A DNA stretch of 64,000 bases from Nocardioides seonyuensis. Its GTDB lineage: Bacteria > Actinomycetota > Actinomycetes > Propionibacteriales > Nocardioidaceae. The stretch lies in the NCBI RefSeq assembly GCF_004683965.1, contig NZ_CP038436.1, positions 2,418,001-2,482,000 on the forward strand, written 5' to 3'. Both the position numbers and the translations under genes were made by a program. Below the pieces are notes generated by a model that saw nothing but the letters and a program-made list of their open reading frames with translations, was not told where the DNA came from and did not search any database. Positions 1 through 64,000 of the stretch are shown in pieces (position 1 is the first letter of the stretch; every line of letters begins with the position of its first letter).

Positions 1-576
1 GTGTTTCATTCGGAGGCGGACTTCCAGTTCGAGTTCGCCCGGGCGGTGGTGGCGCTGGATGACTCGATCGACATCCGGTTGGAGGTGCCCAAGCGCACTG
101 AGACCGCGCGCACGTACGTCGACTTGGTGTGCGTGGGCGACCGGACCAGTTTGATCGAGTTCAAGTACGTCACCCGGTCGTGGCAGGGGCACGATGGTCG
201 TACCCCCGAGAAGTTTGATCTGCGCAGTCACGAGGCCCTCGATCTTGCACGGCTCCACTTCATCCATGACGTGACCCGGTTGGAGGGCTGGGTGGCCACG
301 GACGCGAACACCGACGGGTTCGCGGTGTTCCTGACCAACGACAGCCGACTGTGGGGGCGGCCAAGCACCTCCCGGGTGACGCGGGACCAAGCGTTTCGGC
401 TGCACCAGGACCGGACGTTGTCGGGCGACCTGCGCTGGGGCACCCCAGAGAAGCGATACCCGAGGAACGACCGACCGTTGCGCGGGACTTACACCGCCGA
501 TTGGTGCGACTACGGGACGCTCGATGACAAGCCGGGCGGGACTCTGCGGTGGATGGGCTGGCACGTCACTTCCTGA
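1..576 (+). CDS. PD-(D/E)XK nuclease-like protein
   Basis: This 191-residue protein has the core of a PD-(D/E)XK nuclease fold. D41 begins a hydrophobic strand (YVDLVCVG), a turn follows, and the next strand ends in I-E53-F-K55, giving the D...ExK triad. Restriction-enzyme-like hypothetical proteins of this type often continue with a region resembling the FDLRSHEALDLARLHFIHDV stretch seen here. The frame opens with GTG at base 1, so the true start may lie outside the window. The gene faces the Tni-type operon and stops 20 bp from it. It could be a TnsA-like end-cleaving partner, a defence nuclease cargo gene, or unrelated. The fold is fairly secure; the role is not known. Confidence 0.55.
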   Translation: MFHSEADFQFEFARAVVALDDSIDIRLEVPKRTETARTYVDLVCVGDRTSLIEFKYVTRSWQGHDGRTPEKFDLRSHEALDLARLHFIHDVTRLEGWVATDANTDGFAVFLTNDSRLWGRPSTSRVTRDQAFRLHQDRTLSGDLRWGTPEKRYPRNDRPLRGTYTADWCDYGTLDDKPGGTLRWMGWHVTS

Positions 577-596
577 CGCCACCACGTGGAGTGTGG

Positions 597-1298
597 CTAT
601 TGGTCGTGCTTTATGTTGACCGGGTTCAGGGACTCCAGTACGTCGGCTGACGGGACGTAGTGCCGGTTCGCGTCTTCGACGAGCACTCCGGCCTTGAGGA
701 GGGTGGCGATGTTGACGCGGTCAGGGTTGGACAGGCTGTGCGGACTGATTGGTGTGCGCGCCGCTCGATACAGGATCTTCGTGCGAGCCGGGGTGACGAG
801 TCGTTGGGTGCCTTTCGTGCGTGGGTGGCGGCGGACCTTCAGTTCGGCGTCGGTGTGAAGGTCGTCTTCGGGTCGGATGGACATGAGCCCGGAGTTACGG
901 AACACGGTCATCCCCGCAGGGGCGAGCAGGCGAGTGAGGTCGTCTGCCGCCTGGTGGACTCGGGTTGGGGACCAGTCCAGGGCGTCTGCGAGTGCGGTGA
1001 CAGGGGTGGCTTGCCCGAGTGCGTTGAGAAGAGCGCCGAGCCGTGCGTGGTCGGGCGACGGGTCCGGTGCTGGCGTGTTGTCGAGGTCGTCGGTGAACAG
1101 GTGCCCTATGGGGACCTGCAGGCGGTCGGCGAGTCGAACGAGCGCGGCAACGGACAGGGTGCTGAGTGTGGGGTCGTCGCTGGTTTCGAGGCGGTTGAGG
1201 ACGCCAATCTCGATGCCGCAGTCGCGAGCGAGTTGCCGCACGGCGAGGCCTCGGGAGAGGCGCAGGGTGATGAGGCGCTGCTGGTCGATGGCGGTCAT
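597..1298 (-). CDS. XRE-type HTH regulator, last gene of Tni-like operon
   Basis: The 233-residue protein starts with a lambda-repressor-like helix-turn-helix: residues 5-60 contain the RLSRGLAVRQLARDCGI and VLNRLETSDDPTLSTLSV segments, followed by LVRLADRLQVPIGHLF, a standard XRE ending. The middle (about 85-140) looks like a second winged-helix module (ALADALDWSPTRVHQAADDL). The ATG overlaps the TGA of the upstream gene by 4 bp (ATGA), so it is translationally coupled to the transposition genes. It may repress the operon or supply target-site DNA recognition. No family member with known function was recognised. Confidence 0.6.
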   Translation of the reverse strand: MTAIDQQRLITLRLSRGLAVRQLARDCGIEIGVLNRLETSDDPTLSTLSVAALVRLADRLQVPIGHLFTDDLDNTPAPDPSPDHARLGALLNALGQATPVTALADALDWSPTRVHQAADDLTRLLAPAGMTVFRNSGLMSIRPEDDLHTDAELKVRRHPRTKGTQRLVTPARTKILYRAARTPISPHSLSNPDRVNIATLLKAGVLVEDANRHYVPSADVLESLNPVNIKHDQ

Positions 1299-2527
1299 GC
1301 GAGGCGCTCCAGTTTCACGATGCTGGTGGGGACGCGACGGCTGGCGATGCTGTGAGTCTCATTCAGGACGGCCTCGCCGATGTTGAGGTCGAGGTCAACG
1401 GCGGCCTGTCGTAGGTCGAGCAGGACACGCCGGTGGTTGCCCGGGAACGCCGGATCATCTGGTGCGGCCCCTTCCACGGCGCGGGCGAGCAGGACCGCGC
1501 GGAGGAAGGGCGCTGCTTCCACGGGGACGTGCCGTCCGGCGATGGGGTGGCGCGGGTCGTTGTGCCATTGAGCGAGGTCGTCAACCGTGGTGGCGCGGAT
1601 GGCTTCTGGGGTGGCTTCGCCCAAGTAGAGCGCGACGGTGCCTGCGCGGGTGGGTTCGTAGTAGGCGCGCAGTCGGTCGTAGAGGTCGGGGGTGGTCTTG
1701 GAGGGTGGGAACCGGATGAGGCCGTTGCGGAGTTCGCGTTCGTCGATGTCAAGGAACCAGCCGTGCTGGTGGTAGGCGGCTTGGGCGGCTCGGGTGACGA
1801 CGGTGACCTTGTCGAAGGTGGTCTGCTCCTCGATGAGTGTCTTGATGGAGTCGTGGGCAAGCGCAACCGTCAGGTTCTGCCGGGCGGTGTCGAGCGTGCG
1901 GAGCCAATCGGTGAGGCGCTGCATAGTGGAGCAGTACAGGTCGTGCACGGGCGCGAACTCGTCAGGGCGCAGTTGCCGCTTGGCAGTGGCGTAGAACGCC
2001 CAGTACTCGATGGCGGGGAGTGTCGGTTCGGCCTTGTGCCAACCTCCCACCGTGCGGATGGGGGTGATCGGAGCCTCGGCGGAGTGGGTGGCTGGAAGAG
2101 CGGGCCAGTCGACAAGGGTTGGGGCCGCCGACGCGAGGTCGCGGTACAGGCGGGTGGCATAGCCGTGATCGGTGGCGAACAAGATGTTCGTTGCGGTCGG
2201 TTGGGCCATCTCCACCAGGGCAAGCAAGTCTTCGACGGGTGTGCGCTGGCACGCGGCGACGACGAGCAGGCGAGTGCGGTGTGCGTTGAGCCAGATGGGC
2301 AGGACCTCGGCGATGCCAGTGGTGTTGCGTGGCTTGCCGGTGACGTCATCGCGTTTCCCGAGCGCGGACAGGACGTCGCTGGCGATGCCCGCCTTTCCGG
2401 TGCGGTCATGCGTGGGCACGAACACTACTGTCGACAGGTCCGTGGTAGCGATGCGTCCGATGTCTGTGACTGGCGCACCGGCCGGGGACTCGGTGACCAT
2501 CACCGGATGGTCGAGGGGAGTGTTCAC
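1295..2527 (-). CDS. TniB-like pseudo-ATPase with novel C-terminal module
   Basis: This 410-residue protein lies between tniB and the XRE gene, starts with GTG and overlaps the tniB stop (GTGA). No named family was recognised. Its first 145 residues line up by eye with the TniB ATPase core: a degenerate P-loop (THDRTGKAG, 39-47) where TniB has GPVGVGKTT, a hydrophobic strand ending in VVAACQ (89-94) where TniB has the Walker B LLIDDA, and ILFATDHGYATRLYRDL (115-131) matching TniB's sensor strand and the following helix. The Walker B acidic residues are missing, so ATP hydrolysis is unlikely. The remaining roughly 260 residues are unrecognised and have no zinc-finger cysteines, so this is not TniQ. 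Its position suggests a target-selection or accessory subunit; that is inference. Confidence 0.5.
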   Translation of the reverse strand: MNTPLDHPVMVTESPAGAPVTDIGRIATTDLSTVVFVPTHDRTGKAGIASDVLSALGKRDDVTGKPRNTTGIAEVLPIWLNAHRTRLLVVAACQRTPVEDLLALVEMAQPTATNILFATDHGYATRLYRDLASAAPTLVDWPALPATHSAEAPITPIRTVGGWHKAEPTLPAIEYWAFYATAKRQLRPDEFAPVHDLYCSTMQRLTDWLRTLDTARQNLTVALAHDSIKTLIEEQTTFDKVTVVTRAAQAAYHQHGWFLDIDERELRNGLIRFPPSKTTPDLYDRLRAYYEPTRAGTVALYLGEATPEAIRATTVDDLAQWHNDPRHPIAGRHVPVEAAPFLRAVLLARAVEGAAPDDPAFPGNHRRVLLDLRQAAVDLDLNIGEAVLNETHSIASRRVPTSIVKLERLA

Positions 2528-3375
2528 TGGGAACCTCGCGGCATCATCCCGAGCAGGTCGGTGACCTCGTCATCGGTCAGGGGGCGGGGGGTGGTGTCGC
2601 CGCCCCGGAAGATGGTCATGAGGTCGAAGAACTGAGCCCAACGACGGATCTCGCCGCGGAAGTAGCGGGTGTCGATGGCCTTGATGGTGGCAGCGTCGGT
2701 GCCAGCGATCGCCGGTTCCATGGCGAGAACTGCCTCGACCAGCGGCTTGCCTGCCAGTGGCGCTGCCGCGTACCTAGTGCCTGCGCGGGAGAGGAGTTCG
2801 GGCAGGGTTTGGCTGAGGTGACGTTCGAGGTTGTTCCCGCACAGCACGATGGGGGTTCCGACACCACGTGCGGTGTGGATGCGGTTCCAGATGCTGAGGA
2901 TGGGCGCGAGCCCTTTGAGCCCGACGTGGTGTGCGTCGTCGATGAGCAGCGTCATCTGTTTGCGGTTGAGGGTGTCGAGGATGTCGTCGCGAATCTGGGC
3001 GGCGGTGCCGACGCCGCGGGTGCCGGTCATTGCGGTCCAGATGGCGTCCATCTGATCGCGTGAGGTGCTGGTGCCGAACATGTTGACGTAGACGGCGTCG
3101 GCTCCGATGCCTCTGGCGGCTTCAACCACAGCGGTGGTCTTGCCGACGCCGACGGGGCCGTCGATGAGGCAGCAGCCGCCGGTGCGGATCGTCAACTGCA
3201 CAACGACACCGACGCCCTTGACGATGTTCGTCGGGACGTAGCGGGTGGGCCGCACGGGCAGAGTCCCACCGATGTTCACCACCGTCGAACCTGGGCTCGC
3301 CGCACTCGACTGGCCGGTCGAGTGCGCTGTTGCGTCCGGGGTTGCTGTGTCTGGCAGGTCGGTGGTGGCCGTCAT
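2524..3375 (-). CDS. tniB: TniB/TnsC-type AAA+ transposition ATPase
   Basis: This 283-residue AAA+ protein has Walker A GPVGVGKTT (73-81), Walker B LLIDDAHH (143-150) and a sensor-1 strand IVLCGNN (176-182), the pattern of TniB/TnsC/IstB-type ATPases that license target DNA for a DDE transposase. The longer open frame extends upstream, but the ATG at 3375 is preferred: it overlaps the tniA stop as ATGA and gives the usual TniB length. The first 45 residues are Ser/Thr/Ala-rich and probably disordered. The C-terminus overlaps the next gene by 4 bp. The family assignment is strong; the symbol is by family, not by experiment. Confidence 0.85.
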   Translation of the reverse strand: MTATTDLPDTATPDATAHSTGQSSAASPGSTVVNIGGTLPVRPTRYVPTNIVKGVGVVVQLTIRTGGCCLIDGPVGVGKTTAVVEAARGIGADAVYVNMFGTSTSRDQMDAIWTAMTGTRGVGTAAQIRDDILDTLNRKQMTLLIDDAHHVGLKGLAPILSIWNRIHTARGVGTPIVLCGNNLERHLSQTLPELLSRAGTRYAAAPLAGKPLVEAVLAMEPAIAGTDAATIKAIDTRYFRGEIRRWAQFFDLMTIFRGGDTTPRPLTDDEVTDLLGMMPRGSQ

Positions 3376-5030
3376 GCTGCACCTTCTTCGTCTGGGTCGG
3401 GTTGGGGGTTCTGGCTGAGGCGGTCCTCCCACCTTTCGAGGCGGTTGCCGGATAGGGACGAGCCGAGGGTGTCGGAGTAGGCGACGGCGCTGTCGATGAC
3501 GTCGGCGAGGTCTACTCCGTCGGGAATCTCGGGGAGGTCCGGAACGGCGGTCTCGTCCTCGTCGGGGTCGGGCGGAAGGAGTGGCCATTCGGACTCGTCG
3601 ACGCCTTCCTCGCGCAGTCGAGCCCGTTCGTCCTCCACGCGCTGTCGGTCGGCCAGACGGGTGAGTCGTTCGGCTTCGCGGCGCTGCGCGGCGCGAACTG
3701 CCAGAACACCGAGGCGGTGGTGCTCGGACTGCACTGTCGACTTCGAGGCTGTGCATGCCCACTCGTCGCCGACGAACACCTCGATGTGGTGGCGGTCGTG
3801 CTCGTGGTAGCGAATGTTGACTGTGTCGACGTTCTCCTTGCGAAGTCGGGCCAGCGTGGGGTGGCCGTAGATCGCGCCGCGGATCTCGATGCCGTAGTGG
3901 TGGAGTCGTCGGCTGACCCGATGGGACATGGCGTTCACGATCGTGGTTTGGTCGGCGGCGGCGACGGGCTGGTCATCCTCTGCCCATGCCTCCAGTGGAG
4001 TCCGTCCACTGAGAGCGGAGTGGACACGGTTGTTGTACTCGCCGAAGAAGTCGCCCAGTCGCCGATCGAGCGTCTCCAAGGTGAGCAGGGACGTGACCGG
4101 TACGGGTGTGTGAAGAGCCCGACGGGTGTAGTCGTCCTCACCGCCGGGGTGGAACCCCGGAATATCGGGGGCGAAGTCCCGGTCGATGGTGCCGTTCAAG
4201 CGTTCAACGCGCCCGTTCTGCCACGACGAGTACGGCTCGGTGAACTGTCGCCCGATGTCGAGGTTGATCAGGTTCGCTGAGAGCGCCTCAGAGATGTAGT
4301 CACCACCCCTGTCGGTGCGCAGAAACTCGGGCTTGCCGCCCACGAATACGCCCTCGGGTGTGTACCACCCACGGATGCCTTCGGCGAGCAGGTCGATGTT
4401 GTCCTGGCTGTTCGGGGTGTCCGCGGTCAGGAGGTACGCCATCGCCAGGCGCGTCTTGAGGTCCACCAAGACGCTGAGCCATGGCCAGATGGGTTGGGCT
4501 CCCCGTTCGGTGGGCAGCACCCGGATGGGCAACTTCGTGTGGTCGGTGCCGTAGGCGTATCCCCGGTAGGGGACGTGTTCTACGTTGAAGTACTGATGCT
4601 TGACCATTTCCCGGTAGCCGCCGCGTGCACATGCGCGCAACGCCTCCGGCCATTCGTTGACCCTCCGCTGAAACCCCCGAAGGCTGAGACCGTCAGGAAG
4701 AACCCCCGCCATCTTGAGGTCTTCGTAAGCCTTGGCGGCAACGCCTCGGCACTTGAAGTACGCGACCTTGGCGCGGTCCTCGTCGGGTAGACACTTCTTG
4801 TACGTGCTGCCGGGCCGCTGCGCAACGGTCCGGGTCGCCCGGAACTGGCGCAGCATCTTGGACAGGTGGTCAGGATGCACGCCAAGGTGACCTGCGACCT
4901 CGACGAGTACGACGCCCGGGATGTGCCCCAGGTCATCACGAACCCTCGACAGGTGCTCCAACGCTTCGCGGCGCTGCCCGATCGAGGACCGGCTGGTCGA
5001 GCCGGTCATGTGGATAGATGTCACGCTCAT
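3372..5030 (-). CDS. tniA: TniA/TnsB-type DDE transposase
   Basis: This is the DDE transposase of the element (552 residues). An N-terminal helix-turn-helix region (about 25-65) is followed by an rve integrase core with D163 (YGTDHTK), D240 (LRTDRGGDY) and E276 (WQNGRVERLNG); the D240-E276 gap gives the DD(35)E spacing. A Mu-transposase-type beta-barrel region follows, ending in an acidic tail (DPDEDE, DPDEEGAA) that in this family usually contacts the TniB partner. A GTG at 5036 is possible, but the ATG at 5030 sits better behind an AGGAGGAG ribosome site. The gene is first in a four-gene overlapping operon. Only 83 bp separate it from the IS3 copy, so its native promoter and transposon end may be displaced. 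Confidence 0.88.
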   Translation of the reverse strand: MSVTSIHMTGSTSRSSIGQRREALEHLSRVRDDLGHIPGVVLVEVAGHLGVHPDHLSKMLRQFRATRTVAQRPGSTYKKCLPDEDRAKVAYFKCRGVAAKAYEDLKMAGVLPDGLSLRGFQRRVNEWPEALRACARGGYREMVKHQYFNVEHVPYRGYAYGTDHTKLPIRVLPTERGAQPIWPWLSVLVDLKTRLAMAYLLTADTPNSQDNIDLLAEGIRGWYTPEGVFVGGKPEFLRTDRGGDYISEALSANLINLDIGRQFTEPYSSWQNGRVERLNGTIDRDFAPDIPGFHPGGEDDYTRRALHTPVPVTSLLTLETLDRRLGDFFGEYNNRVHSALSGRTPLEAWAEDDQPVAAADQTTIVNAMSHRVSRRLHHYGIEIRGAIYGHPTLARLRKENVDTVNIRYHEHDRHHIEVFVGDEWACTASKSTVQSEHHRLGVLAVRAAQRREAERLTRLADRQRVEDERARLREEGVDESEWPLLPPDPDEDETAVPDLPEIPDGVDLADVIDSAVAYSDTLGSSLSGNRLERWEDRLSQNPQPDPDEEGAA

Positions 5031-5113
5031 GCCCACTCCTCCTCGCGTGCGCGACCAGTGACTGGGGATGCCTCGTCCAACTCCGCCGGGTGTGGGGTGG
5101 TGGCCGGGTCTAC
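5031..5113. promoter_or_regulatory. Short leader between tniA and the IS3 element
   Basis: This 83 bp interval carries the tniA ribosome site (AGGAGGAG on the minus strand, 5037-5044) and little else recognisable. No transposase-binding repeats like those near 7.7 kb are visible. Either the tniA promoter lies inside the IS3 copy, or the native upstream DNA was lost when the IS arrived. Confidence 0.35.
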
Positions 5114-5142
5114 TGTCGCGTGCCGGGTCTGATGGAGGCTCT
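5114..5142 (+). repeat. IS3 left inverted repeat
   Basis: This 29 bp terminal repeat reads TGTCGCGTGCCGGGT, then 4 mismatched bases, then TGGAGGCTCT. It pairs with 6417-6445 on the opposite strand. Confidence 0.88.
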
Positions 5143-5165
5143 CATTCCACGGAAGGATGAGAGTC

Positions 5166-5486
5166 ATGGCAGCACCGAGGAAGTACCCCGAGGAGCTTCG
5201 GGAGCGGGCGATCCGGATGGCGGTCGATCTGCGGCGTGACCCCGCGACCAGGAGCGGCGCGTTGCGTCGGGTGGGTGAGCAGCTCGGGATCAACCCCGAG
5301 ACGCTGCGCAACTGGGTCCAGCAGACCGAGATCGACGAAGGTCATCGCCCCGGTGTGACCAGTGATGAGGCGAAGCGGATCGCCGAGCTCGAGCGTGAGG
5401 TCAAGGAATTACGACGGGCGAACGAGATCCTGCGGACGGCGTCGGCTTTTTTCGCCGCGGCGGAGCTCGACCGCAAGCTGAAGTGA
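5166..5486 (+). CDS. IS3-family transposase OrfA
   Basis: This 106-residue DNA-binding subunit of the IS3 transposase has the typical MAAPRKYPEELRERAI start, a helix-turn-helix (VGEQLGINPETLRNWVQQ) and a C-terminal leucine-zipper helix (IAELEREVKELRRANEIL). The ATG at 5166 is preferred over the one at 5157 because the GGAAGG ribosome site ends directly at 5157, leaving it no spacing. A -1 slippery heptamer near its 3' end would allow an OrfAB fusion. The length is normal and the gene looks intact. Confidence 0.9.
   Translation: MAAPRKYPEELRERAIRMAVDLRRDPATRSGALRRVGEQLGINPETLRNWVQQTEIDEGHRPGVTSDEAKRIAELEREVKELRRANEILRTASAFFAAAELDRKLK
5447..5453 (+). promoter_or_regulatory. Programmed -1 frameshift heptamer (T TTT TTC)
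   Basis: The orfA codons read GCT TTT TTC here, so the heptamer TTTTTTC is in the X XXY YYZ phase needed for tandem -1 slippage. orfB lies in the -1 frame. IS3 elements make their active transposase by this kind of fusion. No stimulatory stem was assessed. Confidence 0.7.
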
Positions 5487-6430
5487 CCACCGCGGTGCTG
5501 GTCGACTATATCGACCAGCACCGCGACCAGTTCGGGGTCGAGCCGATCTGCACCGTCCTGCGCAAGGCCGGGACGCCGATCGCCCCGAGCACCTACTACG
5601 CCGCCAAGACCAGGCCACCGTCCGCGCGGGCGGTGGCCGACCAGGGTCACCTGGAGGTGATCCGGCAGGTGCACGCCGACAACTACGGCGTCTACGGGGT
5701 CCGCAAGATGCACGCCGAGCTGAACCGGCGCGACCACCGGATCGCCAGATGCACCGTGCACCGGCTGATGCGCGGCGACGGGCTACGTGGGATCAGTCGG
5801 GCCAAGGGCCCCAGGACCACCGTGCCGGGTGCCGGCCCGGACACCCGGCCGGACCTGCTGGACCGCGACTTCAAGGCGCCGGCACCGAACCGGGTCTGGG
5901 TCGCCGACATCACCTACTGCCGCACCTTCGCCGGCTGGGTCTACGCCGCGTTCGTCATCGACGTCTTCTCCCGCCGCGTGGTCGGGTGGCAACTCTCGAA
6001 GAGCCTGCGCACCGACCTGGCCCTGGACGCCCTCGAGATGGGGCTGTGGACCCGTCAGCACGCCGGCCAGGACACCACCGGGGTGATTGCGCATTCGGAC
6101 AAGGGAGTCCAGTACCTCGCCGTGCGCTACACCCAGCGGCTGGCCGAAGCCGGGGCCGTCGCGTCGGTCGGATCCACCGGCGACTCTTACGACAACGCCC
6201 TGGCCGAGGCGTTCAACTCGCTGTTCAAGGCCGAACTGGTCCGCAACAAGGGCCCGTGGAAGAACATCGACGACCTCGAGATCGCGGTCGCGGAGTACAT
6301 CGACTGGTTCAACCACCGACGTCTGCACGGCGAGATCGGACTCGTTCCTCCGGTCGAGTTCGAGGAGCAACACGACAGGCACAACCCCGCACCGGCTACC
6401 GTCGGCGCGTTAGTTCAGAGCCTCCACTGA
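5483..6430 (+). CDS. IS3-family transposase OrfB
   Basis: This 315-residue catalytic subunit has an HTH_21 region (YGVYGVRKMHAELNRR, 68-83) followed by the rve core with D142 (VADITY), D206 (HSDKGVQY) and E242 (NALAEAFNSL), a DD(35)E triad complete for activity. The GTG start overlaps the orfA stop (GTGA), giving a separate OrfB as well as a frameshift fusion. The C-terminus has the usual WFNHRRLHGEIGLVPPVEFE motif. The stop lies inside the right inverted repeat, as is common in compact IS elements. Confidence 0.92.
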   Translation: MTTAVLVDYIDQHRDQFGVEPICTVLRKAGTPIAPSTYYAAKTRPPSARAVADQGHLEVIRQVHADNYGVYGVRKMHAELNRRDHRIARCTVHRLMRGDGLRGISRAKGPRTTVPGAGPDTRPDLLDRDFKAPAPNRVWVADITYCRTFAGWVYAAFVIDVFSRRVVGWQLSKSLRTDLALDALEMGLWTRQHAGQDTTGVIAHSDKGVQYLAVRYTQRLAEAGAVASVGSTGDSYDNALAEAFNSLFKAELVRNKGPWKNIDDLEIAVAEYIDWFNHRRLHGEIGLVPPVEFEEQHDRHNPAPATVGALVQSLH

Positions 6431-7056
6431 ACCCGGCACGCGACATTCTGCTCCTCACCCTTTGCCCACCGTCGGTGAGCAGGCACCACTCGACGGCGAA
6501 CGAAACTCATGAACGTGGCGCTCGATCTAGCGTCGGTCGCGAGGGGTGTCGAGGTCTCGTGCAATCGCTGCCACAGCGTGTCGTCAGGCACCCGCCATGA
6601 CAAGAGTTCTGTTACGACGGACAGTACGAATTGCTCGGCGCGGTCAAGTAGACCCCCATCGAGCAGCCTTCGCACCTCCAAGATGAACTCGTCGTCCCAC
6701 GGCAGGTGACCTCCGTCGCTCCCTCGCAGACGGGCAACGTGCCACTGGGATAAGGCTGCGACTGCAGCCTGCTCCCGCGCAACTCGATCCCGCTCCCGCG
6801 CCTGCCGCGCCAGCCCGGCAGCCGACTTGGCCAACCGCGCCTCGGAGCGCGCCCGCTGCGCTGCGCCCTTCGCCTCCTGTGTCTGTGGCGCAGCCGCCGC
6901 CTTCGGCGCCGCACGCCTCTTCCGTGAGACCCGAGCCTGCCTGAGGGCATCGACCCTGGCCTGCTCTTCGGCGCTCAATGGCGGCTTTGTCTCGCGACGA
7001 TTGCGTCCCACCCCGCCATCATCCACGAGACAACGCCCGCGCGTGGTCAGTGACAA
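6415..7056 (-). CDS. Hypothetical protein, 3' end replaced by IS3
   Basis: No family was recognised. The N-terminal half is highly charged and Ala/Arg-rich (AEEQARVDALRQARVSRKRR; ARLAKSAAGLARQARERDR), probably helical or disordered. The second half (WDDEFILEVRRLL onward) looks globular. The last ten residues (VACRVQWRL region) are encoded by the IS3 right inverted repeat, so the original C-terminus has been lost. The start is uncertain: TTG 7056 gives the longest form, while GTG 7026 or 7011 are alternatives without a clear ribosome site. The DNA is visibly less GC-rich than core genes. Confidence 0.45.
   Translation of the reverse strand: MSLTTRGRCLVDDGGVGRNRRETKPPLSAEEQARVDALRQARVSRKRRAAPKAAAAPQTQEAKGAAQRARSEARLAKSAAGLARQARERDRVAREQAAVAALSQWHVARLRGSDGGHLPWDDEFILEVRRLLDGGLLDRAEQFVLSVVTELLSWRVPDDTLWQRLHETSTPLATDARSSATFMSFVRRRVVPAHRRWAKGEEQNVACRVQWRL
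6417..6445 (-). repeat. IS3 right inverted repeat
   Basis: This is the right end of the IS. Read on the minus strand it starts TGTCGCGTGCCGGGT and matches the left end at 25 of 29 positions. The last codons of the neighbouring minus-strand gene lie in it. Confidence 0.88.
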
Positions 7057-7223
7057 GAGGCGGGCCGCTGCAAGTCGCGATAACCCGCCAACGCTGCCTC
7101 ATTCCACCGCAACCCCTTAGGGTCACGCGTTCTGCCGTTTTTGCACCGGCAGGCTCTCGCGTCACTACGGTACGAAACATGCGCGTCCCTCAACTTCGAC
7201 ACCCCGCTCGGTTGCGCATCCGC

Positions 7224-7574
7224 ATGAAGCGCTTGGCGGCGTCGGTCGCCGCGCTCGGCGCAGTGGCGTCGATATCCGGGTGCGCCGTGTCCGAGCGCGA
7301 TCAGTTCGAGTACGACGGCGTGGACGACGAGACGGCTCAAACCCTCTACCTTCAGGACCAACTACTCCTCATGAAGTCAGGCACTCTTCGAGGCGAGGAA
7401 TGGACTGTGTGGGTTCTCGGCACCACTGAGCGGATCTGTGAGTCGTTCGATGAGGGTGTCACGCTCAAAGAGATGGCCAGGTTTGCCAAGCGAGAACTGG
7501 GTGTCACAGACGGACGTCAGTTTGTGGGCAACGCAGCGGGCTTCGCGTGCCCCCAGCATTTGAGCAGGTTCTGA
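7224..7574 (+). CDS. DUF732-like lipoprotein
   Basis: This small secreted protein of 116 residues has a lipoprotein signal peptide (MKRLAASVAALGAVASISGC, Cys20 as lipidation site). The mature part ends with a DUF732-like pattern: RICESFDEGVTLKEM, a short helix, FVGNAAGFACPQHL, with paired cysteines that may form a disulfide. DUF732 proteins are small exported actinobacterial proteins of unknown function. An upstream in-frame ATG at 7179 would give a longer basic N-terminus; 7224 gives a canonical signal. It lies inside the accessory region near its presumed right end, so it may be cargo. Confidence 0.6.
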   Translation: MKRLAASVAALGAVASISGCAVSERDQFEYDGVDDETAQTLYLQDQLLLMKSGTLRGEEWTVWVLGTTERICESFDEGVTLKEMARFAKRELGVTDGRQFVGNAAGFACPQHLSRF

Positions 7575-7686
7575 GCGTCTGACCCATCGCCAGGTGCGCC
7601 CGCGCGAGCGTTCTGGCCACGGCGGCCGCTTGACAGGTTTCCTTCGGGTGGCCCCTCCCGTAGACACACTCGGCCCGCAAGGTCAG

Positions 7687-7742
7687 ATCCGACCTGTCGT
7701 CCGATACGCCATCCGACTGTCGTCCGACACTCAACAGGTCGG
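7687..7742. repeat. Candidate Tni-element end: paired direct repeats
   Basis: Two imperfect copies of about 20 bp sit side by side: ATCCGACCTGTCGTCCGATA at 7687 and ATCCGACTGTCGTCCGACAC at 7711. They share TGTCGTCCGA, and the second core (TGTCGTCCGACA) is nearly palindromic. A 9 bp inverted pair flanks the set: CCGACCTGT at 7689-7697 and ACAGGTCGG at 7734-7742. Short direct repeats beginning TGTCG are what Tn7/Tn5053-type transposases bind at element ends. The position, just before a truncated chromosomal gene, fits a right end. This is an inference; no matching left end is in the window. Confidence 0.4.
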
Positions 7743-7756
7743 GGCCCTTCGTATAG

Positions 7757-8251
7757 GAGCTTGCCCTGCGCAACACCCGGCAGATCCACGACGCGTTCGC
7801 TCCGCTGGCACCCTCGCGGATGTACGCGCGCGGCGGTGACGGCGTCGACGTACGTTTCGTGCCCTGCTCGGTCGACGATGCCATCGAGACGGCCGACGAC
7901 TGCGTCGACCAGCTCCTCGACGACGGCTGGGGTTCCGCCGACGTGTGCCTGCTGACCACCGGGCACCGCCACCCCGTGCAGGTCGAGCGCACGGACTTCC
8001 ACGACCAGGACGGTTACTGGGGCACGTGGTGGGACGACGACGTCTTCTATGGCCACGTCCTCGGGTGCAAGGGGCTCGAGCGGCGTGTGGTTGTGCTCTG
8101 CCTCAACGAGGACGGCAGCCGGGACCGTGCCCGCGAGCGGTTGTACGTCGGCATGTCGCGCGCGACCGACGTACTCGTCGTGGTGGGTGACCCTGAAGCG
8201 GTGCGTCGCGTAGCTGGTGAGGACGTCGCGCGTCGGTTGGGGGTTTCGTGA
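7757..8251 (+). pseudogene. UvrD/Rep-type helicase remnant (5' truncated)
   Basis: Only the C-terminal part of a superfamily 1 helicase remains. The frame opens after a TAG with LALRNTRQIHDAF, a typical helicase motif ('RNTRQI'). It ends with YGHVLGCKGLERRVVVLCL and RERLYVGMSRATDVLVVVGD, the UvrD_C_2 region (motifs V-VI). Roughly the first two-thirds of the gene, including Walker A and B, are absent. An ATG at 7820 could start a 143-residue product, but it would have no ATPase site. The cut marks the junction between accessory DNA and the ancestral chromosome. Confidence 0.75.
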
Positions 8252-8345
8252 CGGTCGCTGCGCGACCTCCTCAACCAGCGGGTGCGATGCGCTGCGCGAC
8301 CTCCTCAACCAGCGGGTGCGATGTGGGCGACCTCCTCAACCACCG
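8242..8345. repeat. Tandem copies of a hairpin repeat (GGTCGC stem subtype)
   Basis: A repeat beginning GGTTTCGTGAC overlaps the helicase-remnant stop. It contains the stem GGTCGC-TGC-GCGACC and ends CTCCTCAACCAGCGG. Two shorter copies follow at 8296 and 8327, each with GCGACCTCCTCAACCA. The same layout recurs at 10.6, 15.9, 29.1 and 32.0 kb with different but still paired stem bases. Confidence 0.75.
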
Positions 8346-8348
8346 GAG

Positions 8349-8828
8349 TCAGGAGTCGAACGCCTCAACGTTCGCCCGTCCTTCGGTGGCCAGGATCAGC
8401 GAGATCCAGCCGTCGGTGCCGCGCAGCCTGCGGCTGGTGGCGTCCGTGACGACGTAGCGGCCGACGAACCGATGCGTGACGACGTAGGTGGCGTCGGCGA
8501 ACTCGCCGCACACCTCGCCGACGGCGTCGAGACGCATCGACCGCTTCGGGGAGGTCACCTCGAGCGTGCCGGTGGCGGGCTCGCAGGATCCGGGTGCGGG
8601 CAGTGCCCCGTCGTCGGCGGTCAGCGTGGCGACGTACGTGCCGTCGAACTGACTGCCCGTGACGGAGCCGACGAGTTGCGCGCTGCCGGCTGAGTCGAGC
8701 GCGTACGTGCCGACGCCGGTGCCCTGGAGGTCCACGAGGGGCTTCGGTGCGGCGAAGGCGGGTGAGGCCCCCGCCGTGAGGGCGAGCGCTGCAAGAGTGA
8801 CCACGGTGGCGGCGATGCTTCGTGTCAT
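8349..8828 (-). CDS. Secreted hypothetical protein under SARP-type promoter
   Basis: This 159-residue exported protein has a Sec signal peptide (MTRSIAATVVTLAALALTAG, cleavage after ASPAFA). The mature domain is a small beta-rich protein with two cysteines (GSCEPATG and EVCGEF) that could pair. No family was recognised. The start at 8828 is supported by AGGAG eight bases upstream; a longer frame exists but would put the signal peptide internally. Upstream at 8870-8913 is a SARP-like operator with a properly spaced -10, so it is probably co-regulated with the two FAD oxidases downstream of the SARP gene. Confidence 0.65.
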   Translation of the reverse strand: MTRSIAATVVTLAALALTAGASPAFAAPKPLVDLQGTGVGTYALDSAGSAQLVGSVTGSQFDGTYVATLTADDGALPAPGSCEPATGTLEVTSPKRSMRLDAVGEVCGEFADATYVVTHRFVGRYVVTDATSRRLRGTDGWISLILATEGRANVEAFDS

Positions 8829-8869
8829 GGGTGATGCTCCTGGTTCGAGTGGTGGTGATGTCGGACCAG

Positions 8870-8913
8870 AACGTGTCACTCGCCGCTTGACCCGGACTTG
8901 AGGCCGACTTGAG
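8870..8913 (-). promoter_or_regulatory. SARP-type operator/promoter A
   Basis: Read on the minus strand, three heptads lie exactly 11 bp apart: CTCAAGT (8907-8913), CTCAAGT (8896-8902) and GTCAAGC (8885-8891). Nine bases later comes CACGTT (8870-8875) as -10. SARP activators bind direct heptads with 11 bp period placed just upstream of the -10. The start codon of the secreted protein is about 42 bp downstream. The same layout occurs at 12614 and 14083. Confidence 0.7.
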
Positions 8914-8943
8914 CGCCGCTCCGCCGAGCGAGACGCTTGAGAC

Positions 8944-9477
8944 ATGACCGAGGAACAGCCCTACGAGGTCGTCGAAGAGCACCCCGACTTCGAGGTGCGG
9001 TGGTATCCCGAGCACGTCGTGGCCGAGACACGCGTGCAGGGATCGTTCGAGAGCGTCGGGAACAAGGCGTTCATGCGGTTGGTGGGGTACATCGGCGGGC
9101 GGAACACCGAATCGACGAAGGTGGCCATGACCGCCCCGGTGCTCCAGGAGCCCGACGAGCTGGGAGAGGGGCGGTACGTCGTCAGCTTCGTGATGCCGTC
9201 GGGCTTCGTCCCGGAGGATTCCCCGGAACCCACGAATCCGGACGTGCGGCTGCGCAGCGTCCCGGCGCACTGGGCAGCTGCCCGGAGGTTCTCCGGGCGT
9301 TGGTCGCGGGGACGTTATGAGGAGCACGCCAAGCGCCTCACGGAGGCCTTGGAGTCAGTCGGGCTCGAGGTGGACGGCCCTCTCCGGTTCGCGCGATTCG
9401 ACCCACCCTGGACGCCGTGGTTCATGAGGCACAACGAGGTCGTCGCACCGCTGCGGCCTCTCCCCGAGCAGGACTGA
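8944..9477 (+). CDS. SOUL-family heme-binding protein
   Basis: This 177-residue SOUL/HBP domain protein has the diagnostic sequence order: PYEVVEEHPDFEVRWYPEHVVAET near the start, FMRLVGYIGGRN, STKVAMTAPVLQE (the family's 'KIAMTAPV' motif), then SFVMPSGF and a final HNEVVAPL. SOUL proteins are soluble and bind tetrapyrroles; bacterial functions are poorly defined. It is transcribed away from the secreted-protein gene, and a SARP-type operator lies between them, pointing toward the other gene. Length is normal and the gene appears intact. Confidence 0.85.
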   Translation: MTEEQPYEVVEEHPDFEVRWYPEHVVAETRVQGSFESVGNKAFMRLVGYIGGRNTESTKVAMTAPVLQEPDELGEGRYVVSFVMPSGFVPEDSPEPTNPDVRLRSVPAHWAAARRFSGRWSRGRYEEHAKRLTEALESVGLEVDGPLRFARFDPPWTPWFMRHNEVVAPLRPLPEQD

Positions 9478-9491
9478 CCAAGTACTCCGGG

Positions 9492-10061
9492 TCAGCGCTC
9501 GCCGGTGGCGTCCAGCACCTGCGCGGTGGTGACCACCGTCGCGAACTCGCCGCTGAGGTTGGTCGCCGTCGCCCGGACGAGCTCCTCGGCGGTGAGCCAC
9601 TCGCCGTCCGGCGCCTGGCGGTCGAACGTGTGCGTCGCGTCGACGACGAACGCGACGTCGTACCCCAGGTTGCCACCGACCCGGGCGGTGGTCTCGCAGC
9701 AGTGGTTGGTCGTGATGCCGCAGACGGCGATGCCGCCGATGGACTGGCTGCGCAGCCACTGGTCGAGGTCGGGCTCGCCGTGGAAGGAGGAGTTCACGCC
9801 CTTGGTCACGAACAGGTCGGGCTCGTGGGCGACGAGGTAGTCCTTGAGGGCGTGCCCAGGAGACTCGGGGTGGAGAGGCGACTCGGGGTTGGCGGAGGCG
9901 TGCTGCACGTAGACCAGCGGCCAACCGCGCGCCGCCCACTGCTCGACGAGGGCAGCGATGTTGTCGTCGCACGCCGGGTTGTCGCGCCGGCCCCACCACG
10001 GGTCGTCGAAGCCCTGCTGCACGTCCACCACGACGAGGGCGCGAGGGTCCTGGGTGCTCAC
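9492..10061 (-). CDS. Isochorismatase-family cysteine hydrolase
   Basis: This 189-residue protein has the isochorismatase/nicotinamidase fold. The catalytic Asp is in ALVVVDVQQGF, the Lys in VTKGVNSSF, and the Cys in GITTNHCCETTARVGGNLGYD, the standard cis-peptide and nucleophile loop. The substrate cannot be assigned; family members hydrolyse isochorismate, nicotinamide or other amides. The GTG start at 10061 overlaps the TGA of the upstream SRPBCC gene (GTGA), so the two form a coupled pair. Confidence 0.82.
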   Translation of the reverse strand: MSTQDPRALVVVDVQQGFDDPWWGRRDNPACDDNIAALVEQWAARGWPLVYVQHASANPESPLHPESPGHALKDYLVAHEPDLFVTKGVNSSFHGEPDLDQWLRSQSIGGIAVCGITTNHCCETTARVGGNLGYDVAFVVDATHTFDRQAPDGEWLTAEELVRATATNLSGEFATVVTTAQVLDATGER

Positions 10062-10522
10062 GACTGCGCCGTGTCGCCGGGATGCTCGCCGGAGGAGCGC
10101 CTCGCGCACTCCTCGGCCAAGGCCTGGTTCATGGCGTCGAAACCGTCAGCGGTCGCCGCGAGGGTCTTGCCCAGCAGCGGGACCAGCAGTCCGCGGAACG
10201 TCTCGGAGTGCACGAACCGCGTGCCCGCCGCCGTCGGCTCCAGCCGCAGCTCGTGCAGGCCGTCGAAGACGCCGGGCACCCCGAGTCGTCCCAGCCAGCG
10301 CAGGGCCCTGCCCGGCTCGACGGTGACCACGCGCGGCCGGAACGTCATCGCCCGTCCTCCCGGAGGCTGGATCCGCACCTCCAGGCGCTCGCCGACGGCG
10401 AGGCGACCCGAGAGCTTGGTGACGAACGGGTTCCAACGCTCGTAGCTGTCGGTGTCCGCGAGCACCGACCAGACGGCCTCGGGCGTGGCGGGGATGTCGA
10501 GCGTGCGGGTGATCTGCTTCAT
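10058..10522 (-). CDS. SRPBCC-family protein
   Basis: This 154-residue START/Bet v1-like (SRPBCC) protein begins ITRTLDIPATPEAVWSVLAD and continues with SYERWNPFVTKLSG and PGRALRWLGRLGVPGVFDG, which is the polyketide_cyc2/COG4891 pattern. These domains bind hydrophobic ligands in a cavity; many have no known reaction. The ATG at 10522 follows AGGAAG. The frame continues upstream through the repeat array, which is not a credible extension. Its stop overlaps the GTG of the isochorismatase gene. Confidence 0.8.
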   Translation of the reverse strand: MKQITRTLDIPATPEAVWSVLADTDSYERWNPFVTKLSGRLAVGERLEVRIQPPGGRAMTFRPRVVTVEPGRALRWLGRLGVPGVFDGLHELRLEPTAAGTRFVHSETFRGLLVPLLGKTLAATADGFDAMNQALAEECARRSSGEHPGDTAQS

Positions 10523-10560
10523 GTCGGTGACTTCCTCTGTGGATGGGGTGAGGGTACGGC

Positions 10561-10697
10561 GTGGTCTCGTGACACGACTTCGTCGTTCCTCGACCAGCGG
10601 GGGGTGGCGTGGTCTCGTGACACGACTTCGTCGTTCCTCGACCAGCGGGGGGTGGCGTGGTCTCGTGACACGACTTCGTCGTTCCTCGGCCAGCGGG
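10561..10697. repeat. Three tandem 48 bp copies of hairpin repeat
   Basis: Copies start at 10563, 10611 and 10659. Each holds GGTCTCGTGACACGACTT followed by CGTCGTTCCTCGACCAGCGG; the third has one mismatch. The core ACGAC-TTC-GTCGT forms a hairpin. The array fills most of the gap between the SRPBCC start and the SARP gene. There are no unique spacers, so this is not a CRISPR. Confidence 0.85.
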
Positions 10698-10786
10698 GTT
10701 GCGAGTCGCTGGGCGCCTGCCCAAAATCGGGGGAGCGTCCACCCTCGACCAGCCCTATTCTCGACGAAGGCGACGCGAGGAATGGG

Positions 10787-12664
10787 GTGGACGGACAGCC
10801 GGAACTTCACCTGCACGTGCTCGGCGAGCTCACGGCCACGCGTGACGGCGCGGCCCTGGACCTCGGCGGGCGGCGCCAGCGCGCCGTACTCGCTGCACTG
10901 GTCATCCAGCGGGGCCACGTCGTGCCGGCCGAGACGCTCATCGACTGCGTGTGGGGCGACCAGCCACCCGCCAACGCGAACGGCGCGTTGCAGGCCTACG
11001 TCAGCCACCTGCGTCGCCGTCTCGAGCCTGACGCGACGGCCCGGCAGCGGGAGGGTGTCATCGCCCGCGCCGGTCCGGGCTACGTGCTGAGGCTCCCGCG
11101 CGACGCGGTCGACTCGTGGGCGTTCGAGGCCGCGGTGTCACGCGCAGCCGGCGAGGCACCGGGGGAGGCCGTGTGCACCCTGGACGCCGCGCTCCGGCTG
11201 TGGCGGGGACCGGCGTACGCCGACTACGCGGCCGAGCCGTGGGCGGAGGCGGAGATCTCCCGGCTCACCGAGCTTCGCGGGGTCGCCCGCGAGCGTCTCC
11301 TCGAGACCCGGCTCGAGCTCGGCGAGGCGCAGCTGGTCATCGGCGACCTGGAGGCGCTGGTCGCGGAGGACCCGCTCCGGGAGGAGCGCTGGCGCCTCCT
11401 CGCGCTGGCGCTCTACCGTTCGCACCGCCAGGCCGCGGCGCTGGAGGCCCTCCGCCGAGCCCGTGCGGTCCTCGCCGACGAGCTCGGTGTCGATCCCGGA
11501 GCCGCCCTGCGCTCCCTCGAGGCGGAGGTGCTGGCACAGTCGCCCGACCTCGACGGTCCGAGACCCGCAGCGGCCACGACCGACGCGATCCCAGTTCCCC
11601 GCCCTCGCACCCCCGACGGCCTGGTGGACCGGGAGCGCGAGATGGCCCTGCTGAGGTCGAGGCTCGACGACCTCGCCGACGGCGCGTCCGGGTGCCTGCT
11701 GCTCGAGGGCCCTGCGGGGATCGGCAAGACCCGTTTGCTCGACGAGCTGCGCCGCCTGGCCGTCGCCGCCGGCCTGTGGGTGCGCTCGGCGCGGAGCAGC
11801 GCGCTGGAGCAGGACTTCGAGTGGGGAGTGGTCCGCCAGCTGTTCGGCACCGGCGCCGAGGACGTGCTGGGCCGCGAGGAGCGCTTCGCCGTGCTGCGCG
11901 GGCTCTGCGACGTGACCACGCGGCTCGCCGAGGAAGCACCGTTCGTGCTCTGCGTCGACGACGTCCAGCGGTGCGACGAGGCCTCGCTCCAGTTCCTGGC
12001 CTACCTGGTCCGGCGCCTCGATGGGCTTTCCGTGCTGGTGGTGCTGGCGATGCGCACCGGCGAGCCCCGCCAGGCCGACGACCTCGCCGAGCTGGTCGCC
12101 GACGAGACCGTGACCGTCGTACGCCCCGCGCCTCTCACCGAGCAGGGCACCGGGGCGCTGGTGACCGACCGGCTCGGCCGCGGCGCCGACGCGTTCGTGG
12201 CCACCTGCCACCGGATGACCGCGGGCAACCCGCTGTTCCTGCGCCAGCTGCTCCGGGCACTGGCGGACGAGGGCGTGTCGCCGGACGTGTCGCACGTCGA
12301 CACGGTCAGGGCGGTGGGGTCGCGGGCGGTCACCTCGCTGGTCACGCTCCGCCTGCGCCGGATGCCGGCGACGGTCACGACCGTCGCACGCGCGGTCGCC
12401 GTGCTCGGTCCGGACGCCGACCTGGTGTCGGTGACCGACCTCGCCCGACAGTCCGAGGAGGAGGTCGCGGCCGCCCTCGACCTCCTGGCCCGCAGCGAGA
12501 TCCTCGTCGACGGCCCCCCGCTCGACTTCGTCAACCCGCTGGTGCGCGACGCCATCCATGCCGACATCCCCACGGGCGAGCGAGCGCTGCTGCGCGAGCG
12601 GATGAACCGTCGGCTCAAGTCATCCTCAAGTTCCCCCAGCCATGCTGGGGCGTCCCGACCCTGA
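10787..12664 (+). CDS. SARP-family regulator with AAA+ ATPase domain
   Basis: This 625-residue activator has an OmpR-like winged helix (HLHVLGELTATRDGAAL through VSHLRRRLEPD, about 8-95), then a bacterial transcriptional activation domain (BTAD, about 105-245), then an AAA ATPase with Walker A LEGPAGIGKTRLL (about 306-318) and Walker B PFVLCVDDVQ. It ends soon after the ATPase, without the TPR/LuxR tail often seen in large SARPs. Its last 20 codons (LKSSSSSPSHAGASRP) overlap the operator of the next gene. GTG 10787 is chosen because GAGGAA precedes it. The likely targets are the three heptad promoters nearby. Confidence 0.82.
   Translation: MDGQPELHLHVLGELTATRDGAALDLGGRRQRAVLAALVIQRGHVVPAETLIDCVWGDQPPANANGALQAYVSHLRRRLEPDATARQREGVIARAGPGYVLRLPRDAVDSWAFEAAVSRAAGEAPGEAVCTLDAALRLWRGPAYADYAAEPWAEAEISRLTELRGVARERLLETRLELGEAQLVIGDLEALVAEDPLREERWRLLALALYRSHRQAAALEALRRARAVLADELGVDPGAALRSLEAEVLAQSPDLDGPRPAAATTDAIPVPRPRTPDGLVDREREMALLRSRLDDLADGASGCLLLEGPAGIGKTRLLDELRRLAVAAGLWVRSARSSALEQDFEWGVVRQLFGTGAEDVLGREERFAVLRGLCDVTTRLAEEAPFVLCVDDVQRCDEASLQFLAYLVRRLDGLSVLVVLAMRTGEPRQADDLAELVADETVTVVRPAPLTEQGTGALVTDRLGRGADAFVATCHRMTAGNPLFLRQLLRALADEGVSPDVSHVDTVRAVGSRAVTSLVTLRLRRMPATVTTVARAVAVLGPDADLVSVTDLARQSEEEVAAALDLLARSEILVDGPPLDFVNPLVRDAIHADIPTGERALLRERMNRRLKSSSSSPSHAGASRP
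12614..12646 (+). promoter_or_regulatory. SARP-type operator/promoter B
   Basis: Heptads CTCAAGT at 12614 and 12625 are 11 bp apart. After nine bases comes CATGCT (12641-12646) as -10, the same spacing as promoters A and C. The site lies inside the last codons of the SARP gene and implies a transcript start near 12653. The FAD-oxidase start must therefore be downstream of the ATG at 12642. Confidence 0.68.
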
Positions 12665-12665
12665 G

Positions 12666-14069
12666 GTGGTGCCGGTGCCAGAGTCCACGCCCCTTGCTGG
12701 GCCCCTCCCGCCCGCCGACGCCGAGGCGTTGCGCGGGCTGGCCGGCGGCGCCATCCACCTGCCGGGGGACCCGCTGTACGACGAGGCGCGGATGCCCTGG
12801 AACCTCCAGGTCGACGAGCACCCCGCCGCGGTCGCCTACCCGGCCGACCCGCACGAGGTGTCCCGGATAGTCCGTGCCGCCGCCGCGTCCGGCCTCCGGG
12901 TCGCGCCCCAGGGGACCGGGCACGGCGCCCCGCCGCTGGCGGGACGGCTCGGGGATGCCGTGCTCCTGAAGACCTCGGCGATGACCGGGCTGCGCGTCGA
13001 CGCCGCAGGCCGTACGGCGCGTGCGGAGGCCGGCGTGCTCTGGGGCGACGTCGTCGCGCGCGCCGGCCGGGTCGGGCTGGCGGGGCAGCACATGTCCAGC
13101 CCGGGCGTCGGGGTCATCGGCTCCTCGCTCGGTGGCGGGGTGAGCTGGTACTCCCGCCAGCACGGACTGCAGTGCAGCGCGGTCACGGCTGTCGAGCTGG
13201 TGCTCGCGGACGGGACCTTCGTGCGCGCCACCGAGGACCAGGACGCCGACCTGCTGTGGGCGGCGCGCGGCGGCAGCGGTGGCTTCGGCGTCGTGACCGC
13301 GTTGGAGTTCGACCTGCTGCCGGTGCGGACGGCGTACGCCGGGATGCTCGCGTGGGACTGGCGGCACGCCCAGCGTGTCCTCACCGCCTGGGGGGAGTGG
13401 ACCGCTGACGCGCCCGAGTCGGTGACGAGCGTGGCTCGGATCTTCCAGGTGCCAGACATCGAGTGGCTGCCCGGCCAGCTGCGCGCCCGCAAGATGGTCA
13501 TGCTCGACGCGGTGGTGCTGGGCGATCCCGATGCGGGGGCGCGTGCCATCGCCCCGCTGCGAGCGCTGAGGCCCGAGGTCGACACGTTCGCCGAGATGCC
13601 TGCCGCGGAGGTCGCACACCTGCAGCTCGATCCCCAGGAGCCCACGGCGGTCTACGCCAACAGCGTGCTGGTCGAGGGCTTCCCGGCGAGCGCGGTCGAC
13701 GCTCTCGTCGCCGCCGCCGGCCCCGGGTCGGGCAGCAACCTCCTCTTCGTGGAGCTGCGCCAGCTCGGCGGTGCCCTGGCGCGGCCCTCGCCCCGGGGCG
13801 GGGCGCTCGACCACCTGCCCGCCGCGTTCCTCGTGCTCGGCGTCGGGCTCGACGTCGGCACCGGGTGGGACGCGGTCCGCGCGGACGCCCTGCGGATCCT
13901 CGACTCGCTGGCCCCATGGTCGTCGCGGGCGTCCTACCTCTCGATGGCCTACGAGGCTGCGGCTCGACGCGGTTTCGCGGCGGCGGCGTACGAGCGGCTC
14001 GTGCGGATTCGTGAGTCTGCGGACCCGAATCAACTGTTTGTGGCGCCTCGCGCGGCTGCACACGACTGA
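12666..14069 (+). CDS. FAD-linked oxidase (PCMH/BBE type) 1
   Basis: This 467-residue oxidoreductase is of the berberine-bridge/PCMH type. The FAD-binding domain shows VAPQGTGHGAPPL (pyrophosphate loop with the FAD-linking His region), SSPGVGVIGSSLGGGVSWYSR and LLWAARGGSGGFGVVTALEFDL. The C-terminus ends RIRESADPNQLF. The substrate is unknown; such enzymes often act in secondary metabolism. GTG 12666 is the likely start because promoter B overlaps the earlier ATG at 12642; GTG 12669 and 12675 are alternatives. It is paralogous to the next gene and shares its promoter type. Confidence 0.78.
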   Translation: MVPVPESTPLAGPLPPADAEALRGLAGGAIHLPGDPLYDEARMPWNLQVDEHPAAVAYPADPHEVSRIVRAAAASGLRVAPQGTGHGAPPLAGRLGDAVLLKTSAMTGLRVDAAGRTARAEAGVLWGDVVARAGRVGLAGQHMSSPGVGVIGSSLGGGVSWYSRQHGLQCSAVTAVELVLADGTFVRATEDQDADLLWAARGGSGGFGVVTALEFDLLPVRTAYAGMLAWDWRHAQRVLTAWGEWTADAPESVTSVARIFQVPDIEWLPGQLRARKMVMLDAVVLGDPDAGARAIAPLRALRPEVDTFAEMPAAEVAHLQLDPQEPTAVYANSVLVEGFPASAVDALVAAAGPGSGSNLLFVELRQLGGALARPSPRGGALDHLPAAFLVLGVGLDVGTGWDAVRADALRILDSLAPWSSRASYLSMAYEAAARRGFAAAAYERLVRIRESADPNQLFVAPRAAAHD

Positions 14070-14082
14070 TTCCGCGGCCTGG

Positions 14083-14126
14083 CTCAAGTCGGCCTCAAGT
14101 CGCCCGCAAGTGCGCGGGTCCACGGT
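14083..14126 (+). promoter_or_regulatory. SARP-type operator/promoter C
   Basis: There are three heptads with an exact 11 bp period: CTCAAGT (14083), CTCAAGT (14094) and CGCAAGT (14105). Nine bases later lies CACGGT (14121-14126) as -10. The oxidase ATG is 36 bp further on, behind GGAGGAAG. The arrangement is the same as at sites A and B. Confidence 0.72.
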
Positions 14127-14161
14127 GTCCCGGTCAACGACACGGAAACACCGGAGGAAGC

Positions 14162-15529
14162 ATGACCATCGCACAGACCAGCACCCGCGACGCCATCCCG
14201 TTCGCTGAGCTGGACGCACTCACGATCGGGACCGTCGCGGTCCCCGGCGACAGGAAGTACGACGCCCTCGTCTCGCCGTGGAACGTCGCCATCCCGGTCC
14301 GGCCCGCGGCCGTCCTCGCGGCGCACGACGCCCAGGACGTCGTCGAGGCCGTGCGGTTCGCGGCCCGCCACGGCATCCGGGTGACCCCGCAGGCCACCGG
14401 CCACGGCCCCATGGCCGAGCTCACCACCGAGCTGCTGGTCACCACCAAGGAGCTCGACGAGGTGGAGATCCACCCCGAGGGCTGGGCGCGCGTCGGAGCG
14501 GGCGTGAAGTGGCTCCGCGTCGTGGAGGCCGCCGCGCCCCACGGCCTGGCGCCGCTGTCGGGCTCGATCACCGACGTCGGCATCGTCGGCTACACGACCG
14601 GCGGCGGGCTCGGGCCGATGGCCCGCAGCTACGGCCTCGCCAGCGACAAGGTGCGGGCGATCGAGGTCGTCACCGGCGACGGCGTGCTGCGCCGGGCGAC
14701 GCCGACGGAGCACCCCGAGCTGTTCTTCGCGCTGCGAGGCGGGAAGGGGATGCTCGGCATCGTCACGGCGATCGAGTTCGACCTGGTGCACCAGCCGAGG
14801 TTCTACGGTGGGTCGCTGTGGTTCGACGGCTCAGACGCGCCTGCCGTCATCGACGCCTGGCGGGCCTGGTCGGCTGAGCTGCCCGAGGCCGGAACGACGT
14901 CGTTCGCGCTGTTCCAGCTGCCCGAGATGGAGGGTGTGCCCCCGATGCTCGCCGGCCGGCTGACGCTGTCGATCCGCTTCGTGTGGACCGGGTCGGCGGC
15001 GGAGGGGGAGCGCTGGTTCGCGGCGATTCGTGCCGCCGCCCCCGTCATCCTCGACGACGTGGCGGAGAAGCCCTACACGGCGATCGACTCGGTCCACACC
15101 GACCCGCTCGACCCGACACCGGCGTATGAGGCCGGCGACGTGCTCACCGACTTCCCACAGGAGGCCGTCGACGCGTTGCTGGCACTGACCGGACCGGGGG
15201 TGGCCTCGCCACAGATCCTGGTCGAGGTGCGCCAGCTGGGTGGAGCCTTCGCCCGGCCGGGGGAGCACCCGAGCGCGTTCGCGTCGCGCGCGGCGGCGTA
15301 CTCGCTGCTCACCGTCGGGATCGCGGAGGTCCCTGGCGTGGAGGAGCACGCCCAGGCGATCCTCGACGCCCTGGAGCCGTGGGTGGGCGGCCACCGGCTG
15401 CCGAACTTCACATTCACGCCGGAGGAGTACGTCGATGCGTACGACGAGGTGACCCTCGCGCGACTGCGTCGGGCTGTTCGCGCCTACGACCCCGACCGCG
15501 TGATGACGATCGGCGGCGTGCTCGGCTGA
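14162..15529 (+). CDS. FAD-linked oxidase (PCMH/BBE type) 2
   Basis: This 455-residue FAD-dependent oxidase is related to the preceding gene. It shows VTPQATGHGPMAEL (FAD-linkage His region), GYTTGGGLGPMARSYGL and FALRGGKGMLGIVTAIEFDL, and ends RAYDPDRVMTIGGVLG. The ATG at 14162 has a strong GGAGGAAG ribosome site. It has its own copy of the SARP-type promoter, so the two oxidases are co-regulated but not strictly one transcript. A strong terminator hairpin follows. The substrate is unknown. Confidence 0.82.
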   Translation: MTIAQTSTRDAIPFAELDALTIGTVAVPGDRKYDALVSPWNVAIPVRPAAVLAAHDAQDVVEAVRFAARHGIRVTPQATGHGPMAELTTELLVTTKELDEVEIHPEGWARVGAGVKWLRVVEAAAPHGLAPLSGSITDVGIVGYTTGGGLGPMARSYGLASDKVRAIEVVTGDGVLRRATPTEHPELFFALRGGKGMLGIVTAIEFDLVHQPRFYGGSLWFDGSDAPAVIDAWRAWSAELPEAGTTSFALFQLPEMEGVPPMLAGRLTLSIRFVWTGSAAEGERWFAAIRAAAPVILDDVAEKPYTAIDSVHTDPLDPTPAYEAGDVLTDFPQEAVDALLALTGPGVASPQILVEVRQLGGAFARPGEHPSAFASRAAAYSLLTVGIAEVPGVEEHAQAILDALEPWVGGHRLPNFTFTPEEYVDAYDEVTLARLRRAVRAYDPDRVMTIGGVLG

Positions 15530-15545
15530 CCGCCCGTCCCCAGGA

Positions 15546-15587
15546 CACGGCTCGTGGCCCCCGGCTCGGCGGGGGACACGAGCCGTG
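15546..15587 (+). terminator. Strong hairpin after FAD oxidase 2
   Basis: An 11 bp perfect stem, CACGGCTCGTG (15546-15556) with CACGAGCCGTG (15577-15587), is extended inward by a CCCCC/GGGGG pair. There is no T-run, as is common for actinobacterial terminators. Confidence 0.75.
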
Positions 15588-15670
15588 CCACATCACCTGT
15601 GTGTCGAGGGCCTCCCGGGAATTTCACCCGATGGCGGACTTCTCACCGTGGAGGCCGCATACTTGAAGGG

Positions 15671-15892
15671 ATGACCAGCTCATACGGCTCACGGCCCAGG
15701 CACCTCCCCAACAGTCCATTCAAACCTCGCGTCGAGCCCGAGGTGGAGGTGTTCGAGATCGGCGACCGCGTCAGCCACGACCTCTACGGCGTCGGCAAGG
15801 TCATTGCTGTCGACAGCCACGCCGTCACGGTGGACTTCGGGTCGCAGACGGTCCGGGTGAAGCCGCCGTACGCGAAGATGCAGCACCTGTAG
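15671..15892 (+). CDS. Small CarD/SH3-like conserved protein
   Basis: This 73-residue protein has a CarD/Tudor-like core: FEIGDRVSHDLYGVGKVIAV then AVTVDFGSQTVRV, the pattern of RNA-polymerase- or helicase-associated SH3-like domains. The N-terminus (YGSRPRHLPNSPFKPRVEP) is conserved in many actinobacteria but has no assigned role. The ATG at 15671 follows GAAGGG. Two hairpin repeats lie just downstream. Function unknown; the fold is plausible. Confidence 0.72.
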   Translation: MTSSYGSRPRHLPNSPFKPRVEPEVEVFEIGDRVSHDLYGVGKVIAVDSHAVTVDFGSQTVRVKPPYAKMQHL

Positions 15893-15899
15893 GTCCGCG

Positions 15900-15985
15900 G
15901 GTTTCGAGACGGGACTTCGTCCCTCCTCAACCAGCGATCGAGTGGCGCGGTTTCGTGACGGGACGTCGTCCCTCCTCAACCAGCG
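15900..15985. repeat. Two hairpin-repeat copies (GGGAC stem subtype)
   Basis: Copies lie at 15900-15936 and 15949-15985, each starting GGTTTCG and ending CTCAACCAGCG. The stems are GGGAC-TTC-GTCCC and GGGAC-GTC-GTCCC, in place of ACGAC/GTCGT elsewhere, so both sides of the stem changed together. Confidence 0.8.
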
Positions 15986-15999
15986 CAAACAGGTAGCGG

Positions 16000-16932
16000 C
16001 TATCCCTGACGCGCGGCCTTCTTCGCCGCGGCCTCGGCCCGCCGCTCGACGAACCGCGCGGCCTCGCCGTCAAGGGCGGAGACGGCCGCCGCCAGCTCGT
16101 CGCGAGCGCGCTCGCCGTCCTCGTCGAGGCCCTCGAGCTCCCACACCCCCCACTGCCGCAGCAGCGGGGTGACGATGTCGTCGTGGTGGATGCGCAGGTC
16201 GTAGATGCCGGCCTTGGCCATCTGCACCGCCTTGCGGGTGAAGCCCGGGATGATGCTGCCGGGCATCTGGAAGCCGACGACCTCCTCGGTGATGGCGCGC
16301 ATCGTCTGGCTCGGCGCGAGCTCCAGCGCAGCGGCGACGATGTTGCGGTAGAAGATCATGTGCAGGTTCTCGTCCTTGGCGACCCTGGCGAGCAGCTTCT
16401 CGGCGATCGGCTCCTCGGTGAAGCGACCGGTGTTGCGGTGCGAGACGCGGGTGGCGAGCTCCTGGAAGGAGACGTAGGCACAGACGTTGAGCACCGACTT
16501 CTCCGTCGCGGCGTAGCCGATCTCCATCGTCTCCATCCGGGCCCGCTCGAGCTCGGTCGGGTCGACGCCACGGGTGACCAGGAGGTAGTCGCGGATGCAG
16601 AACGCGTGGCGCCCCTCCTCCGCCGTCCAGCGGTTGACCCACGTGCCCCACGCGCTGTCGCTGCCGAAGGCGCGGTCGATCTCGCGGTGGTAGCTCGGCA
16701 GGTTGTCCTCGGTCAGCAGGTTGACCTCGAGCGCCGTACGGGCGACGGGGGAGAGCTGCGACTGCTCGACCGACCACGCCTCCCCGCCCAGGTCGGCGAA
16801 GTCCCGGCCGAGGCTCCAGGGGACGTACTCGTGCGGCATCCACTCGTCGGCGACGGCGAGGTGCCGGTCGAGGTTCTGCGCCACCACCGGCTCGAGCTCG
16901 GCCAGCAGCTGGGTGCTCTCGAGTGCAGCCAT
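16000..16932 (-). CDS. Acyl-ACP desaturase (ferritin-like diiron)
   Basis: This 310-residue soluble stearoyl-ACP-desaturase-family enzyme introduces a double bond into ACP-bound fatty acids using a diiron centre. The metal motifs are visible: EVNLLTEDNLPSYHREI, TAEEGRHAFCIRDYL (EExxH) and ARVAKDENLHMIFY (DExxH). MAALESTQLLAELEPVV is a typical DesA start, and ATG 16932 has GAGGAA upstream. In mycobacteria these enzymes (DesA1/DesA2) feed mycolic acid synthesis; here membrane lipid modification is more general. The Lys/Ala-rich C-terminus (EAAAKKAARQG) is an unremarkable tail. Confidence 0.9.
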   Translation of the reverse strand: MAALESTQLLAELEPVVAQNLDRHLAVADEWMPHEYVPWSLGRDFADLGGEAWSVEQSQLSPVARTALEVNLLTEDNLPSYHREIDRAFGSDSAWGTWVNRWTAEEGRHAFCIRDYLLVTRGVDPTELERARMETMEIGYAATEKSVLNVCAYVSFQELATRVSHRNTGRFTEEPIAEKLLARVAKDENLHMIFYRNIVAAALELAPSQTMRAITEEVVGFQMPGSIIPGFTRKAVQMAKAGIYDLRIHHDDIVTPLLRQWGVWELEGLDEDGERARDELAAAVSALDGEAARFVERRAEAAAKKAARQG

Positions 16933-17027
16933 GGTTCCTCCTCGACGGGTGGACGTGGGGGCTGCCGCCCGCACTCTCCCTGCCTACACCTCCGACGCGG
17001 AGGTGGCCAGAGGTGCCGGCACACCGA

Positions 17028-18215
17028 TCACGGCCGGAAGACCACCTTGACCATCCCCTCCTCCTTCTTCTGGAAGTGCTTGTAGGCGCTGGGCGCCTCG
17101 CTGAGCGGGAGGTGGTGGGTGGCGAAGGCGTCGACGCCGAACGGGTCGTCGTCGACGAGCATGGCGAGCAGCTCGTCGGTCCAGCGCCGCACGTTGGCCT
17201 GCCCCATGCGCAGCTGGATCTGCTTGTCGAACATCTGGAACATCGGCATGGGGTCCACGGAGCCGCCGTACACGCCGACGATCGAGACAGTGCCGCCTCG
17301 GCGTACGGCGTCGATCGAGGTGTGCAGGGCCGCGAGCCGGTCGAGGCCGGCCTTCTTCATCATCGGCTCGGCGACGGCGTCGGGCAGCATGCCGACGAAC
17401 TTCTGCACGAGGTGGGCGCCCGGGGAGCCGTGTGCCTCCATGCCGACGGCATCGATGACCGCGTCGGGGCCACGACCATCAGTGCGGTCGCGGACGATGT
17501 CGCCGATGGTGCTGCTCTTGGAAGCCTCGTCGAGGTCGATCGCCTCGGCGCCGAAGGCCTCGACGCGGGCGAGCCGCTCAGGGACGCGGTCGACGGAGAA
17601 CACGCGGAGGCCGGCCTTCACCCCCATGCGGGCTGCCATGTCGCCGATGGGACCGGCGCCCATCACGAGGAGGCTGCCGCCGTCAGGGACGTCGGCGTAC
17701 TGCAGCGCCTGCCACGCCGTCGGCAGGACGTCGGAGAGGAACAGGAACCGGTCGTCGTCGTGCTCGTGCGGCACCTTGACGGGCAGGAAGTCCGCGAAGG
17801 GGACGCGGAGGTACTCCGCCTGCCCACCCGGCACCTGGCCGTAGAGCTTGCTGTAGCCGAAGAAGCTCGCGCCCGTGCCGTGCTCGTGGTTCTGGGTGGT
17901 CTCGCACTGGCTGTACAGGCCCTGGTCGCACGTCCAGCACGACCCGCAGCACACGTTGAAGGGGACGACGACCCGGTCGCCCACCTTCAGCTTGGTGACC
18001 TCGGGTCCCACCTCCTCGACGATGCCCATCGGCTCATGGCCGACGATGTCTCCGGCCTCCATGAACGGGGCCAAGGTCTCGTAGAGGTGCAGGTCGGAAC
18101 CGCACAGGCCGGTGGAGGTGATCTTGATGATCGCATCCGTCGGCTCCTCGATGCGTGGGTCGGGCACGTCGGTGACCTGCATGTCGTGGACGCCTTGCCA
18201 GGTGACTGCCTTCAT
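17028..18215 (-). CDS. Zinc-dependent alcohol dehydrogenase family protein
   Basis: This 395-residue medium-chain dehydrogenase resembles the glutathione-independent formaldehyde dehydrogenase/threonine dehydrogenase branch. Catalytic zinc ligands are in GLCGSDLHLYE and GHEPMGIVEEVG. The structural-zinc Cys cluster (CCGSCWTCDQGLYSQCE) is complete, and the NAD site is LVMGAGPIGDMAARMG. The substrate cannot be fixed from sequence. It is transcribed alone, 95 bp upstream of the desaturase start on the same strand, and ATG 18215 is the natural start. Confidence 0.85.
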   Translation of the reverse strand: MKAVTWQGVHDMQVTDVPDPRIEEPTDAIIKITSTGLCGSDLHLYETLAPFMEAGDIVGHEPMGIVEEVGPEVTKLKVGDRVVVPFNVCCGSCWTCDQGLYSQCETTQNHEHGTGASFFGYSKLYGQVPGGQAEYLRVPFADFLPVKVPHEHDDDRFLFLSDVLPTAWQALQYADVPDGGSLLVMGAGPIGDMAARMGVKAGLRVFSVDRVPERLARVEAFGAEAIDLDEASKSSTIGDIVRDRTDGRGPDAVIDAVGMEAHGSPGAHLVQKFVGMLPDAVAEPMMKKAGLDRLAALHTSIDAVRRGGTVSIVGVYGGSVDPMPMFQMFDKQIQLRMGQANVRRWTDELLAMLVDDDPFGVDAFATHHLPLSEAPSAYKHFQKKEEGMVKVVFRP

Positions 18216-18347
18216 GGGGCCGAACCGCCTTCGCCTCGAGATCGTCGGACGGGGTGGGTACCCGCGGGGGCGCATGGGCATGCGGGTGTCTCACGGCTGG
18301 TACGGCGGTCTCGGGGCGGCCTGGGCGGGTGCGCGGGGAACCCGGCT

Positions 18348-18453
18348 GCAACGTCATGCGAAGTGGCAGCCATAGGGCGCGGAACGTATGACGCACGCGA
18401 TCTGCCCGCAACGTCGTACGAGGTGGTGGCTATCGCGACCGCAGAGTATGACG
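18348..18453. repeat. Two 46 bp direct repeats, 60 bp apart
   Basis: Copies at 18348-18393 and 18408-18453 both begin GCAACGTC and end GTATGACG, with about 70 percent identity between and no length difference. They fill the gap between the dehydrogenase start and the immunity genes. No coding potential is apparent. Confidence 0.6.
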
Positions 18454-18472
18454 TCCTGCGTGGCGACCTCGG

Positions 18473-18775
18473 TCAGCCTTGGGTCAGCGAGTCACGAATG
18501 GCCTTGAGCCAGTCGAGGTGAGCAGTCGGCGAGTCGCCTGGATCCCTGTAGTTCCCGAGGTCGTCCAGTACTTGCTCGACCTTGTCCTCAGAGGGCGCTG
18601 ACGCGAGCAATGTGTCGATCTCTTCGATCAGTCCTGGGACACGCTCTGGGACCCGCCGGGCGAAGTCGGCAACGCCGGCCTCCCATGAACCGTCGTACTC
18701 GTCCCACCAGTCCTGATGGAAGTAGGCGGCCATGAGTTGGCGCAGGTTCCCGCTGAAGCACGGGCCTGCGCTCAC
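18473..18775 (-). CDS. CdiI-like immunity protein 1
   Basis: This 100-residue protein resembles the contact-dependent growth inhibition immunity family, with the signature LRQLMAAYFHQDWWDEYDGSWE followed by VADFARR and a C-terminal WLKAIRDSL helix. It is a paralogue of the gene just upstream (LKHLIVAYFYEAWDEYEYSSW). The GTG start overlaps the upstream stop (GTGA). It is the last gene of the toxin operon. It probably neutralises a related, perhaps absent, toxin. The DNA here is noticeably less GC-rich than its surroundings. Confidence 0.65.
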   Translation of the reverse strand: MSAGPCFSGNLRQLMAAYFHQDWWDEYDGSWEAGVADFARRVPERVPGLIEEIDTLLASAPSEDKVEQVLDDLGNYRDPGDSPTAHLDWLKAIRDSLTQG

Positions 18776-19086
18776 GCGTCTGCTCTCTGCTCGACAATGC
18801 GGTCGCGCACGGCCAATAGCCAAGCGCGGTCGCCCTCCGGTGGAGAGTAGGAGAAGCCAAAGCTGACCAGATGGTCGTCCAGCTCTGAATCGCTCTGGTC
18901 TTCTGCCAGAACAGTGTCTATTTCGCTTGGAACCAGAGGGGCCATGTCTGGGGAGCGACGCACGAAATCGTCAACCGCCTCCTCCCATGAGCTGTACTCG
19001 TACTCGTCCCAAGCCTCGTAGAAGTAGGCAACGATGAGGTGCTTCAGGTTCTGCGTGGCTCCGTTCCTACTGTCCGAATGCGGCAT
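18772..19086 (-). CDS. CdiI-like immunity protein 2
   Basis: This 104-residue immunity-like protein has the LKHLIVAYFYEAWDEYEYSSW motif, then AVDDFVRRSPD and WLLAVRDRIVEQ. It matches the downstream paralogue across its whole length but with clear divergence, as expected of immunity proteins against variant toxins. The ATG at 19086 lies 5 bp after the DUF7674-like gene stop, in the same operon. Sequence composition is less GC-rich than neighbours. Confidence 0.62.
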   Translation of the reverse strand: MPHSDSRNGATQNLKHLIVAYFYEAWDEYEYSSWEEAVDDFVRRSPDMAPLVPSEIDTVLAEDQSDSELDDHLVSFGFSYSPPEGDRAWLLAVRDRIVEQRADA

Positions 19087-19091
19087 TGGTC

Positions 19092-19454
19092 CTAGTTCCG
19101 TTCGGCCGGGGTGAACAGCCCCATGTCGCTCGCGACCTCTCGAAGTTCGGGACCCAGCAGACGCAGGATGGGATCGCCCTCCGGCGTGTGCGGCAGCATC
19201 TCCACGAAACCGACTCCGATCAGGTCCTTGATCTCCTCGCCTCCCGCCGAGAAGGCGTTCTCGAACCACGTCATGAGCTCGGAGATCCGGTGGGCATTGC
19301 CCGTGACCTGCGTCTCCGACCAACGCTCGATGTCCGCCATGAGCAGGTAGGGCAGGAGCTCGCCCTCCTGGTCATCCAGGTGTTCTGTGAGCAGTGGCCT
19401 CAGCTCCGGAAATGCCTCCACCACTCGGAGCATCAGGTCTTCATTCGCCGTCAT
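19092..19454 (-). CDS. DUF7674-like probable immunity protein
   Basis: This 120-residue acidic protein has VVEAFPELRPLLTEHLDDQEGELLPYL near the start and DLIGVGFVEMLPHTPEGDPI in the middle, the layout of small DUF7674-type proteins found next to polymorphic toxins. The ATG overlaps the toxin gene stop (ATGA), making it the best candidate for the cognate immunity protein. Cytosolic; no signal peptide. Identification rests on motif memory and position. Confidence 0.6.
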   Translation of the reverse strand: MTANEDLMLRVVEAFPELRPLLTEHLDDQEGELLPYLLMADIERWSETQVTGNAHRISELMTWFENAFSAGGEEIKDLIGVGFVEMLPHTPEGDPILRLLGPELREVASDMGLFTPAERN

Positions 19455-20767
19455 GATCCCAACACGTCCTTCAATTCGTTGATGAGCGACTGTGCCACCT
19501 GCCTGTCAGCGGGCGACGCGTCAGAGCGATGGGTGAGCCACTTCTCGAGGCCCCGGAGAGTCTCTCGACCCTTGATGATGTGCATCCTCCCGTGCGTGGG
19601 ATCACCCGTCGCCAGCTCCCTGCGGATGGCGTCCATGGTCGTTCCGTCACCGACCCGGGACTGGTTGTGCGTCCCCTTGAACAGATTGTTCACGTAGTTC
19701 TTGAGCCTCACGTCCTGCACTTCAGGCTTCGGTCGGCCTGGAACGCGCGATGCCCCACCCCAACCCAGCGGGCTCTTCATCGAACCCCGCTCATCACGAG
19801 CACCCACCCGAGCCAGCTTCTCGGCGCGCTCGCGCACCACCCGCAGCCCGTCGCGAGCAGCTCGGGCCTTGGTGGCGCTGGTGGCGGCGGCGAGCTGCAG
19901 CGAGGACTGCAGGGCTCGGAAGCGCGGTGCGTGGGAGGTGATGCGCGCGATGACCGCACCGGCGGCGGCGCCGCCACCGAGCCCACCCGTGAAGCCGGCG
20001 ACGAGCACAGAGAGCACAGCGCCCTCGACGATCATCTGGCCGATCTCGGCGAGGAGCGCGCGGGTTCGGTCGTGGGTCTCCTCGACGGCGCTGGCGTAGT
20101 CCTCGCAGGCCTGCCCAAGGTCGCTCAGGCACAGAGCCGCGTCACCGACGAGTGACCGGACGTCGGCCAGCACGTCGAGGGCGAGGGGGATCTCGGGCGA
20201 CCGCTGGCGCGACAGCAGCTGAGCGACGTCGTCGACGTGGTGGTCGAGGTGGTCGATCGACAGGGCGGCGCTGCGCCACGTGGCGGCGGCTTCGCGGAGC
20301 AGCGCGACATCCGCTCCCGGCCACACGAACCCCTCGACGTGGTCCAGGATCCACCGGTCGACAGTGCCGAAGGAGGGCTCCTGACCGCCGAGGCACGTCG
20401 GCGGGTCGGCGGGGGAGACGTGGTCGTAGGAGTCGACCTCGGGGACGGGGTCGCACGGCAGCCCCGCCCCGCCGGAGCCGCACACGGCAGCGATCTCAGC
20501 CCGACGGTGGGTGGCCCCCGTGGCTTCGATGATCCGTCCCAGACCGATGAACGCGTGGGTGAGCTCGGTCAGGGTGTCGAGCGCCTGGCGGGCTGCGTCG
20601 TCGTACGACCCGGCGAAGGTGACGCTGGTCGAGTCGTTGCCGGCCATGCCGCCGAAGCCGCCGAGCTTGCCGGCCAGCGTCTCGGTGACCATGGCGGCGA
20701 TCTGGTTGGCCGCGCGGCAGGCATCGGCGGCGTCGGTGAATCCGGCGGACTCGATGGTGATCCTCAC
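19451..20767 (-). CDS. WXG100/T7SS-type polymorphic toxin
   Basis: This 438-residue protein has three parts. Residues 1-100 form a helical secretion-type domain with LGGFGGMAGNDSTSVTF-AGSYD, a variant of the pattern in actinobacterial T7SS effectors. The middle (about 100-350) contains long helices and an Ala/Gly hydrophobic hairpin (VEGAVLSVLVAGFTGGLGGG). The last 85 residues (YVNNLFKGTHNQSRVGDGTT, then HGRMHIIKGRETLRGLEKWL) form a compact toxin-like domain. Its biochemical activity is not known to me. GTG 20767 matches the family start. Three immunity-like genes follow in the operon. Confidence 0.68.
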   Translation of the reverse strand: MRITIESAGFTDAADACRAANQIAAMVTETLAGKLGGFGGMAGNDSTSVTFAGSYDDAARQALDTLTELTHAFIGLGRIIEATGATHRRAEIAAVCGSGGAGLPCDPVPEVDSYDHVSPADPPTCLGGQEPSFGTVDRWILDHVEGFVWPGADVALLREAAATWRSAALSIDHLDHHVDDVAQLLSRQRSPEIPLALDVLADVRSLVGDAALCLSDLGQACEDYASAVEETHDRTRALLAEIGQMIVEGAVLSVLVAGFTGGLGGGAAAGAVIARITSHAPRFRALQSSLQLAAATSATKARAARDGLRVVRERAEKLARVGARDERGSMKSPLGWGGASRVPGRPKPEVQDVRLKNYVNNLFKGTHNQSRVGDGTTMDAIRRELATGDPTHGRMHIIKGRETLRGLEKWLTHRSDASPADRQVAQSLINELKDVLGS

Positions 20768-20851
20768 GACGAGAACCCTCGCGGGCCGAGCACCCGCGAC
20801 AACACCCCCGACGAGCGATCTGTGGACAACGACGCTGGTAGGCACTCCAAG

Positions 20852-20882
20852 GAGTTGCGTAGTCCGCGCAACTTAGTTGCGC
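20852..20882. promoter_or_regulatory. Operator candidate: three GTTGCG half-sites
   Basis: GCGCAAC (20866-20872) and GTTGCGC (20876-20882) form a 7 bp perfect palindrome with a TTA-type centre. A third half-site, AGTTGCG (20852-20858), pairs with the same middle arm. The site lies between the divergent toxin operon and the GntP operon; the DeoR-type regulator at 24.9 kb is the most likely binder. Confidence 0.55.
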
Positions 20883-20964
20883 AGAACTCTTGACTGTGGC
20901 GGACCTCACAGGACACGATGCAGATGCCCCCGACCGTCGGGCGCTCGGCCATCTGGAGGCTTCG

Positions 20965-22440
20965 GTGGATCTACAACTTCTTCTCGCCCTGGTGCTCGGC
21001 ATCGGGACGATCATCTTCCTGGTGCTCCGCACCCGTATCGACGCGTTCGTGGCGCTGCTCATCGCGGCCCTCGTCACCGGCTTCGTGGCCGGATCCCCTC
21101 CGATCGAGACGATCGGCTCGATGACGACCGGCTTCGGCAACACGCTTGCCTCGATCGGCATCGTGATCGGGCTCGGCGTCGCGATCGGCAAGATCCTGGA
21201 GGTCTCCGGTGCTGCTGACGCGCTGGCCAAGAAGTTCGTGAAGGCTCTCGGGCGTGGTCGCGAGCACTGGGCCATGGCCGGTACCGGCGCCGTCGTCTCG
21301 ATCCCGGTGTTCTGCGACTCCGGCTTCGTGATCATGAACCCCCTCGCGAGGTCGATCGCTCGACGACTGCAGGGCCGCTACGTCACCCTGGCGCTGGCGC
21401 TCGGGTGCGGGATGACGTTGACCCACCACCTCGTGCCGCCCACCCCCGGCCCGCTCGGAGTCGCCGGGATCCTCGGCGCCGACCTCGGCGGCCTGATCCT
21501 CGCGGGCCTCGTCTTCACCCTCGCGCTGCTCCCGATCGTGATCCTCTACGCCGCGTGGATGGGCCCCAAGCTCGAGAGCGAGCTCGACGACGAGGTGCGC
21601 CAGGAGGTCTACGGGCACGCGACCGTGGGTGCGACGGGCCACTCCGCCGGCGTCGGCACGGCCACCCTCGACCGACCCGAGCCGGTCGTCGACGAGGCCC
21701 CGGTCCACCAGCTGGGTGACCCGCCGGCCGGGGAGAAGCCGCACACCATCTCCTTCGGACTGGCCGCCCTGCCGCTCCTGGTGCCGCTGGTGCTGATCGT
21801 GCTCAACACGGTAGGTGCCGCCATCGACCGCAACAACCAGGGCGTCCTCTCGCCCGACGCGGAGTACACCCCCGCGAACTGGGCCGAGGTCCTGGCCTTC
21901 ATCGGCCACCCCGTCGTGGCCCTGATCATCGGCATCGTGCTGGCCGTCTACGTGCTCCTCCCGCGCTGGACCCCGCGCAAGCAGGTCCACCACTGGATGG
22001 CGGAAGCCGCGGGCTCGGCCGGCCTGATCATCCTGATCACCGGCGCGGGCGGCGCCCTCGGCCAGGTCCTGCGTGACTCCGGTGTCGGCGACGCACTCGC
22101 CGAGGCGATCGCCGACCTGAGCCTCCCGGGCGTGCTCGTGCCGTTCTTCATCGCCTCGCTGGTCCGGGTCGCCCAGGGTTCCGGCACGGTCGCCATGATC
22201 ACGGCGGCCTCCGTGAGTGCCCCCCTGGTCGTCGGTCTGGACCTCTCGCCGCTCGCGGCTGCGCTTGCCTGTTGCGCCGGGTCGATGGTGTTCAGCTACT
22301 TCAACGACTCCTACTTCTGGGTCGTCACGAGGTTCACCGGGCTCTCGGGCACCGCGGCTCTGCGCGGATGGTCGGGCATCACCACGGCCGTGTGGCTCGG
22401 CTCGTTGCCCCTGGTGCTCATCGCTGGGGCAGTGCTCTGA
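20965..22440 (+). CDS. GntP-family sugar-acid permease
   Basis: This 491-residue polytopic transporter of the gluconate:H+ symporter (GntP) family has about 12 membrane segments. Signature stretches are GFGNTLASIGIVIGLGVAIGK, SIPVFCDSGFVIMNPL, MTLTHHLVPPTPGPLGVAG and VRVAQGSGTVAMITAAS. GTG 20965 follows GGAGG and gives a sensible N-terminus; an upstream in-frame GTG at 20890 is less likely. It is first in an operon with a four-carbon acid-sugar kinase (1 bp gap), so the substrate is probably D-threonate, D-erythronate or a relative. Confidence 0.85.
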   Translation: MDLQLLLALVLGIGTIIFLVLRTRIDAFVALLIAALVTGFVAGSPPIETIGSMTTGFGNTLASIGIVIGLGVAIGKILEVSGAADALAKKFVKALGRGREHWAMAGTGAVVSIPVFCDSGFVIMNPLARSIARRLQGRYVTLALALGCGMTLTHHLVPPTPGPLGVAGILGADLGGLILAGLVFTLALLPIVILYAAWMGPKLESELDDEVRQEVYGHATVGATGHSAGVGTATLDRPEPVVDEAPVHQLGDPPAGEKPHTISFGLAALPLLVPLVLIVLNTVGAAIDRNNQGVLSPDAEYTPANWAEVLAFIGHPVVALIIGIVLAVYVLLPRWTPRKQVHHWMAEAAGSAGLIILITGAGGALGQVLRDSGVGDALAEAIADLSLPGVLVPFFIASLVRVAQGSGTVAMITAASVSAPLVVGLDLSPLAAALACCAGSMVFSYFNDSYFWVVTRFTGLSGTAALRGWSGITTAVWLGSLPLVLIAGAVL

Positions 22441-22441
22441 C

Positions 22442-23761
22442 ATGGCGGACGTCCTCGTGGTCGCCGACGACCTGACCGGGGCCAACGCGGCTGCGGCGGG
22501 TTTCGCGAGGGCGGGCTTCCGTGCCGTCACCGCGAGTGCCGGCGAGCGCGCGGAGGTGGTGGCCGAGATGGTGTCGAGGTTCGACGTCGTCGTGGCCACC
22601 ACCGACAGCCGTCACCTCGAACCGGCCAGAGCGCGCGAGCGCGTCGGCCGAGTGGTGCGGGCGGGCTGGCCGGCGCGGCTGGTCTGCAACCGCATCGACA
22701 CGACGCTGCGCGGGAACGTCGGTGCCACCACGCGGGAGGTGCTGGACCGCGTCGCCGAGCTGACCGGCTCCCGGGTCGTCGCCCTCTGCGCCCCCGCGCA
22801 CCCGGGAGCGAACCGGCAGACCATCGGCGGCATGCAGCTCCTGGACGGGCGTCGTCTCGAGGACACCGAGGTCGCGCGCGACGCCCGGACGCCCATCCAC
22901 ACCTCCGACGTCGTCGCCCTCCTGCGCGAGCAGGCCGACCTCGAGGTGGTCGCCGTACCTCTCGACGCCGTGACCGGGGACCTCGACGCCCTGGCTGAGA
23001 CGATCAGGCAGCACCTCGATGCTGGTGCGGAGGTGATCGTGGCCGACGCGACGACGGTCGAGCACCTCGACCGGCTCGCCGCCGCCGCGGTCGCGGCCAC
23101 CGCCGGCACCGAGACCGTGTGGACGACCACCGATCCCGGACCGGCGTCCGTGGCGCTCGCAGCTGCACTGGGGCTCGCCGAGTCCGACCGGGGAGCGCCG
23201 CTGCTCGCGCTCTCCGGCTCGGCCACCGAGCTCACCCAGCTGCAGCTGCGCCAGCTCGTGGCGGAGCGCGGGGCCCGCCCGCTCCGTACGGCGGGGCGCC
23301 ACGCCGTGCCCGACGTCGACGCCACCGTCAGGATGCTCGACGACGCCCTCGCCGAGGCCGACCCAGGCGACATCGTCGTGCTCGCCACCGTCCTGGACGA
23401 CTCCGACCTGTGGTCGCCCTCCTCGGAGGAGGCCGCCCGGATCCCGGTCGCGCTGGCCCGCGCTGCGCGGCGGGCGCTGGAGAGCCGCCCGGTGGACGGC
23501 GTCTTCACCACCGGGGGAGACGTCACCGCGGCACTCCTCGCTGAGCTGGGCTCGCACGGGCTCGAGATCTCCGACGAGGTGGTGCCGCTGGCCGTGGCCG
23601 GGTCCCTGGTCGGCGGTCCCTGGGACGGCCTCCAGATCGTCACCAAGGGCGGGCTGGTCGGAGACGCCCGCACCACCATCGAATGCCTCGACCACCTGCG
23701 TGGGCAGGTCGAGGCCCACCGTCGCCAGGTCACCGCCGCGGAGTCCCGCGAACGCACCTGA
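22442..23761 (+). CDS. Four-carbon acid sugar kinase (DUF1537, DtnK-like)
   Basis: This 439-residue ATP-dependent kinase of the DUF1537 family has an N-terminal substrate domain (VLVVADDLTGANAAAAGFARAG; RIDTTLRGNVG) and a C-terminal nucleotide domain (GVFTTGGDVTAALLAELG; AGSLVGGPWDGLQIVTKGG). DtnK-type members phosphorylate D-threonate at O4, LtnK/OtnK-type members act on related acids, and a PdxA2-type dehydrogenase then converts the product to dihydroxyacetone phosphate plus CO2. The pdxA-like gene follows 45 bp downstream, which supports this pathway. The exact substrate is not decided by the sequence. Confidence 0.85.
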   Translation: MADVLVVADDLTGANAAAAGFARAGFRAVTASAGERAEVVAEMVSRFDVVVATTDSRHLEPARARERVGRVVRAGWPARLVCNRIDTTLRGNVGATTREVLDRVAELTGSRVVALCAPAHPGANRQTIGGMQLLDGRRLEDTEVARDARTPIHTSDVVALLREQADLEVVAVPLDAVTGDLDALAETIRQHLDAGAEVIVADATTVEHLDRLAAAAVAATAGTETVWTTTDPGPASVALAAALGLAESDRGAPLLALSGSATELTQLQLRQLVAERGARPLRTAGRHAVPDVDATVRMLDDALAEADPGDIVVLATVLDDSDLWSPSSEEAARIPVALARAARRALESRPVDGVFTTGGDVTAALLAELGSHGLEISDEVVPLAVAGSLVGGPWDGLQIVTKGGLVGDARTTIECLDHLRGQVEAHRRQVTAAESRERT

Positions 23762-23806
23762 CCGCGATCCAGACCTCACCCGACAGCCCAAGGAGAGAGA
23801 AACACG

Positions 23807-24844
23807 ATGACCCGACACGTACTGGCCCTGACCCTCGGCGACCCGGTGGGCATCGGCCCCGAGATCACCGCCAAGACCCTGGCAGAGCAGGCGGGCGCCA
23901 CCGACCACCACGGTGTCGCCGTGGGTGATCCTGCCGCGCTGCGACGCGGCGCGGAGGCGATGGGCCTCGACGTGGAGGTGCGCGTGGTCGACAGCTTCGA
24001 CGTCGAGCCCGCCGCGGGCGTCATCGACTGCTACGACATCGGCGTCCTCGGCGACGACCTGCCCGAGTGGGGCGTGGTCGACAAGCGCGCGGGCCTCGCG
24101 GCCGTGAAGGCCATCGAGGTCGCCACCCAGGCCGCGATGGACCAGAAGGTCGCCGGCATCGTCACCGGGCCGATCAACAAGGAGGCGATCTGGGCGGCCG
24201 GCTCCGAGCACCTCGGTCACACCGAGATGCTCGGCGCCCTCACCGGTGTCACCAAGCAGGACACCATGTTCGTAGTCCGCAACGACGCTGCTGGCGGCCA
24301 CCACCTGCGGATCTTCTTCACCACCCGCCACGTGTCCCTGCGCAAGGCTTTGGACCAGATCACCAAGGAGACCGTCGGCGAGTCGATCGTCAAGGCCCAC
24401 ACCGCCCTCAAGGTCTTCGGCGTCGACAACCCCCGGCTCGCGATCGCCGCGATCAACCCCCACGGTGGCGAGAACGGCGCCTTCGGCGACGAGGAGATCG
24501 TCCACCTGGCACCCGCGGTCGAGGAGGCCAGGGCCAACGGCCTCGACGTGGCCGGGCCTGTCCCCGCCGACTCGGTGTTCCACCAGGGTCTCGTCGGCAG
24601 GTACGACGGGGTCCTCTCGCACTTCCACGACCAGGGCCACATCCCGGCGAAGACCTTCGACTTCGACGGCACCATCTCGGTCACGGTCGGCTTGCCGATC
24701 CTGCGCACGTCGGTCGACCACGGCACCGCCTTCGACATCGCGGGGTCAGGGAGGGCCGGCCACGGGACGATGCTGTCGGCCTACCTGGCGGCGGTGGACT
24801 ACGCGCCGTACGTCGATAACATCCGGGCGACGTACGGTTCCTGA
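23807..24844 (+). CDS. PdxA2-type 4-phosphohydroxyacid dehydrogenase
   Basis: This 345-residue NAD-dependent oxidative decarboxylase of the PdxA family has the visible elements TLGDPVGIGPEITAKTL, IVTGPINKEAIWAAG, HLGHTEMLGALTG, INPHGGENGAFGDEE, ADSVFHQGLVGRYDGVLS-HFHDQG and LRTSVDHGTAFDIAG, with the metal-binding His residues present. In the context of a DUF1537 kinase and sugar-acid permease, it most likely acts on 4-phospho-D-threonate or -erythronate rather than in vitamin B6 synthesis. ATG 23807 follows AAGGAGAG. Confidence 0.87.
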   Translation: MTRHVLALTLGDPVGIGPEITAKTLAEQAGATDHHGVAVGDPAALRRGAEAMGLDVEVRVVDSFDVEPAAGVIDCYDIGVLGDDLPEWGVVDKRAGLAAVKAIEVATQAAMDQKVAGIVTGPINKEAIWAAGSEHLGHTEMLGALTGVTKQDTMFVVRNDAAGGHHLRIFFTTRHVSLRKALDQITKETVGESIVKAHTALKVFGVDNPRLAIAAINPHGGENGAFGDEEIVHLAPAVEEARANGLDVAGPVPADSVFHQGLVGRYDGVLSHFHDQGHIPAKTFDFDGTISVTVGLPILRTSVDHGTAFDIAGSGRAGHGTMLSAYLAAVDYAPYVDNIRATYGS

Positions 24845-24871
24845 CGGCCAGGAGTCGGGGGCAGGAGATCC

Positions 24872-25648
24872 GTGACGGGCGGCACCAACGTACGACGCGC
24901 GACCCAGGCGCGGCACGACGCGATGGTCGCTCTCGTCCGCGAGGGCGAGGCCAGTGTCGACGTGCTCTCCGAACGGCTCGGCGTCTCCGCCTCCACGGTC
25001 CGACGTGACCTCGCGACGCTGCAGCGGGACGGCAGGCTCGCCAGGACGTACGGCGGCGCCCTCGCGCGCGAGGTCTTCCACGAGCGCTCCTTCTCCGAGA
25101 GTGAGCAGCTCAACCTCGAGGCGAAGTCCTCGATCGCCGCGGTGGCCGTCGACCTGGTGCCGGCGGAGGGCATCGTCTTCATCGACTCCGGCACGACCTG
25201 CCTCGCGCTGGCGCGGCTGCTCGTGGCGCGCGGGCCGCTGACCGTGGTGACGCGGGGCCTGGAGTCGGCACTCCTCCTGGCCCGGGCCGACGACATCGAC
25301 GTGGTGCTGCTGGGCGGTCGGGTCCAGCCGCTCAGTCACGGGGTGATCGGGCCGCTGGCTGCGCTGGCGCTGGACCGCTACCGCTTCGACGTGGCCTTCA
25401 TGGGTGCCGACGCGATCGACCCCGCGCGGGGGCTGGGGGAGCCGACGGTCGACGAGACCTGGATCAAGGAGCGCGCGTCGGCAGTGGCCGACAGGGTGGT
25501 CGTCCTCGCCGATGCCTCCAAGCTCGATCAGCAGGCGCCTGCCTGGGTCGCGATGGGTCCGTCCTGGACGCTGGTGATGGACGCGGCAGCTCCCGCGGAG
25601 GATCTCGACGCGCTGCGCGACCAGGGAGTCCAGGTCCTCGTCACGTGA
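24872..25648 (+). CDS. DeoR/GlpR-family transcriptional regulator
   Basis: This 258-residue repressor has a DeoR-type winged helix (VDVLSERLGVSASTVRRDLATLQRDGRLARTYGG, about 28-62) and a phosphosugar-sensing DeoRC domain (FIDSGTTCLALARLL, VVLLGGRVQPLSHGVIG). GTG 24872 is the start. It lies 27 bp after the pdxA2 gene in the same operon and probably responds to a phosphorylated intermediate. The GTTGCG palindrome at 20852-20882, upstream of the permease, is the likely operator. Confidence 0.86.
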   Translation: MTGGTNVRRATQARHDAMVALVREGEASVDVLSERLGVSASTVRRDLATLQRDGRLARTYGGALAREVFHERSFSESEQLNLEAKSSIAAVAVDLVPAEGIVFIDSGTTCLALARLLVARGPLTVVTRGLESALLLARADDIDVVLLGGRVQPLSHGVIGPLAALALDRYRFDVAFMGADAIDPARGLGEPTVDETWIKERASAVADRVVVLADASKLDQQAPAWVAMGPSWTLVMDAAAPAEDLDALRDQGVQVLVT

Positions 25649-25654
25649 GAGGGC

Positions 25655-26780
25655 CTACACGTGACGGGGCAGGTGCTCTGCCGCAAGCCGTTCGAGGTAG
25701 AACGCTGCGTCGCGCATGCTCGCCTCGGGCGTTGGCGCCAGGTCACTGATCGCGTAGGCGGCCTCGATGCCTGCCCTCTCGAGCTCTCGGGCAGCGAGCT
25801 CATTGACCCCACAGACCGCCACCACCCGGGCTCCTGCCTCGCGAGCGAGGCGGGTCACGCCGATCGGCGCCTTTCCGCGCAACGACTGTGCGTCCAAGGT
25901 GCCCTCCCCGACGACGACCAGCTCGACCCCCTCGAGGTGGCGCTGGAAGTCGAGCAGGTCGAGGACGAGCTGGATGCCAGGTCGCAGGACACCTCCCAAC
26001 GCGGCGACCACCGCGAAGCCGACCCCGCCGGCGGCACCAGCACCCGCGGAGTCACGCAGGTCCTTCCCCGTCTCGTCCGCCAGAAGGTCGGCGAAGTGGG
26101 CCAGGTTGGCGTCGAGAACCGTCACCTGGCCGCCGGACGCGCCCTTCTGCGGCCCGTAGGTGACGGCAGCTCCGTGGGGCCCGGTGAGCGGGTTGTCGAC
26201 GTCGCAGGCGACGACCAGCTCGACCTCCCGCACTCGCGGGTGGAGCGTGCTCAGGTCGAGCGCAGCCAGGTCCCCCAACGCCCCGCCGCCGTGGCCGACG
26301 TCCTCACCCTGGCGGTCGCGCAGTCGCGCGCCGAGCGCCTGCAGCAGACCGGCCCCGCCGTCGGTGCACGCACTGCCGCCGATGCCCAGCACGAGGCGTC
26401 GTACGCCGGCGTCCAGGGCGGCCGCGACCAGTTCGCCGGTCCCGCGGCTGGTCGCTGTCATCGGCGCGAGCTCCTGACCGGGCAATCTCGCCAGCCCAGA
26501 GACGTCCGCCATCTCCACGATGGCAGTGTCATCAAGACGACCCCAAGCGGTGTCCACCTGCTCACCCGTCGGGCCGGTCGCGCGGGCGGGTACCCGCTCG
26601 TAGCCTGCGGCGACCGCTGCGTCGAGGGTCCCCTCACCGCCGTCCGCCACAGGCAGGCAACGCACCTCGACATCCTGCCGCGGAGGTGCCGCCGCGTTGA
26701 GTCCGCGTCGGAGGGCGCGGGCCACCTCCGTCGCGGTCAGCGACCCCTTGAACTTGTCCGGCGCGACGAGGACTCGGGTC
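25655..26780 (-). CDS. Glycerate kinase (GarK/GlxK type)
   Basis: This 375-residue glycerate kinase of the GarK/GlxK family has VLVAPDKFKGSLTATEVA, LPVADGGEGTLDA, GIGGSACTDGGAGLLQALG, YGPQKGAS and VVGEGTLDAQSLRGKAP, all family hallmarks. It converts glycerate to 2-phosphoglycerate with ATP. It faces the DeoR gene, with stops 6 bp apart. Its placement beside an acid-sugar operon suggests related carbon use but not co-transcription. ATG 26780 (MTRVLV) is preferred over the slightly longer 26794 start. Confidence 0.9.
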
Positions 26781-26849
26781 ATGGCGCCATCCAAGCAGGA
26801 GGAGGGTCATCCCAGCCGTCGACAATCCCGCGGAAGTAGGGTGCGGCGC

Positions 26850-27887
26850 GTGGAGCAGCCCGTCCCCCTCACCGAGCGCGAGATCACCCAGCGCGTCCCA
26901 CTGACCAACCCGGACGGACGCCTCAACCGCGACGCCGTCGGCTGGACGCGCACCCCGCTGATCACCACCGACGGCATCGGCCGCGGTCGCATGGGCCGTG
27001 GTCGTGTCGGACGTGGCCGCAACAAGCGCTGGGAGTACTGGGGCGTCATCACACCCACCCACGTCGTCGCGCTGGTCCTCTCCGACATCGACTACGCGGC
27101 CGTGCACGGCATCTGGGTGCTCGACCGTCGGACCGGTGAGGAGGTCTCGCACGACGCGATAGGGATCGGGGGTCGCAGCGCCACCCTGCCCGGCACTCTC
27201 GGCGCCGGACCCTCCCGGGCCCGCACCCGGAAGGTCCGCATCGATCTCGACGAGATCGACGGCGGCACCCGCCTCCGTGCCGAGGGCGAGCGCGTACGCG
27301 TCGACATCACCGCGCACCGCCCGCCCGGGCACGAGAGCCTCGGGGTCGTCGTACCGTGGACGGACCGGCTCTTCCAGTACACCGTCAAGGACGTGGCGCG
27401 GCCGGCCGCGGGCGCACTCTGGGTCGACGGTGTCGAGTACGACGTCCCGGCCGACGAGTCGTGGGCGGTGCTCGACCACGGGCGCGGCCGATGGCCCTAC
27501 TCGATGCACTGGAACTGGGGCGCCGGGTCCGGTCGCACCGACAGGCGCGTCGTCGGCATCCAGGTCGGCGGCAAGTGGACCGACGGCACCGGCACCTGTG
27601 AGAACTCGCTGCTCGTCGACGGGCGGCTCACCAAGATCAGCGAGGAGCTGGTCTGGCGCTACGACACCGACGACTGGATGGCTCCGTGGCGGGTGTACGG
27701 CGACGCGGTCGACCTGACCTTCACGCCGTTCCACCTCAAGCGCTCGGTCACCGACCTCAAGGTGTTCTCCTCGCGCACCCACCAGTGCTTCGGCCACTGG
27801 TCAGGGCGCGTGCGCGACGAGTCGGGGGAGTGGGTGCACCTCGCCGACCTGGTCGGGTGGGCCGAGGACGTGCGCAACCGCTGGTGA
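26850..27887 (+). CDS. DUF2804 family protein
   Basis: This roughly 345-residue DUF2804 protein has ITQRVPLTNPDGRLNRDAVGW near the start, then WEYWGVITPTHVVALVLSDIDYA, WPYSMHWNWGAGSGR and FTPFHLKRS, a conserved layout in actinobacteria. The function is unknown; the domain is distantly lipocalin-like in its beta-rich pattern, which is a guess. GTG 26850 or 26841 could be the start; the upstream extension overlaps the divergent glycerate kinase and is unlikely. A region of Arg/Gly (GRGRMGRGRVGRGRNKR) near residue 40 is unusual and very basic. Confidence 0.75.
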   Translation: MEQPVPLTEREITQRVPLTNPDGRLNRDAVGWTRTPLITTDGIGRGRMGRGRVGRGRNKRWEYWGVITPTHVVALVLSDIDYAAVHGIWVLDRRTGEEVSHDAIGIGGRSATLPGTLGAGPSRARTRKVRIDLDEIDGGTRLRAEGERVRVDITAHRPPGHESLGVVVPWTDRLFQYTVKDVARPAAGALWVDGVEYDVPADESWAVLDHGRGRWPYSMHWNWGAGSGRTDRRVVGIQVGGKWTDGTGTCENSLLVDGRLTKISEELVWRYDTDDWMAPWRVYGDAVDLTFTPFHLKRSVTDLKVFSSRTHQCFGHWSGRVRDESGEWVHLADLVGWAEDVRNRW

Positions 27888-27903
27888 GGGGTACCGCGCA
27901 GGC

Positions 27904-29113
27904 ATGGACACACGGCGCGTGCTGGACGGCCTCGAGGCAGTGACCCCGTGGCAAGAGGAGCTCTACGCCCACCTGCACCAGAACCCCGAGCTGTCCATGC
28001 AGGAGAAGGAGACCGCAGCAGAGGTCAGCCGCCGCCTGGAGTCCTTCGGGTACGACGTCCAGCAGATCGGCGGGGTCGTCGGCGTGCTCGCCAACGGGGA
28101 GGGACCCACCGTCCTCTTCCGCGCCGACATGGACGCGCTGCCCGTCAAGGAGGCGACCGGCCTGCCCTACGCCTCGACGAGGACGGCCGTCGATCCCCAG
28201 GGCGTCACCGTGCCGGTCATGCACGCGTGCGGCCACGACCTCCACGTCGTGGCGGCCCTCGGGGCCGCCAGCCTCCTGGCAGGTCATCGGGACGCCTGGT
28301 CCGGGACCTACGTCGCGCTCTTCCAGCCGGCCGAGGAGACGGCGGCAGGCGCCCGGTCGATGGTCGATGACGGACTGGTCGAGAAGATCCCGAAGCCTGA
28401 CGTGGCCCTCGCCCAGCACGTCATGGCAGTCCCGGCGGCAGGAGAGGTCGGCACCACGGCCGGGCCGATGATGTCGACGGGCGCGTGCATCCGGGTGAAG
28501 GTGTACGGCGAGGGCACCCACGGGTCCATGCCACACCTGGGCATCGACCCCGTCGTGCTCAGTGCCGCCATCGTGACGCGACTGCAGACGATCGTGGCGC
28601 GGGAGATCGCGCCGTCTGACTTGGGGGTCGTGACCGTCGGCAGCCTGCAGGCCGGGACGAAGGCCAACATCATCCCCGACGACGCGACCATGCTGCTCAA
28701 CATCAGGGCCTACGACCTCGACGTGCGCGAGAAGCTGCTGACCGCGATCGAGAGGATCGTGCGAGCCGAGTGCGAGGCAGCCGGCAGCACACGGCCGCCG
28801 GAGATCGAGCTCTACGAGAGCTTCCCGCTCACGGACAACGATGCCCCGGTCAACGCGAAGGTCACCGAGGCCTTCGTCGCGCACTTCGGACCAGACCGGG
28901 TCAAGCGCCTCGACCCGCTCACCGGTCCGAGGACTTCAGCGTCATCCCGGACGCGTTCGGTATCCCCTACTGCTACTGGGCCTTCGGCGGCTTCACCGCC
29001 GACCAGCGCCCCGTCCCCAACCACAACCCCGGCTTCGGGCGGCGATGCAACCCACGCTGACCACGGGCACCGAGGCTGCGGTGACGGCCGTGCTGTCGTA
29101 CCTCCAGAGCTGA
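27904..29113 (+). pseudogene. M20-family amidohydrolase, two frameshifts
   Basis: The first about 340 codons encode a good M20D amidohydrolase (hippurate-hydrolase type): LFRADMDALPV, MHACGHDLHV, LFQPAEETAAGARSM and SMPHLGIDPV. Near 28925 one base is missing in ACCGG-TCCGAGGAC, moving SEDFSVIPDAFGIPYCYWAF to the next frame. Near 29037 a second base is missing, and the natural end (AAMQPTLTTGTEAAVTAVL) lies in the third frame, stopping at 29113. The unshifted product would end in unrelated sequence at 29148 and lack the last metal/substrate His region. Either a recent pseudogene or sequencing error. Confidence 0.75.
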
Positions 29114-29138
29114 GGTTGCGGGTCCACGCCGACAACTG

Positions 29139-29176
29139 GGTCTCGTGACACGACTTCGTCGTTCCTCGACCATCGG
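29139..29176. repeat. Single hairpin-repeat copy
   Basis: One copy of the 38 bp repeat (GGTCTCGTGACACGACTT...) with the ACGAC-TTC-GTCGT stem sits between the M20 remnant and the convergent LuxR gene. It could serve as a bidirectional terminator. Confidence 0.8.
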
Positions 29177-29189
29177 GTGAATTCGTCGT

Positions 29190-30800
29190 TCAGGCGAGCC
29201 CGTGCTCGTAGGCGTACGCCGCCGCGGCGGTGCGGGAGCCGACGTCGAGCTTGCCGAAGATGTTGGAGAGGTGACGTGCGACGGTCTTCTCGCTGAGGAC
29301 CAGCTCGGCCGCGACCTGGGGGTTGCTGCGTCCCGCCGCGACCAGGCGCAGCACCTCCGCCTCGCGGGCGGTCAGGCCACCGGGGAGCGCCGCCGGTGCC
29401 AGCAGTATCGAGGCGAGGTCCGCCATCGGTGTCGCTCCCAGCCGGCGGAAGACGGCACGCGCGGCGGTCAGCTCGCGCTCCGCCGAGGAGTCGTCCCCCT
29501 GTGCCAGGAGACAGCGGGCGGCCAGCAGCCGCGCCACGGCGGCGTCGTACGGCGCAGTCGCCTGCGCGTAGAGCTGGTGGGCCTTGCGCAGGTAGGGGAG
29601 GGCGCCGGCGGGATCCCCGGCGGCCAGCTCGACGGCACCCATCGCCCGGGCCGCGGCGGCGGAGAGCACTCGGGCGCCGAGCGAGGCCGCCACGTCCGAG
29701 AGCTCCTGGGCCAGAGGGCGCGCGCGGTCGACGTCGCCCGACGCGAGCAGCACCTCGATCGCAGCGGGCAGCAGACGGCAGCGCTGCACCGGCCCGGCCG
29801 GCGCGCCGAGCAGACGATCGACCGCCGCCAGCGCCGCCGTACTCCTGCCACTCGCCAGCCAGAGCAGCGCCAGGCCGGGCTGGGGGTCCAGGCCGAGGTC
29901 GGCCGCACGCTGGTAGGCGGCGTCGGCGCCCTCGAGGTCGCCGCGCAGGCGCAGGAGGTCGCCGGTCTCGACGGCGGTGAGTCCCACGGCGTCCGGCGTG
30001 CCGAGCTGGCGGTAGCGGTCGGCGGCGAGTGCGTACTCCCGCAACGCGTCGTCCCAGGCCCCCTTCAGACGCAGGAGCTGACCGCGGTGCACGGCGCACT
30101 GGCCGGTGAAGGCGAGCAGCCCGGGTTGCGCGTCGCACCACCGCTCCAGGGCGGCCGTCCACTCGGCGACCCGGCTGAAGTCGCTCACCTCCTGACAGCC
30201 CTCGATGGCGGTGCAGAAGACGTGGCCGGCGATGAAGGGCGAGACCTCGCCCGAGACCACCCGCACCATCGCGTCGTCGAGCAGGGCGAGACCTTCGCCG
30301 AAGTCCCCGGAGTAGAGCGCCACCCGGCCACGGGCGCAGGTGCTCATCGCGAGCAGGTCGGTGTCGTGGAACCGCCGGGCCGCCTCGTAGGCGTCCTCGG
30401 CCCGAGACCCGGCCGTCTCGAAGTCGCCGGCGCCAATGGCCTGGAACATCAGCAGGAACGCCACCCAGCCGCGCTCGGCGCAGTCCTCGCCGACCTCGTC
30501 CACCAGGGCCACGGCCCGGCGGCACCAGCCTGCGGCGAGCGCCGGCTCTCCGTGGGCTGCGGTGTTCATCGATAGGTGGAAGGCGCACCGCGCCGCTCCG
30601 CGCAGGTCGCCCGCGGCCTCACACGCGACGACGGCGCGCTGCAGGGCGAGCACGAGGTCGTCGTGCCGGCCGACGAGCCCGGCCGTCGTGCTGAAGTGGT
30701 CGAGCTCGGCGGGGCTGAGCCCGTCGAGGCCGGTGTCGGACCATGCCTCGTAGGCGGCCTGCCAGTCGCCGCGCGCGAAGTGTTCAGCGGCCTGCTCCAC
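29190..30800 (-). CDS. LuxR-family regulator with TPR-like array
   Basis: This 536-residue protein is made of repeated helical hairpins (TPR-like; for example AAEHFARGDWQAAYEAWSDTG and ALREYALAADRYRQLGTPD) and ends with a LuxR helix-turn-helix (LTAREAEVLRLVAAGRSNPQ then VARHLSNIFGKLDVGSRTAA). There is no ATPase domain, unlike LAL regulators. The C-terminal HTH binds DNA; the TPR part likely senses a partner or ligand. Start ATG 30800. It is 20 bp downstream of the flavin monooxygenase stop on the same strand, so the two are probably co-transcribed. Confidence 0.82.
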   Translation of the reverse strand: MEQAAEHFARGDWQAAYEAWSDTGLDGLSPAELDHFSTTAGLVGRHDDLVLALQRAVVACEAAGDLRGAARCAFHLSMNTAAHGEPALAAGWCRRAVALVDEVGEDCAERGWVAFLLMFQAIGAGDFETAGSRAEDAYEAARRFHDTDLLAMSTCARGRVALYSGDFGEGLALLDDAMVRVVSGEVSPFIAGHVFCTAIEGCQEVSDFSRVAEWTAALERWCDAQPGLLAFTGQCAVHRGQLLRLKGAWDDALREYALAADRYRQLGTPDAVGLTAVETGDLLRLRGDLEGADAAYQRAADLGLDPQPGLALLWLASGRSTAALAAVDRLLGAPAGPVQRCRLLPAAIEVLLASGDVDRARPLAQELSDVAASLGARVLSAAAARAMGAVELAAGDPAGALPYLRKAHQLYAQATAPYDAAVARLLAARCLLAQGDDSSAERELTAARAVFRRLGATPMADLASILLAPAALPGGLTAREAEVLRLVAAGRSNPQVAAELVLSEKTVARHLSNIFGKLDVGSRTAAAAYAYEHGLA

Positions 30801-30820
30801 GGTCCTGAGCGTACGGCGGA

Positions 30821-31939
30821 TCAGGCCGCGTGGGGCAGGTCTGCCGTCGACTTCGCCCGGGTGCGCGAGCGTCGTACCACCTGGTCCGCGACGTAGGCGG
30901 CGTCACGGCCGACCCCGGGCAGCAGCATGGAGCTGAAGGAGTACTGGAAGGACATGCCGCAGAAGAAGAGGCCGGGGGCGTCGGTGGCGACGCCCCGCTT
31001 CTCGCGCGGCCAGCCGTCGTCGCCGGTGATCGGGAGGTCGATCCAGCCGAGCTCCTGGCGGAAGCCCGTCGCCCACACGACGGTCGCGACATCGCGGGGA
31101 ACGCCGTCGACGACAGGCCGGCCGTCGCGGACCTCCTCCACCCGGCTGGTCACGCGCTCGACCCCTCGCTCGAGCAGGTCGCGGCGCTTGACGCGCAGCA
31201 TGGGCCCACCGTGGTGTCGCACGTGAGCCATCACCTTGCGACCCAGCGGAGTACGGCGCGTGAGCACGTGCCGCCACGCGAAGAGCACCACGGGGAACAG
31301 CACCTGGAACAGGGGTGACTCCAGCCGGGGTGGGATCTCCCCGCAGTCACGCCCGGCGAGGATCGTCGGGTGCGTCTCGACGAGCTCGTAGGCGATGTCG
31401 GTGCCCGAGTGGCTGGCGCCCACGACGAGCACCGAACCCTCGCCGAGCTGGCTGGGTCGCCGGTACTCGCTCGAGTGGAGCTGCAGGATCGCCGGGTCGA
31501 GATCGGCGGCGACGGCCGGAATGCTCGGAGTGCGGCCGAACGTGCCGGTGGCGACCACCACGCTGCGGCACCGCAGTCGTCCGCGGTCGGTGGTGACGAC
31601 GTATCCGTCGTCGTCGCGGTCCAGGGCCTGCACGCGGGTCTCGAGCCGCACCGGGAGGTCGAAGGTCCGGGCATAGGTCTCGAGGTAGTCGCCCACCGCG
31701 TCCTTGCCCGGGAAGCTCCATCGCCGCCCCGGGAACGGCAGGCCGGGGAGGCCGTCGACGTGGGCAGGGGAGTAGAGCCTCAGGCTGTCCCACTGTCGAC
31801 GCCAGTTGTCACCGATGCGCGACGCGGCGTCGAGGATGACGAACGGGATGCCGCGCCGCTGGAGGTGGTAGCCCGTCGCGAGCCCGGCCTGGCCGGCGCC
31901 GATGACGACTGTGTCGATGTCAGTGTCGAAGGTGTCCAT
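30821..31939 (-). CDS. Flavin-containing NAD(P)H monooxygenase-like protein
   Basis: This 372-residue FAD/NAD(P)-dependent oxidoreductase of the FMO/CzcO group has the FAD Rossmann motif VVIGAGQAGLATGYHL at the start, a second (NADPH) motif VLVVGASHSGTDIAYEL, and the FMO-type linker ATGTFGRTPSIP. VVWATGFRQELGW is the ATG motif near the end. The likely activity is oxygenation of a small nucleophile or a Baeyer-Villiger reaction; the substrate is unknown. MDTFDTD at 31939 is the preferred start. It sits upstream of the LuxR-TPR gene. Confidence 0.85.
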   Translation of the reverse strand: MDTFDTDIDTVVIGAGQAGLATGYHLQRRGIPFVILDAASRIGDNWRRQWDSLRLYSPAHVDGLPGLPFPGRRWSFPGKDAVGDYLETYARTFDLPVRLETRVQALDRDDDGYVVTTDRGRLRCRSVVVATGTFGRTPSIPAVAADLDPAILQLHSSEYRRPSQLGEGSVLVVGASHSGTDIAYELVETHPTILAGRDCGEIPPRLESPLFQVLFPVVLFAWRHVLTRRTPLGRKVMAHVRHHGGPMLRVKRRDLLERGVERVTSRVEEVRDGRPVVDGVPRDVATVVWATGFRQELGWIDLPITGDDGWPREKRGVATDAPGLFFCGMSFQYSFSSMLLPGVGRDAAYVADQVVRRSRTRAKSTADLPHAA

Positions 31940-32024
31940 GCGTCGAGGATTCGTCCCGGGGCGCCGACGGCGCATCGGGCGCGATACCCATTCCCGGCAC
32001 GTGGAGCATGGGTGGGTCTACCCA

Positions 32025-32062
32025 GGTCTCGTGACACGACTTCGTCGTCACTCGACCACCGG
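32025..32062. repeat. Single hairpin-repeat copy overlapping MerR-DICT stop
   Basis: One copy with the ACGAC-TTC-GTCGT stem and a CTCGACCACCGGGG end overlaps the last codons of the MerR-DICT gene, so the repeat supplies part of the coding sequence. Confidence 0.78.
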
Positions 32063-32911
32063 GGCTGGGCGGCGCCAGGCCGGGGTGCTGTCCACCTGCT
32101 CGAGGATCCGGAGCAGCACCCGGTCGGTGTCCGCCACCGTCGTCTCCGTGGTGATGGGAGCGGTCAGAAGCTCGTCCACACTCTCGGGAGGGGTCGCGCC
32201 GGCCGCGCGCGCGGTCGCGACGACGACTCGGGCTGCGGTGAGGGCTGCGGCCCGGCGCATGCTGATCACGGCTTCGTACGTCGCGGGCCCGCCTGCGGCG
32301 GCGGGCACCTCCCACGCGGCCAGGACGGCTGCGAAGCCGCGGCTCACGGTGACGACCGTCCACTCACGGCGCATCGGCGAGTCGGCCGGCAGCTGGCAGC
32401 GCGCAGGTCGGGCCTGAGGGTCGGCGGGGAGGTCGGCGTCGAAGTCGGCCAGCACGGCCGACCACGTCGCCGTACGGGCCAGCTCGTCCCACCGGTGCCG
32501 GGAGCGGGCGAACACGTGCCCCTCCTGGAAGGTGCCCAGGACCACCGAGCGGTCTGCGCGAGCCAGGCACTCGTCCTCGATCGCGTGGGAGGCAGCCAGC
32601 AGGGTGGCCTTGGCCAAGCGCTGCGGGCGCAGGTCGGGGAACTCGCGGATGAGCGTCGCATGCACTGACTCGTCGTGCTGCTGGCGGGATCGCTGCAGCA
32701 CGCCGTCGACGGCGAGGTTGAGGGGGACTCCTCGCTCCCGGGCCTCGAGCACCTCCTGGACGAGCAGGACGTCGGCGTCGGTGAAGCGTCGATGACCCGA
32801 CGTCGTACGACGACCCGTGGGAAAGCCGAAGCGGTTCTCCCAGGTGCGCAGCACGTTGGGAGTGACCCCCGTCCGCTGTGCCAGGACGCCGATGCTGAAG
32901 TCGTCGGTCAC
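32048..32911 (-). CDS. MerR-type regulator with DICT sensory domain
   Basis: This 287-residue regulator has an N-terminal MerR winged helix (FSIGVLAQRTGVTPNVLRTWE, GHRRFTDADVLLVQEVL) and a DICT domain (LARADRSVVLGTFQEGHVFA, then DELARTATWSAVLADFD), a module linked to light- or redox-responsive signalling proteins. GTG 32911 is the start. It is divergent from a tiny membrane-protein gene, and the AT-rich stretch between them (32942-33003) is the likely operator. The last codons fall in a hairpin repeat. Confidence 0.8.
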   Translation of the reverse strand: MTDDFSIGVLAQRTGVTPNVLRTWENRFGFPTGRRTTSGHRRFTDADVLLVQEVLEARERGVPLNLAVDGVLQRSRQQHDESVHATLIREFPDLRPQRLAKATLLAASHAIEDECLARADRSVVLGTFQEGHVFARSRHRWDELARTATWSAVLADFDADLPADPQARPARCQLPADSPMRREWTVVTVSRGFAAVLAAWEVPAAAGGPATYEAVISMRRAAALTAARVVVATARAAGATPPESVDELLTAPITTETTVADTDRVLLRILEQVDSTPAWRRPAPVVE

Positions 32912-32941
32912 GTGCGCTCTCCGAGCTGGTAGGCGAAATCT

Positions 32942-33003
32942 CTGGTCGAAACCACTGGTCAAAACCCCTGCAGAGAGTTATACATGTTTGTAGAGATATC
33001 TGC
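32942..33003. promoter_or_regulatory. AT-rich divergent operator region
   Basis: A 13 bp near-tandem repeat (CTGGTCGAAACCA at 32942, CTGGTCAAAACCC at 32955) is followed by a dyad with GCAGA (32970) and TCTGC (32999) as outer arms and TACA/TGTA (32981, 32989) as inner arms. It is one of the few AT-rich stretches nearby and sits between the MerR-DICT gene and a small membrane gene. Confidence 0.45.
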
Positions 33004-33026
33004 AATCCAACCCTCAGGAGCCCGCC

Positions 33027-33185
33027 ATGTTCACCATGATCCTCATCAGCTCGGTCGCCGTCTTCGTCGCACTCCTCGGCAGCGCCCTCATCTGGGGCCT
33101 GGACGCCCTTCGCGCCGACGAGATCGAGCGTGCGACGCTCCCTGCCGTCGACCCGCCCGCAGCACTGCCTAGTCGAGCTCGCTGA
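33027..33185 (+). CDS. Small single-pass membrane protein (52 aa)
   Basis: This short frame encodes MFTMILISSVAVFVALLGSA followed by LIWGLDALRADEIERATL and a Pro/Ala-rich tail: one membrane helix (about residues 4-25) with a charged amphipathic segment. An AGGAG ribosome site lies 7 bp upstream. It is divergent from the MerR-DICT regulator across an AT-rich operator-like region, which supports it as a real, regulated gene. The last 17 bp overlap the convergent DUF2237 gene. No family was recognised. Confidence 0.5.
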   Translation: MFTMILISSVAVFVALLGSALIWGLDALRADEIERATLPAVDPPAALPSRAR

Positions 33186-33558
33186 GGTCGGGGGGCACGT
33201 CGACCGAGTGCGCCCGCAGCACGTCGAGGGGTACGACGTCGAGCGCGCGCTCGGAGGTGGCGGCCAGGACGACCGGGGCGGCGACTCCGGCGTCGTACGC
33301 CTGCAGCCAACGGACCGCCACGACGCACCACCGGTCGCCCGGGACCAGCCCGGGGAAGCCCCACTCGGGGCGGGCCGTCGAGAGGTCGTTGCCGACCGAG
33401 CGTTGGTGGGCGAGGAACTCCTCGGTCATGACGGCGCAGACGGCGTGGAGGCCGACGTCCTGCGGCCCGACCGTGCAGGTGCCGTCGCGGTAGAACCCGG
33501 TGACGGGGTCGGTGCCGCACAGCTCCAGGGCGCCACCGAGGACGTTGCGCTCGTTCAC
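33169..33558 (-). CDS. DUF2237 family protein
   Basis: This 129-residue DUF2237 protein matches the family order: NVLGGALELCGTDPVTGFYRDGTC near the start, VCAVMTEEFLAHQRSVGNDL in the middle, then FPGLVPGDRWCVVAVRWLQAYD. The Cys and His pattern suggests metal or flavin contact, but no function is known. GTG 33558 is chosen because a longer reading runs through the neighbouring gene. Cytosolic, monocistronic, and 29 bp after the upstream gene's stop. Confidence 0.85.
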   Translation of the reverse strand: MNERNVLGGALELCGTDPVTGFYRDGTCTVGPQDVGLHAVCAVMTEEFLAHQRSVGNDLSTARPEWGFPGLVPGDRWCVVAVRWLQAYDAGVAAPVVLAATSERALDVVPLDVLRAHSVDVPPDLSELD

Positions 33559-33587
33559 GGGCCAAGCATGCCGGACTGCCGGTCGGG

Positions 33588-33956
33588 CTAGTCGCGGTCC
33601 CAGGGAGCCTCGTCGCCCATCTTGGCGTAGTACTTGGCGAGATGGCTCTTCACGCGGTCGACGTCCTTGGACGGCAGGTCGACGCCGCCACGACCGCCGG
33701 CCATCACGTTGCCCGCCGCCATGACGCCCCGAGGGACTGCGTGGAGTCGACCGTCGACCACGTCGGCGACGAGCAGCTTGTAGGCGGTGAAGTTGTCCTT
33801 GTTGTCGGCGTCGTACCAGACGTGGGCGTCGCGGTACTTCTCGTTCGGCTCGTCCTCGGCGCCGGCCCACTCGCGCACCCTCTTCTCGGCGGCATCACCG
33901 TCCCACTGGCGGTCCCGGTCGGCGAGGGGCAGGTCCTGGAAGCTCGTCACGGCCAT
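33588..33956 (-). CDS. Stand-alone protein resembling a phage prohead-protease-associated region
   Basis: This 122-residue protein has AEKRVREWAGAEDEPNEKYRDAH, then FTAYKLLVADVVDGRLHAVPRGV and SHLAKYYAKMGDEAPW. The YKL-ADVVDG-L-AVPRG stretch with a final 'K-HL-KYYAKM' helix is typical of a region found in many phage head maturation proteases. Here it is a single-domain chromosomal protein with no protease triad and no phage genes around it. ATG 33956 is the start. Role unknown; perhaps domesticated. Confidence 0.5.
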   Translation of the reverse strand: MAVTSFQDLPLADRDRQWDGDAAEKRVREWAGAEDEPNEKYRDAHVWYDADNKDNFTAYKLLVADVVDGRLHAVPRGVMAAGNVMAGGRGGVDLPSKDVDRVKSHLAKYYAKMGDEAPWDRD

Positions 33957-34012
33957 GCCTCCAACATGCAACGGTCCTCGTCGGGACGCAACCCTCCGGC
34001 TACGGTCGAGGG

Positions 34013-34513
34013 ATGGACGTACGCGGAGTGCTGACCGAGGGGTTCGGGCGGGTCGCCGAGCTCTACACCGACATCGCCGACGGCCTCGACGGGGAGTCGT
34101 TGCACCACCGCCCCGACGGGGGAGGGAACCCGATCGGCTGGCTGCTGTGGCACCTGGCCCGGATGCAGGACGCCCAGGTCGCGGACCTCGCGGGGGAGAG
34201 TCAGAGGTGGCAGAGGTTCCAGGACAGGTTCGGCCTGGACAACGGCAGCGACGACGTCGGCTACGGCCACACGAGCGAGCAGGTGGACGGCATCCGGATC
34301 GAGGACCTCGACCTGCTCAGGGAGTACCACCACGACGTGACGCTGGCGACCGCCCGCTACCTGCAGACCGTCGACGAGGCCGAGCTCGAGCGCGAGGTGG
34401 ACCAGTCCTACGACCCGCCGGTCACAGCCGGGGTGCGGCTGGTGAGCATCCTGGCCGACGCCCTGCAGCACCTCGGCCAGGCGGCGTACGTCAAGGGGCT
34501 GCTCGGGCGCTAG
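34013..34513 (+). CDS. DinB-family (DUF664-type) thiol-transferase-like protein
   Basis: This 166-residue DinB/YfiT-type four-helix protein has the motif PIGWLLWHLARMQDAQVADL carrying the first metal-binding His, and the C-terminal LADALQHLGQAAYVKGLLGR with the last His. In actinobacteria these proteins are often mycothiol- or bacillithiol-dependent enzymes or maleylpyruvate isomerase relatives. The substrate is unknown. ATG 34013 is closely spaced from the divergent gene, so the two share a 56 bp promoter region. Confidence 0.8.
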   Translation: MDVRGVLTEGFGRVAELYTDIADGLDGESLHHRPDGGGNPIGWLLWHLARMQDAQVADLAGESQRWQRFQDRFGLDNGSDDVGYGHTSEQVDGIRIEDLDLLREYHHDVTLATARYLQTVDEAELEREVDQSYDPPVTAGVRLVSILADALQHLGQAAYVKGLLGR

Positions 34514-34596
34514 GTGGCCGATCGTGCACGCCAAGGGCACGGATTGGTGCACCTGCACCATGCGTCGAGCGGGTCGCTGCGCCCACCCTCGGCAGC

Positions 34597-35322
34597 ATGA
34601 CACTCACCCGTGAACACACCACGACCACCACTCCACCTCTCTCCCGCGCGGCGCGCATCGGTGCCGGCACCTGCCTGGTCGCCGCCGGCCTCACCAACGG
34701 CCTGGCTCAGTACGTCGGCGAGCTCCTCACCTCCGACCTCGACGACTTCAGCGACCAGATCCGCTGGGGTGCCGAGCACCCCGTCGTCCACACCGCCGAG
34801 CAGACGGCGTTGCTGGTCAGCATGCTCGTGCTGCCACTCGGCCTGCTGGGCCTGGCCCACGTGACCCGCTGGGCCTCGCCACGCCTGACCGCCGTGGGGA
34901 TCGTCCTCGCGCTCTGGGGCATGTGGGGCTTCCACAACATCGTCGCGCTGGGGTACGCCGCCGGCACCGTGGCGCCGGGAGCCATCGGGACCGACTCCGC
35001 GGTCGCGCTCAACGACGGATTCCTCGACCACCCCGGCACGATCGTCATGGCGCTCTTGCCGCACCTGCTGGGGTCGTTCCTCGGTCTGCTGCTGCTCGCG
35101 ATCGCCGGCCTGCGCAGCATCTCGCTCCCCAGGACCCCGCTGCTCCTTCTCGTGGGCTTCCTCGTGTGGGACTTCCTGCTGCCCTCGTCCGGGCCTCTCG
35201 AGCCGCACCTCCTCCTGGCGGTCGCGATGTGTTGGCTCGGTGTCGCGGTGCTGCGGATGCCGCAGGCCGAGTGGGTTGATCCGGGACACGAGACCGGGGA
35301 CAGGCCGATACTGGCCGGGTGA
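34597..35322 (+). CDS. Polytopic membrane protein coupled to LuxR regulator
   Basis: This 241-residue integral membrane protein has about six helices (for example ALLVSMLVLPLGLLGLAHV, LGSFLGLLLLAIAGLRSI and LLLLVGFLVWDFLL). No named family was recognised. The ATG at 34597 begins MTLTREHTTTTTPPLSRAAR; the frame extends upstream through the DinB gene and is not credible. Its stop overlaps the GTG start of the next gene (GTGA), so it is translationally coupled to a membrane-bound LuxR regulator and may be its sensor partner or target. Confidence 0.68.
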   Translation: MTLTREHTTTTTPPLSRAARIGAGTCLVAAGLTNGLAQYVGELLTSDLDDFSDQIRWGAEHPVVHTAEQTALLVSMLVLPLGLLGLAHVTRWASPRLTAVGIVLALWGMWGFHNIVALGYAAGTVAPGAIGTDSAVALNDGFLDHPGTIVMALLPHLLGSFLGLLLLAIAGLRSISLPRTPLLLLVGFLVWDFLLPSSGPLEPHLLLAVAMCWLGVAVLRMPQAEWVDPGHETGDRPILAG

Positions 35323-36290
35323 CCCCACGCCATCCGGTCCTGGCCGTGGCCGCTGCCGCGGTGATGCTCGGAGCCGTGCTGGCCACGATCGCCACGAGCT
35401 CCGAGGGTGCCCTGTGGAAGATGTTGCTCGTCGCACTCGCGCTCGGACTGCCAGGAGCCTTCGAGGCCACCGAGCACCCGCGCAACCCGGTCGGGTGGCT
35501 GCTGCTCGCCGTTGCGTGCGTGCTGTCGGCGAGCGCAGTGGCGGCACAGGCCGACTGGTCGGGATCCGCCGGCGAGTGGACCGCGTGGCTGGTCGAGCGC
35601 GGGGGAGCGATCGTCGTACCGCTCATGTTCCTCGCGCTCGTGCTCCTGCCCGATGGCCGTCTGCCGTCGACGCGGTGGCGTCCGGTCGTGGTGGCGGCGG
35701 TCGGGGTGCAGGTGGCCGTCATAGCCGCCTGGAGCATGGTGGAGGCGGCGTCCGGTGTGCCGAACCCGCTCGGCGTCCTGCCGGCGTCATGGTCGGACGA
35801 GCTGGACGCCGCGGCCGTGTGGCTGCTGCAGGCTCCGTTGCTGCTCGCGGGGGTCGTGATCGCCGTCCGGCTGCGGCGACCGGCCGAGCGGGCCGGGCTG
35901 AGGTGGCTGCTGGGCGGTGCGCTGGGCTTCGCTGTGCTCGCCGGCATCGGACATTCGTTGCTGCCGTCGGCGGCGGACGCCCTCGACGTGCTGGGTGCAC
36001 TGGTGCTCGGCGGTGGACTGGCCGTGGCGCTGCTCCACCGCTCCGCACCGGCTGCCGCGTCCACGTCGTCGCAGGTGGAGTACGACGACGAGCGGCTGTC
36101 GGCGCTGTCGGCCCGGGAGCGGGAGGTGCTCGCCCTCGTCGCAGAAGGACTGACGAATCGCCAGATCGCTGAGCGCCTCTTCATCTCCCCGGTGACCGCC
36201 CGCAACCACGTGAGCCGGATCCTCACCAAGCTCGACCTGGAGAACCGGACCCAAGCCGCCACGTGGCTGTCGCGGAGGGCGGTGGACTGA
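35319..36290 (+). CDS. Membrane-anchored LuxR-type regulator
   Basis: This 323-residue protein has about six to seven N-terminal membrane helices (to residue 245) followed by a cytosolic LuxR helix-turn-helix (LSALSAREREVLALVAEGLT, ARNHVSRILTKLDLENRTQA). This layout, a transmembrane sensor joined directly to a LuxR domain without a receiver, is seen in actinobacteria. The GTG start overlaps the preceding membrane-protein stop. It probably controls its own operon or nearby genes in response to a membrane signal. Confidence 0.8.
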   Translation: MTPRHPVLAVAAAAVMLGAVLATIATSSEGALWKMLLVALALGLPGAFEATEHPRNPVGWLLLAVACVLSASAVAAQADWSGSAGEWTAWLVERGGAIVVPLMFLALVLLPDGRLPSTRWRPVVVAAVGVQVAVIAAWSMVEAASGVPNPLGVLPASWSDELDAAAVWLLQAPLLLAGVVIAVRLRRPAERAGLRWLLGGALGFAVLAGIGHSLLPSAADALDVLGALVLGGGLAVALLHRSAPAAASTSSQVEYDDERLSALSAREREVLALVAEGLTNRQIAERLFISPVTARNHVSRILTKLDLENRTQAATWLSRRAVD

Positions 36291-36304
36291 TGTGACCATT
36301 CACC

Positions 36305-36335
36305 CGAAAATATGATATCAATTTGTCATCACATT
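36305..36335. promoter_or_regulatory. AT-rich promoter/operator of SPFH operon
   Basis: An AT-rich island with the perfect palindrome TGATATCA (36313-36320) and a following ATTTGTCATCA stretch precedes the SPFH gene by about 50 bp. Such palindromes suit ribbon-helix-helix dimers; an RHH gene is second in this operon. Confidence 0.5.
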
Positions 36336-36369
36336 CCGACGAGTCACATCTCCACCGGGGGGACGAACC

Positions 36370-37368
36370 ATGGACGACCAGCACACGACCCAGGCCAACG
36401 AGAGCCAGGCCAACGAGAGCCAGGCCGACGAGACCGAGGACAGCGCCCCGGCCGGACACCCGGTGGGGCACGACGGCACGCGGGTGGACGTCACCGAGCG
36501 CACCGCCTGGTCGGTGGACGGCTTCGCCGGACTGGCGGTGTCGCTGCTGCTCCTGGGGCTCGGCACCTGGCTCTTCGTCCTGGGTGTGCGGGCCGCTGAG
36601 GCCGACGAGGGCGGGCTCGGCGGCATGGTCGGCGGCGTCGTGCTCTTCGTGGTCGGCTGCGTGCTCGCCGCCTCGCTGACCATCGTGGCTCCCGGCCAGA
36701 CGCGCGTGGTGCAGTTCTTCGGCCGCTACGTCGGCACCGTCCGCAAGCAGGGGCTGCGGATGATCGTGCCGCTCACGACGCGGCGCAACGTGTCGGTGCG
36801 GGTGCACAACTTCGAGACCCACGAGCTCAAGGTCAACGACGCGGACGGCAACCCCGTCAACATCGCGGCGATCGTCGTGTGGCAGGTCGCCGACACCGCC
36901 CGGGCGACGTTCGCGGTCGAGGACTACCCCGACTTCGTGGCAGTGCAGTCGGAGTCGGCGCTGCGCCACGTCGCGATGAGCCACCCCTACGACAACGCCG
37001 CCAACGAGGTCACCCTGCGCGGCGACACCGAGATCATCTCCGCCGAGCTCGCCGCCGAGGTCGCCGAGAGGATCGCCCTGGCCGGGCTCGAGGTCATCGA
37101 GGTGCGCATCTCGGCGCTGGCCTACGCCCCCGAGATCGCCCAGGCGATGCTCCAGCGCCAGCAGGCCTCCGCGGTCATCGCGGCGCGCGAGAAGATCGTC
37201 GACGGCGCAGTCGGCATGGTCGAGAGCGCCCTGGCACAGCTGGAGCAGAAGCAGATCGTCGACCTCGACCCGGAGCGCCGGGCCGCCATGGTGTCCAACC
37301 TCCTGGTGGTGCTGTGCTCCGAGCGGGGCACGACCCCCGTGGTCAACACCGGGTCGCTCTACACCTGA
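36370..37368 (+). CDS. SPFH/Band 7 (prohibitin-like) membrane protein
   Basis: This 332-residue SPFH-domain protein has a disordered N-terminus with a short repeat ([14 protein letters not shown]), two membrane helices (about 53-105, with a short loop), then the SPFH domain: [63 protein letters not shown], then a coiled-coil ([21 protein letters not shown]). It likely organises membrane microdomains. The downstream gene (13 bp away) is a ribbon-helix-helix protein, a common pairing in actinobacteria. Confidence 0.87.
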
Positions 37369-37380
37369 TCGGGCCGGGAC

Positions 37381-37632
37381 ATGGGCGAGGACGCGGGGAC
37401 ACCCAAGCGGGGCCAGGAGCGCAAGTCCGTGCTCCTGCGCCTCGACCCTGCCGTCCACTCCGCCCTCCAGCGGTGGGCCGCCGACGAGCTGCGCAGCGTC
37501 AATGCCCAGGTCGAGATGGTGCTGCGGGACGCCCTGGCCAAGGCCGGCCGCGCGCCCCGCGACGCCGGGCCCGTCCCGCGGCGTGGTCGACCACCCAAGG
37601 GTCCGGACGGAACGGACAGCGACGAGCGCTAG
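37381..37632 (+). CDS. Ribbon-helix-helix (Arc-type) DNA-binding protein
   Basis: This 83-residue protein has an Arc-like RHH core (RKSVLLRLDPAVHSALQRWA then LRSVNAQVEMVLRDALAKAG, about 14-55) and a basic, Pro-rich tail (RRGRPPKGPDG). It follows the SPFH gene by 12 bp and is likely co-expressed. It probably autoregulates through the TGATATCA palindrome upstream of the SPFH gene; that is inference. Confidence 0.82.
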   Translation: MGEDAGTPKRGQERKSVLLRLDPAVHSALQRWAADELRSVNAQVEMVLRDALAKAGRAPRDAGPVPRRGRPPKGPDGTDSDER

Positions 37633-37662
37633 GAAGCCCTTGTCATGCCCCGCTCCGCGGCG

Positions 37663-37713
37663 CATCGTGGGACCAGCAACCACGTGGGATCTGCAGCCAC
37701 GTGGGATCTGCAA
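37663..37713. repeat. 17 bp tandem repeat with CCACGTGG core
   Basis: Two near-perfect units, CCACGTGGGATCTGCAG (37680) and CCACGTGGGATCTGCAA (37697), follow a degenerate third unit at 37663. CCACGTGG is an 8 bp palindrome. The array lies just upstream of the DUF1918 gene and could be an operator. Confidence 0.6.
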
Positions 37714-37736
37714 CCGAGCGAGGCAGGTGATCAGCG

Positions 37737-37925
37737 ATGCAGGCTCAGGTCGGTGACCGGCTGGTGGCCGAGAGCAACAGGGTGGACTCGCCACGGCGCG
37801 AGGGCGAGATCGTCGAGGTGCGAGGCGAGGGCGGTGGCCCGCCGTACGTCGTGCGCTGGGCCGACGGGCACGAGGGCCTCGTCTATCCGGGGGACGACGC
37901 CCACGTGGTGCACGCCCAGGACTGA
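37737..37925 (+). CDS. DUF1918 family small protein
   Basis: This 62-residue DUF1918 protein has the order VGDRLVAESNRVDSPRREGEIVEV, then PPYVVRWADGHEGLVYPGDDAHV, which matches the family over its full length. It is a small beta-rich SH3-like domain that may bind nucleic acid or peptide; its function is unknown. ATG 37737 follows AGGTGATC. The upstream tandem CCACGTGG repeats are a candidate regulatory site. It converges on the serine hydrolase gene 22 bp away. Confidence 0.85.
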   Translation: MQAQVGDRLVAESNRVDSPRREGEIVEVRGEGGGPPYVVRWADGHEGLVYPGDDAHVVHAQD

Positions 37926-37946
37926 CAGGGACACAGCCCTGACGGC

Positions 37947-39011
37947 TCACCTGCGGGCGACGACGGCCTCCCACACGCGCTCACCACGGTCGTGCCCGCC
38001 CAGCTGCCGGGTGACGTAGGCGGCGCCGTAGCCGGCAGCGGGATCGGCCCAGGCGGAGCTGCCGCCGGCCCCGCCCATGCCGAGCTCGACGATGCCGTCG
38101 TCCTCGCTGAGCTGGAACCCCAGGGTCCACGTGACCGGACGGTCCAGGAGCGCGTCGTGTCCTGTGACCGCGGGGGAGACGTAGGCCTGCCACAGGTCGT
38201 GCCCGAGGCGCCCGGCCACCGCGCCGTCGGGGCGCACCACGTCGTCGTAGAAGCGGGCCAGCGCCACGGCGGACGCGTGCAGCGCCACGGCGGGGAAGGG
38301 AGTACGACGCAAGCGCGCGGAGCTCAGCACCGCGGGGTCGAGCAAGCCGGGCGGTCGACCCAGCGCGGGCCCCCAGCGGTCGTCGCGGAGATACCCCGAC
38401 CGCCACGAACCGTCGGGGTCGACCATGCTCGCGACGCGGTCCAGGTCGCGGTCCTCGACCCGCAGGTGGAGGTCCCACCCACCGGCCGCGGCGATGCGCG
38501 CGAACCGGTCGGCCAGCGGCTCCCCGGTGGCTCGGCGCAGCACCTCGTCGAGGAGGTGGCCGTAGGTCAGGGCGTGCTCGGCGACACCGGCACCCGGGGC
38601 GTGCGCGGGGGCGGCTGCCGCGAGCATCCCGACGAGGGTCTCGCGATCGTCGTACTCGACTCCGGTCGCGGCCTCGGGGAACGTCGGCAGCCCCGCCTGG
38701 TGCGAGAGCAGCTGGCGCATCGTCGTGCCCTGCTTGCCCGCCACCGCGAACTCCGGCCACACCGAGGCGACCGCCTGGTCCAGCGCGAGGTGTCCCTCGG
38801 CGACGGCGTCCAGGAACGCGAGCGCCGCGAACGGCTTGGCGACCGAGAACGTCATCACCAGCGTGTCGGAGGTCATGGGCTCGACCCCGTCCCGCGTCCC
38901 GGCGGCGTGGTCGACCTCGAGCACGCCGCCGCGGACGACGGCCACCGCCGCACCTGACTCGCGACCCGAGGCCACGAGGTCGTCGAGGACGCGGGCGGGA
39001 TCTACGTGCAC
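37947..39011 (-). CDS. Serine hydrolase (beta-lactamase/EstB type)
   Basis: This 354-residue class C beta-lactamase-like hydrolase has S-x-x-K in VMTFSVAKPFAALAFLD (Ser nucleophile at about residue 56), the Tyr motif in ALTYGHLLDEVLRRATG, and GMGGAGGSSAWADP near the end in the position of the third motif. Such proteins are esterases or D-amino peptidases more often than true beta-lactamases. There is no signal peptide, so it is cytosolic. A small CAGGG/CCCTG hairpin (37926-37941) separates it from the convergent DUF1918 gene. Confidence 0.83.
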   Translation of the reverse strand: MHVDPARVLDDLVASGRESGAAVAVVRGGVLEVDHAAGTRDGVEPMTSDTLVMTFSVAKPFAALAFLDAVAEGHLALDQAVASVWPEFAVAGKQGTTMRQLLSHQAGLPTFPEAATGVEYDDRETLVGMLAAAAPAHAPGAGVAEHALTYGHLLDEVLRRATGEPLADRFARIAAAGGWDLHLRVEDRDLDRVASMVDPDGSWRSGYLRDDRWGPALGRPPGLLDPAVLSSARLRRTPFPAVALHASAVALARFYDDVVRPDGAVAGRLGHDLWQAYVSPAVTGHDALLDRPVTWTLGFQLSEDDGIVELGMGGAGGSSAWADPAAGYGAAYVTRQLGGHDRGERVWEAVVARR

Positions 39012-39054
39012 GAGGCAGGACGGTAGTCGTCGCCGTCCAGCAGCCCAGCGCGAC

Positions 39055-42000
39055 CTACTCGAGCAGGTGGTCCAGGACCCTCCCCATGACCTCGTTGCGG
39101 TCCGCCGGTGTGGCGATGCCCTCGAACCCGAAGCCCATCAGCAGCGAGTTGGGCGTCGTGATGGCGGCGCCGACGGGGAAGCCGCTGGCGTCGGTGGCGA
39201 TCCAGTCGTTCGCGTTGGCCGAGCTGCCCTCAGGCGCCCCGGGGGTGGTCCAGCCGTCGAGGCCGCTCTCGAAGGACGTCGAGGTGCCGTCGGGGTGGGT
39301 CACGTCGTCGACGAAGGCGCCGAGGTTCTGCGTGCCCCAGTCGCTGGTGTAGGTGATCGAGACCTCCACCTCGCCGCCGGCCCAGTCGCTGAGGTCGACG
39401 CTCCACTCCTGCCACCCGGCCGAGTTGCCCGAGCTGGCGTGCCACTCGCCGGTCGAGCCAGTCGGCGTGCACGTCTCCGTCGCGGGGTCGTAGGTCTGGT
39501 AGTGGTCGAGGTGCGGGTGCAGCTCGCGCCAGCCCGAGGCGCAGCTCTCGCCCGTCGCCTGGCTGGTGTGGCCGTTGGCATCAGGCAGCGTCGTCCAGTC
39601 GTCGCCGTTGGGCGTGCGGGCCTCCACGAAGACGTAGTCCCAGTCGGCCTCGGTGTCGAAGGACGTCCAGAAGTCCAGGCTGCCGCCGCCGGCCGGCACG
39701 GTGACCGTCCTGGTGAGGCGCTTGTAGGACACGTCGGCGATCTGGCTGTAGACGAACTGCTCGCCCGTGTGGGGGTCGAACGGCCCGCCCGGCTTGGCCC
39801 AGCGTGCCGACGGCGCGCTCTCGAACTGCGGGAACCGGTCCACCGGCAGGATGCCGCTGGTCGCGATGAACGACGCCGTCGTGGTCTGGTTGTCGGCCGA
39901 CTGCGGTCCGTTCATGGCCCAGTCGAGCCCGGTGAGCGGGTCGTCGATGCCGGTGACGCCGTGGATGCTGCCGTCGTCGGCGTGCCCGTCCCCGGGGATG
40001 GCGAGGTAGCCGCCGAACCAGTACTGCAGGACGTCGTTGGTGCCGTCACCGGATCCGCGCAGTCGCAGGCAACGACGTGTGTCGACGCCCTCGGGGAGCG
40101 GGTTGCAGGCGATGGTGCCCTGCGGGTCGTAGAACTGCGTGCCGACGGCCGCGGTGTACTGCTGGCCGGCCCAGTCGCCGGTGTAGAGCACCTTGCCGCC
40201 TTCGTTCATGTAGGCGCGGAACTCCAGCATCTCGTCGAGCGCGAGCCGGTCGACGTTGCCGGCGCCGCGGCCCGCCGTGCGGGTCACGATGTCGTCACCG
40301 GTGTACCAGATGACACCGTCGTAGTGGCTGAGGACGCCCAGTGCGTCCGGGGCCACCCGACCCTGCGCGTCCACGTCGTAGACGTCGGCCGGCTGGCCGT
40401 TGGCCGTCAGGGCGTTGAGGTAGTAGTCGAGGTAGTGCGGGCCGGGCGACTGCGCGGGCGAGGCGCCGGTGTAGTCCTCGGCGGCGACGACCAGGATGCG
40501 GTTGTCGTTCTCGGACACGGCCTTGTAGGTGAAGGACTTGCTCCGCTCGCCGCCGCCCTCGAACCACACCTTCACCGAGTCGCCGGGTTCGGTGCCGGTC
40601 ACGGTGCCGCGCACCTGGTGGTAGTGCGTGGAGGTCATGCCGAAGCGCTCTCCGCCCTCCCACTCGGTGGTGGGGGAGGACTGCGTCGGACCGCCGTTGA
40701 TGCTCCACTTGGCAGTCACCGCGCCGAGGCTCCGCTTGGCCAGCACGGCGACCGGTTGCGGGTCGCCGTAGGACTTGGCGAAGCTCAGCTGCACGCTCGG
40801 GATGCCGGACTTGTAGGCGTCGTCGCTCTCGAGGTAGAAGGGCTTGGTGTCGATGCCCAGGGTCGACTTCGGGTCGTCGGGGTCGGCCGCGGAGGCGGCC
40901 ACCGACTCGGCGAAGGGCAGGTTGCGCTCGAACTCCTCCTGGACGAGCTGCTCGTCGTCGGGGAAGACGAAGCCGCAGCCGGGGCAGCCGGGCGAGAGCT
41001 CAGGGGTCCATGCGAGGGTGCCGGTCGCCTCCTGGGCGTAGCCGTCGACCTCGCCGTTGGTGATGTAGAGGACGTCGGAGGACAGGCCGGGGTGGAAGTC
41101 CTCGATGGCGGGCTCGTCGAGGTTGCCCGAGAGGGCGTAGTAGATCGGGTCGTCAGCGGTGGGGGTGCCGATCTGCCAGCCGTCGTTGTAGAGCAGCCAG
41201 CGGCCGTTGGAGTGGTAGTTGACCATGAACTCGGCCTTGGCCGTCTCGAAGAGCTTCATGGCTGCCTTGGTCTCCGGCTCCGAGGCAGGGGAGGGCCCGC
41301 GGTAGGTCTCGCTGCTGGGGATGTCGGAGGACCCCTCGTTGTCGTAGCCCCAGTGGGAGGGGAAGTTGCGGTTGGGGTCGACGCCGTCGCCGACCTGGGT
41401 CGTGCCGTCGCCGTTGTTGTCGCGCAGGTTCTTCCGCCACAGCCGCTCGTGGTCGAAGGTGTACTGGTAGCCGTCGGGGTTCATGACCGGCACGAACCAC
41501 AGCTCGGTCTTCTGCAGGAGCTTCTTGGTCGCCTTGTCGTTGGACAGCCAGCGCTGGAGGTAGGTGTCCATCAATCGGCGGGTGACCTCGGGTGCGATCC
41601 ACTCGCGGGCGTGCTGGGTCGCGCTGAAGATCGCCGCCGGGCGCGAGCCGTCCTTCTGGCCGCGGGCGCCCTGGGTCATCTTCAGCGCGAGGATGTCGCG
41701 GCCCTGGTAGGTGGTGCCGAGCTTCACCAGCTTGGTGACGCCGGGGTACTTGCGGGCGGTGGTGGTGAGGATGTCGTGGTAGCCGCCGGGCTCGTCGTAG
41801 GACCGCCACACGTTGTAGCCGCTCGCCGCCTGTGCGGCCGCGAACTGGCGCACGGTCCTGCCGCCCTTGACGCGCGCCAGTCGTACGTCGATGCCCTCGG
41901 CCCGCAGCTTGGCGGCCTCCCGCCTGGTCAGGACCAGGTCGACGCGCGTCGTGTCGCCGGTGGGGTGCGCCTCGTGCAGGTCGTAGCCCTGCTGGGCGAG

Positions 42001-42168
42001 CAGGGTCAGCTGCTCGGCGGTGACGCCGCTGGCTGTGTAGCCGTCGAGCCGCTGCTGCTCCGCCGGCGCGGCTGACGGGGCGGGCGTCGTGGACGACGGC
42101 GGGGCGAGGCCGACCCCGAGGGCGGCGACCACGGCCGCGACGACAGAACCCGAAATGAGACGACGCAT
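39055..42168 (-). CDS. Secreted M14 zinc carboxypeptidase with accessory beta domains
   Basis: This 1037-residue exported metallopeptidase starts with a signal peptide (MRRLISGSVVAAVVAALGVG). After a propeptide-like region, the M14 domain begins at about 118 (YNVWRSYDEPGGYHDIL). The HxxE zinc motif is SATQHAREWIAPEV (H186, E189), the third zinc ligand region is MVNYHSNGRWLL, and the catalytic Glu is in AWTPELSPG. The C-terminal 450 residues carry immune-inhibitor-A-like and jelly-roll-like domains (DWAGGEVEVSITYTSDWG). It likely digests external proteins. ATG 42168 has GGAGGT upstream. Confidence 0.88.
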   Translation of the reverse strand: MRRLISGSVVAAVVAALGVGLAPPSSTTPAPSAAPAEQQRLDGYTASGVTAEQLTLLAQQGYDLHEAHPTGDTTRVDLVLTRREAAKLRAEGIDVRLARVKGGRTVRQFAAAQAASGYNVWRSYDEPGGYHDILTTTARKYPGVTKLVKLGTTYQGRDILALKMTQGARGQKDGSRPAAIFSATQHAREWIAPEVTRRLMDTYLQRWLSNDKATKKLLQKTELWFVPVMNPDGYQYTFDHERLWRKNLRDNNGDGTTQVGDGVDPNRNFPSHWGYDNEGSSDIPSSETYRGPSPASEPETKAAMKLFETAKAEFMVNYHSNGRWLLYNDGWQIGTPTADDPIYYALSGNLDEPAIEDFHPGLSSDVLYITNGEVDGYAQEATGTLAWTPELSPGCPGCGFVFPDDEQLVQEEFERNLPFAESVAASAADPDDPKSTLGIDTKPFYLESDDAYKSGIPSVQLSFAKSYGDPQPVAVLAKRSLGAVTAKWSINGGPTQSSPTTEWEGGERFGMTSTHYHQVRGTVTGTEPGDSVKVWFEGGGERSKSFTYKAVSENDNRILVVAAEDYTGASPAQSPGPHYLDYYLNALTANGQPADVYDVDAQGRVAPDALGVLSHYDGVIWYTGDDIVTRTAGRGAGNVDRLALDEMLEFRAYMNEGGKVLYTGDWAGQQYTAAVGTQFYDPQGTIACNPLPEGVDTRRCLRLRGSGDGTNDVLQYWFGGYLAIPGDGHADDGSIHGVTGIDDPLTGLDWAMNGPQSADNQTTTASFIATSGILPVDRFPQFESAPSARWAKPGGPFDPHTGEQFVYSQIADVSYKRLTRTVTVPAGGGSLDFWTSFDTEADWDYVFVEARTPNGDDWTTLPDANGHTSQATGESCASGWRELHPHLDHYQTYDPATETCTPTGSTGEWHASSGNSAGWQEWSVDLSDWAGGEVEVSITYTSDWGTQNLGAFVDDVTHPDGTSTSFESGLDGWTTPGAPEGSSANANDWIATDASGFPVGAAITTPNSLLMGFGFEGIATPADRNEVMGRVLDHLLE

Positions 42169-42257
42169 GACTACCTCCGAGGCGGTGTGATGCAGGTCAC
42201 AATGCCACGCGAGGGTCCGCCCGGATAGCCCCAAAATGCGGGGCCTACTGTGGCGGC

Positions 42258-42899
42258 GTGGACCACGTCTCTCCCGCCGCCGCTCGTGGGTCGCGCCGAC
42301 GCGAGCGCACGCGGGCCCTCCTGATCGAAGCCGCCGAGCAGCTGATGTCGCAGCGGGCGCCCGAGGAGATCCGCATCGAGGACGTGGCCGCGCAGGCCGG
42401 GATCTCGCCCGCCTCCGTCTACGTCCACTTCGGGACCAAGGACGCGCTCATGGCTGCGGTCACCGAGCGACTGCTGGCGGTGGCGACGGAGTCGCTGCGC
42501 TCGGCCTACGCCGCCCAGACGTCCCCGCTCGAGCGCTTCGCCGGTGTGGGGGCCGCCTACCTCAGGCTCCTGCTCGACCACCCCGCGGTCGTGAAGTACC
42601 TGACCGTCACCGGTGAGCGCGGCCCCCGGACGGCGGTCGAGACCGAGGTGGTCGAGCGGTTCAGCCGGCTCCGGGGCGAGTTCGAGGAGAGCATCCGGGC
42701 CGCGGTCGAGGCCGGCGCCATCCGACGCGTCGACCCCGAGCTGATGTCGTACTTCCTCTTCGGCGCCTGGAACGGCGTGGCCGCCCTCGGCCTGCGGCGC
42801 GACGCGCTGGCGATGTCGGCCGAGCGCGTGGAGCAGGCCGTGGTCGAGGCGGGACTGGTCCTGCTCGAGGGCCTCATCGTGGAGGTGCCGCAGACCTGA
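42258..42899 (+). CDS. TetR-family regulator
   Basis: This 213-residue TetR repressor has an N-terminal HTH (RALLIEAAEQLMSQRAPEEI, VAAQAGISPASVYVHFGTKD) and an all-helical ligand-binding domain. GTG 42258 starts the protein. The gene lies directly upstream of a desaturase-like gene on the same strand. The 17 bp palindrome at 42941-42957 between them is the probable operator. The ligand is likely lipid or terpenoid, judged only from the neighbour. Confidence 0.85.
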   Translation: MDHVSPAAARGSRRRERTRALLIEAAEQLMSQRAPEEIRIEDVAAQAGISPASVYVHFGTKDALMAAVTERLLAVATESLRSAYAAQTSPLERFAGVGAAYLRLLLDHPAVVKYLTVTGERGPRTAVETEVVERFSRLRGEFEESIRAAVEAGAIRRVDPELMSYFLFGAWNGVAALGLRRDALAMSAERVEQAVVEAGLVLLEGLIVEVPQT

Positions 42900-42940
42900 G
42901 CGAGGCCCGGTCTTGGCGAGACGGGTGCGCACCGAGTTAA

Positions 42941-42957
42941 CTGGAGTCCAACTCCAG
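42941..42957. promoter_or_regulatory. TetR operator palindrome
   Basis: A perfect inverted repeat, CTGGAGT-cca-ACTCCAG, lies 30 bp before the ATG of the desaturase-like gene and 41 bp after the tetR stop. Its form is typical of TetR-family operators. Confidence 0.72.
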
Positions 42958-42986
42958 ATCTCCGCCCTCCGAAAGTGAACGCCCAC

Positions 42987-44699
42987 ATGACGCAGACCGA
43001 GACGCCCCGGACCAGTCCCGACGAGGGCCGACACCGCGCGGTCGAGACCTGGGACGTCGTGGTGGTGGGCGCCGGACCCGGGGGGCTCACGTGCGGCGCC
43101 TACCTCGCCGCCAACGGCAAGCGGGTGCTCGTCCTCGAGGCCAACCAGGTCGTCGGCGGCAGCACCCAGGTCTTCCGGCGGGCGGGCAACAAGTTCGAGT
43201 TCGACGTCGGCACCCACTACGTCGGCGAGTGCGGCCCCGGCGGCCGGATGCAGACCGCGCTGTCGGGCCTGGCCCTCACCGAGCGCATCAAGTGGCTGCG
43301 CCAGCGCCCCGAGGGCCACTGCCAGATCATGGTCCCGGGCACGACGTTCCAGACCCCCACCGGCTGGGACACCTACCTCGACCGCCTGGTCGCCGCCTTC
43401 CCCGAGGAGGAGAAGGGGCTGCGCCGGTGCGTCAAGGTCATGCGCACCGTCGCTGCCGGCGAACGACCCATGGCGAGGCCGTTCGCGCTGCTGCGGTGGG
43501 GGGTGCGACCCATCACCACGCTGATGGCGGCCTGCGGGCTCAGCGCCGACGCCCAGGCGGTGATCCTGGCGGAGAACGGCGACTACACCTGGCCCCCGCA
43601 CCGGACCCCCACCGCCATGCACGCCGGCTTCCTCCACCACTACCTGCAGGCCGGCGCCTACTACCCGCGAGGCGGTGGCCAGGTCATCGGCGCCCACCTC
43701 ACCGACGTCATCTCCACCCACGGCGGCAGGGTCCGCACGAAGGCCCGGGTCGACCGGATCCTCATCGAGGACGGGCGCGCGGTCGGCGTACGACTCCACG
43801 GCGGTGAGGAGATCCGTGCCGGCGCGGTCGTGTCGGCGGCCGACTTCAAGAAGACCTGGGCGGAGCTGGTGGGCGAGCAGCACCTGACGCGCCGGCTACG
43901 GCGACGCCTCAAGAGCCTGGAGATGACGCTGCCGATGTTCGCGGTGTACGTCGCCCTCGACGTCGACCTGCGCGAGCGTGGCACGCCGCCGCTGGCGTGG
44001 GTGTGGCCCACGAACGACGTCGACGGCTACTACCGGGAGGTCGCGGCCGGGCGCTGTCCCGAGCTGATGCCGGTCGGAGTCAGCTGCCCGACGGCCAAGG
44101 ACCCCGAGGGCACCCACTCCGCGCCCGAGGGCTACTCGACGCTCGAGCTGGTGAGCTGGGCACCGAAGGACCACGAGTTCTGGAACGTCACGTCCGAGCC
44201 CACCGACGGCAACGGCTACGGTCGCGACGAGCGCTACCTCGCGCTCAAGGACGAGCTGACCCAGCGGGTGCTCGACACCGCGGAGCTCCTGATCCCCGAC
44301 ATCCGTGAGCGCATGGTGTTCTGCGAGGCGTCCACCCCCATCACCCAGGAGCGCTTCACGCTCACCACCGACGGGTCCTGCTACGGCATCGCCCCGCTGC
44401 TGCGGAACCTCGGTCCGTTCCGCCCGCGCGTGGTCACCCACATCCCGGGGCTCTACCTCGCGGGGGGCAGCACGGAGCACATGTTCGGCATCAACGCGAC
44501 CATCTGGGGAGGGATGGGCACCGCCGCTGCAGTCCTGGGACGCGACCTCGTCGGCGAGGTCCGGGAAGGGGCGGTCTTCGTGGACGAGTCGCGCCTGACC
44601 CCGCTCACCGACGACTTCGACCCGCTCCTCGCCTCCAAGCCCGGGTCCACCATCCGGCGCCCCGCCCGCCGCCGGCCGAGGGCGGCCGTCTCCGGCTGA
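42987..44699 (+). CDS. Phytoene desaturase/retinol saturase-like FAD oxidoreductase
   Basis: This 570-residue flavoprotein of the phytoene-desaturase/all-trans-retinol 13,14-reductase group has the dinucleotide motif DVVVVGAGPGGLTCGAYLA near the start, then VGGSTQVFRRAGNKFEFDVG, YPRGGGQVIGAHLTDVI and a C-terminal LYLAGGSTEHMFGINATIWG. It probably saturates or desaturates a polyene or long isoprenoid; the substrate is unknown. ATG 42987 is preferred; GTG 42975 would add four residues. The TetR operator upstream suggests induction by its ligand. It is not next to other carotenoid genes. Confidence 0.82.
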   Translation: MTQTETPRTSPDEGRHRAVETWDVVVVGAGPGGLTCGAYLAANGKRVLVLEANQVVGGSTQVFRRAGNKFEFDVGTHYVGECGPGGRMQTALSGLALTERIKWLRQRPEGHCQIMVPGTTFQTPTGWDTYLDRLVAAFPEEEKGLRRCVKVMRTVAAGERPMARPFALLRWGVRPITTLMAACGLSADAQAVILAENGDYTWPPHRTPTAMHAGFLHHYLQAGAYYPRGGGQVIGAHLTDVISTHGGRVRTKARVDRILIEDGRAVGVRLHGGEEIRAGAVVSAADFKKTWAELVGEQHLTRRLRRRLKSLEMTLPMFAVYVALDVDLRERGTPPLAWVWPTNDVDGYYREVAAGRCPELMPVGVSCPTAKDPEGTHSAPEGYSTLELVSWAPKDHEFWNVTSEPTDGNGYGRDERYLALKDELTQRVLDTAELLIPDIRERMVFCEASTPITQERFTLTTDGSCYGIAPLLRNLGPFRPRVVTHIPGLYLAGGSTEHMFGINATIWGGMGTAAAVLGRDLVGEVREGAVFVDESRLTPLTDDFDPLLASKPGSTIRRPARRRPRAAVSG

Positions 44700-44755
44700 C
44701 AGGGCCCCCGGCTGACAGGGCCCCGGCTGACAGGGCCCCGGCTGACAGGCCCCCC
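44693..44755. repeat. Four tandem CGGCTGACAGGGCCC units
   Basis: Four units of 15-16 bp begin inside the last codons of the desaturase-like gene and run to the edge of the ABC-exporter operator. They differ only in C-run length. Likely produced by slippage; a role in termination is possible. Confidence 0.75.
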
Positions 44756-44808
44756 GGCCGAAGTCATGACATTCGGCCCTGTCCCGGCGCCCGCGCCGTC
44801 CCTAGCGT
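44756..44808. promoter_or_regulatory. Palindromic operator and -10 of ABC exporter
   Basis: Arms GGCCGAA (44756-44762) and TTCGGCC (44772-44778) flank GTCATGAC, itself a palindrome. A -10-like TAGCGT lies at 44803-44808 with no -35 match, as for activator-dependent promoters. NarL/LuxR-type response regulators often use sites of this size. Confidence 0.55.
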
Positions 44809-44835
44809 TGGGGGCACGAGAGGGGGGACGTGCCG

Positions 44836-45789
44836 ATGGCAGACGTGCTGGTACCCGACGTGCTGGTGGTCGACTCGCTGGTCCGCAGGTTCGGAGACCT
44901 GACGGCGGTCGACGACGTGTCGTTCCGGATCGCCCCGGGCGAGACCTATGGGCTCCTCGGTCCCAACGGGGCCGGGAAGACGACGACCATCTCGATGATC
45001 GCCGGCCTCATCGCCGCCGACGAGGGGACGGTGACGGTGGCGGGGGAGGCGATGACCCCACGGACCACTGCGCCCAAACGCCACCTCGGCCTGGTGCCCC
45101 AGGACCTGGCCATCTATCCCGACCTGACCGGTCGGGAGAACCTCACCCTCTTCGGCAGGCTCCAGGGACTGACTGGCAGTGAGCTCAAGTCCAGGGTGGG
45201 TGAGGTGCTCGAGCTGATCGGGCTGGCTGACCGGGCCAAGGACCGCAGCAAGGAGTACTCCGGCGGCATGAAGCGCCGGCTCAACATCGGCATCGGGCTG
45301 CTCAACCGACCCACCCTGCTGATCCTGGACGAGCCGACCGTCGGGGTGGACCCGCAGTCCCGCAACGCGATCCTGGAGTCGGTCGAGGCCCTCGCGGTCG
45401 AGGGCATGGCGGTGCTCTACACGACGCACTACATGGAGGAGGCCGAGCGGCTCTGCGACCGCATCGGCATCATCGACACCGGCCAGCTCCAGGCCGAGGG
45501 CACCCGCGACGAGCTGATCCGGCTCACCGGCGGCGTCGACACCATCCGGATCGGCGGGAGCGGTGACCTCTCCGGAGCGGCCCAAGAGCTGCGACAGCTT
45601 CCCGGCGTGGAGCGGGTCGACATCGAACGCCGGTCGGCGACGTTGACGGTCAAGGACGCCCCTGCCCTCGTCGCTCAGGTGGTCGGCACGGCGGCGTCGT
45701 ACGGCGTGACGCTCTCCGACGTCGAGATCGCTCGGCCCGACCTCGAGTCGGTGTTCCTGCACCTCACCGGCAAGGCCTTGCGAGACTGA
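44836..45789 (+). CDS. ABC exporter ATP-binding protein (DrrA-like)
   Basis: This 317-residue ABC-2-type exporter ATPase has Walker A LLGPNGAGKTTTISMIAGL, Q-loop LVPQDLAIYPDL, signature YSGGMKRRLNIGIGLL, Walker B LLILDEPTVGVDPQS and H-loop YTTHYMEEAERL. The C-terminal extension is like DrrA, with MDR-type drug or lipid export the usual role. ATG 44836 fits the GGGGGG-type ribosome site better than GTG 44830. The first permease gene begins 1 bp after its stop. Confidence 0.9.
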   Translation: MADVLVPDVLVVDSLVRRFGDLTAVDDVSFRIAPGETYGLLGPNGAGKTTTISMIAGLIAADEGTVTVAGEAMTPRTTAPKRHLGLVPQDLAIYPDLTGRENLTLFGRLQGLTGSELKSRVGEVLELIGLADRAKDRSKEYSGGMKRRLNIGIGLLNRPTLLILDEPTVGVDPQSRNAILESVEALAVEGMAVLYTTHYMEEAERLCDRIGIIDTGQLQAEGTRDELIRLTGGVDTIRIGGSGDLSGAAQELRQLPGVERVDIERRSATLTVKDAPALVAQVVGTAASYGVTLSDVEIARPDLESVFLHLTGKALRD

Positions 45790-45790
45790 C

Positions 45791-46966
45791 ATGCGTCAGC
45801 TGCTGATCCTCGCCCTCGCCGACGTCCGTCAGCGGCTCCGCGACAAGTCGCTGTTCATCTTCGCGCTGGTCGTCCCACTGGCGCTGATGTTCGTCTTCAA
45901 CCTGGTCTTCAGCGGCGTCGAGGACCTGGAGCTCGAACCCGTCAGCGTCACGGTCAGCGCTCCGGTCGGCGACAACCTCGCGCAGGTGGTCACCGACGTC
46001 GTCCGCGGGCTCGACGGGGCCGACGAGCTGGAGGTCACCGTCACCGAGGTCGACGCCGACACCGGGCGCCAGCAGGTGGAGGACGGCAAGGCCGCGATCG
46101 CGCTGCTGGTGCCCGACGGGTTCGGAGACGCAGCCCGGAGCGGGCAGCCGGTCACCGTCGAGGCGGTGCGTGGCGATGAGGCGGGGATCGAGGCGGACAT
46201 CGTCCTGTCGGTGGTCGACGGCTTGTTGGCGGAGCTTGCGTCCGGCGCGGTCACCGCGCAGGCGGGACTGACCGAAGGGGTGCCCCACCAGGAGATCGAG
46301 GCGCTGGTGGCCGAGGCGACGACCGGAGGCCCGGCGTACGACCTGACCCGCGGTGAGACGTCCGACGAGCAGCTCGATGCGGGTGCCGCACTCGTGGCTG
46401 GCCAGGCGGGGCTCTTCCTCCTCTTCACTGTCGGCTTCGGCGTGACGAGCCTGCTGCTCGAGCGCGAGACCGGCACCCTGGCCCGGCTCCGGTCCATGCC
46501 GATGCCGAGGTGGGTGGTCGTCACGTCGAAGTCGCTGGTCAGCTTCCTGGTCGGGGCGGTGTCCACGTCGGTGTTGCTCGCTCTCGGCAGCGTCCTCTTC
46601 GACGCCGACTTCGGCTCGGTGCCGGCCGTCGCCGCGCTGGTCCTGTGCGCCGCGGCGGCAGGTACGTCGGTGATGTTCCTGGTCGTGCGGGTCGCCCGCA
46701 CCAGCGAGCAGGCCAGCATCGCAACGTCGATCGTGGCGATAGTCCTCGGTATCGGAGGCGGTGCGTTCTTCCCGGTCAGTGCAGTCGGGTCCTTCTCGTG
46801 GCTTCTCGACCTCGGCCCCGTCGCCGCCTTCCTGCGGGGTCTCGGCATCACCTCCGGCGGTGGCGGCCTCCTCGACATCGGCACACCGGTGCTGATCATG
46901 CTCGGCTTCGCCGCTGCGATGGTGCTCGCCGCGCGCGTGGTCCCGGACAGGGGGGCGTTGTCATGA
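45791..46966 (+). CDS. ABC-2 exporter permease 1
   Basis: This 391-residue ABC-2-type permease has one N-terminal helix (SLFIFALVVPLALMFVFNLV), a large extracytoplasmic domain (about 45-190), and five C-terminal helices (for example LFLLFTVGFGVTSLLLE and PVLIMLGFAAAMVLAARVV). The arrangement is that of half-size exporters that assemble with a paired permease. Its TGA overlaps the ATG of the next gene (ATGA), so the three exporter genes are coupled. Substrate unknown. Confidence 0.87.
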   Translation: MRQLLILALADVRQRLRDKSLFIFALVVPLALMFVFNLVFSGVEDLELEPVSVTVSAPVGDNLAQVVTDVVRGLDGADELEVTVTEVDADTGRQQVEDGKAAIALLVPDGFGDAARSGQPVTVEAVRGDEAGIEADIVLSVVDGLLAELASGAVTAQAGLTEGVPHQEIEALVAEATTGGPAYDLTRGETSDEQLDAGAALVAGQAGLFLLFTVGFGVTSLLLERETGTLARLRSMPMPRWVVVTSKSLVSFLVGAVSTSVLLALGSVLFDADFGSVPAVAALVLCAAAAGTSVMFLVVRVARTSEQASIATSIVAIVLGIGGGAFFPVSAVGSFSWLLDLGPVAAFLRGLGITSGGGGLLDIGTPVLIMLGFAAAMVLAARVVPDRGALS

Positions 46967-48126
46967 GGAACGTGCTGACGGTCGCCGGCGTGGAGCTCCG
47001 GCTCTTCCTGCGTGACCGGTCCAACCTCTTCTTCGTCTTCGTCTTCCCGCTGATGCTGGTGCTGATGATCGGCGCCCAGTTCGGCGAGGGAGCGCAGTCG
47101 GGCAGGGTCGCGGTGGCCGGTCCGGACTCCAGCCTGCGGACCGCGCTCGTCGAGGCTCTCGAGTCCGACGACGTGGTGGTGAGCGAGCCCGGCTGGGACA
47201 GCGCCCTGGAGCTGCTGGCCCGTGGGCGGCTCGACGTCGCCGTCCGGGTGGACGAGTCTGCCGCGGCGGCGTACGGCTCGGGGGACGCGTTGCAGCTGGA
47301 GGCGGTGCGCGGCTCGTCGGCCAACGCCCCGGTCGTCGAGCAGGAGGTTCGCACGGCGGTCGACGCCGTACGCGCCGGGCGCAGTCGGGTGCTCGCGCTG
47401 GAGGCTCACGGCGTGCCACCTGACCGTGCCGAGACGGCACTGGTGACGGCTGAGGGCCGGGCTAGCGCGCCCGTGCTCGAGGTGTCGTACGTCGACGAGC
47501 TGAGCCAGCAGTTCGAGGGTCTGGGGCAGTTCGACCTCGGAGCCTCCGGGCAGCTGCTGCTCTTCGTCTTCCTCACCTGCTTGGCCGGCTCGGCCACCCT
47601 CATCCAGGCGCGTCGTCTCGGCGTCGTGGCGCGGATGCTCGCGGGACCGATGACGGCCGGGCAGCTCGTCGCCGGCGAGGTGCTCGGGCGATGGGCGATC
47701 GGACTGTTCCAGGGCGGATACATCATGCTGGCGAGCAGCGTGATGTTCGGCGTCGGCTGGGGCAACCTGGGGCTCTCCCTGCTGGTGCTGGTGCTCTTCA
47801 GCCTGGTTGCCGCCGGTGCCGCGATCCTGCTGGGCACGCTGCTGGAGAACGAGGGAGCCGCGAGCGGAGCAGGGGTCGGCTTCGGCCTGGTGCTGGCCGC
47901 CCTCGGCGGCTCGATGATGCCGCTGGAGCTCTTCCCCGACACCATGCGAACAGTCGCCAACGTGACGCCGCACGCCTGGGCGTACGACGCCTTCGCCGAG
48001 ATCCAGCGGCGCAGCGGCACGCTCCTCGACGTGCTGCCCCAGCTCGGCGTGCTGGCCGCCATGGCGGTGGTGCTCGCGGCGGCCGGGGCGTGGTCGCTGC
48101 GCCGGAGCCTGGCCCGGGCGATGTGA
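46963..48126 (+). CDS. ABC-2 exporter permease 2
   Basis: This 387-residue permease has the same topology as the preceding gene: helix 1 (NLFFVFVFPLMLVLMIGAQF), an external domain, then five C-terminal helices, including AGPMTAGQLVAGEVLGRW and the ABC-2 motif GGSMMPLELFPDTMRTVANVTPHAWAYDA. This sequence is typical of DrrB/NodJ-like exporters. ATG 46963 overlaps the upstream stop. With the ATPase and first permease it makes a complete exporter. Confidence 0.88.
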   Translation: MRNVLTVAGVELRLFLRDRSNLFFVFVFPLMLVLMIGAQFGEGAQSGRVAVAGPDSSLRTALVEALESDDVVVSEPGWDSALELLARGRLDVAVRVDESAAAAYGSGDALQLEAVRGSSANAPVVEQEVRTAVDAVRAGRSRVLALEAHGVPPDRAETALVTAEGRASAPVLEVSYVDELSQQFEGLGQFDLGASGQLLLFVFLTCLAGSATLIQARRLGVVARMLAGPMTAGQLVAGEVLGRWAIGLFQGGYIMLASSVMFGVGWGNLGLSLLVLVLFSLVAAGAAILLGTLLENEGAASGAGVGFGLVLAALGGSMMPLELFPDTMRTVANVTPHAWAYDAFAEIQRRSGTLLDVLPQLGVLAAMAVVLAAAGAWSLRRSLARAM

Positions 48127-48136
48127 CGCCTCGACC

Positions 48137-48706
48137 TCAGTCGGTCGGACCCATCCGGGAGTCGCGGATCAACCGGGACACGAGGGTCTGGCCGGTCTCG
48201 ATGGTGTCGTTGAGGGTGCGCAGGCCGAGCTCGTGGTTGCCGGACTCCAGCGCCCACTTGGCGGCGGCCATGCCCTGCAGCAGGGAGTCGTTGACCTCCA
48301 CCGCCTGGCGGTGGAGCAGCTCGCGCTCGCGCTGGTGGAGACGCGCCCACTCCGCGCGCCGGAGACGGTCCGAGGCGTCGCCGAGCAACAGCCCGGCGAG
48401 GAGGATCGGCACCACCCGGGCAGCCCATCCGAGCGGGTTGAGGTCGACGCCCGCGACCAGGACCCACAGGACGAGGAGGGTGATGGACAGGCCTGCGGCG
48501 ATGACCCCGGCCACGCGTCCCCAGGCCATGGCGCTCAGGCTCGTGGGCACGACGTAGAGCAGCGTGACACCGACGGAGGCGTCAGCGCCCAGCCAGATGC
48601 GCAGGACCGTGATGAGCACGAACATCATGGCCACCCCCACCAGGGCCAGGCCCGGTCGGCGGCTGAACCACGGCTGGTACGGCGTGGGCGCCGGCGGCTC
48701 GCTCAT
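48137..48706 (-). CDS. Membrane sensor-like protein lacking a kinase ATPase domain
   Basis: This 189-residue protein has about four membrane helices (LALVGVAMMFVLITVLRIWL through AARVVPILLAGLLLG) and a cytosolic helical tail (ERELLHRQAVEVNDSLLQGM, then LRTLNDTIETGQTLVSRLIR) that looks like the dimerisation/phosphoacceptor helices of NarX-type histidine kinases, with H possibly in the LLHRQ helix. It stops before any HATPase domain. It converges on the ABC exporter and may be a remnant or a stand-alone dimer partner. ATG 48706 is likely. Confidence 0.6.
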   Translation of the reverse strand: MSEPPAPTPYQPWFSRRPGLALVGVAMMFVLITVLRIWLGADASVGVTLLYVVPTSLSAMAWGRVAGVIAAGLSITLLVLWVLVAGVDLNPLGWAARVVPILLAGLLLGDASDRLRRAEWARLHQRERELLHRQAVEVNDSLLQGMAAAKWALESGNHELGLRTLNDTIETGQTLVSRLIRDSRMGPTD

Positions 48707-48941
48707 GGGACGACCACGGGCAGCACTGGCTGGCGCGGGTGGTTCTGGGACATGGGTTCGCCTCCTCCTCGACGAGGTTAGGCGAGGTCGAGCCGGCGCC
48801 ACAGGGACGTTCGACCCCTTGAGAGGTGACTTCGGGATCCGCTTCGCCCGCGCCGGACCGCTGCGGACGAATGGGCGGCGGGCGAATGGGAGGCCCGGCA
48901 TCGGGTACCACCCCGGCTCCCAACCCGAGGAGGAGCAGACG

Positions 48942-49481
48942 ATGGTGGTCCGCAGTGCCGTGAGCCTTGCCGTACGACAGACCGAGGAGCTGGTCCTGCA
49001 CCCGCGCCGCGCTGCCGGGCAGCTGGTCGCCGAGGTGGGCGGCGTGGTCAGCGGGGTCGCCGGCACGCTCGTGGGTGTGGGGGACGCCCTGGTGGGCCGG
49101 GTGCTGAGCACGCTCACCTCGACCGATCCCACCTCGATGGACCTCGCAGCGCCCAGCCACACCACCGCCGACCCGGCCCGCGCGGTTGATCCGGAGGACC
49201 TCCTGGACCGCCCCGGCCCCGTGCCGCCGGAGCTGCTCGAGGGAGCAGCGACCCCGGCGCCGCGTCCGGCCCCGCCGCGCGCGCGCCGTACCGCCCGCAA
49301 GGTGGGTGAGGAGATCAGGACACCGTCGGGGATCCCGGCGGCCGGGCCCGGGCTCAATCCCTCCACCGGCGAGACCGACCTCGTGCAGCCCGGCACCGAG
49401 CCGATCATGGACCCCGCGACGACGAAGGCCGTCGCCGCGGAGGCGCGGATGATGCGGCGAGCGGCGTCCACCGACAAGTAG
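48942..49481 (+). CDS. Hypothetical protein, Pro-rich
   Basis: This 179-residue protein of unknown function has an N-terminal hydrophobic/Gly-Val segment (GQLVAEVGGVVSGVAGTLVG) that may associate with membrane, then a long disordered Pro/Ala/Arg-rich tail (APRPAPPRARRTARKVGEE). It is well placed for translation, with GAGGAGGAG about 6 bp before ATG 48942. It precedes the DUF488 gene by 8 bp, so the pair is probably co-transcribed. No family was recognised. Confidence 0.5.
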   Translation: MVVRSAVSLAVRQTEELVLHPRRAAGQLVAEVGGVVSGVAGTLVGVGDALVGRVLSTLTSTDPTSMDLAAPSHTTADPARAVDPEDLLDRPGPVPPELLEGAATPAPRPAPPRARRTARKVGEEIRTPSGIPAAGPGLNPSTGETDLVQPGTEPIMDPATTKAVAAEARMMRRAASTDK

Positions 49482-49489
49482 ACGGATCC

Positions 49490-50020
49490 TTGCGGTTGCT
49501 GACGGTCGGCCACGGCAACCTGCCGCAGGCCGACTTCGCAGACCTGCTCACCGGTGCGGGCGTGGACACCCTCGTCGACGTACGCCGCTTCCCGGGTAGC
49601 CGACGCAACCCCCACTTCGGCACTGACGCGATGTCCGGGTGGGTCGAGGAGGCCGGGGTCGCCTACCGGCTCGAGCAACGCCTCGGTGGCCGCCGGAGGG
49701 TGGACCCCGACCAGCGTGACGCCGACCCGTGGTGGAAGGTCGAGGCGTTCCGGGCCTACGCGGCCCACACCCGGTCCGAGGAGTTCGCCGCGGGGATGGG
49801 CGAGCTTCTCGAGGTGGCGCGACGCGGGACGGCCGCTGTGATGTGCAGCGAGAGCGTGTGGTGGCGCTGCCACCGGCGCCTCGTCAGTGACGTCGCCGTG
49901 CTGCTCCACGGCGTCGAGGTGCTGCACCTGGCGCACTCGGGCAGGCTCACGCCGCACGTCCCCGCCGCCGGGGCGCGCGTCACCGAGGACGGCCTGCGCT
50001 ACGACGTCCTGCAGGAGTGA
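49490..50020 (+). CDS. DUF488 family protein
   Basis: This 176-residue DUF488 protein has the conserved N-terminal TVGHGNLPQADFADLL, then VDTLVDVRRFPGSRRNPHF (the family's DxRx-P-SR motif), and the cysteine-bearing CSESVWWRCHRRLVSD. The function is unknown, though some relatives are linked to RNA or DNA repair. TTG 49490 is the start, with the next in-frame TTG a possible alternative. The gene follows the Pro-rich protein by 8 bp. Confidence 0.85.
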   Translation: MRLLTVGHGNLPQADFADLLTGAGVDTLVDVRRFPGSRRNPHFGTDAMSGWVEEAGVAYRLEQRLGGRRRVDPDQRDADPWWKVEAFRAYAAHTRSEEFAAGMGELLEVARRGTAAVMCSESVWWRCHRRLVSDVAVLLHGVEVLHLAHSGRLTPHVPAAGARVTEDGLRYDVLQE

Positions 50021-50030
50021 TCCCGGCCGG

Positions 50031-50774
50031 TCAGCGGCAGGGGAGGGAGCCCAGTAGCGCCAGGCCGGTCAGGTCGCCCGGGCCGAATTCGGTCTGCCCG
50101 TCGTTGCTGGCGAACATCAGCTCCATGGGCTCGTTGACGTGGCCCAGCCCCACGAGGTGGGCGACCTCGTGCACCACGAGCGCCTCCATCACACGGGGAG
50201 ACTGGGCGATGGTGGCCTGGGTGAAGGCGTCGGTGTCGAGGACGACGCCTCCGGTGACGTAGTAGCTGCCCTGCGACCCGTCGTCGGACGCGGACCCGCC
50301 ACCGAGGCCCACCACCTGGCCGCCGAGCTCGGGCACCTCGCTGTCGTCCGCCCAGCCGATCACGACCGGTCGAGCGCCGAACGCGGCGACCTCCCCGGTG
50401 AACGGCCTGCGGTCGGTGTCCCCGACGTCCTCGAAGGCCAGGCCGGTCACCGCGGAGACACGCTCGAGGGCGCGTTCGACCAGGTCCCGGCCGCCCGCGG
50501 GCTCCCCGTCAGGGTTGACGGCGTAGCGGATCGTCTCGCAGGGGTCCCAGCCGACCGGGTCGGTCGAGCCCGGCTGGGTCATCGCGAACGCGAAGTCGCC
50601 GCTCGTCGGCGGAGCCGGGGGAGCGGGCAGGACGCGCTCCGGGGTCACTCCCAGCGTGCTCCGCAGCGAGCGGAACGCGTCGTCGGGACCGATCGCCAGC
50701 CCTGCACCCACCAGGACCAGCAGGAGCACGGCGACCGTGGCACCCGGGAAGCGGGTGCGGTCGAGGGCTGGCAC
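50031..50774 (-). CDS. Secreted matrixin-like metalloprotease
   Basis: This 247-residue metzincin-type peptidase has a signal anchor (FPGATVAVLLLVLVGAGLAI), a matrixin core with zinc motif EALVVHEVAHLVGLGHV (HExxHxxGLGH) and the Met-turn PMELMFASN. Such proteins are secreted or membrane-tethered and degrade external proteins. Being about 250 residues, it has no C-terminal accessory domain. It faces the DUF488 gene with a 10 bp gap; the upstream neighbour region (50775-51039) carries no recognised gene, only its promoter. Confidence 0.85.
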   Translation of the reverse strand: MPALDRTRFPGATVAVLLLVLVGAGLAIGPDDAFRSLRSTLGVTPERVLPAPPAPPTSGDFAFAMTQPGSTDPVGWDPCETIRYAVNPDGEPAGGRDLVERALERVSAVTGLAFEDVGDTDRRPFTGEVAAFGARPVVIGWADDSEVPELGGQVVGLGGGSASDDGSQGSYYVTGGVVLDTDAFTQATIAQSPRVMEALVVHEVAHLVGLGHVNEPMELMFASNDGQTEFGPGDLTGLALLGSLPCR

Positions 50775-51039
50775 GGCGTCGAGTATGGGGGCAACCGCTG
50801 CTCGGAGTCCCGGGATCCGGGTTCACCGCCGGACGTTCGACGAGATCGGTGTCATCTCCATGGATTCCCCGTGGATTCCGCGCAGGCGCGCGTCGCTCCC
50901 GCTGGACGGGCGCGGTCGGGTGCAGCATGCCCGACGCGTGACACGGGCCGGCGCCAGGACTGGGCGCAAGGACCGGCCGCGAGGACTGGGCGGGTCCGGT
51001 TGTGGGGGCCGGGCCCGTCCGCTCCGCGGGCGGGGGTCG

Positions 51040-51354
51040 TCAGGTCACCTGTCGCCACAGCGCGAGGTTGGCCTCGACCGCGCCGCAGTAGCGGGCACGT
51101 GCGTCGCTGCCGAGGGAGCGGAGGCCGGCCAGGGTCGTCGCCATCTCCTCGAAGGACCCACGCCACCTGGTGACGAAGTGCCCGTGGGCTTCGCCCGAGA
51201 GCCCCGACCAGTCCTGGTGCAGACGTCGGTGGGTGGCCTCGAGGGCGGCTGCCTGGTCGGCCAGGGCGCGACCGCACGCATCCATCGCAGCGACCACGGC
51301 GGCAAGCTCGTCGATGTCGATGTCGATGTCGACGTCGACGTCATGGCTCGTCAT
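51040..51354 (-). CDS. WXG100-type protein with Asp-repeat N-terminus
   Basis: This 104-residue helical-hairpin protein of the WXG100/Esx family has its W-x-G turn in LHQDWSGLSGEAHGHF. The N-terminus is unusual: DVDVDIDIDIDE, alternating acid and hydrophobic residues made by six-base GTCGAC/ATCGAC repeats (51306-51348). It is translated as ATGA-coupled to the upstream WXG100 gene. Such pairs form heterodimers exported by a type VII system; no EccC or other secretion gene is in this window. Confidence 0.7.
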   Translation of the reverse strand: MTSHDVDVDIDIDIDELAAVVAAMDACGRALADQAAALEATHRRLHQDWSGLSGEAHGHFVTRWRGSFEEMATTLAGLRSLGSDARARYCGAVEANLALWRQVT

Positions 51355-51668
51355 CCCAGCCGGCCCTGGAGGTGTGCGTGCTCCTCGGCGCGGTCGCGGT
51401 CGGCCGAGACCAGCTGGTCGCGAGCGTGGCGCAGCGCGGCTGCGCTCGAGGCAAGCGTCGTGACGGCCTCGTCGGCGCCGGCGGCCCACCTCTCCCAGAG
51501 GCGCGCGAACCTCGCTGCGGCCTGGCCGTGCCACGACGCGAGGAGGGACTCGACCGCGGAGTCGACCTCTGCGCGACGAGCCCCTATCTGGTCAGCCCGG
51601 CCCTCGACCTCGTCGGCGCCGGAGGACAGCTGGGCCGGGTCGAGCCGGATGTCGAGCGGGATCTCCAT
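51351..51668 (-). CDS. WXG100-type protein (Esx partner)
   Basis: This 105-residue WXG100 protein has the W-x-G turn in LLASWHGQAAARFARLWERW and long helices on each side (about 20-45 and 60-100). MEIPLDIRLDPAQLSS is a common EsxA-type start. Its TGA overlaps the next gene's ATG, so the two are made in equal amounts and likely dimerise. ATG 51668 follows a short promoter region shared with the divergent flavin-reductase gene. Confidence 0.72.
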   Translation of the reverse strand: MEIPLDIRLDPAQLSSGADEVEGRADQIGARRAEVDSAVESLLASWHGQAAARFARLWERWAAGADEAVTTLASSAAALRHARDQLVSADRDRAEEHAHLQGRLG

Positions 51669-51800
51669 GCCCCTGATGCTTCCCGCTCGCGCACTCTCGC
51701 GGAACCCGCCCTCGGCGATCTGTGGACAACCGTGCCGGGCCCTCGGCGCGGAAGCCGCTGTCCGCCCGGGCCGTCGGTCACGGTTCCCTACAGTGACGGG

Positions 51801-52304
51801 ATGCACCTGGACGGCACCCAGTTCTCGGAGTTCACCGACGGGCTCGACTTCCCGATGTACGTCGTCACGGTCGCCCGAGGCGTGGAGGCGGCGGACCGCT
51901 CCGGCTGCCTGGTCGGGTTCGGCAGCCAGGTGAGCCTGGACCCCCCGCTCTTCCTGGTGTGCCTGTCGAAGAAGAACCACACCCACTCCCTTGCGGTGGA
52001 GGCGGAGGTGCTCGCCGTCCACCTCCTGGCGGAGGACGAGCGCGAGCTGGCCGAGCTGTTCGGCGGAGAGACCAGGGACGAGGGGGTCGACAAGTTCGAG
52101 CGGTGCGCCTGGCGCTCCGGTCCGGGTGGCGTGCCCGTGCTGGACGAGTGTCCACGGGTGCTCGTGGGGCGCGTGGGGCAACGCCTCGAGCTCGGCGACC
52201 ACACCGGCTTCGTGCTGGAGCCGCTCTCGCTCGTCGTGCGCGACGGTCAGCCGGGCCTGACCTTCCACGACGTCGAGGACATCGATCCCGGACACCCCGG
52301 CTGA
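51801..52304 (+). CDS. Flavin reductase-like (FMN-binding) protein
   Basis: This 167-residue protein belongs to the split-barrel flavin reductase family: MYVVTVARGVEAADRSGCLVG near the start, VSLDPPLFLVCLSKKNHTHSL (FMN loop), LAVHLLAEDERELAELFGGE and GDHTGFVLEPLSLVV. It may use NAD(P)H to reduce free flavin for a partner oxygenase or bind flavin for another task; no partner is adjacent. ATG 51801 is the first plausible start. It is divergent from the WXG100 pair. Confidence 0.82.
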   Translation: MHLDGTQFSEFTDGLDFPMYVVTVARGVEAADRSGCLVGFGSQVSLDPPLFLVCLSKKNHTHSLAVEAEVLAVHLLAEDERELAELFGGETRDEGVDKFERCAWRSGPGGVPVLDECPRVLVGRVGQRLELGDHTGFVLEPLSLVVRDGQPGLTFHDVEDIDPGHPG

Positions 52305-52503
52305 GGACGTCGGTGAACAATCCGAGACAAGGGGTGGTGTTGCGGGTGTTGCCGGTGGGACACTCCCTGACCGGAGATCCTCTCCTTACACCCCCGAAGC
52401 ATCAGTTCAGCGAAAACGCCACGGAATGTCGCGAGACTCTTTAGGTTGAGACTCGCCTCGGCACCCCGAGGAGACTTGCTGTCCAAACACTCGCGAGGCA
52501 GAC

Positions 52504-55916
<3,413 letters not shown>

Positions 55917-55920
<4 letters not shown>

Positions 55921-56354
55921 GCTACGAATCCAGCAGCCCGGCCGGTGAGAACGCCACGGGCGACGAGCGCGACCTCGACTGGGTGATGTCGCGCTTCGTC
56001 GAGGAGGTCCCGGACGCCGCACACGCGATCCTGGTCTCCGCCGATGGTCTTCTCATGGCGTCGAGCACCAGCATCCCCGGCGAGCGTGCCGAGCAGGTGG
56101 CGGCCGTGTCCTCCGGCCTCGCGAGCCTGGCCGTGGGAGCAGCTCGCCTGTTCGAGGGCGGCTCGGTGATGCAGACCATCGTCGAGATGGAGATGGGCTT
56201 CCTGATGCTCATGAGCGTCGGTGACGGCTCCAACCTGACCGTGCTGACGACGGAAGAGGCCGACATCGGCCAGGTCGGCTATGAGATGGCCCTGCTGGTC
56301 GACCGTGTCGGTCGTACCGTCGAGGCCCAGGCCCGCGTCGGTGCGGGCAACTGA
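55917..56354 (+). CDS. cvnB: Roadblock/LC7 protein CvnB-like
   Basis: This 145-residue roadblock/LC7 domain protein has [61 protein letters not shown] and [20 protein letters not shown]. In Streptomyces the CvnB protein pairs with the Ras-like CvnD GTPase on the cytoplasmic face of the CvnA kinase. ATG 55917 overlaps the cvnA stop. Length and motif order are normal. Confidence 0.9.
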
Positions 56355-56366
56355 TACGGAGTCGTC

Positions 56367-56738
56367 ATGACACCCCCTGACGCACCGGACATGGACGAGG
56401 CTCCGCGGCCTCGCCTCATCCGGTCATACACCATCACCGCAGGACGGACGTCGACCTCCATCGAGCTCCCGATGGAAGCCACCCTCCGACTGCAGCCGGG
56501 CGTGGACTCGCCCGTCCTGGGCCACGCTGCGGTCCAGGTCCTCGAGGTGTGCGACCGGCGTTCCGTCGCAGAGGTCTCGGCGTTGACGAAGATGCCGATC
56601 GGTGTGACCCGGGTGCTCCTGGGTGACCTGATCGAACAAGGCCTGATCCGCATCCAGGCGACCATCACCGAGAAGACGTCGAATGATGAGCGTCTGGAGC
56701 TCATCGAAAGGACCCTCCGTGGACTACGAAACTACTAA
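56367..56738 (+). CDS. cvnC: DUF742 protein CvnC-like
   Basis: This 123-residue DUF742 (CvnC) protein has RPRLIRSYTITAGRTSTSIE, then HAAVQVLEVCDRRSVAEVSA and LPIGVTRVLLGDLIEQGLI-type residues (KMPIGVTRVLLGDLIEQGLI), a winged-helix-like fold. Its biochemical role in conservons is not known. It lies 12 bp after cvnB and its 3' end overlaps the start of cvnD by 20 bp, in the usual conservon order. Confidence 0.9.
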   Translation: MTPPDAPDMDEAPRPRLIRSYTITAGRTSTSIELPMEATLRLQPGVDSPVLGHAAVQVLEVCDRRSVAEVSALTKMPIGVTRVLLGDLIEQGLIRIQATITEKTSNDERLELIERTLRGLRNY

Positions 56739-57315
56739 GGCGCAGCGCCAGGCGGCCTCGACGAAGATCGTCATTGCCGGCGGCTTCGGCGTCGGCAAGT
56801 CCACCCTCGTGGGAGCGGTCTCCGAGATCGACCCGCTGCGGACCGAGGCGCTGGTGACCAACGAGTCGGAGGGCGTCGACGACCTCGCCGCGGTGCCGAC
56901 CAAGGCGACCACGACCGTCGCCATGGACTTCGGCCGCCTCACCCTGGCCGAGGACCTCGTCCTCTACCTATTCGGCACGCCCGGTCAGCGACGGTTCTGG
57001 TTCATGTGGGACGACCTGTGCCGCGGTGCCATCGGCGCCATCGTGCTGGTCGACGTGGCGCGGCTCGACGAGTCGTTCTCCCCGCTCGACTACTTCGAGT
57101 CCAAGGGCATCCCGTTCATCGTGGCGGTCAACCAGTTCGACGGTGTGCCGCGCTACCCCGCCGAGGAGATCGCCGCTGCGTTGGCCCTCTCCCCGGACAT
57201 CCCGATCATCACCATCGACGCCCGCGACCGCGAGTCGGCCAAGGGTGCCCTCGTGCGCATCACCGAGTACGCCCTCACGCGCCTGCGCGAGTCGCTCACC
57301 GTGAACGCCAACTGA
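56719..57315 (+). CDS. cvnD: Ras-like GTPase CvnD-like
   Basis: This 198-residue small GTPase of the conservon type has the P-loop IVIAGGFGVGKSTLVGAV (about 14-31), a switch region with ATTTVAMDFGRL, VLYLFGTPGQRRFWFMW (DxxG-like GTPGQ), and the guanine motif VAVNQFDG. Roadblock proteins act on it as regulators. GTG 56719 is chosen because AAAGGA precedes it by eight bases. It overlaps the cvnC stop, completing cvnABCD. Confidence 0.9.
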   Translation: MDYETTKAQRQAASTKIVIAGGFGVGKSTLVGAVSEIDPLRTEALVTNESEGVDDLAAVPTKATTTVAMDFGRLTLAEDLVLYLFGTPGQRRFWFMWDDLCRGAIGAIVLVDVARLDESFSPLDYFESKGIPFIVAVNQFDGVPRYPAEEIAAALALSPDIPIITIDARDRESAKGALVRITEYALTRLRESLTVNAN

Positions 57316-57398
57316 CCCTTCCACCCGCGATCCCGAACGCGACACCAAACCCCGCGCGGACCGATCCAGCGCGACCTCACTTGAAGGTGACCTGACAC

Positions 57399-58220
57399 AT
57401 GACCCCCGTGAGTCCTGCCCTGAACCGCCCCCGATCCCGCACCCGCACCGGGCTGGCGACGCTGGGCGTGGCGCTCCTCGTGGCCCTGACCGGCTGCGGC
57501 GGCGACGCCGCAGGCCAGTCGGGCGACACGCTGCGCGACCAGGACCTCGTCTTCGAGAACGCCCTGACGGTCTGCTCCGACATGCCCTACGAGCCGTTCG
57601 AGTACCTCGAGAACGGCCAGCCCACCGGGTTCGACATCGACCTGGTGCGCCCCATCGCCGAGAAGCTCGACGTCCAGCTCGACGTGATCGACGTGACCTT
57701 CGACGACATCACCTCGGGGACGGTCCTCAACGAGGGCCAGTGCGACCTGGCGGTCTCGGCCATCACGATCTCCGGCGAGCGGGCCCGCGTGCTCGACTTC
57801 TCCAGTCCCTACTTCGCCTCCAAGCAGGCACTGGTCGCTCCGCAGTCCTCCGGGCTGTCCTCGCTCGAGGCCCTGGCCGGGCAGCGGGTGGGCGTCCAGG
57901 CCGACACGACCGGCGAGACCTTCCTGCGCGACTTCGCACCCCAGGGCACCAAGATCGTGCCCTTCGGCGACGCGGCCGAGCTGACCTCCGCGCTGACCGA
58001 CGGCGGCATCGAGGCGGCGATCTTCGACAACACCGTCTCGAACAAGATCGTCGAGGACAACCCCGGCATGAGCGTCATGAAGGAGTTCGACACCGGCGAG
58101 CAGTACGGCATGGCGGTCCAGAAGGACGGCAACATCCCGCTGCTCCGCACGATCAACGACGTGCTGGCCGAGCTGCGCGCCAACGGCGAGTACGACAAGA
58201 TCTACAAGAAGTACTTCTGA
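57399..58220 (+). CDS. Amino-acid-type solute-binding lipoprotein
   Basis: This 273-residue SBP_bac_3 periplasmic-binding-type lipoprotein has the lipobox VALLVALTGCGGDAAG, then ALTVCSDMPYEPFEYLENGQ, GFDIDLVRPIAEKLDVQLDV, VSAITISGERARVLDFSSPY, GTKIVPFGDAAELTSALTDG and the final VLAELRANGEYDKIYKKYF. It would bind a polar amino acid or similar solute. No permease or ATPase genes are adjacent, and it follows the conservon by 83 bp, so it may serve as a sensory partner. A hairpin terminator follows. Confidence 0.87.
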   Translation: MTPVSPALNRPRSRTRTGLATLGVALLVALTGCGGDAAGQSGDTLRDQDLVFENALTVCSDMPYEPFEYLENGQPTGFDIDLVRPIAEKLDVQLDVIDVTFDDITSGTVLNEGQCDLAVSAITISGERARVLDFSSPYFASKQALVAPQSSGLSSLEALAGQRVGVQADTTGETFLRDFAPQGTKIVPFGDAAELTSALTDGGIEAAIFDNTVSNKIVEDNPGMSVMKEFDTGEQYGMAVQKDGNIPLLRTINDVLAELRANGEYDKIYKKYF

Positions 58221-58234
58221 CCTGCGGCTGCAGG

Positions 58235-58254
58235 CCAGCGCACCTCAGCGCTGG
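58235..58254. terminator. Hairpin between convergent genes
   Basis: CCAGCGC (58235-58241) pairs with GCGCTGG (58248-58254) with a six-base loop. It lies just after the solute-binding lipoprotein and overlaps the 3' end of the convergent membrane gene, so it may terminate in both directions. Confidence 0.6.
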
Positions 58255-58631
58255 AGCAGCAACAGCCCCACCACGGTCGGGAGCAGGCCGACCAGCAGCC
58301 ACGGGCTGAGCAGGCGGCGGCCGTGGATGGCCAGGCCGACGACGACGGCGAGCACCCCGAAGGCTCCCGCGATCACGCAGAGGCCGACGCGCGCCCCGGG
58401 CTGGGGGTCGTCGATGGTGAGGGCGGCCAGGACGATCCCGCCCGCCAGGTGCCCGATGGTCGTGACCGCGAGGACCGACATCACCCATCGCTGGACCCGG
58501 CTGAGCGACCTGTCCTCGCGGGCCTGGTCCCGCGCCGGCCGGGGAGCGTCGGGGTCCATCAGGTGGCGAGCGCGCCGTGGCGTGACGGTGGTGGGCGTGG
58601 CGGTGGCGGGTGTGGCGGTGGTGTCGTCCAT
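58245..58631 (-). CDS. Small membrane protein
   Basis: This 128-residue membrane protein has three predicted helices (VMSVLAVTTIGHLAGGIVLA, VGLCVIAGAFGVLAVVVGLA and LLVGLLPTVVGLLLLQ) and a Thr/Ala/Arg-rich N-terminal tail. No family was recognised. MDDTTATPAT at 58631 is the likely start. It lies between the conservon region and the alarmone synthetase, on the opposite strand to the former. Confidence 0.55.
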   Translation of the reverse strand: MDDTTATPATATPTTVTPRRARHLMDPDAPRPARDQAREDRSLSRVQRWVMSVLAVTTIGHLAGGIVLAALTIDDPQPGARVGLCVIAGAFGVLAVVVGLAIHGRRLLSPWLLVGLLPTVVGLLLLQR

Positions 58632-58727
58632 GGCACTGCCCAGTATCCGCTCACGCAGGGGCAATCCGAATTCGAGACCACTGCCCGGGCCCTCACTGTC
58701 CCCGAGAGGAGGTCTCCCGGGGGATGG

Positions 58728-59795
58728 TCATCCCTGCGCGGCGGTGAGCCTGTCGAGCCGCTCGCGCAGCCGGGGGACCCGGTGGCTGTTGCCCTCGAGG
58801 GTGACGTACTGCTCGCCGAAGATCGCGAGCAGGGCGTCGTCGAGGCGGCGTACGGCGCCAGCGGGGTACTTGTAGCCCATCCGGGCGATGATCGCGTCTG
58901 CGTCGACCGAGGTGAGCAGCGCGTCCAGCTCGTCCAGCGAGGTGATCCCGAGCTCGCGCAGGAGCCCTGCGATCCAGCCGTAGTGGTCGGTGTGGGACCA
59001 GCCGGCCTCGCTGTAGTGGCCGGCGAGGAACTGGGCGAGCTCCTGTCCGGCGACCTCGTCGTCCCCTGCTGTCTCCGCGCCGGTGCCCGAGGTGACCTGC
59101 TCGGCGGCACCGGGACCGGTCGGCGCGGCCTCCTGGATGCGCGCGCGGATCGTGGCGAACTCGCGGTCGGCGAGCTCGATGAGGCCGGCCGCGAGGGTGA
59201 AGCGCCGGTCGAGGTCGGGGGCCGCCTCCTCCGGGACAGTTCCCTTGTAGCGGATGTCGTGCTCGAACTCGGCCCACGCGTGCTGGAGGACGGTGCGCAG
59301 CTGGACGCTGACCCGCTGGCTGAGCTCCGACCCGTGGGGCAGGCCCGCGGGGACGTCGAAGCTCGTCGCGCCGTTCAGGTGGGAGTCGGGCCGGTCGACA
59401 CGGACGAGGAGGTGGCGGCTGGCGTAGCCGAACCGGCCGGCCCGAGCGGTCTCCTCGCCGAGGTCACGGTCGTCGAGGACGGTGAACTCGTCGTCGAGGA
59501 GCTCGGCGACCGCCGCGACGTCGCTCTGGACGTAGGTGATGACGCGCACGCCGACCACGTCGGTGATCTGCTCGAGCGGGTCGGGGTAGAGGACGCTCCC
59601 GTCGCGGGTGCGGTGGGCCTTCGCGGCGAAGGAGGCGACGCTCTTGGTGCGCCCGTCGACGCTCAGGTAGTCGATCCCGGCGTCGTCGAGGAGCGTGCGG
59701 ATGAGGTCGACGTAGCGCCCGGTGACCGCTGTGAGGCCGGGCTGCATGGCGGCGTATGCGCGCACCGCCTCGTGCACGGGTTCCTGGTCGACCAT
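58728..59795 (-). CDS. RelA/SpoT-type small alarmone synthetase
   Basis: This 355-residue (p)ppGpp synthetase-domain protein has GRTKSVASFAAKAHRTRDG (ATP/GTP-binding Arg/Lys motif), ITDVVGVRVITYVQSDVAA (G-loop region), AGRFGYASRHLLV (the YxSxH-like synthetase motif), and RVSVQLRTVLQHAWAEFEHDI (the ExQxRT-like catalytic motif with H-W). No HD hydrolase domain precedes it, so it is synthetase-only. The last 120 residues are a helical extension of unknown role. ATG 59795. Confidence 0.85.
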   Translation of the reverse strand: MVDQEPVHEAVRAYAAMQPGLTAVTGRYVDLIRTLLDDAGIDYLSVDGRTKSVASFAAKAHRTRDGSVLYPDPLEQITDVVGVRVITYVQSDVAAVAELLDDEFTVLDDRDLGEETARAGRFGYASRHLLVRVDRPDSHLNGATSFDVPAGLPHGSELSQRVSVQLRTVLQHAWAEFEHDIRYKGTVPEEAAPDLDRRFTLAAGLIELADREFATIRARIQEAAPTGPGAAEQVTSGTGAETAGDDEVAGQELAQFLAGHYSEAGWSHTDHYGWIAGLLRELGITSLDELDALLTSVDADAIIARMGYKYPAGAVRRLDDALLAIFGEQYVTLEGNSHRVPRLRERLDRLTAAQG

Positions 59796-59823
59796 GCCGC
59801 CAACCTAGGGGATGGGGCCGCGG

Positions 59824-61305
59824 TCAGGGGATGGGCACCGTCGGCGTCGCGGTCGGGGTGGGCGTGGGAGTCGGAGTGGGGGTGGGAGTCGGCGGCGTGG
59901 TGGGCGGCACGACGGGCGGCACGACGGGGACGACCGGGGGCAGCTCGCCGTGGTAGACGACACCCAGACCGTTGGGGACCAGCCGCTCCGAGCCGTCGGA
60001 GGGCTCGTTGATGAGGCCGAGCTGGCCGGTGGCGGTGCGACCCCACATGGTGGAGGAGCCGCCGCCGTCGAGGTTCAGCGCGTTCTCGGCGCCGAGGGCA
60101 GTCATCATGGTCGCCAGCTCGACCATCGTGTAACCCCGGGAGGACGTCGAGCGCCCGTCGATGACGAGGATGAGCAGCTTGCGGCCGTCGGCGTCGATGC
60201 CGATCGCCGTGCGGGGGTGGGCCAGGCGGTCGTTGACGACGGTGCGCACGCCGTTGACGAGGATCGGGCGGTCGCCGGTGATGGCGACGTCGGGGTTGGC
60301 GCCCTCGAGGCGCTTCCTGAACGTGATCCGCTTGCCGACGCGGAGGTTCTTGAGCTTGGCGGCGTAGCGGCCGGTGCCGATCAGGACCCTGTCCTTGCGA
60401 TGGATCTTGCGACCCTCGGACAGCTTGAAGCGGTTGGACACGACGCGGTTCTTGCGGATGACCACCTCCCGGGCGCGGCGCTTGCCCTCGGTGACGGAGT
60501 AGCCCTTGGTGCGGCCCCACTCGTAGGTGTAGAGCCCGAGCTCGCCGTTGGGGATGCTCGGGATGTTGACCCCTGCGAGCGGCCAGCGCTGGCGCTGGCG
60601 GATCGTCCACTGCACCGAGACCGGGCCCATCCCTGGCTCGTTGCCGTTGAACCACATCGACATGTTCTCGGGGATCCACCCCTCGCTGGGCCCCTGGACG
60701 AGACCCTTCCCGCGACGCACGCCTACGCCGAGCGGCGCGCCGGTGTCGCTGATGTCGAAGAAGTCGCCGTTGACGGCCGCGATCGCGCCCTCCATGCTGC
60801 CGAGCGCCGAGACCGGCTTGCGGGCCGGGACGTACTTGGAGGCGAGGTACTCGAAGGAGATGTTCGGGGCGTCGAGGTTGACGGTCACCAGGTTGGCCCG
60901 CACCTGACCCACGGGCTGGCGTCCGTCGACCTGGTCCCACTCGCGCAGCGTGATGCCGGGAGCGATCTCGTAGGTCGCGTCGTTGCGGGCACTGCCCCGC
61001 ACCGCGCGAAGGCCCGTGCGCCCGTCGACGTCGCCCGCCACGGGCGGACCGACCACGATGCCGGGGACGCCGTCGGAGGTCTGCCGGCGCGAGCCGGGCC
61101 GCTCGTCGATCGGCCGGGGGTCGATCGCGGGCCGGGCGCGGTCGTCCCGGGCGGCGTACGACGTGACGGCCGTCGAGGACTGCGCCGGGAGCGTTGCGAC
61201 CGTCAGCGCACACGCGAGCGACGCCACGCTCGCGGTGACTGCGAGGCGGCGAGAGCCCAGACGGGGGCGGGAGGTGACGCGGGTGAGAACTGACACGCGC
61301 TCCAC
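59824..61305 (-). CDS. Secreted phosphodiester glycosidase with Pro-Thr tail
   Basis: This 493-residue secreted protein has a signal peptide (RRLAVTASVASLACALTVAT) and a NAGPA/phosphodiester glycosidase domain, with AIAAVNGDFFDISDTGAPLG and the family signature ALNLDGGGSSTMW. The last 40 residues are Pro-Val then (PT)n repeats, likely a cell-wall spanning segment. It may cleave glycosyl-phosphodiester bonds in exopolysaccharide or teichoic-acid-like material. GTG 61305 gives the longest credible start. Confidence 0.83.
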   Translation of the reverse strand: MERVSVLTRVTSRPRLGSRRLAVTASVASLACALTVATLPAQSSTAVTSYAARDDRARPAIDPRPIDERPGSRRQTSDGVPGIVVGPPVAGDVDGRTGLRAVRGSARNDATYEIAPGITLREWDQVDGRQPVGQVRANLVTVNLDAPNISFEYLASKYVPARKPVSALGSMEGAIAAVNGDFFDISDTGAPLGVGVRRGKGLVQGPSEGWIPENMSMWFNGNEPGMGPVSVQWTIRQRQRWPLAGVNIPSIPNGELGLYTYEWGRTKGYSVTEGKRRAREVVIRKNRVVSNRFKLSEGRKIHRKDRVLIGTGRYAAKLKNLRVGKRITFRKRLEGANPDVAITGDRPILVNGVRTVVNDRLAHPRTAIGIDADGRKLLILVIDGRSTSSRGYTMVELATMMTALGAENALNLDGGGSSTMWGRTATGQLGLINEPSDGSERLVPNGLGVVYHGELPPVVPVVPPVVPPTTPPTPTPTPTPTPTPTATPTVPIP

Positions 61306-61372
61306 GGTAGGTCAGATCTGGGGCGGATGTGAATCGTGGGACTGGCGTGTCCCCGCCCGTAGGCTGCGGCCC

Positions 61373-62524
61373 ATGCAGCGCAGCCGACCGTGGAACAGGT
61401 TCCTCGAGGGTGACAACCTCGACGTGCTGCCGACGCTGGAGCCGGGATCGGTCGACCTGGTCTACGCCGACCCGCCCTACAACACCGGCAACGGCTTCGC
61501 CTACGCGGACACGTTCGGCTCCCACCAGGCGTGGGTGGCGTTCATGCGACCCCGGCTCGACGCCGTACGACGGGTGCTCGCCGACCACGGGGCGGTGTTC
61601 GTCAGCATCGACGACCACGAGGTCGCCCACCTGCGCCTGCTGATGGACGAGGTGTTCGGCGAGGCCAACTTCCTCGCCCAGGTCGTCGTCAACCTCAACC
61701 CCAAGGGCCGACAGCTCGGACGCGGCTTCGCCACCAGCCACGAGTACCTCCTGGCCTACGCCCGTGACCTGCGGCGGTGCGTCCTCGATGCGAGCTCGCC
61801 CGACACCGTCGACGCGGGGGACTTCCCGCTCGAGACCGAGGACGGCCGCCGGTTCCGCCACCTCCCGCTGCGCAACACCAACAAGAAGTTCAACCCCGTC
61901 ACCGCGCCGACGCTGCACTTCGCGCTGTACGGCGACCCGGTCGGCGGCCGCGTCGGCACGGCTCCGTTCGCCGGGAGCGTGGAGGTGACCCCGGTCTTCG
62001 GCGACGGCCGGCCAGCGGTCTGGCGGTGGTCGCGGCCGCGGATCGAGGAGCGCCCCGACGACCTGGTCTGCCGGATCGTCAAGGGCCGGGGCGGCGAGCG
62101 CGCCGACGTCTTCCAGCGCGACTGGCTGCACCGCGACGGCGGACGGCGCAAGAAGCTCCGCACGATCTGGCTGGCCGAGGAGGTGGGCTCGACCGACACC
62201 GCGGTCGCCGAGCTCAAGCACCTCGTCGGGCACGTGTTCGAGTCGCCGAAGCCGACGGGGCTGGTGCGTCGGATCCTGGCGACCATGCCCCACGACGTCG
62301 TCGTGCTCGACCCGTTCGCGGGGAGCGGGACGACGGGGCACGCCGTCGCGCTGGCCAACGCAGCCGATGGCGGCACGCGTCACTGCATCTCGATCAACTC
62401 GTCGGAGCCGACCCGTCCCGGCTCCAACGCCCACCTGGCCGGGCTGGCCACGGTCGCGGACATCACCCGCACCCGACTCACGGCCGTGGCCGAGCAGGTG
62501 GGCGGGGGACTGGCGCTCAGCTGA
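61373..62524 (+). CDS. Orphan DNA methyltransferase (Mod-like, beta order)
   Basis: This 383-residue amino-methyltransferase begins with motif IV VDLVYADPPYNTGNGFAYAD (DPPY) and has the AdoMet-binding motif VVVLDPFAGSGTTGHAVAL near the C-terminus, the beta-class order. NTG after DPPY resembles type III Mod enzymes, which methylate adenine. There is no adjacent Res or other restriction partner, so it is an orphan. ATG 61373 is the start; the upstream frame overlaps the divergent glycosidase. Its stop overlaps the convergent WS/DGAT gene by 8 bp. Confidence 0.88.
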   Translation: MQRSRPWNRFLEGDNLDVLPTLEPGSVDLVYADPPYNTGNGFAYADTFGSHQAWVAFMRPRLDAVRRVLADHGAVFVSIDDHEVAHLRLLMDEVFGEANFLAQVVVNLNPKGRQLGRGFATSHEYLLAYARDLRRCVLDASSPDTVDAGDFPLETEDGRRFRHLPLRNTNKKFNPVTAPTLHFALYGDPVGGRVGTAPFAGSVEVTPVFGDGRPAVWRWSRPRIEERPDDLVCRIVKGRGGERADVFQRDWLHRDGGRRKKLRTIWLAEEVGSTDTAVAELKHLVGHVFESPKPTGLVRRILATMPHDVVVLDPFAGSGTTGHAVALANAADGGTRHCISINSSEPTRPGSNAHLAGLATVADITRTRLTAVAEQVGGGLALS

Positions 62525-63908
62525 CGCCGGCAGCCTTCTCGAGGGCGGCCAGCTCGTCGTCGAGGTGGGTCAGCATCCGCTGGAGCGAGGGCAGGGTGCG
62601 CCGGCAGCCGGTGAGGCCGAAGCACATCTTGCCGTCGTAGGAGGCGCACGTGATGTTGAGCGCCATCCCGTTGATCGGGATCGACAGCGGGTAGGTGCCC
62701 GTCATCCTGGCGCCGTTGAAGTAGTGGGTCGTCCGTGGGCCGGGGACGTTGCTGATGATGACGTTGAAGGGCGGGTGGGGCATGTTGACCCCGAGCATCG
62801 GGAGCAGCGAGGGGGCCATCCCGAGCGCGCTCATCGCCAGGATCTGGGTGGGCGACATCGCCGCGAGCGCTGACTTGCCGGTCTTCATCGACGTGTGGAC
62901 AGCGCGGAGCCGGTCGGCGGGGTCGGCCAGGTGGGTGCCGAGCTGCACCATGACCGCTCCCACGGCGTTGCCGCCCTCCGCGGAGGCGACGTCGGCCTGC
63001 TTGGCGTTGAGCCCGACCGGGACCATCGAGACCAAGGTGGTGTCGGGGAGCGCGTCGAGGTCGAGCAGGTAGGACCGCAGCGCCCCGCTGCACATGGCCA
63101 TCACGACGTCGTTGATGGTCGTGCCGGTGGCCTTGCCGACGGCCCGGAGCCGCTCGACGGGCCAGTCCTGGGCGGCGAAGCGGCGCGACCCGGTGATCGA
63201 CTGGTTGAAGATCGTGCGCGGGGCGAAGAGCGAGAGTGCGGAGGTGTCGTTGCGCAGGCTGCGGTTGAGGGTGCTGATCAGGGCCTTGGGCAGCCCGGCC
63301 GCCTCGGCGGCGATCAGCGCCGCGGAGTGCAGCGCGGCGGCAGGCGCCTCGGTCCACTCGACCTGGCGTGGCTCCCGCTCCCGCTCCGGGGGGCGCACGG
63401 ACCACGGCGGCGGCAGGTCGCGTCGGTCGGGGTCGGTCGTGAGCACGCTCTGGAGCAGGCGCATGGCGGAGACGCCGTCGACCAGCGAGTGGTGGGTCTT
63501 GGTGTACATCGCCACGCGACCGTCGCGCAGGCCCTCGATGACGTGGGACTCCCACAGCGGGCGCTCCCAACCCAGCCGCTGGCCGTGGAGGCGGGAGCAC
63601 AGGTCGAACAGCTCCCGGATCCGGCCCGGCTTGGGCAGGGCGCTGTGGCGCACGTGGTGAAGGATGTCGAAGTGCTCGTCGGGCACCCACACCAGCTGGC
63701 CCGCCGTACGGAGCGAGCGGTGGGGGTGCTTGAGGAAGAGCGGGGCGATGTCGTCGGCGTGCGACATCGTCTCGTAGAGCTCGGTCGCGTAGTGGCGACC
63801 GGCTCCCTCGGGCTTCTCGAACAGCTGCAGGGCTCCGACGTGCATTGGCTGGGTTCGGCGCTCGGCGAGGAGGAAGGCGGCGGACGTCGGGTCGATCAGG
63901 TTGACCAC
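62517..63908 (-). CDS. Wax ester synthase/diacylglycerol acyltransferase (WS/DGAT)
   Basis: This 463-residue WS/DGAT acyltransferase has the active-site motif MYTKTHHSLVDGVSAMRLLQ (HHxxxDG), an N-terminal LIDPTSAAFLLAERRTQPMH, and a C-terminal NVIISNVPGPRTTHYFNGAR plus SIPINGMALNITCASYDGKM, all family hallmarks. It makes triacylglycerol or wax ester storage lipid from acyl-CoA. GTG 63908 follows AGAGGAA. The 92 bp beyond it to the window end hold no recognised gene. Confidence 0.92.
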   Translation of the reverse strand: MVNLIDPTSAAFLLAERRTQPMHVGALQLFEKPEGAGRHYATELYETMSHADDIAPLFLKHPHRSLRTAGQLVWVPDEHFDILHHVRHSALPKPGRIRELFDLCSRLHGQRLGWERPLWESHVIEGLRDGRVAMYTKTHHSLVDGVSAMRLLQSVLTTDPDRRDLPPPWSVRPPEREREPRQVEWTEAPAAALHSAALIAAEAAGLPKALISTLNRSLRNDTSALSLFAPRTIFNQSITGSRRFAAQDWPVERLRAVGKATGTTINDVVMAMCSGALRSYLLDLDALPDTTLVSMVPVGLNAKQADVASAEGGNAVGAVMVQLGTHLADPADRLRAVHTSMKTGKSALAAMSPTQILAMSALGMAPSLLPMLGVNMPHPPFNVIISNVPGPRTTHYFNGARMTGTYPLSIPINGMALNITCASYDGKMCFGLTGCRRTLPSLQRMLTHLDDELAALEKAAGVS

Positions 63909-64000
63909 GTGGTTCCTCTCGCAGGGGTGGGGGCCGATGATCCCCGCACCGGGCACGGTCGGGCAAGGACGGCGTCCACGTCAGGTGTCGAGCGACGTCC

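Follow-up and report, generated by a model that had tools for sequence, protein, structure and literature searches.

The operon examined here, from the Nocardioides seonyuensis window (the whole stretch of 64,000 nucleotides analysed), raises the question of how a Tn7-type transposition module could choose its insertion site with no TniQ detectable beside it. Four genes lie on the minus strand, namely tniA (3372..5036), tniB (2524..3375), the gene of a 410-residue protein here termed p410 (1295..2527), and xre (597..1298), and, as the first-pass annotation had described, they overlap by 4 bp at all three junctions. By domain content, tniA and tniB are ordinary. TniA is a DDE transposase of the TnsB/MuA type (Pfam rve_3, rve and Mu-transpos_C; PADLOC profile TnsB_0_V-K, E 1e-7), with residues D165, D242, and E278 kept in 12 of 13 aligned TniA proteins, the sole exception being a short reading frame in Nocardioides sp. 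B-3. TniB is an AAA+ ATPase of the TnsC/MuB type in which both Walker motifs, A and B, are intact (AAA_22, E 2.4e-13; TnsC_0_V-K, E 5.3e-5), and GxxGxGKT and one Walker B acid were invariant in all 14 aligned TniB proteins (nine from family- or order-level elements and five from class-level loci). The xre gene, a constant neighbour of p410, encodes a helix-turn-helix (HTH) protein that may be a DNA-binding partner or a regulator; its HTH_31 match (E 3.6e-5) was slightly under the cut-off, and its profile, searched against PDB sequences, matched the HTH domains of SinR and the 434 repressor, among others.

The first-pass annotation had seen no trace of TniQ at this locus, and PF06527 (TniQ) gave no match in the whole host genome either, discarding a TniQ encoded elsewhere in that genome. 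Homologous elements with a TniQ at another position, named in the annotation as one of two findings that would speak against its proposal, did not appear, as no PF06527 match lay near the element in the 13 carriers described below. No match at all was obtained in 11 of these 13 genomes, whereas G322 had two at ~0.19 Mb, far from its element at 1.68 Mb, and G483 had one broken match under the cut-off, also far from the element. This search would overlook a strongly divergent TniQ, and it included two assemblies (of the 13) with a completeness of 61% and 80%. The endonuclease TnsA belongs to many Tn7-like transposons, though not to every one, and here a PD-(D/E)XK-like gene occupied the tnsA position in 10 of the 13 elements (seven aligned, three by tblastn); the pattern E...D...ExK was recognized by eye in the seven aligned proteins, and the five that were scanned had no Pfam match. 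No TnsA-like gene was found in the window (tblastn), in G351, or in G495, where the contig ends.

The ends of the window element were read together with the host locus to its left, where nrdR and nrdJ are followed by the left end of the element 28 bp past the nrdJ stop codon. The left-end terminus TGTAGGACGACAG lies at genome position 2416463, a distance of 1,538 bp to the left of the first window position, and is followed by four CGACAAGTGCC repeats. The right end (7690..7729, minus strand) carries two CTGTCGTCC repeats (7694 and 7717) and the terminus ...CCGACA, with positions 7717-7729 forming an inverted copy of TGTAGGACGACAG. The element, 9,267 bp long, is flanked by a target-site duplication CTCA (7730..7733, unstranded), the second copy of which lies before the left end (genome 2416459-2416462). 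Beside CTCA at 7730..7733, the flank forms the 3' half of a hairpin that follows nrdJ, and the rejoined flanks give a hairpin with a 12-bp stem and the insertion in its loop. Within the element are also the 3' part (1..576, plus strand) of a 258-codon cargo reading frame, which starts left of the window and had no Pfam match, and, upstream of tniA, an IS3-family insertion sequence (5121..6438, plus strand; NF033516, E 3.8e-88; HTH_Tnp_1) bordered on either side by CGCG, as read from its ends and flanks. Considering this insertion and the lack of a detected TnsA-like gene, the window copy may be unable to excise cleanly.

The same gene order had been proposed for a search in other actinobacteria, and it recurred in relatives that share 21-41% identity with the window protein in p410, so that a chance juxtaposition of genes was rejected. 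Matches to p410 were obtained in 8 of 391 order genomes, 12 of 341 family genomes, and 9 of 394 class genomes, with the own genome counted in each. The order and family searches yielded 13 distinct carriers with one p410 locus each, the extra p410 rows of G511 (B-3) and G483 being pieces of one locus, and a scan of genome contigs with the close p410 family gave one locus, in Nocardioides sp. B-3. Homologues of tniA, p410, and xre were kept in order in all 13 carriers, the xre of G322 being identified from its location and from a match to the gene of G333 (E 1.75e-4), not to the window's xre. The script called tniB in 10 of the 13 (not in G469, G483, and G339), and tniB and p410 overlapped by 1 to 17 bp wherever start and stop were compared. 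Among eight class-level loci found, all six that were annotated far enough had tniA and tniB matches and four had a BLAST-called p410. Moreover, protein searches returned 32 proteins for p410 (own included, and one from Nocardioides sp. B-3) and 39 for xre, and 22 of the 32 p410 contigs, compared by length, recurred among the xre matches (own and P0031 included), indicating that p410 and xre travel together.

As to whether genomic copies share a target, the element lay beside one of a few conserved genes, in one orientation and with its repeat-array end toward that gene, in all 12 resolved cases. The neighbour was nrdJ in the window genome (G000), B-3, G220, G148, G322, G351, G469, G333, and G483, dnaB in G140 and G329, and a 214-codon transglycosylase-like gene (named by eye from its translation) in G495; in G339 a target gene was looked for and not found. 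The left end began straight after the stop codon in G148, G322, G351, G469, G333, and G483 (all nrdJ) and in G140, and was offset from it by 6 bp in G220, 9 bp in G329, and 0-1 bp in G495, the exact start in G148, G351, G469, G333, and G495 being inferred from the repeat array without a right end. No right end was found within the 31-35 kb examined beyond nrdJ in G148, G351, G469, and G333, and the G495 element is cut by the contig end. The B-3 element is inserted 39 bp past the nrdJ stop codon, in the 3' arm of a hairpin. Seven elements, two of them at dnaB, had two ends and duplications, of 5 bp in five (GCTGA in G322 and G483, ACTGA in G140, CCGCG in G329, and TCGTC in G220) and of 4 bp in two (CTCA in G000 and TGCC in B-3). 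In G220 the module is inverted within the element. In G483 a second left end immediately follows the right-hand duplication of the first element, suggesting two elements in tandem, and in G494 nrdJ is followed by a left-end-like array, with no transposition module in the 39 kb fetched. Among possible empty sites, an nrdJ match was present in 57 of 59 genus genomes; of the 30 loci retrieved (own included), 22 had an nrdJ end that fitted the script's pattern, and most of these 22 showed, by eye, a hairpin soon after TGA. In G218, both outer flanks of the G220 element have a match, and ~26 bp next to nrdJ differ. Homing without a detectable TniQ is well supported by these sequence comparisons.

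The candidate target selector, p410, was examined by AlphaFold and by PDB and profile comparison. Against Pfam, NCBIfam, and PADLOC the window protein gave nothing at E <= 1, and its identity as an unrelated enzyme was rejected accordingly; ten weak Pfam matches (e.g., CHAP, Gig2-like, DUF4902, and ANT; AAA_22 and HTH_23, likewise weak among p410 members, are excluded from this count), each to one p410 member, were treated as noise. Foldseek with the full model returned nothing at E <= 0.001, and the p410 alignment, used as a profile against PDB sequences, gave a single match, to a receptor (E 1.2). Comparison of the predicted model with the PDB assigned the N-terminus (residues ~1-142) an AAA+ fold of the TnsC/MuB kind, with MuB among the best fold matches. 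The first-pass annotation had aligned this part with TniB by eye and found the ATPase residues lost, and this holds for the 25 rows of the p410 alignment (window protein included) in all but one Walker B acid. Where the Walker A lysine would stand, no row carries this residue, the first Walker B acid is missing in all 25, and the second is missing in 24, with G329 retaining a D. VVAACQ as the Walker B and ILFATDH as the sensor position agree with the p410-TniB profile alignment. The P-loop was misplaced, as THDRTGKAG instead follows the strand after the degenerate P-loop, which falls at residues 12-22 (TESPAGAPVTD over TniB IDGPVGVGKTT) according to predicted strands and a global profile alignment with TniB that is itself weak (E 0.02). 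A TnsC/TniB-like AAA+ domain with a dead ATPase site is well supported in the predicted fold, with weak support from sequence.

Calling p410 an inactive TniB paralogue fits its N-terminal half, and the rest (residues ~165-410) appears to be an inactivated tyrosine-recombinase-like domain, which would make the protein a fusion. The stretch of about 260 residues that had been described as of unknown fold is present, and it resembles tyrosine recombinases in profile and PDB comparison, MrpR being the best PDB row. The box-I arginine position holds an R in none of the 25 rows, the HxxR box reads LNET in the window protein (in the alignment reaching that box), and the window protein stops before the tyrosine segment, so that the R...HxxR...Y catalytic set of an active tyrosine recombinase is absent. 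An inactivated domain of this kind is reasonably supported in the predicted fold.

Taken together, it is rather probable that the operon belongs to a Tn7-type homing transposon module without TniQ, in which p410 takes the role of TniQ/TnsD. With tniA, tniB, and the TnsA-like gene set aside, p410 and xre are the only candidates that are conserved; the simplest account therefore has p410 as the candidate selector, and we infer that p410 (and xre) selects the site and docks on TniB. TniA would cut and join DNA, and TniB would form the ATP-dependent AAA+ filament that recruits it, while the C-terminal domain of p410, with or without XRE, would bind conserved DNA at a host gene's 3' end (nrdJ for this element; in other branches, dnaB or a different gene). 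The pseudo-TnsC domain, without residues for ATP binding and hydrolysis, would take a non-cycling subunit's place in the TniB ring and seed the filament at the target. There, TniA would then insert the element, always in one orientation, at the stop codon or directly behind it. The more specific proposal, namely TniQ-independent Tn7-type homing in which one fused dead-TnsC/dead-recombinase protein reads nrdJ/dnaB-type 3' ends, enters the TnsC ring as a pseudo-subunit, and starts the filament, with site choice transferable by a p410 swap, is given slightly less than even chances.

Alternatively, XRE itself could read the DNA and act as selector, with p410 as an adaptor between XRE and TniB, like TniQ in CASTs, and with the recombinase-like domain binding protein or non-specific DNA. 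This reading, which we regard as unlikely, draws on the HTH of XRE, on the presence of xre in all 13 family- and order-level elements, and on its place as the last operon gene; it is weakly opposed by the six class-level loci, all with tniA and tniB and four with p410, in which BLASTP (E <= 0.01) gave no xre homologue. The XRE protein may also be only a regulator. A second alternative, in which TniB and TniA themselves favour the site (by composition, hairpin, or stop-codon context) and both p410 and xre regulate transposition, would accord with the two elements of the window subfamily in the hairpin after nrdJ and with the NCTGA duplications that recur at nrdJ and dnaB. The available text on I-F3 CASTs likewise describes Xre proteins as regulators (PMC11406308), and that on MrpR describes a recombinase-fold repressor (PMC10516654). 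This second alternative is nonetheless quite unlikely, as the insertions are found at three kinds of gene among thousands and at one locus per genome, a pseudo-TnsC domain would be odd in a regulator, and characterised homing Tn7-type elements generally have a dedicated selector.

Finally, the module could be a relic and nrdJ a passive island hotspot, with elements that are no longer mobile. The IS3 and the undetected TnsA-like gene of the window copy would fit such decay, as would G494, which retains only its left-end-like array, and the reading frames found in pieces (p410 in B-3 and G483) or short (tniA in B-3), although nrdJ is also split in B-3, suggesting that this assembly may carry frame errors. 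Against this stand the seven two-ended elements with duplications, two of them at dnaB, and the catalytic residues conserved over deep divergence, which make a relic very improbable.

The preferred reading, p410 as selector, can be placed among known systems. Tn5053/Tn402 (TniA, TniB, TniQ, and TniR) shares the tniA-tniB order and domain types, whereas TniQ was not found here and the target sites differ. Both TniQ and a resolvase are part of those elements, which target res sites. MuA/MuB and IS21 IstA/IstB pair a DDE transposase with an AAA+ partner without TniQ, as here; they are not known as homing systems of such a kind, nor are they known to have a second pseudo-ATPase gene. With Tn7 and the Tn7-like transposons of the TnsD/TniQ type, the elements share a TnsB-type transposase, a TnsC-type AAA+ protein, repeats at the ends, a single orientation, homing to a site downstream of a conserved gene and, in most of them, a 5-bp duplication. 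They differ in that no TniQ/TnsD was detected and that they lie beside nrdJ, dnaB, or a third gene, whereas Tn7 homes downstream of glmS, as stated in the part of PMC2918618 available to us.

In the accessible portions of two surveys, tniQ/tnsD is described as ubiquitous in the Tn7 branch (Faure et al. 2023, PMC10293859) and TniQ as present in 73-97% of elements per clade (Benler et al. 2021, PMC8649781), so that its lack alone is not unheard of; the latter also mentions an uncharacterised, Actinobacteria-dominated clade. By its description in PMC10293859, as far as that text was available, TnsF of Tn6022-like elements appears similar in kind to p410, using an inactivated tyrosine recombinase domain in target selection, but it carries zinc fingers at its N-terminus and acts together with TniQ, whereas p410 has an AAA+-like N-terminus and no TniQ was detected near its element. 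TnsC of some type V-K CASTs has lost the canonical Walker motifs, as p410 has, according to the available part of PMC11406308, but that loss is in TnsC itself, whereas here an intact TniB stands beside a degenerate fused copy. MrpR (YopR) of prophage SPbeta keeps the tyrosine-recombinase fold, has lost recombinase activity, and is now a DNA-binding phage repressor, with no AAA+ domain or link to transposition reported in the accessible text of PMC10516654. No printed description of such elements was found in titles and the beginnings of abstracts, a scope outside which subscription papers and most preprints fall.

In Tn7-like elements, TniQ is treated as the general link from target recognition to TnsC, and a lineage that homes without it would, if true, show a second solution. 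A pseudo-ATPase in an AAA+ ring would, if true, also provide a direct means of studying how a TnsC filament starts at one place. Furthermore, the 3' ends of nrdJ and dnaB are added to the natural landing sites and could serve site-specific insertion in actinobacteria.

Within the Tn7-type element, a cargo gene was located left of the window, at positions 16708-17190 of the fetched locus L009, where it adjoins the nrdJ-side end of the element; its product matches HAD_SAK_2 (E 4.1e-9). A 213-codon reading frame on the minus strand (window 6415-7056), for which no Pfam match was found, overlaps the right edge of the IS3-family insertion sequence and continues within the element. In the right flank of the element, window 7820-8251 looks like a fragment from the C-terminal part of a helicase of the UvrD type, with a match to UvrD_C_2 (E 5.8e-6) that narrowly misses the cut-off of that profile, and on the host side a SOUL heme-binding protein (E 1.9e-46) is encoded at window 8944-9477.

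In the nrdJ region of G483 (L056 and L071), the GCTGA target-site duplication stands between the first element and an apparent second one, and a single nrdJ site thus appears to hold two elements in tandem. In G494 (L100), an array of repeats resembling those of the left end was detected immediately 3' of nrdJ, with no transposition module within the 39 kb fetched; the array could be either a remnant or a non-autonomous element.

Four p410-like matches with an identical score (E 6.4e-10) were identified on C1 and C2 of genome G888 (L044, L045, L048, and L050). They lie in opposite orientation close to either end of both replicons, as if these were linear and the matches lay in terminal inverted repeats that the two share. 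Among the class-level relatives, the tniA-tniB-p410 order was found in four loci (L058, L059, L060, and L061), in which no xre was detected and p410 had diverged further than TniB.
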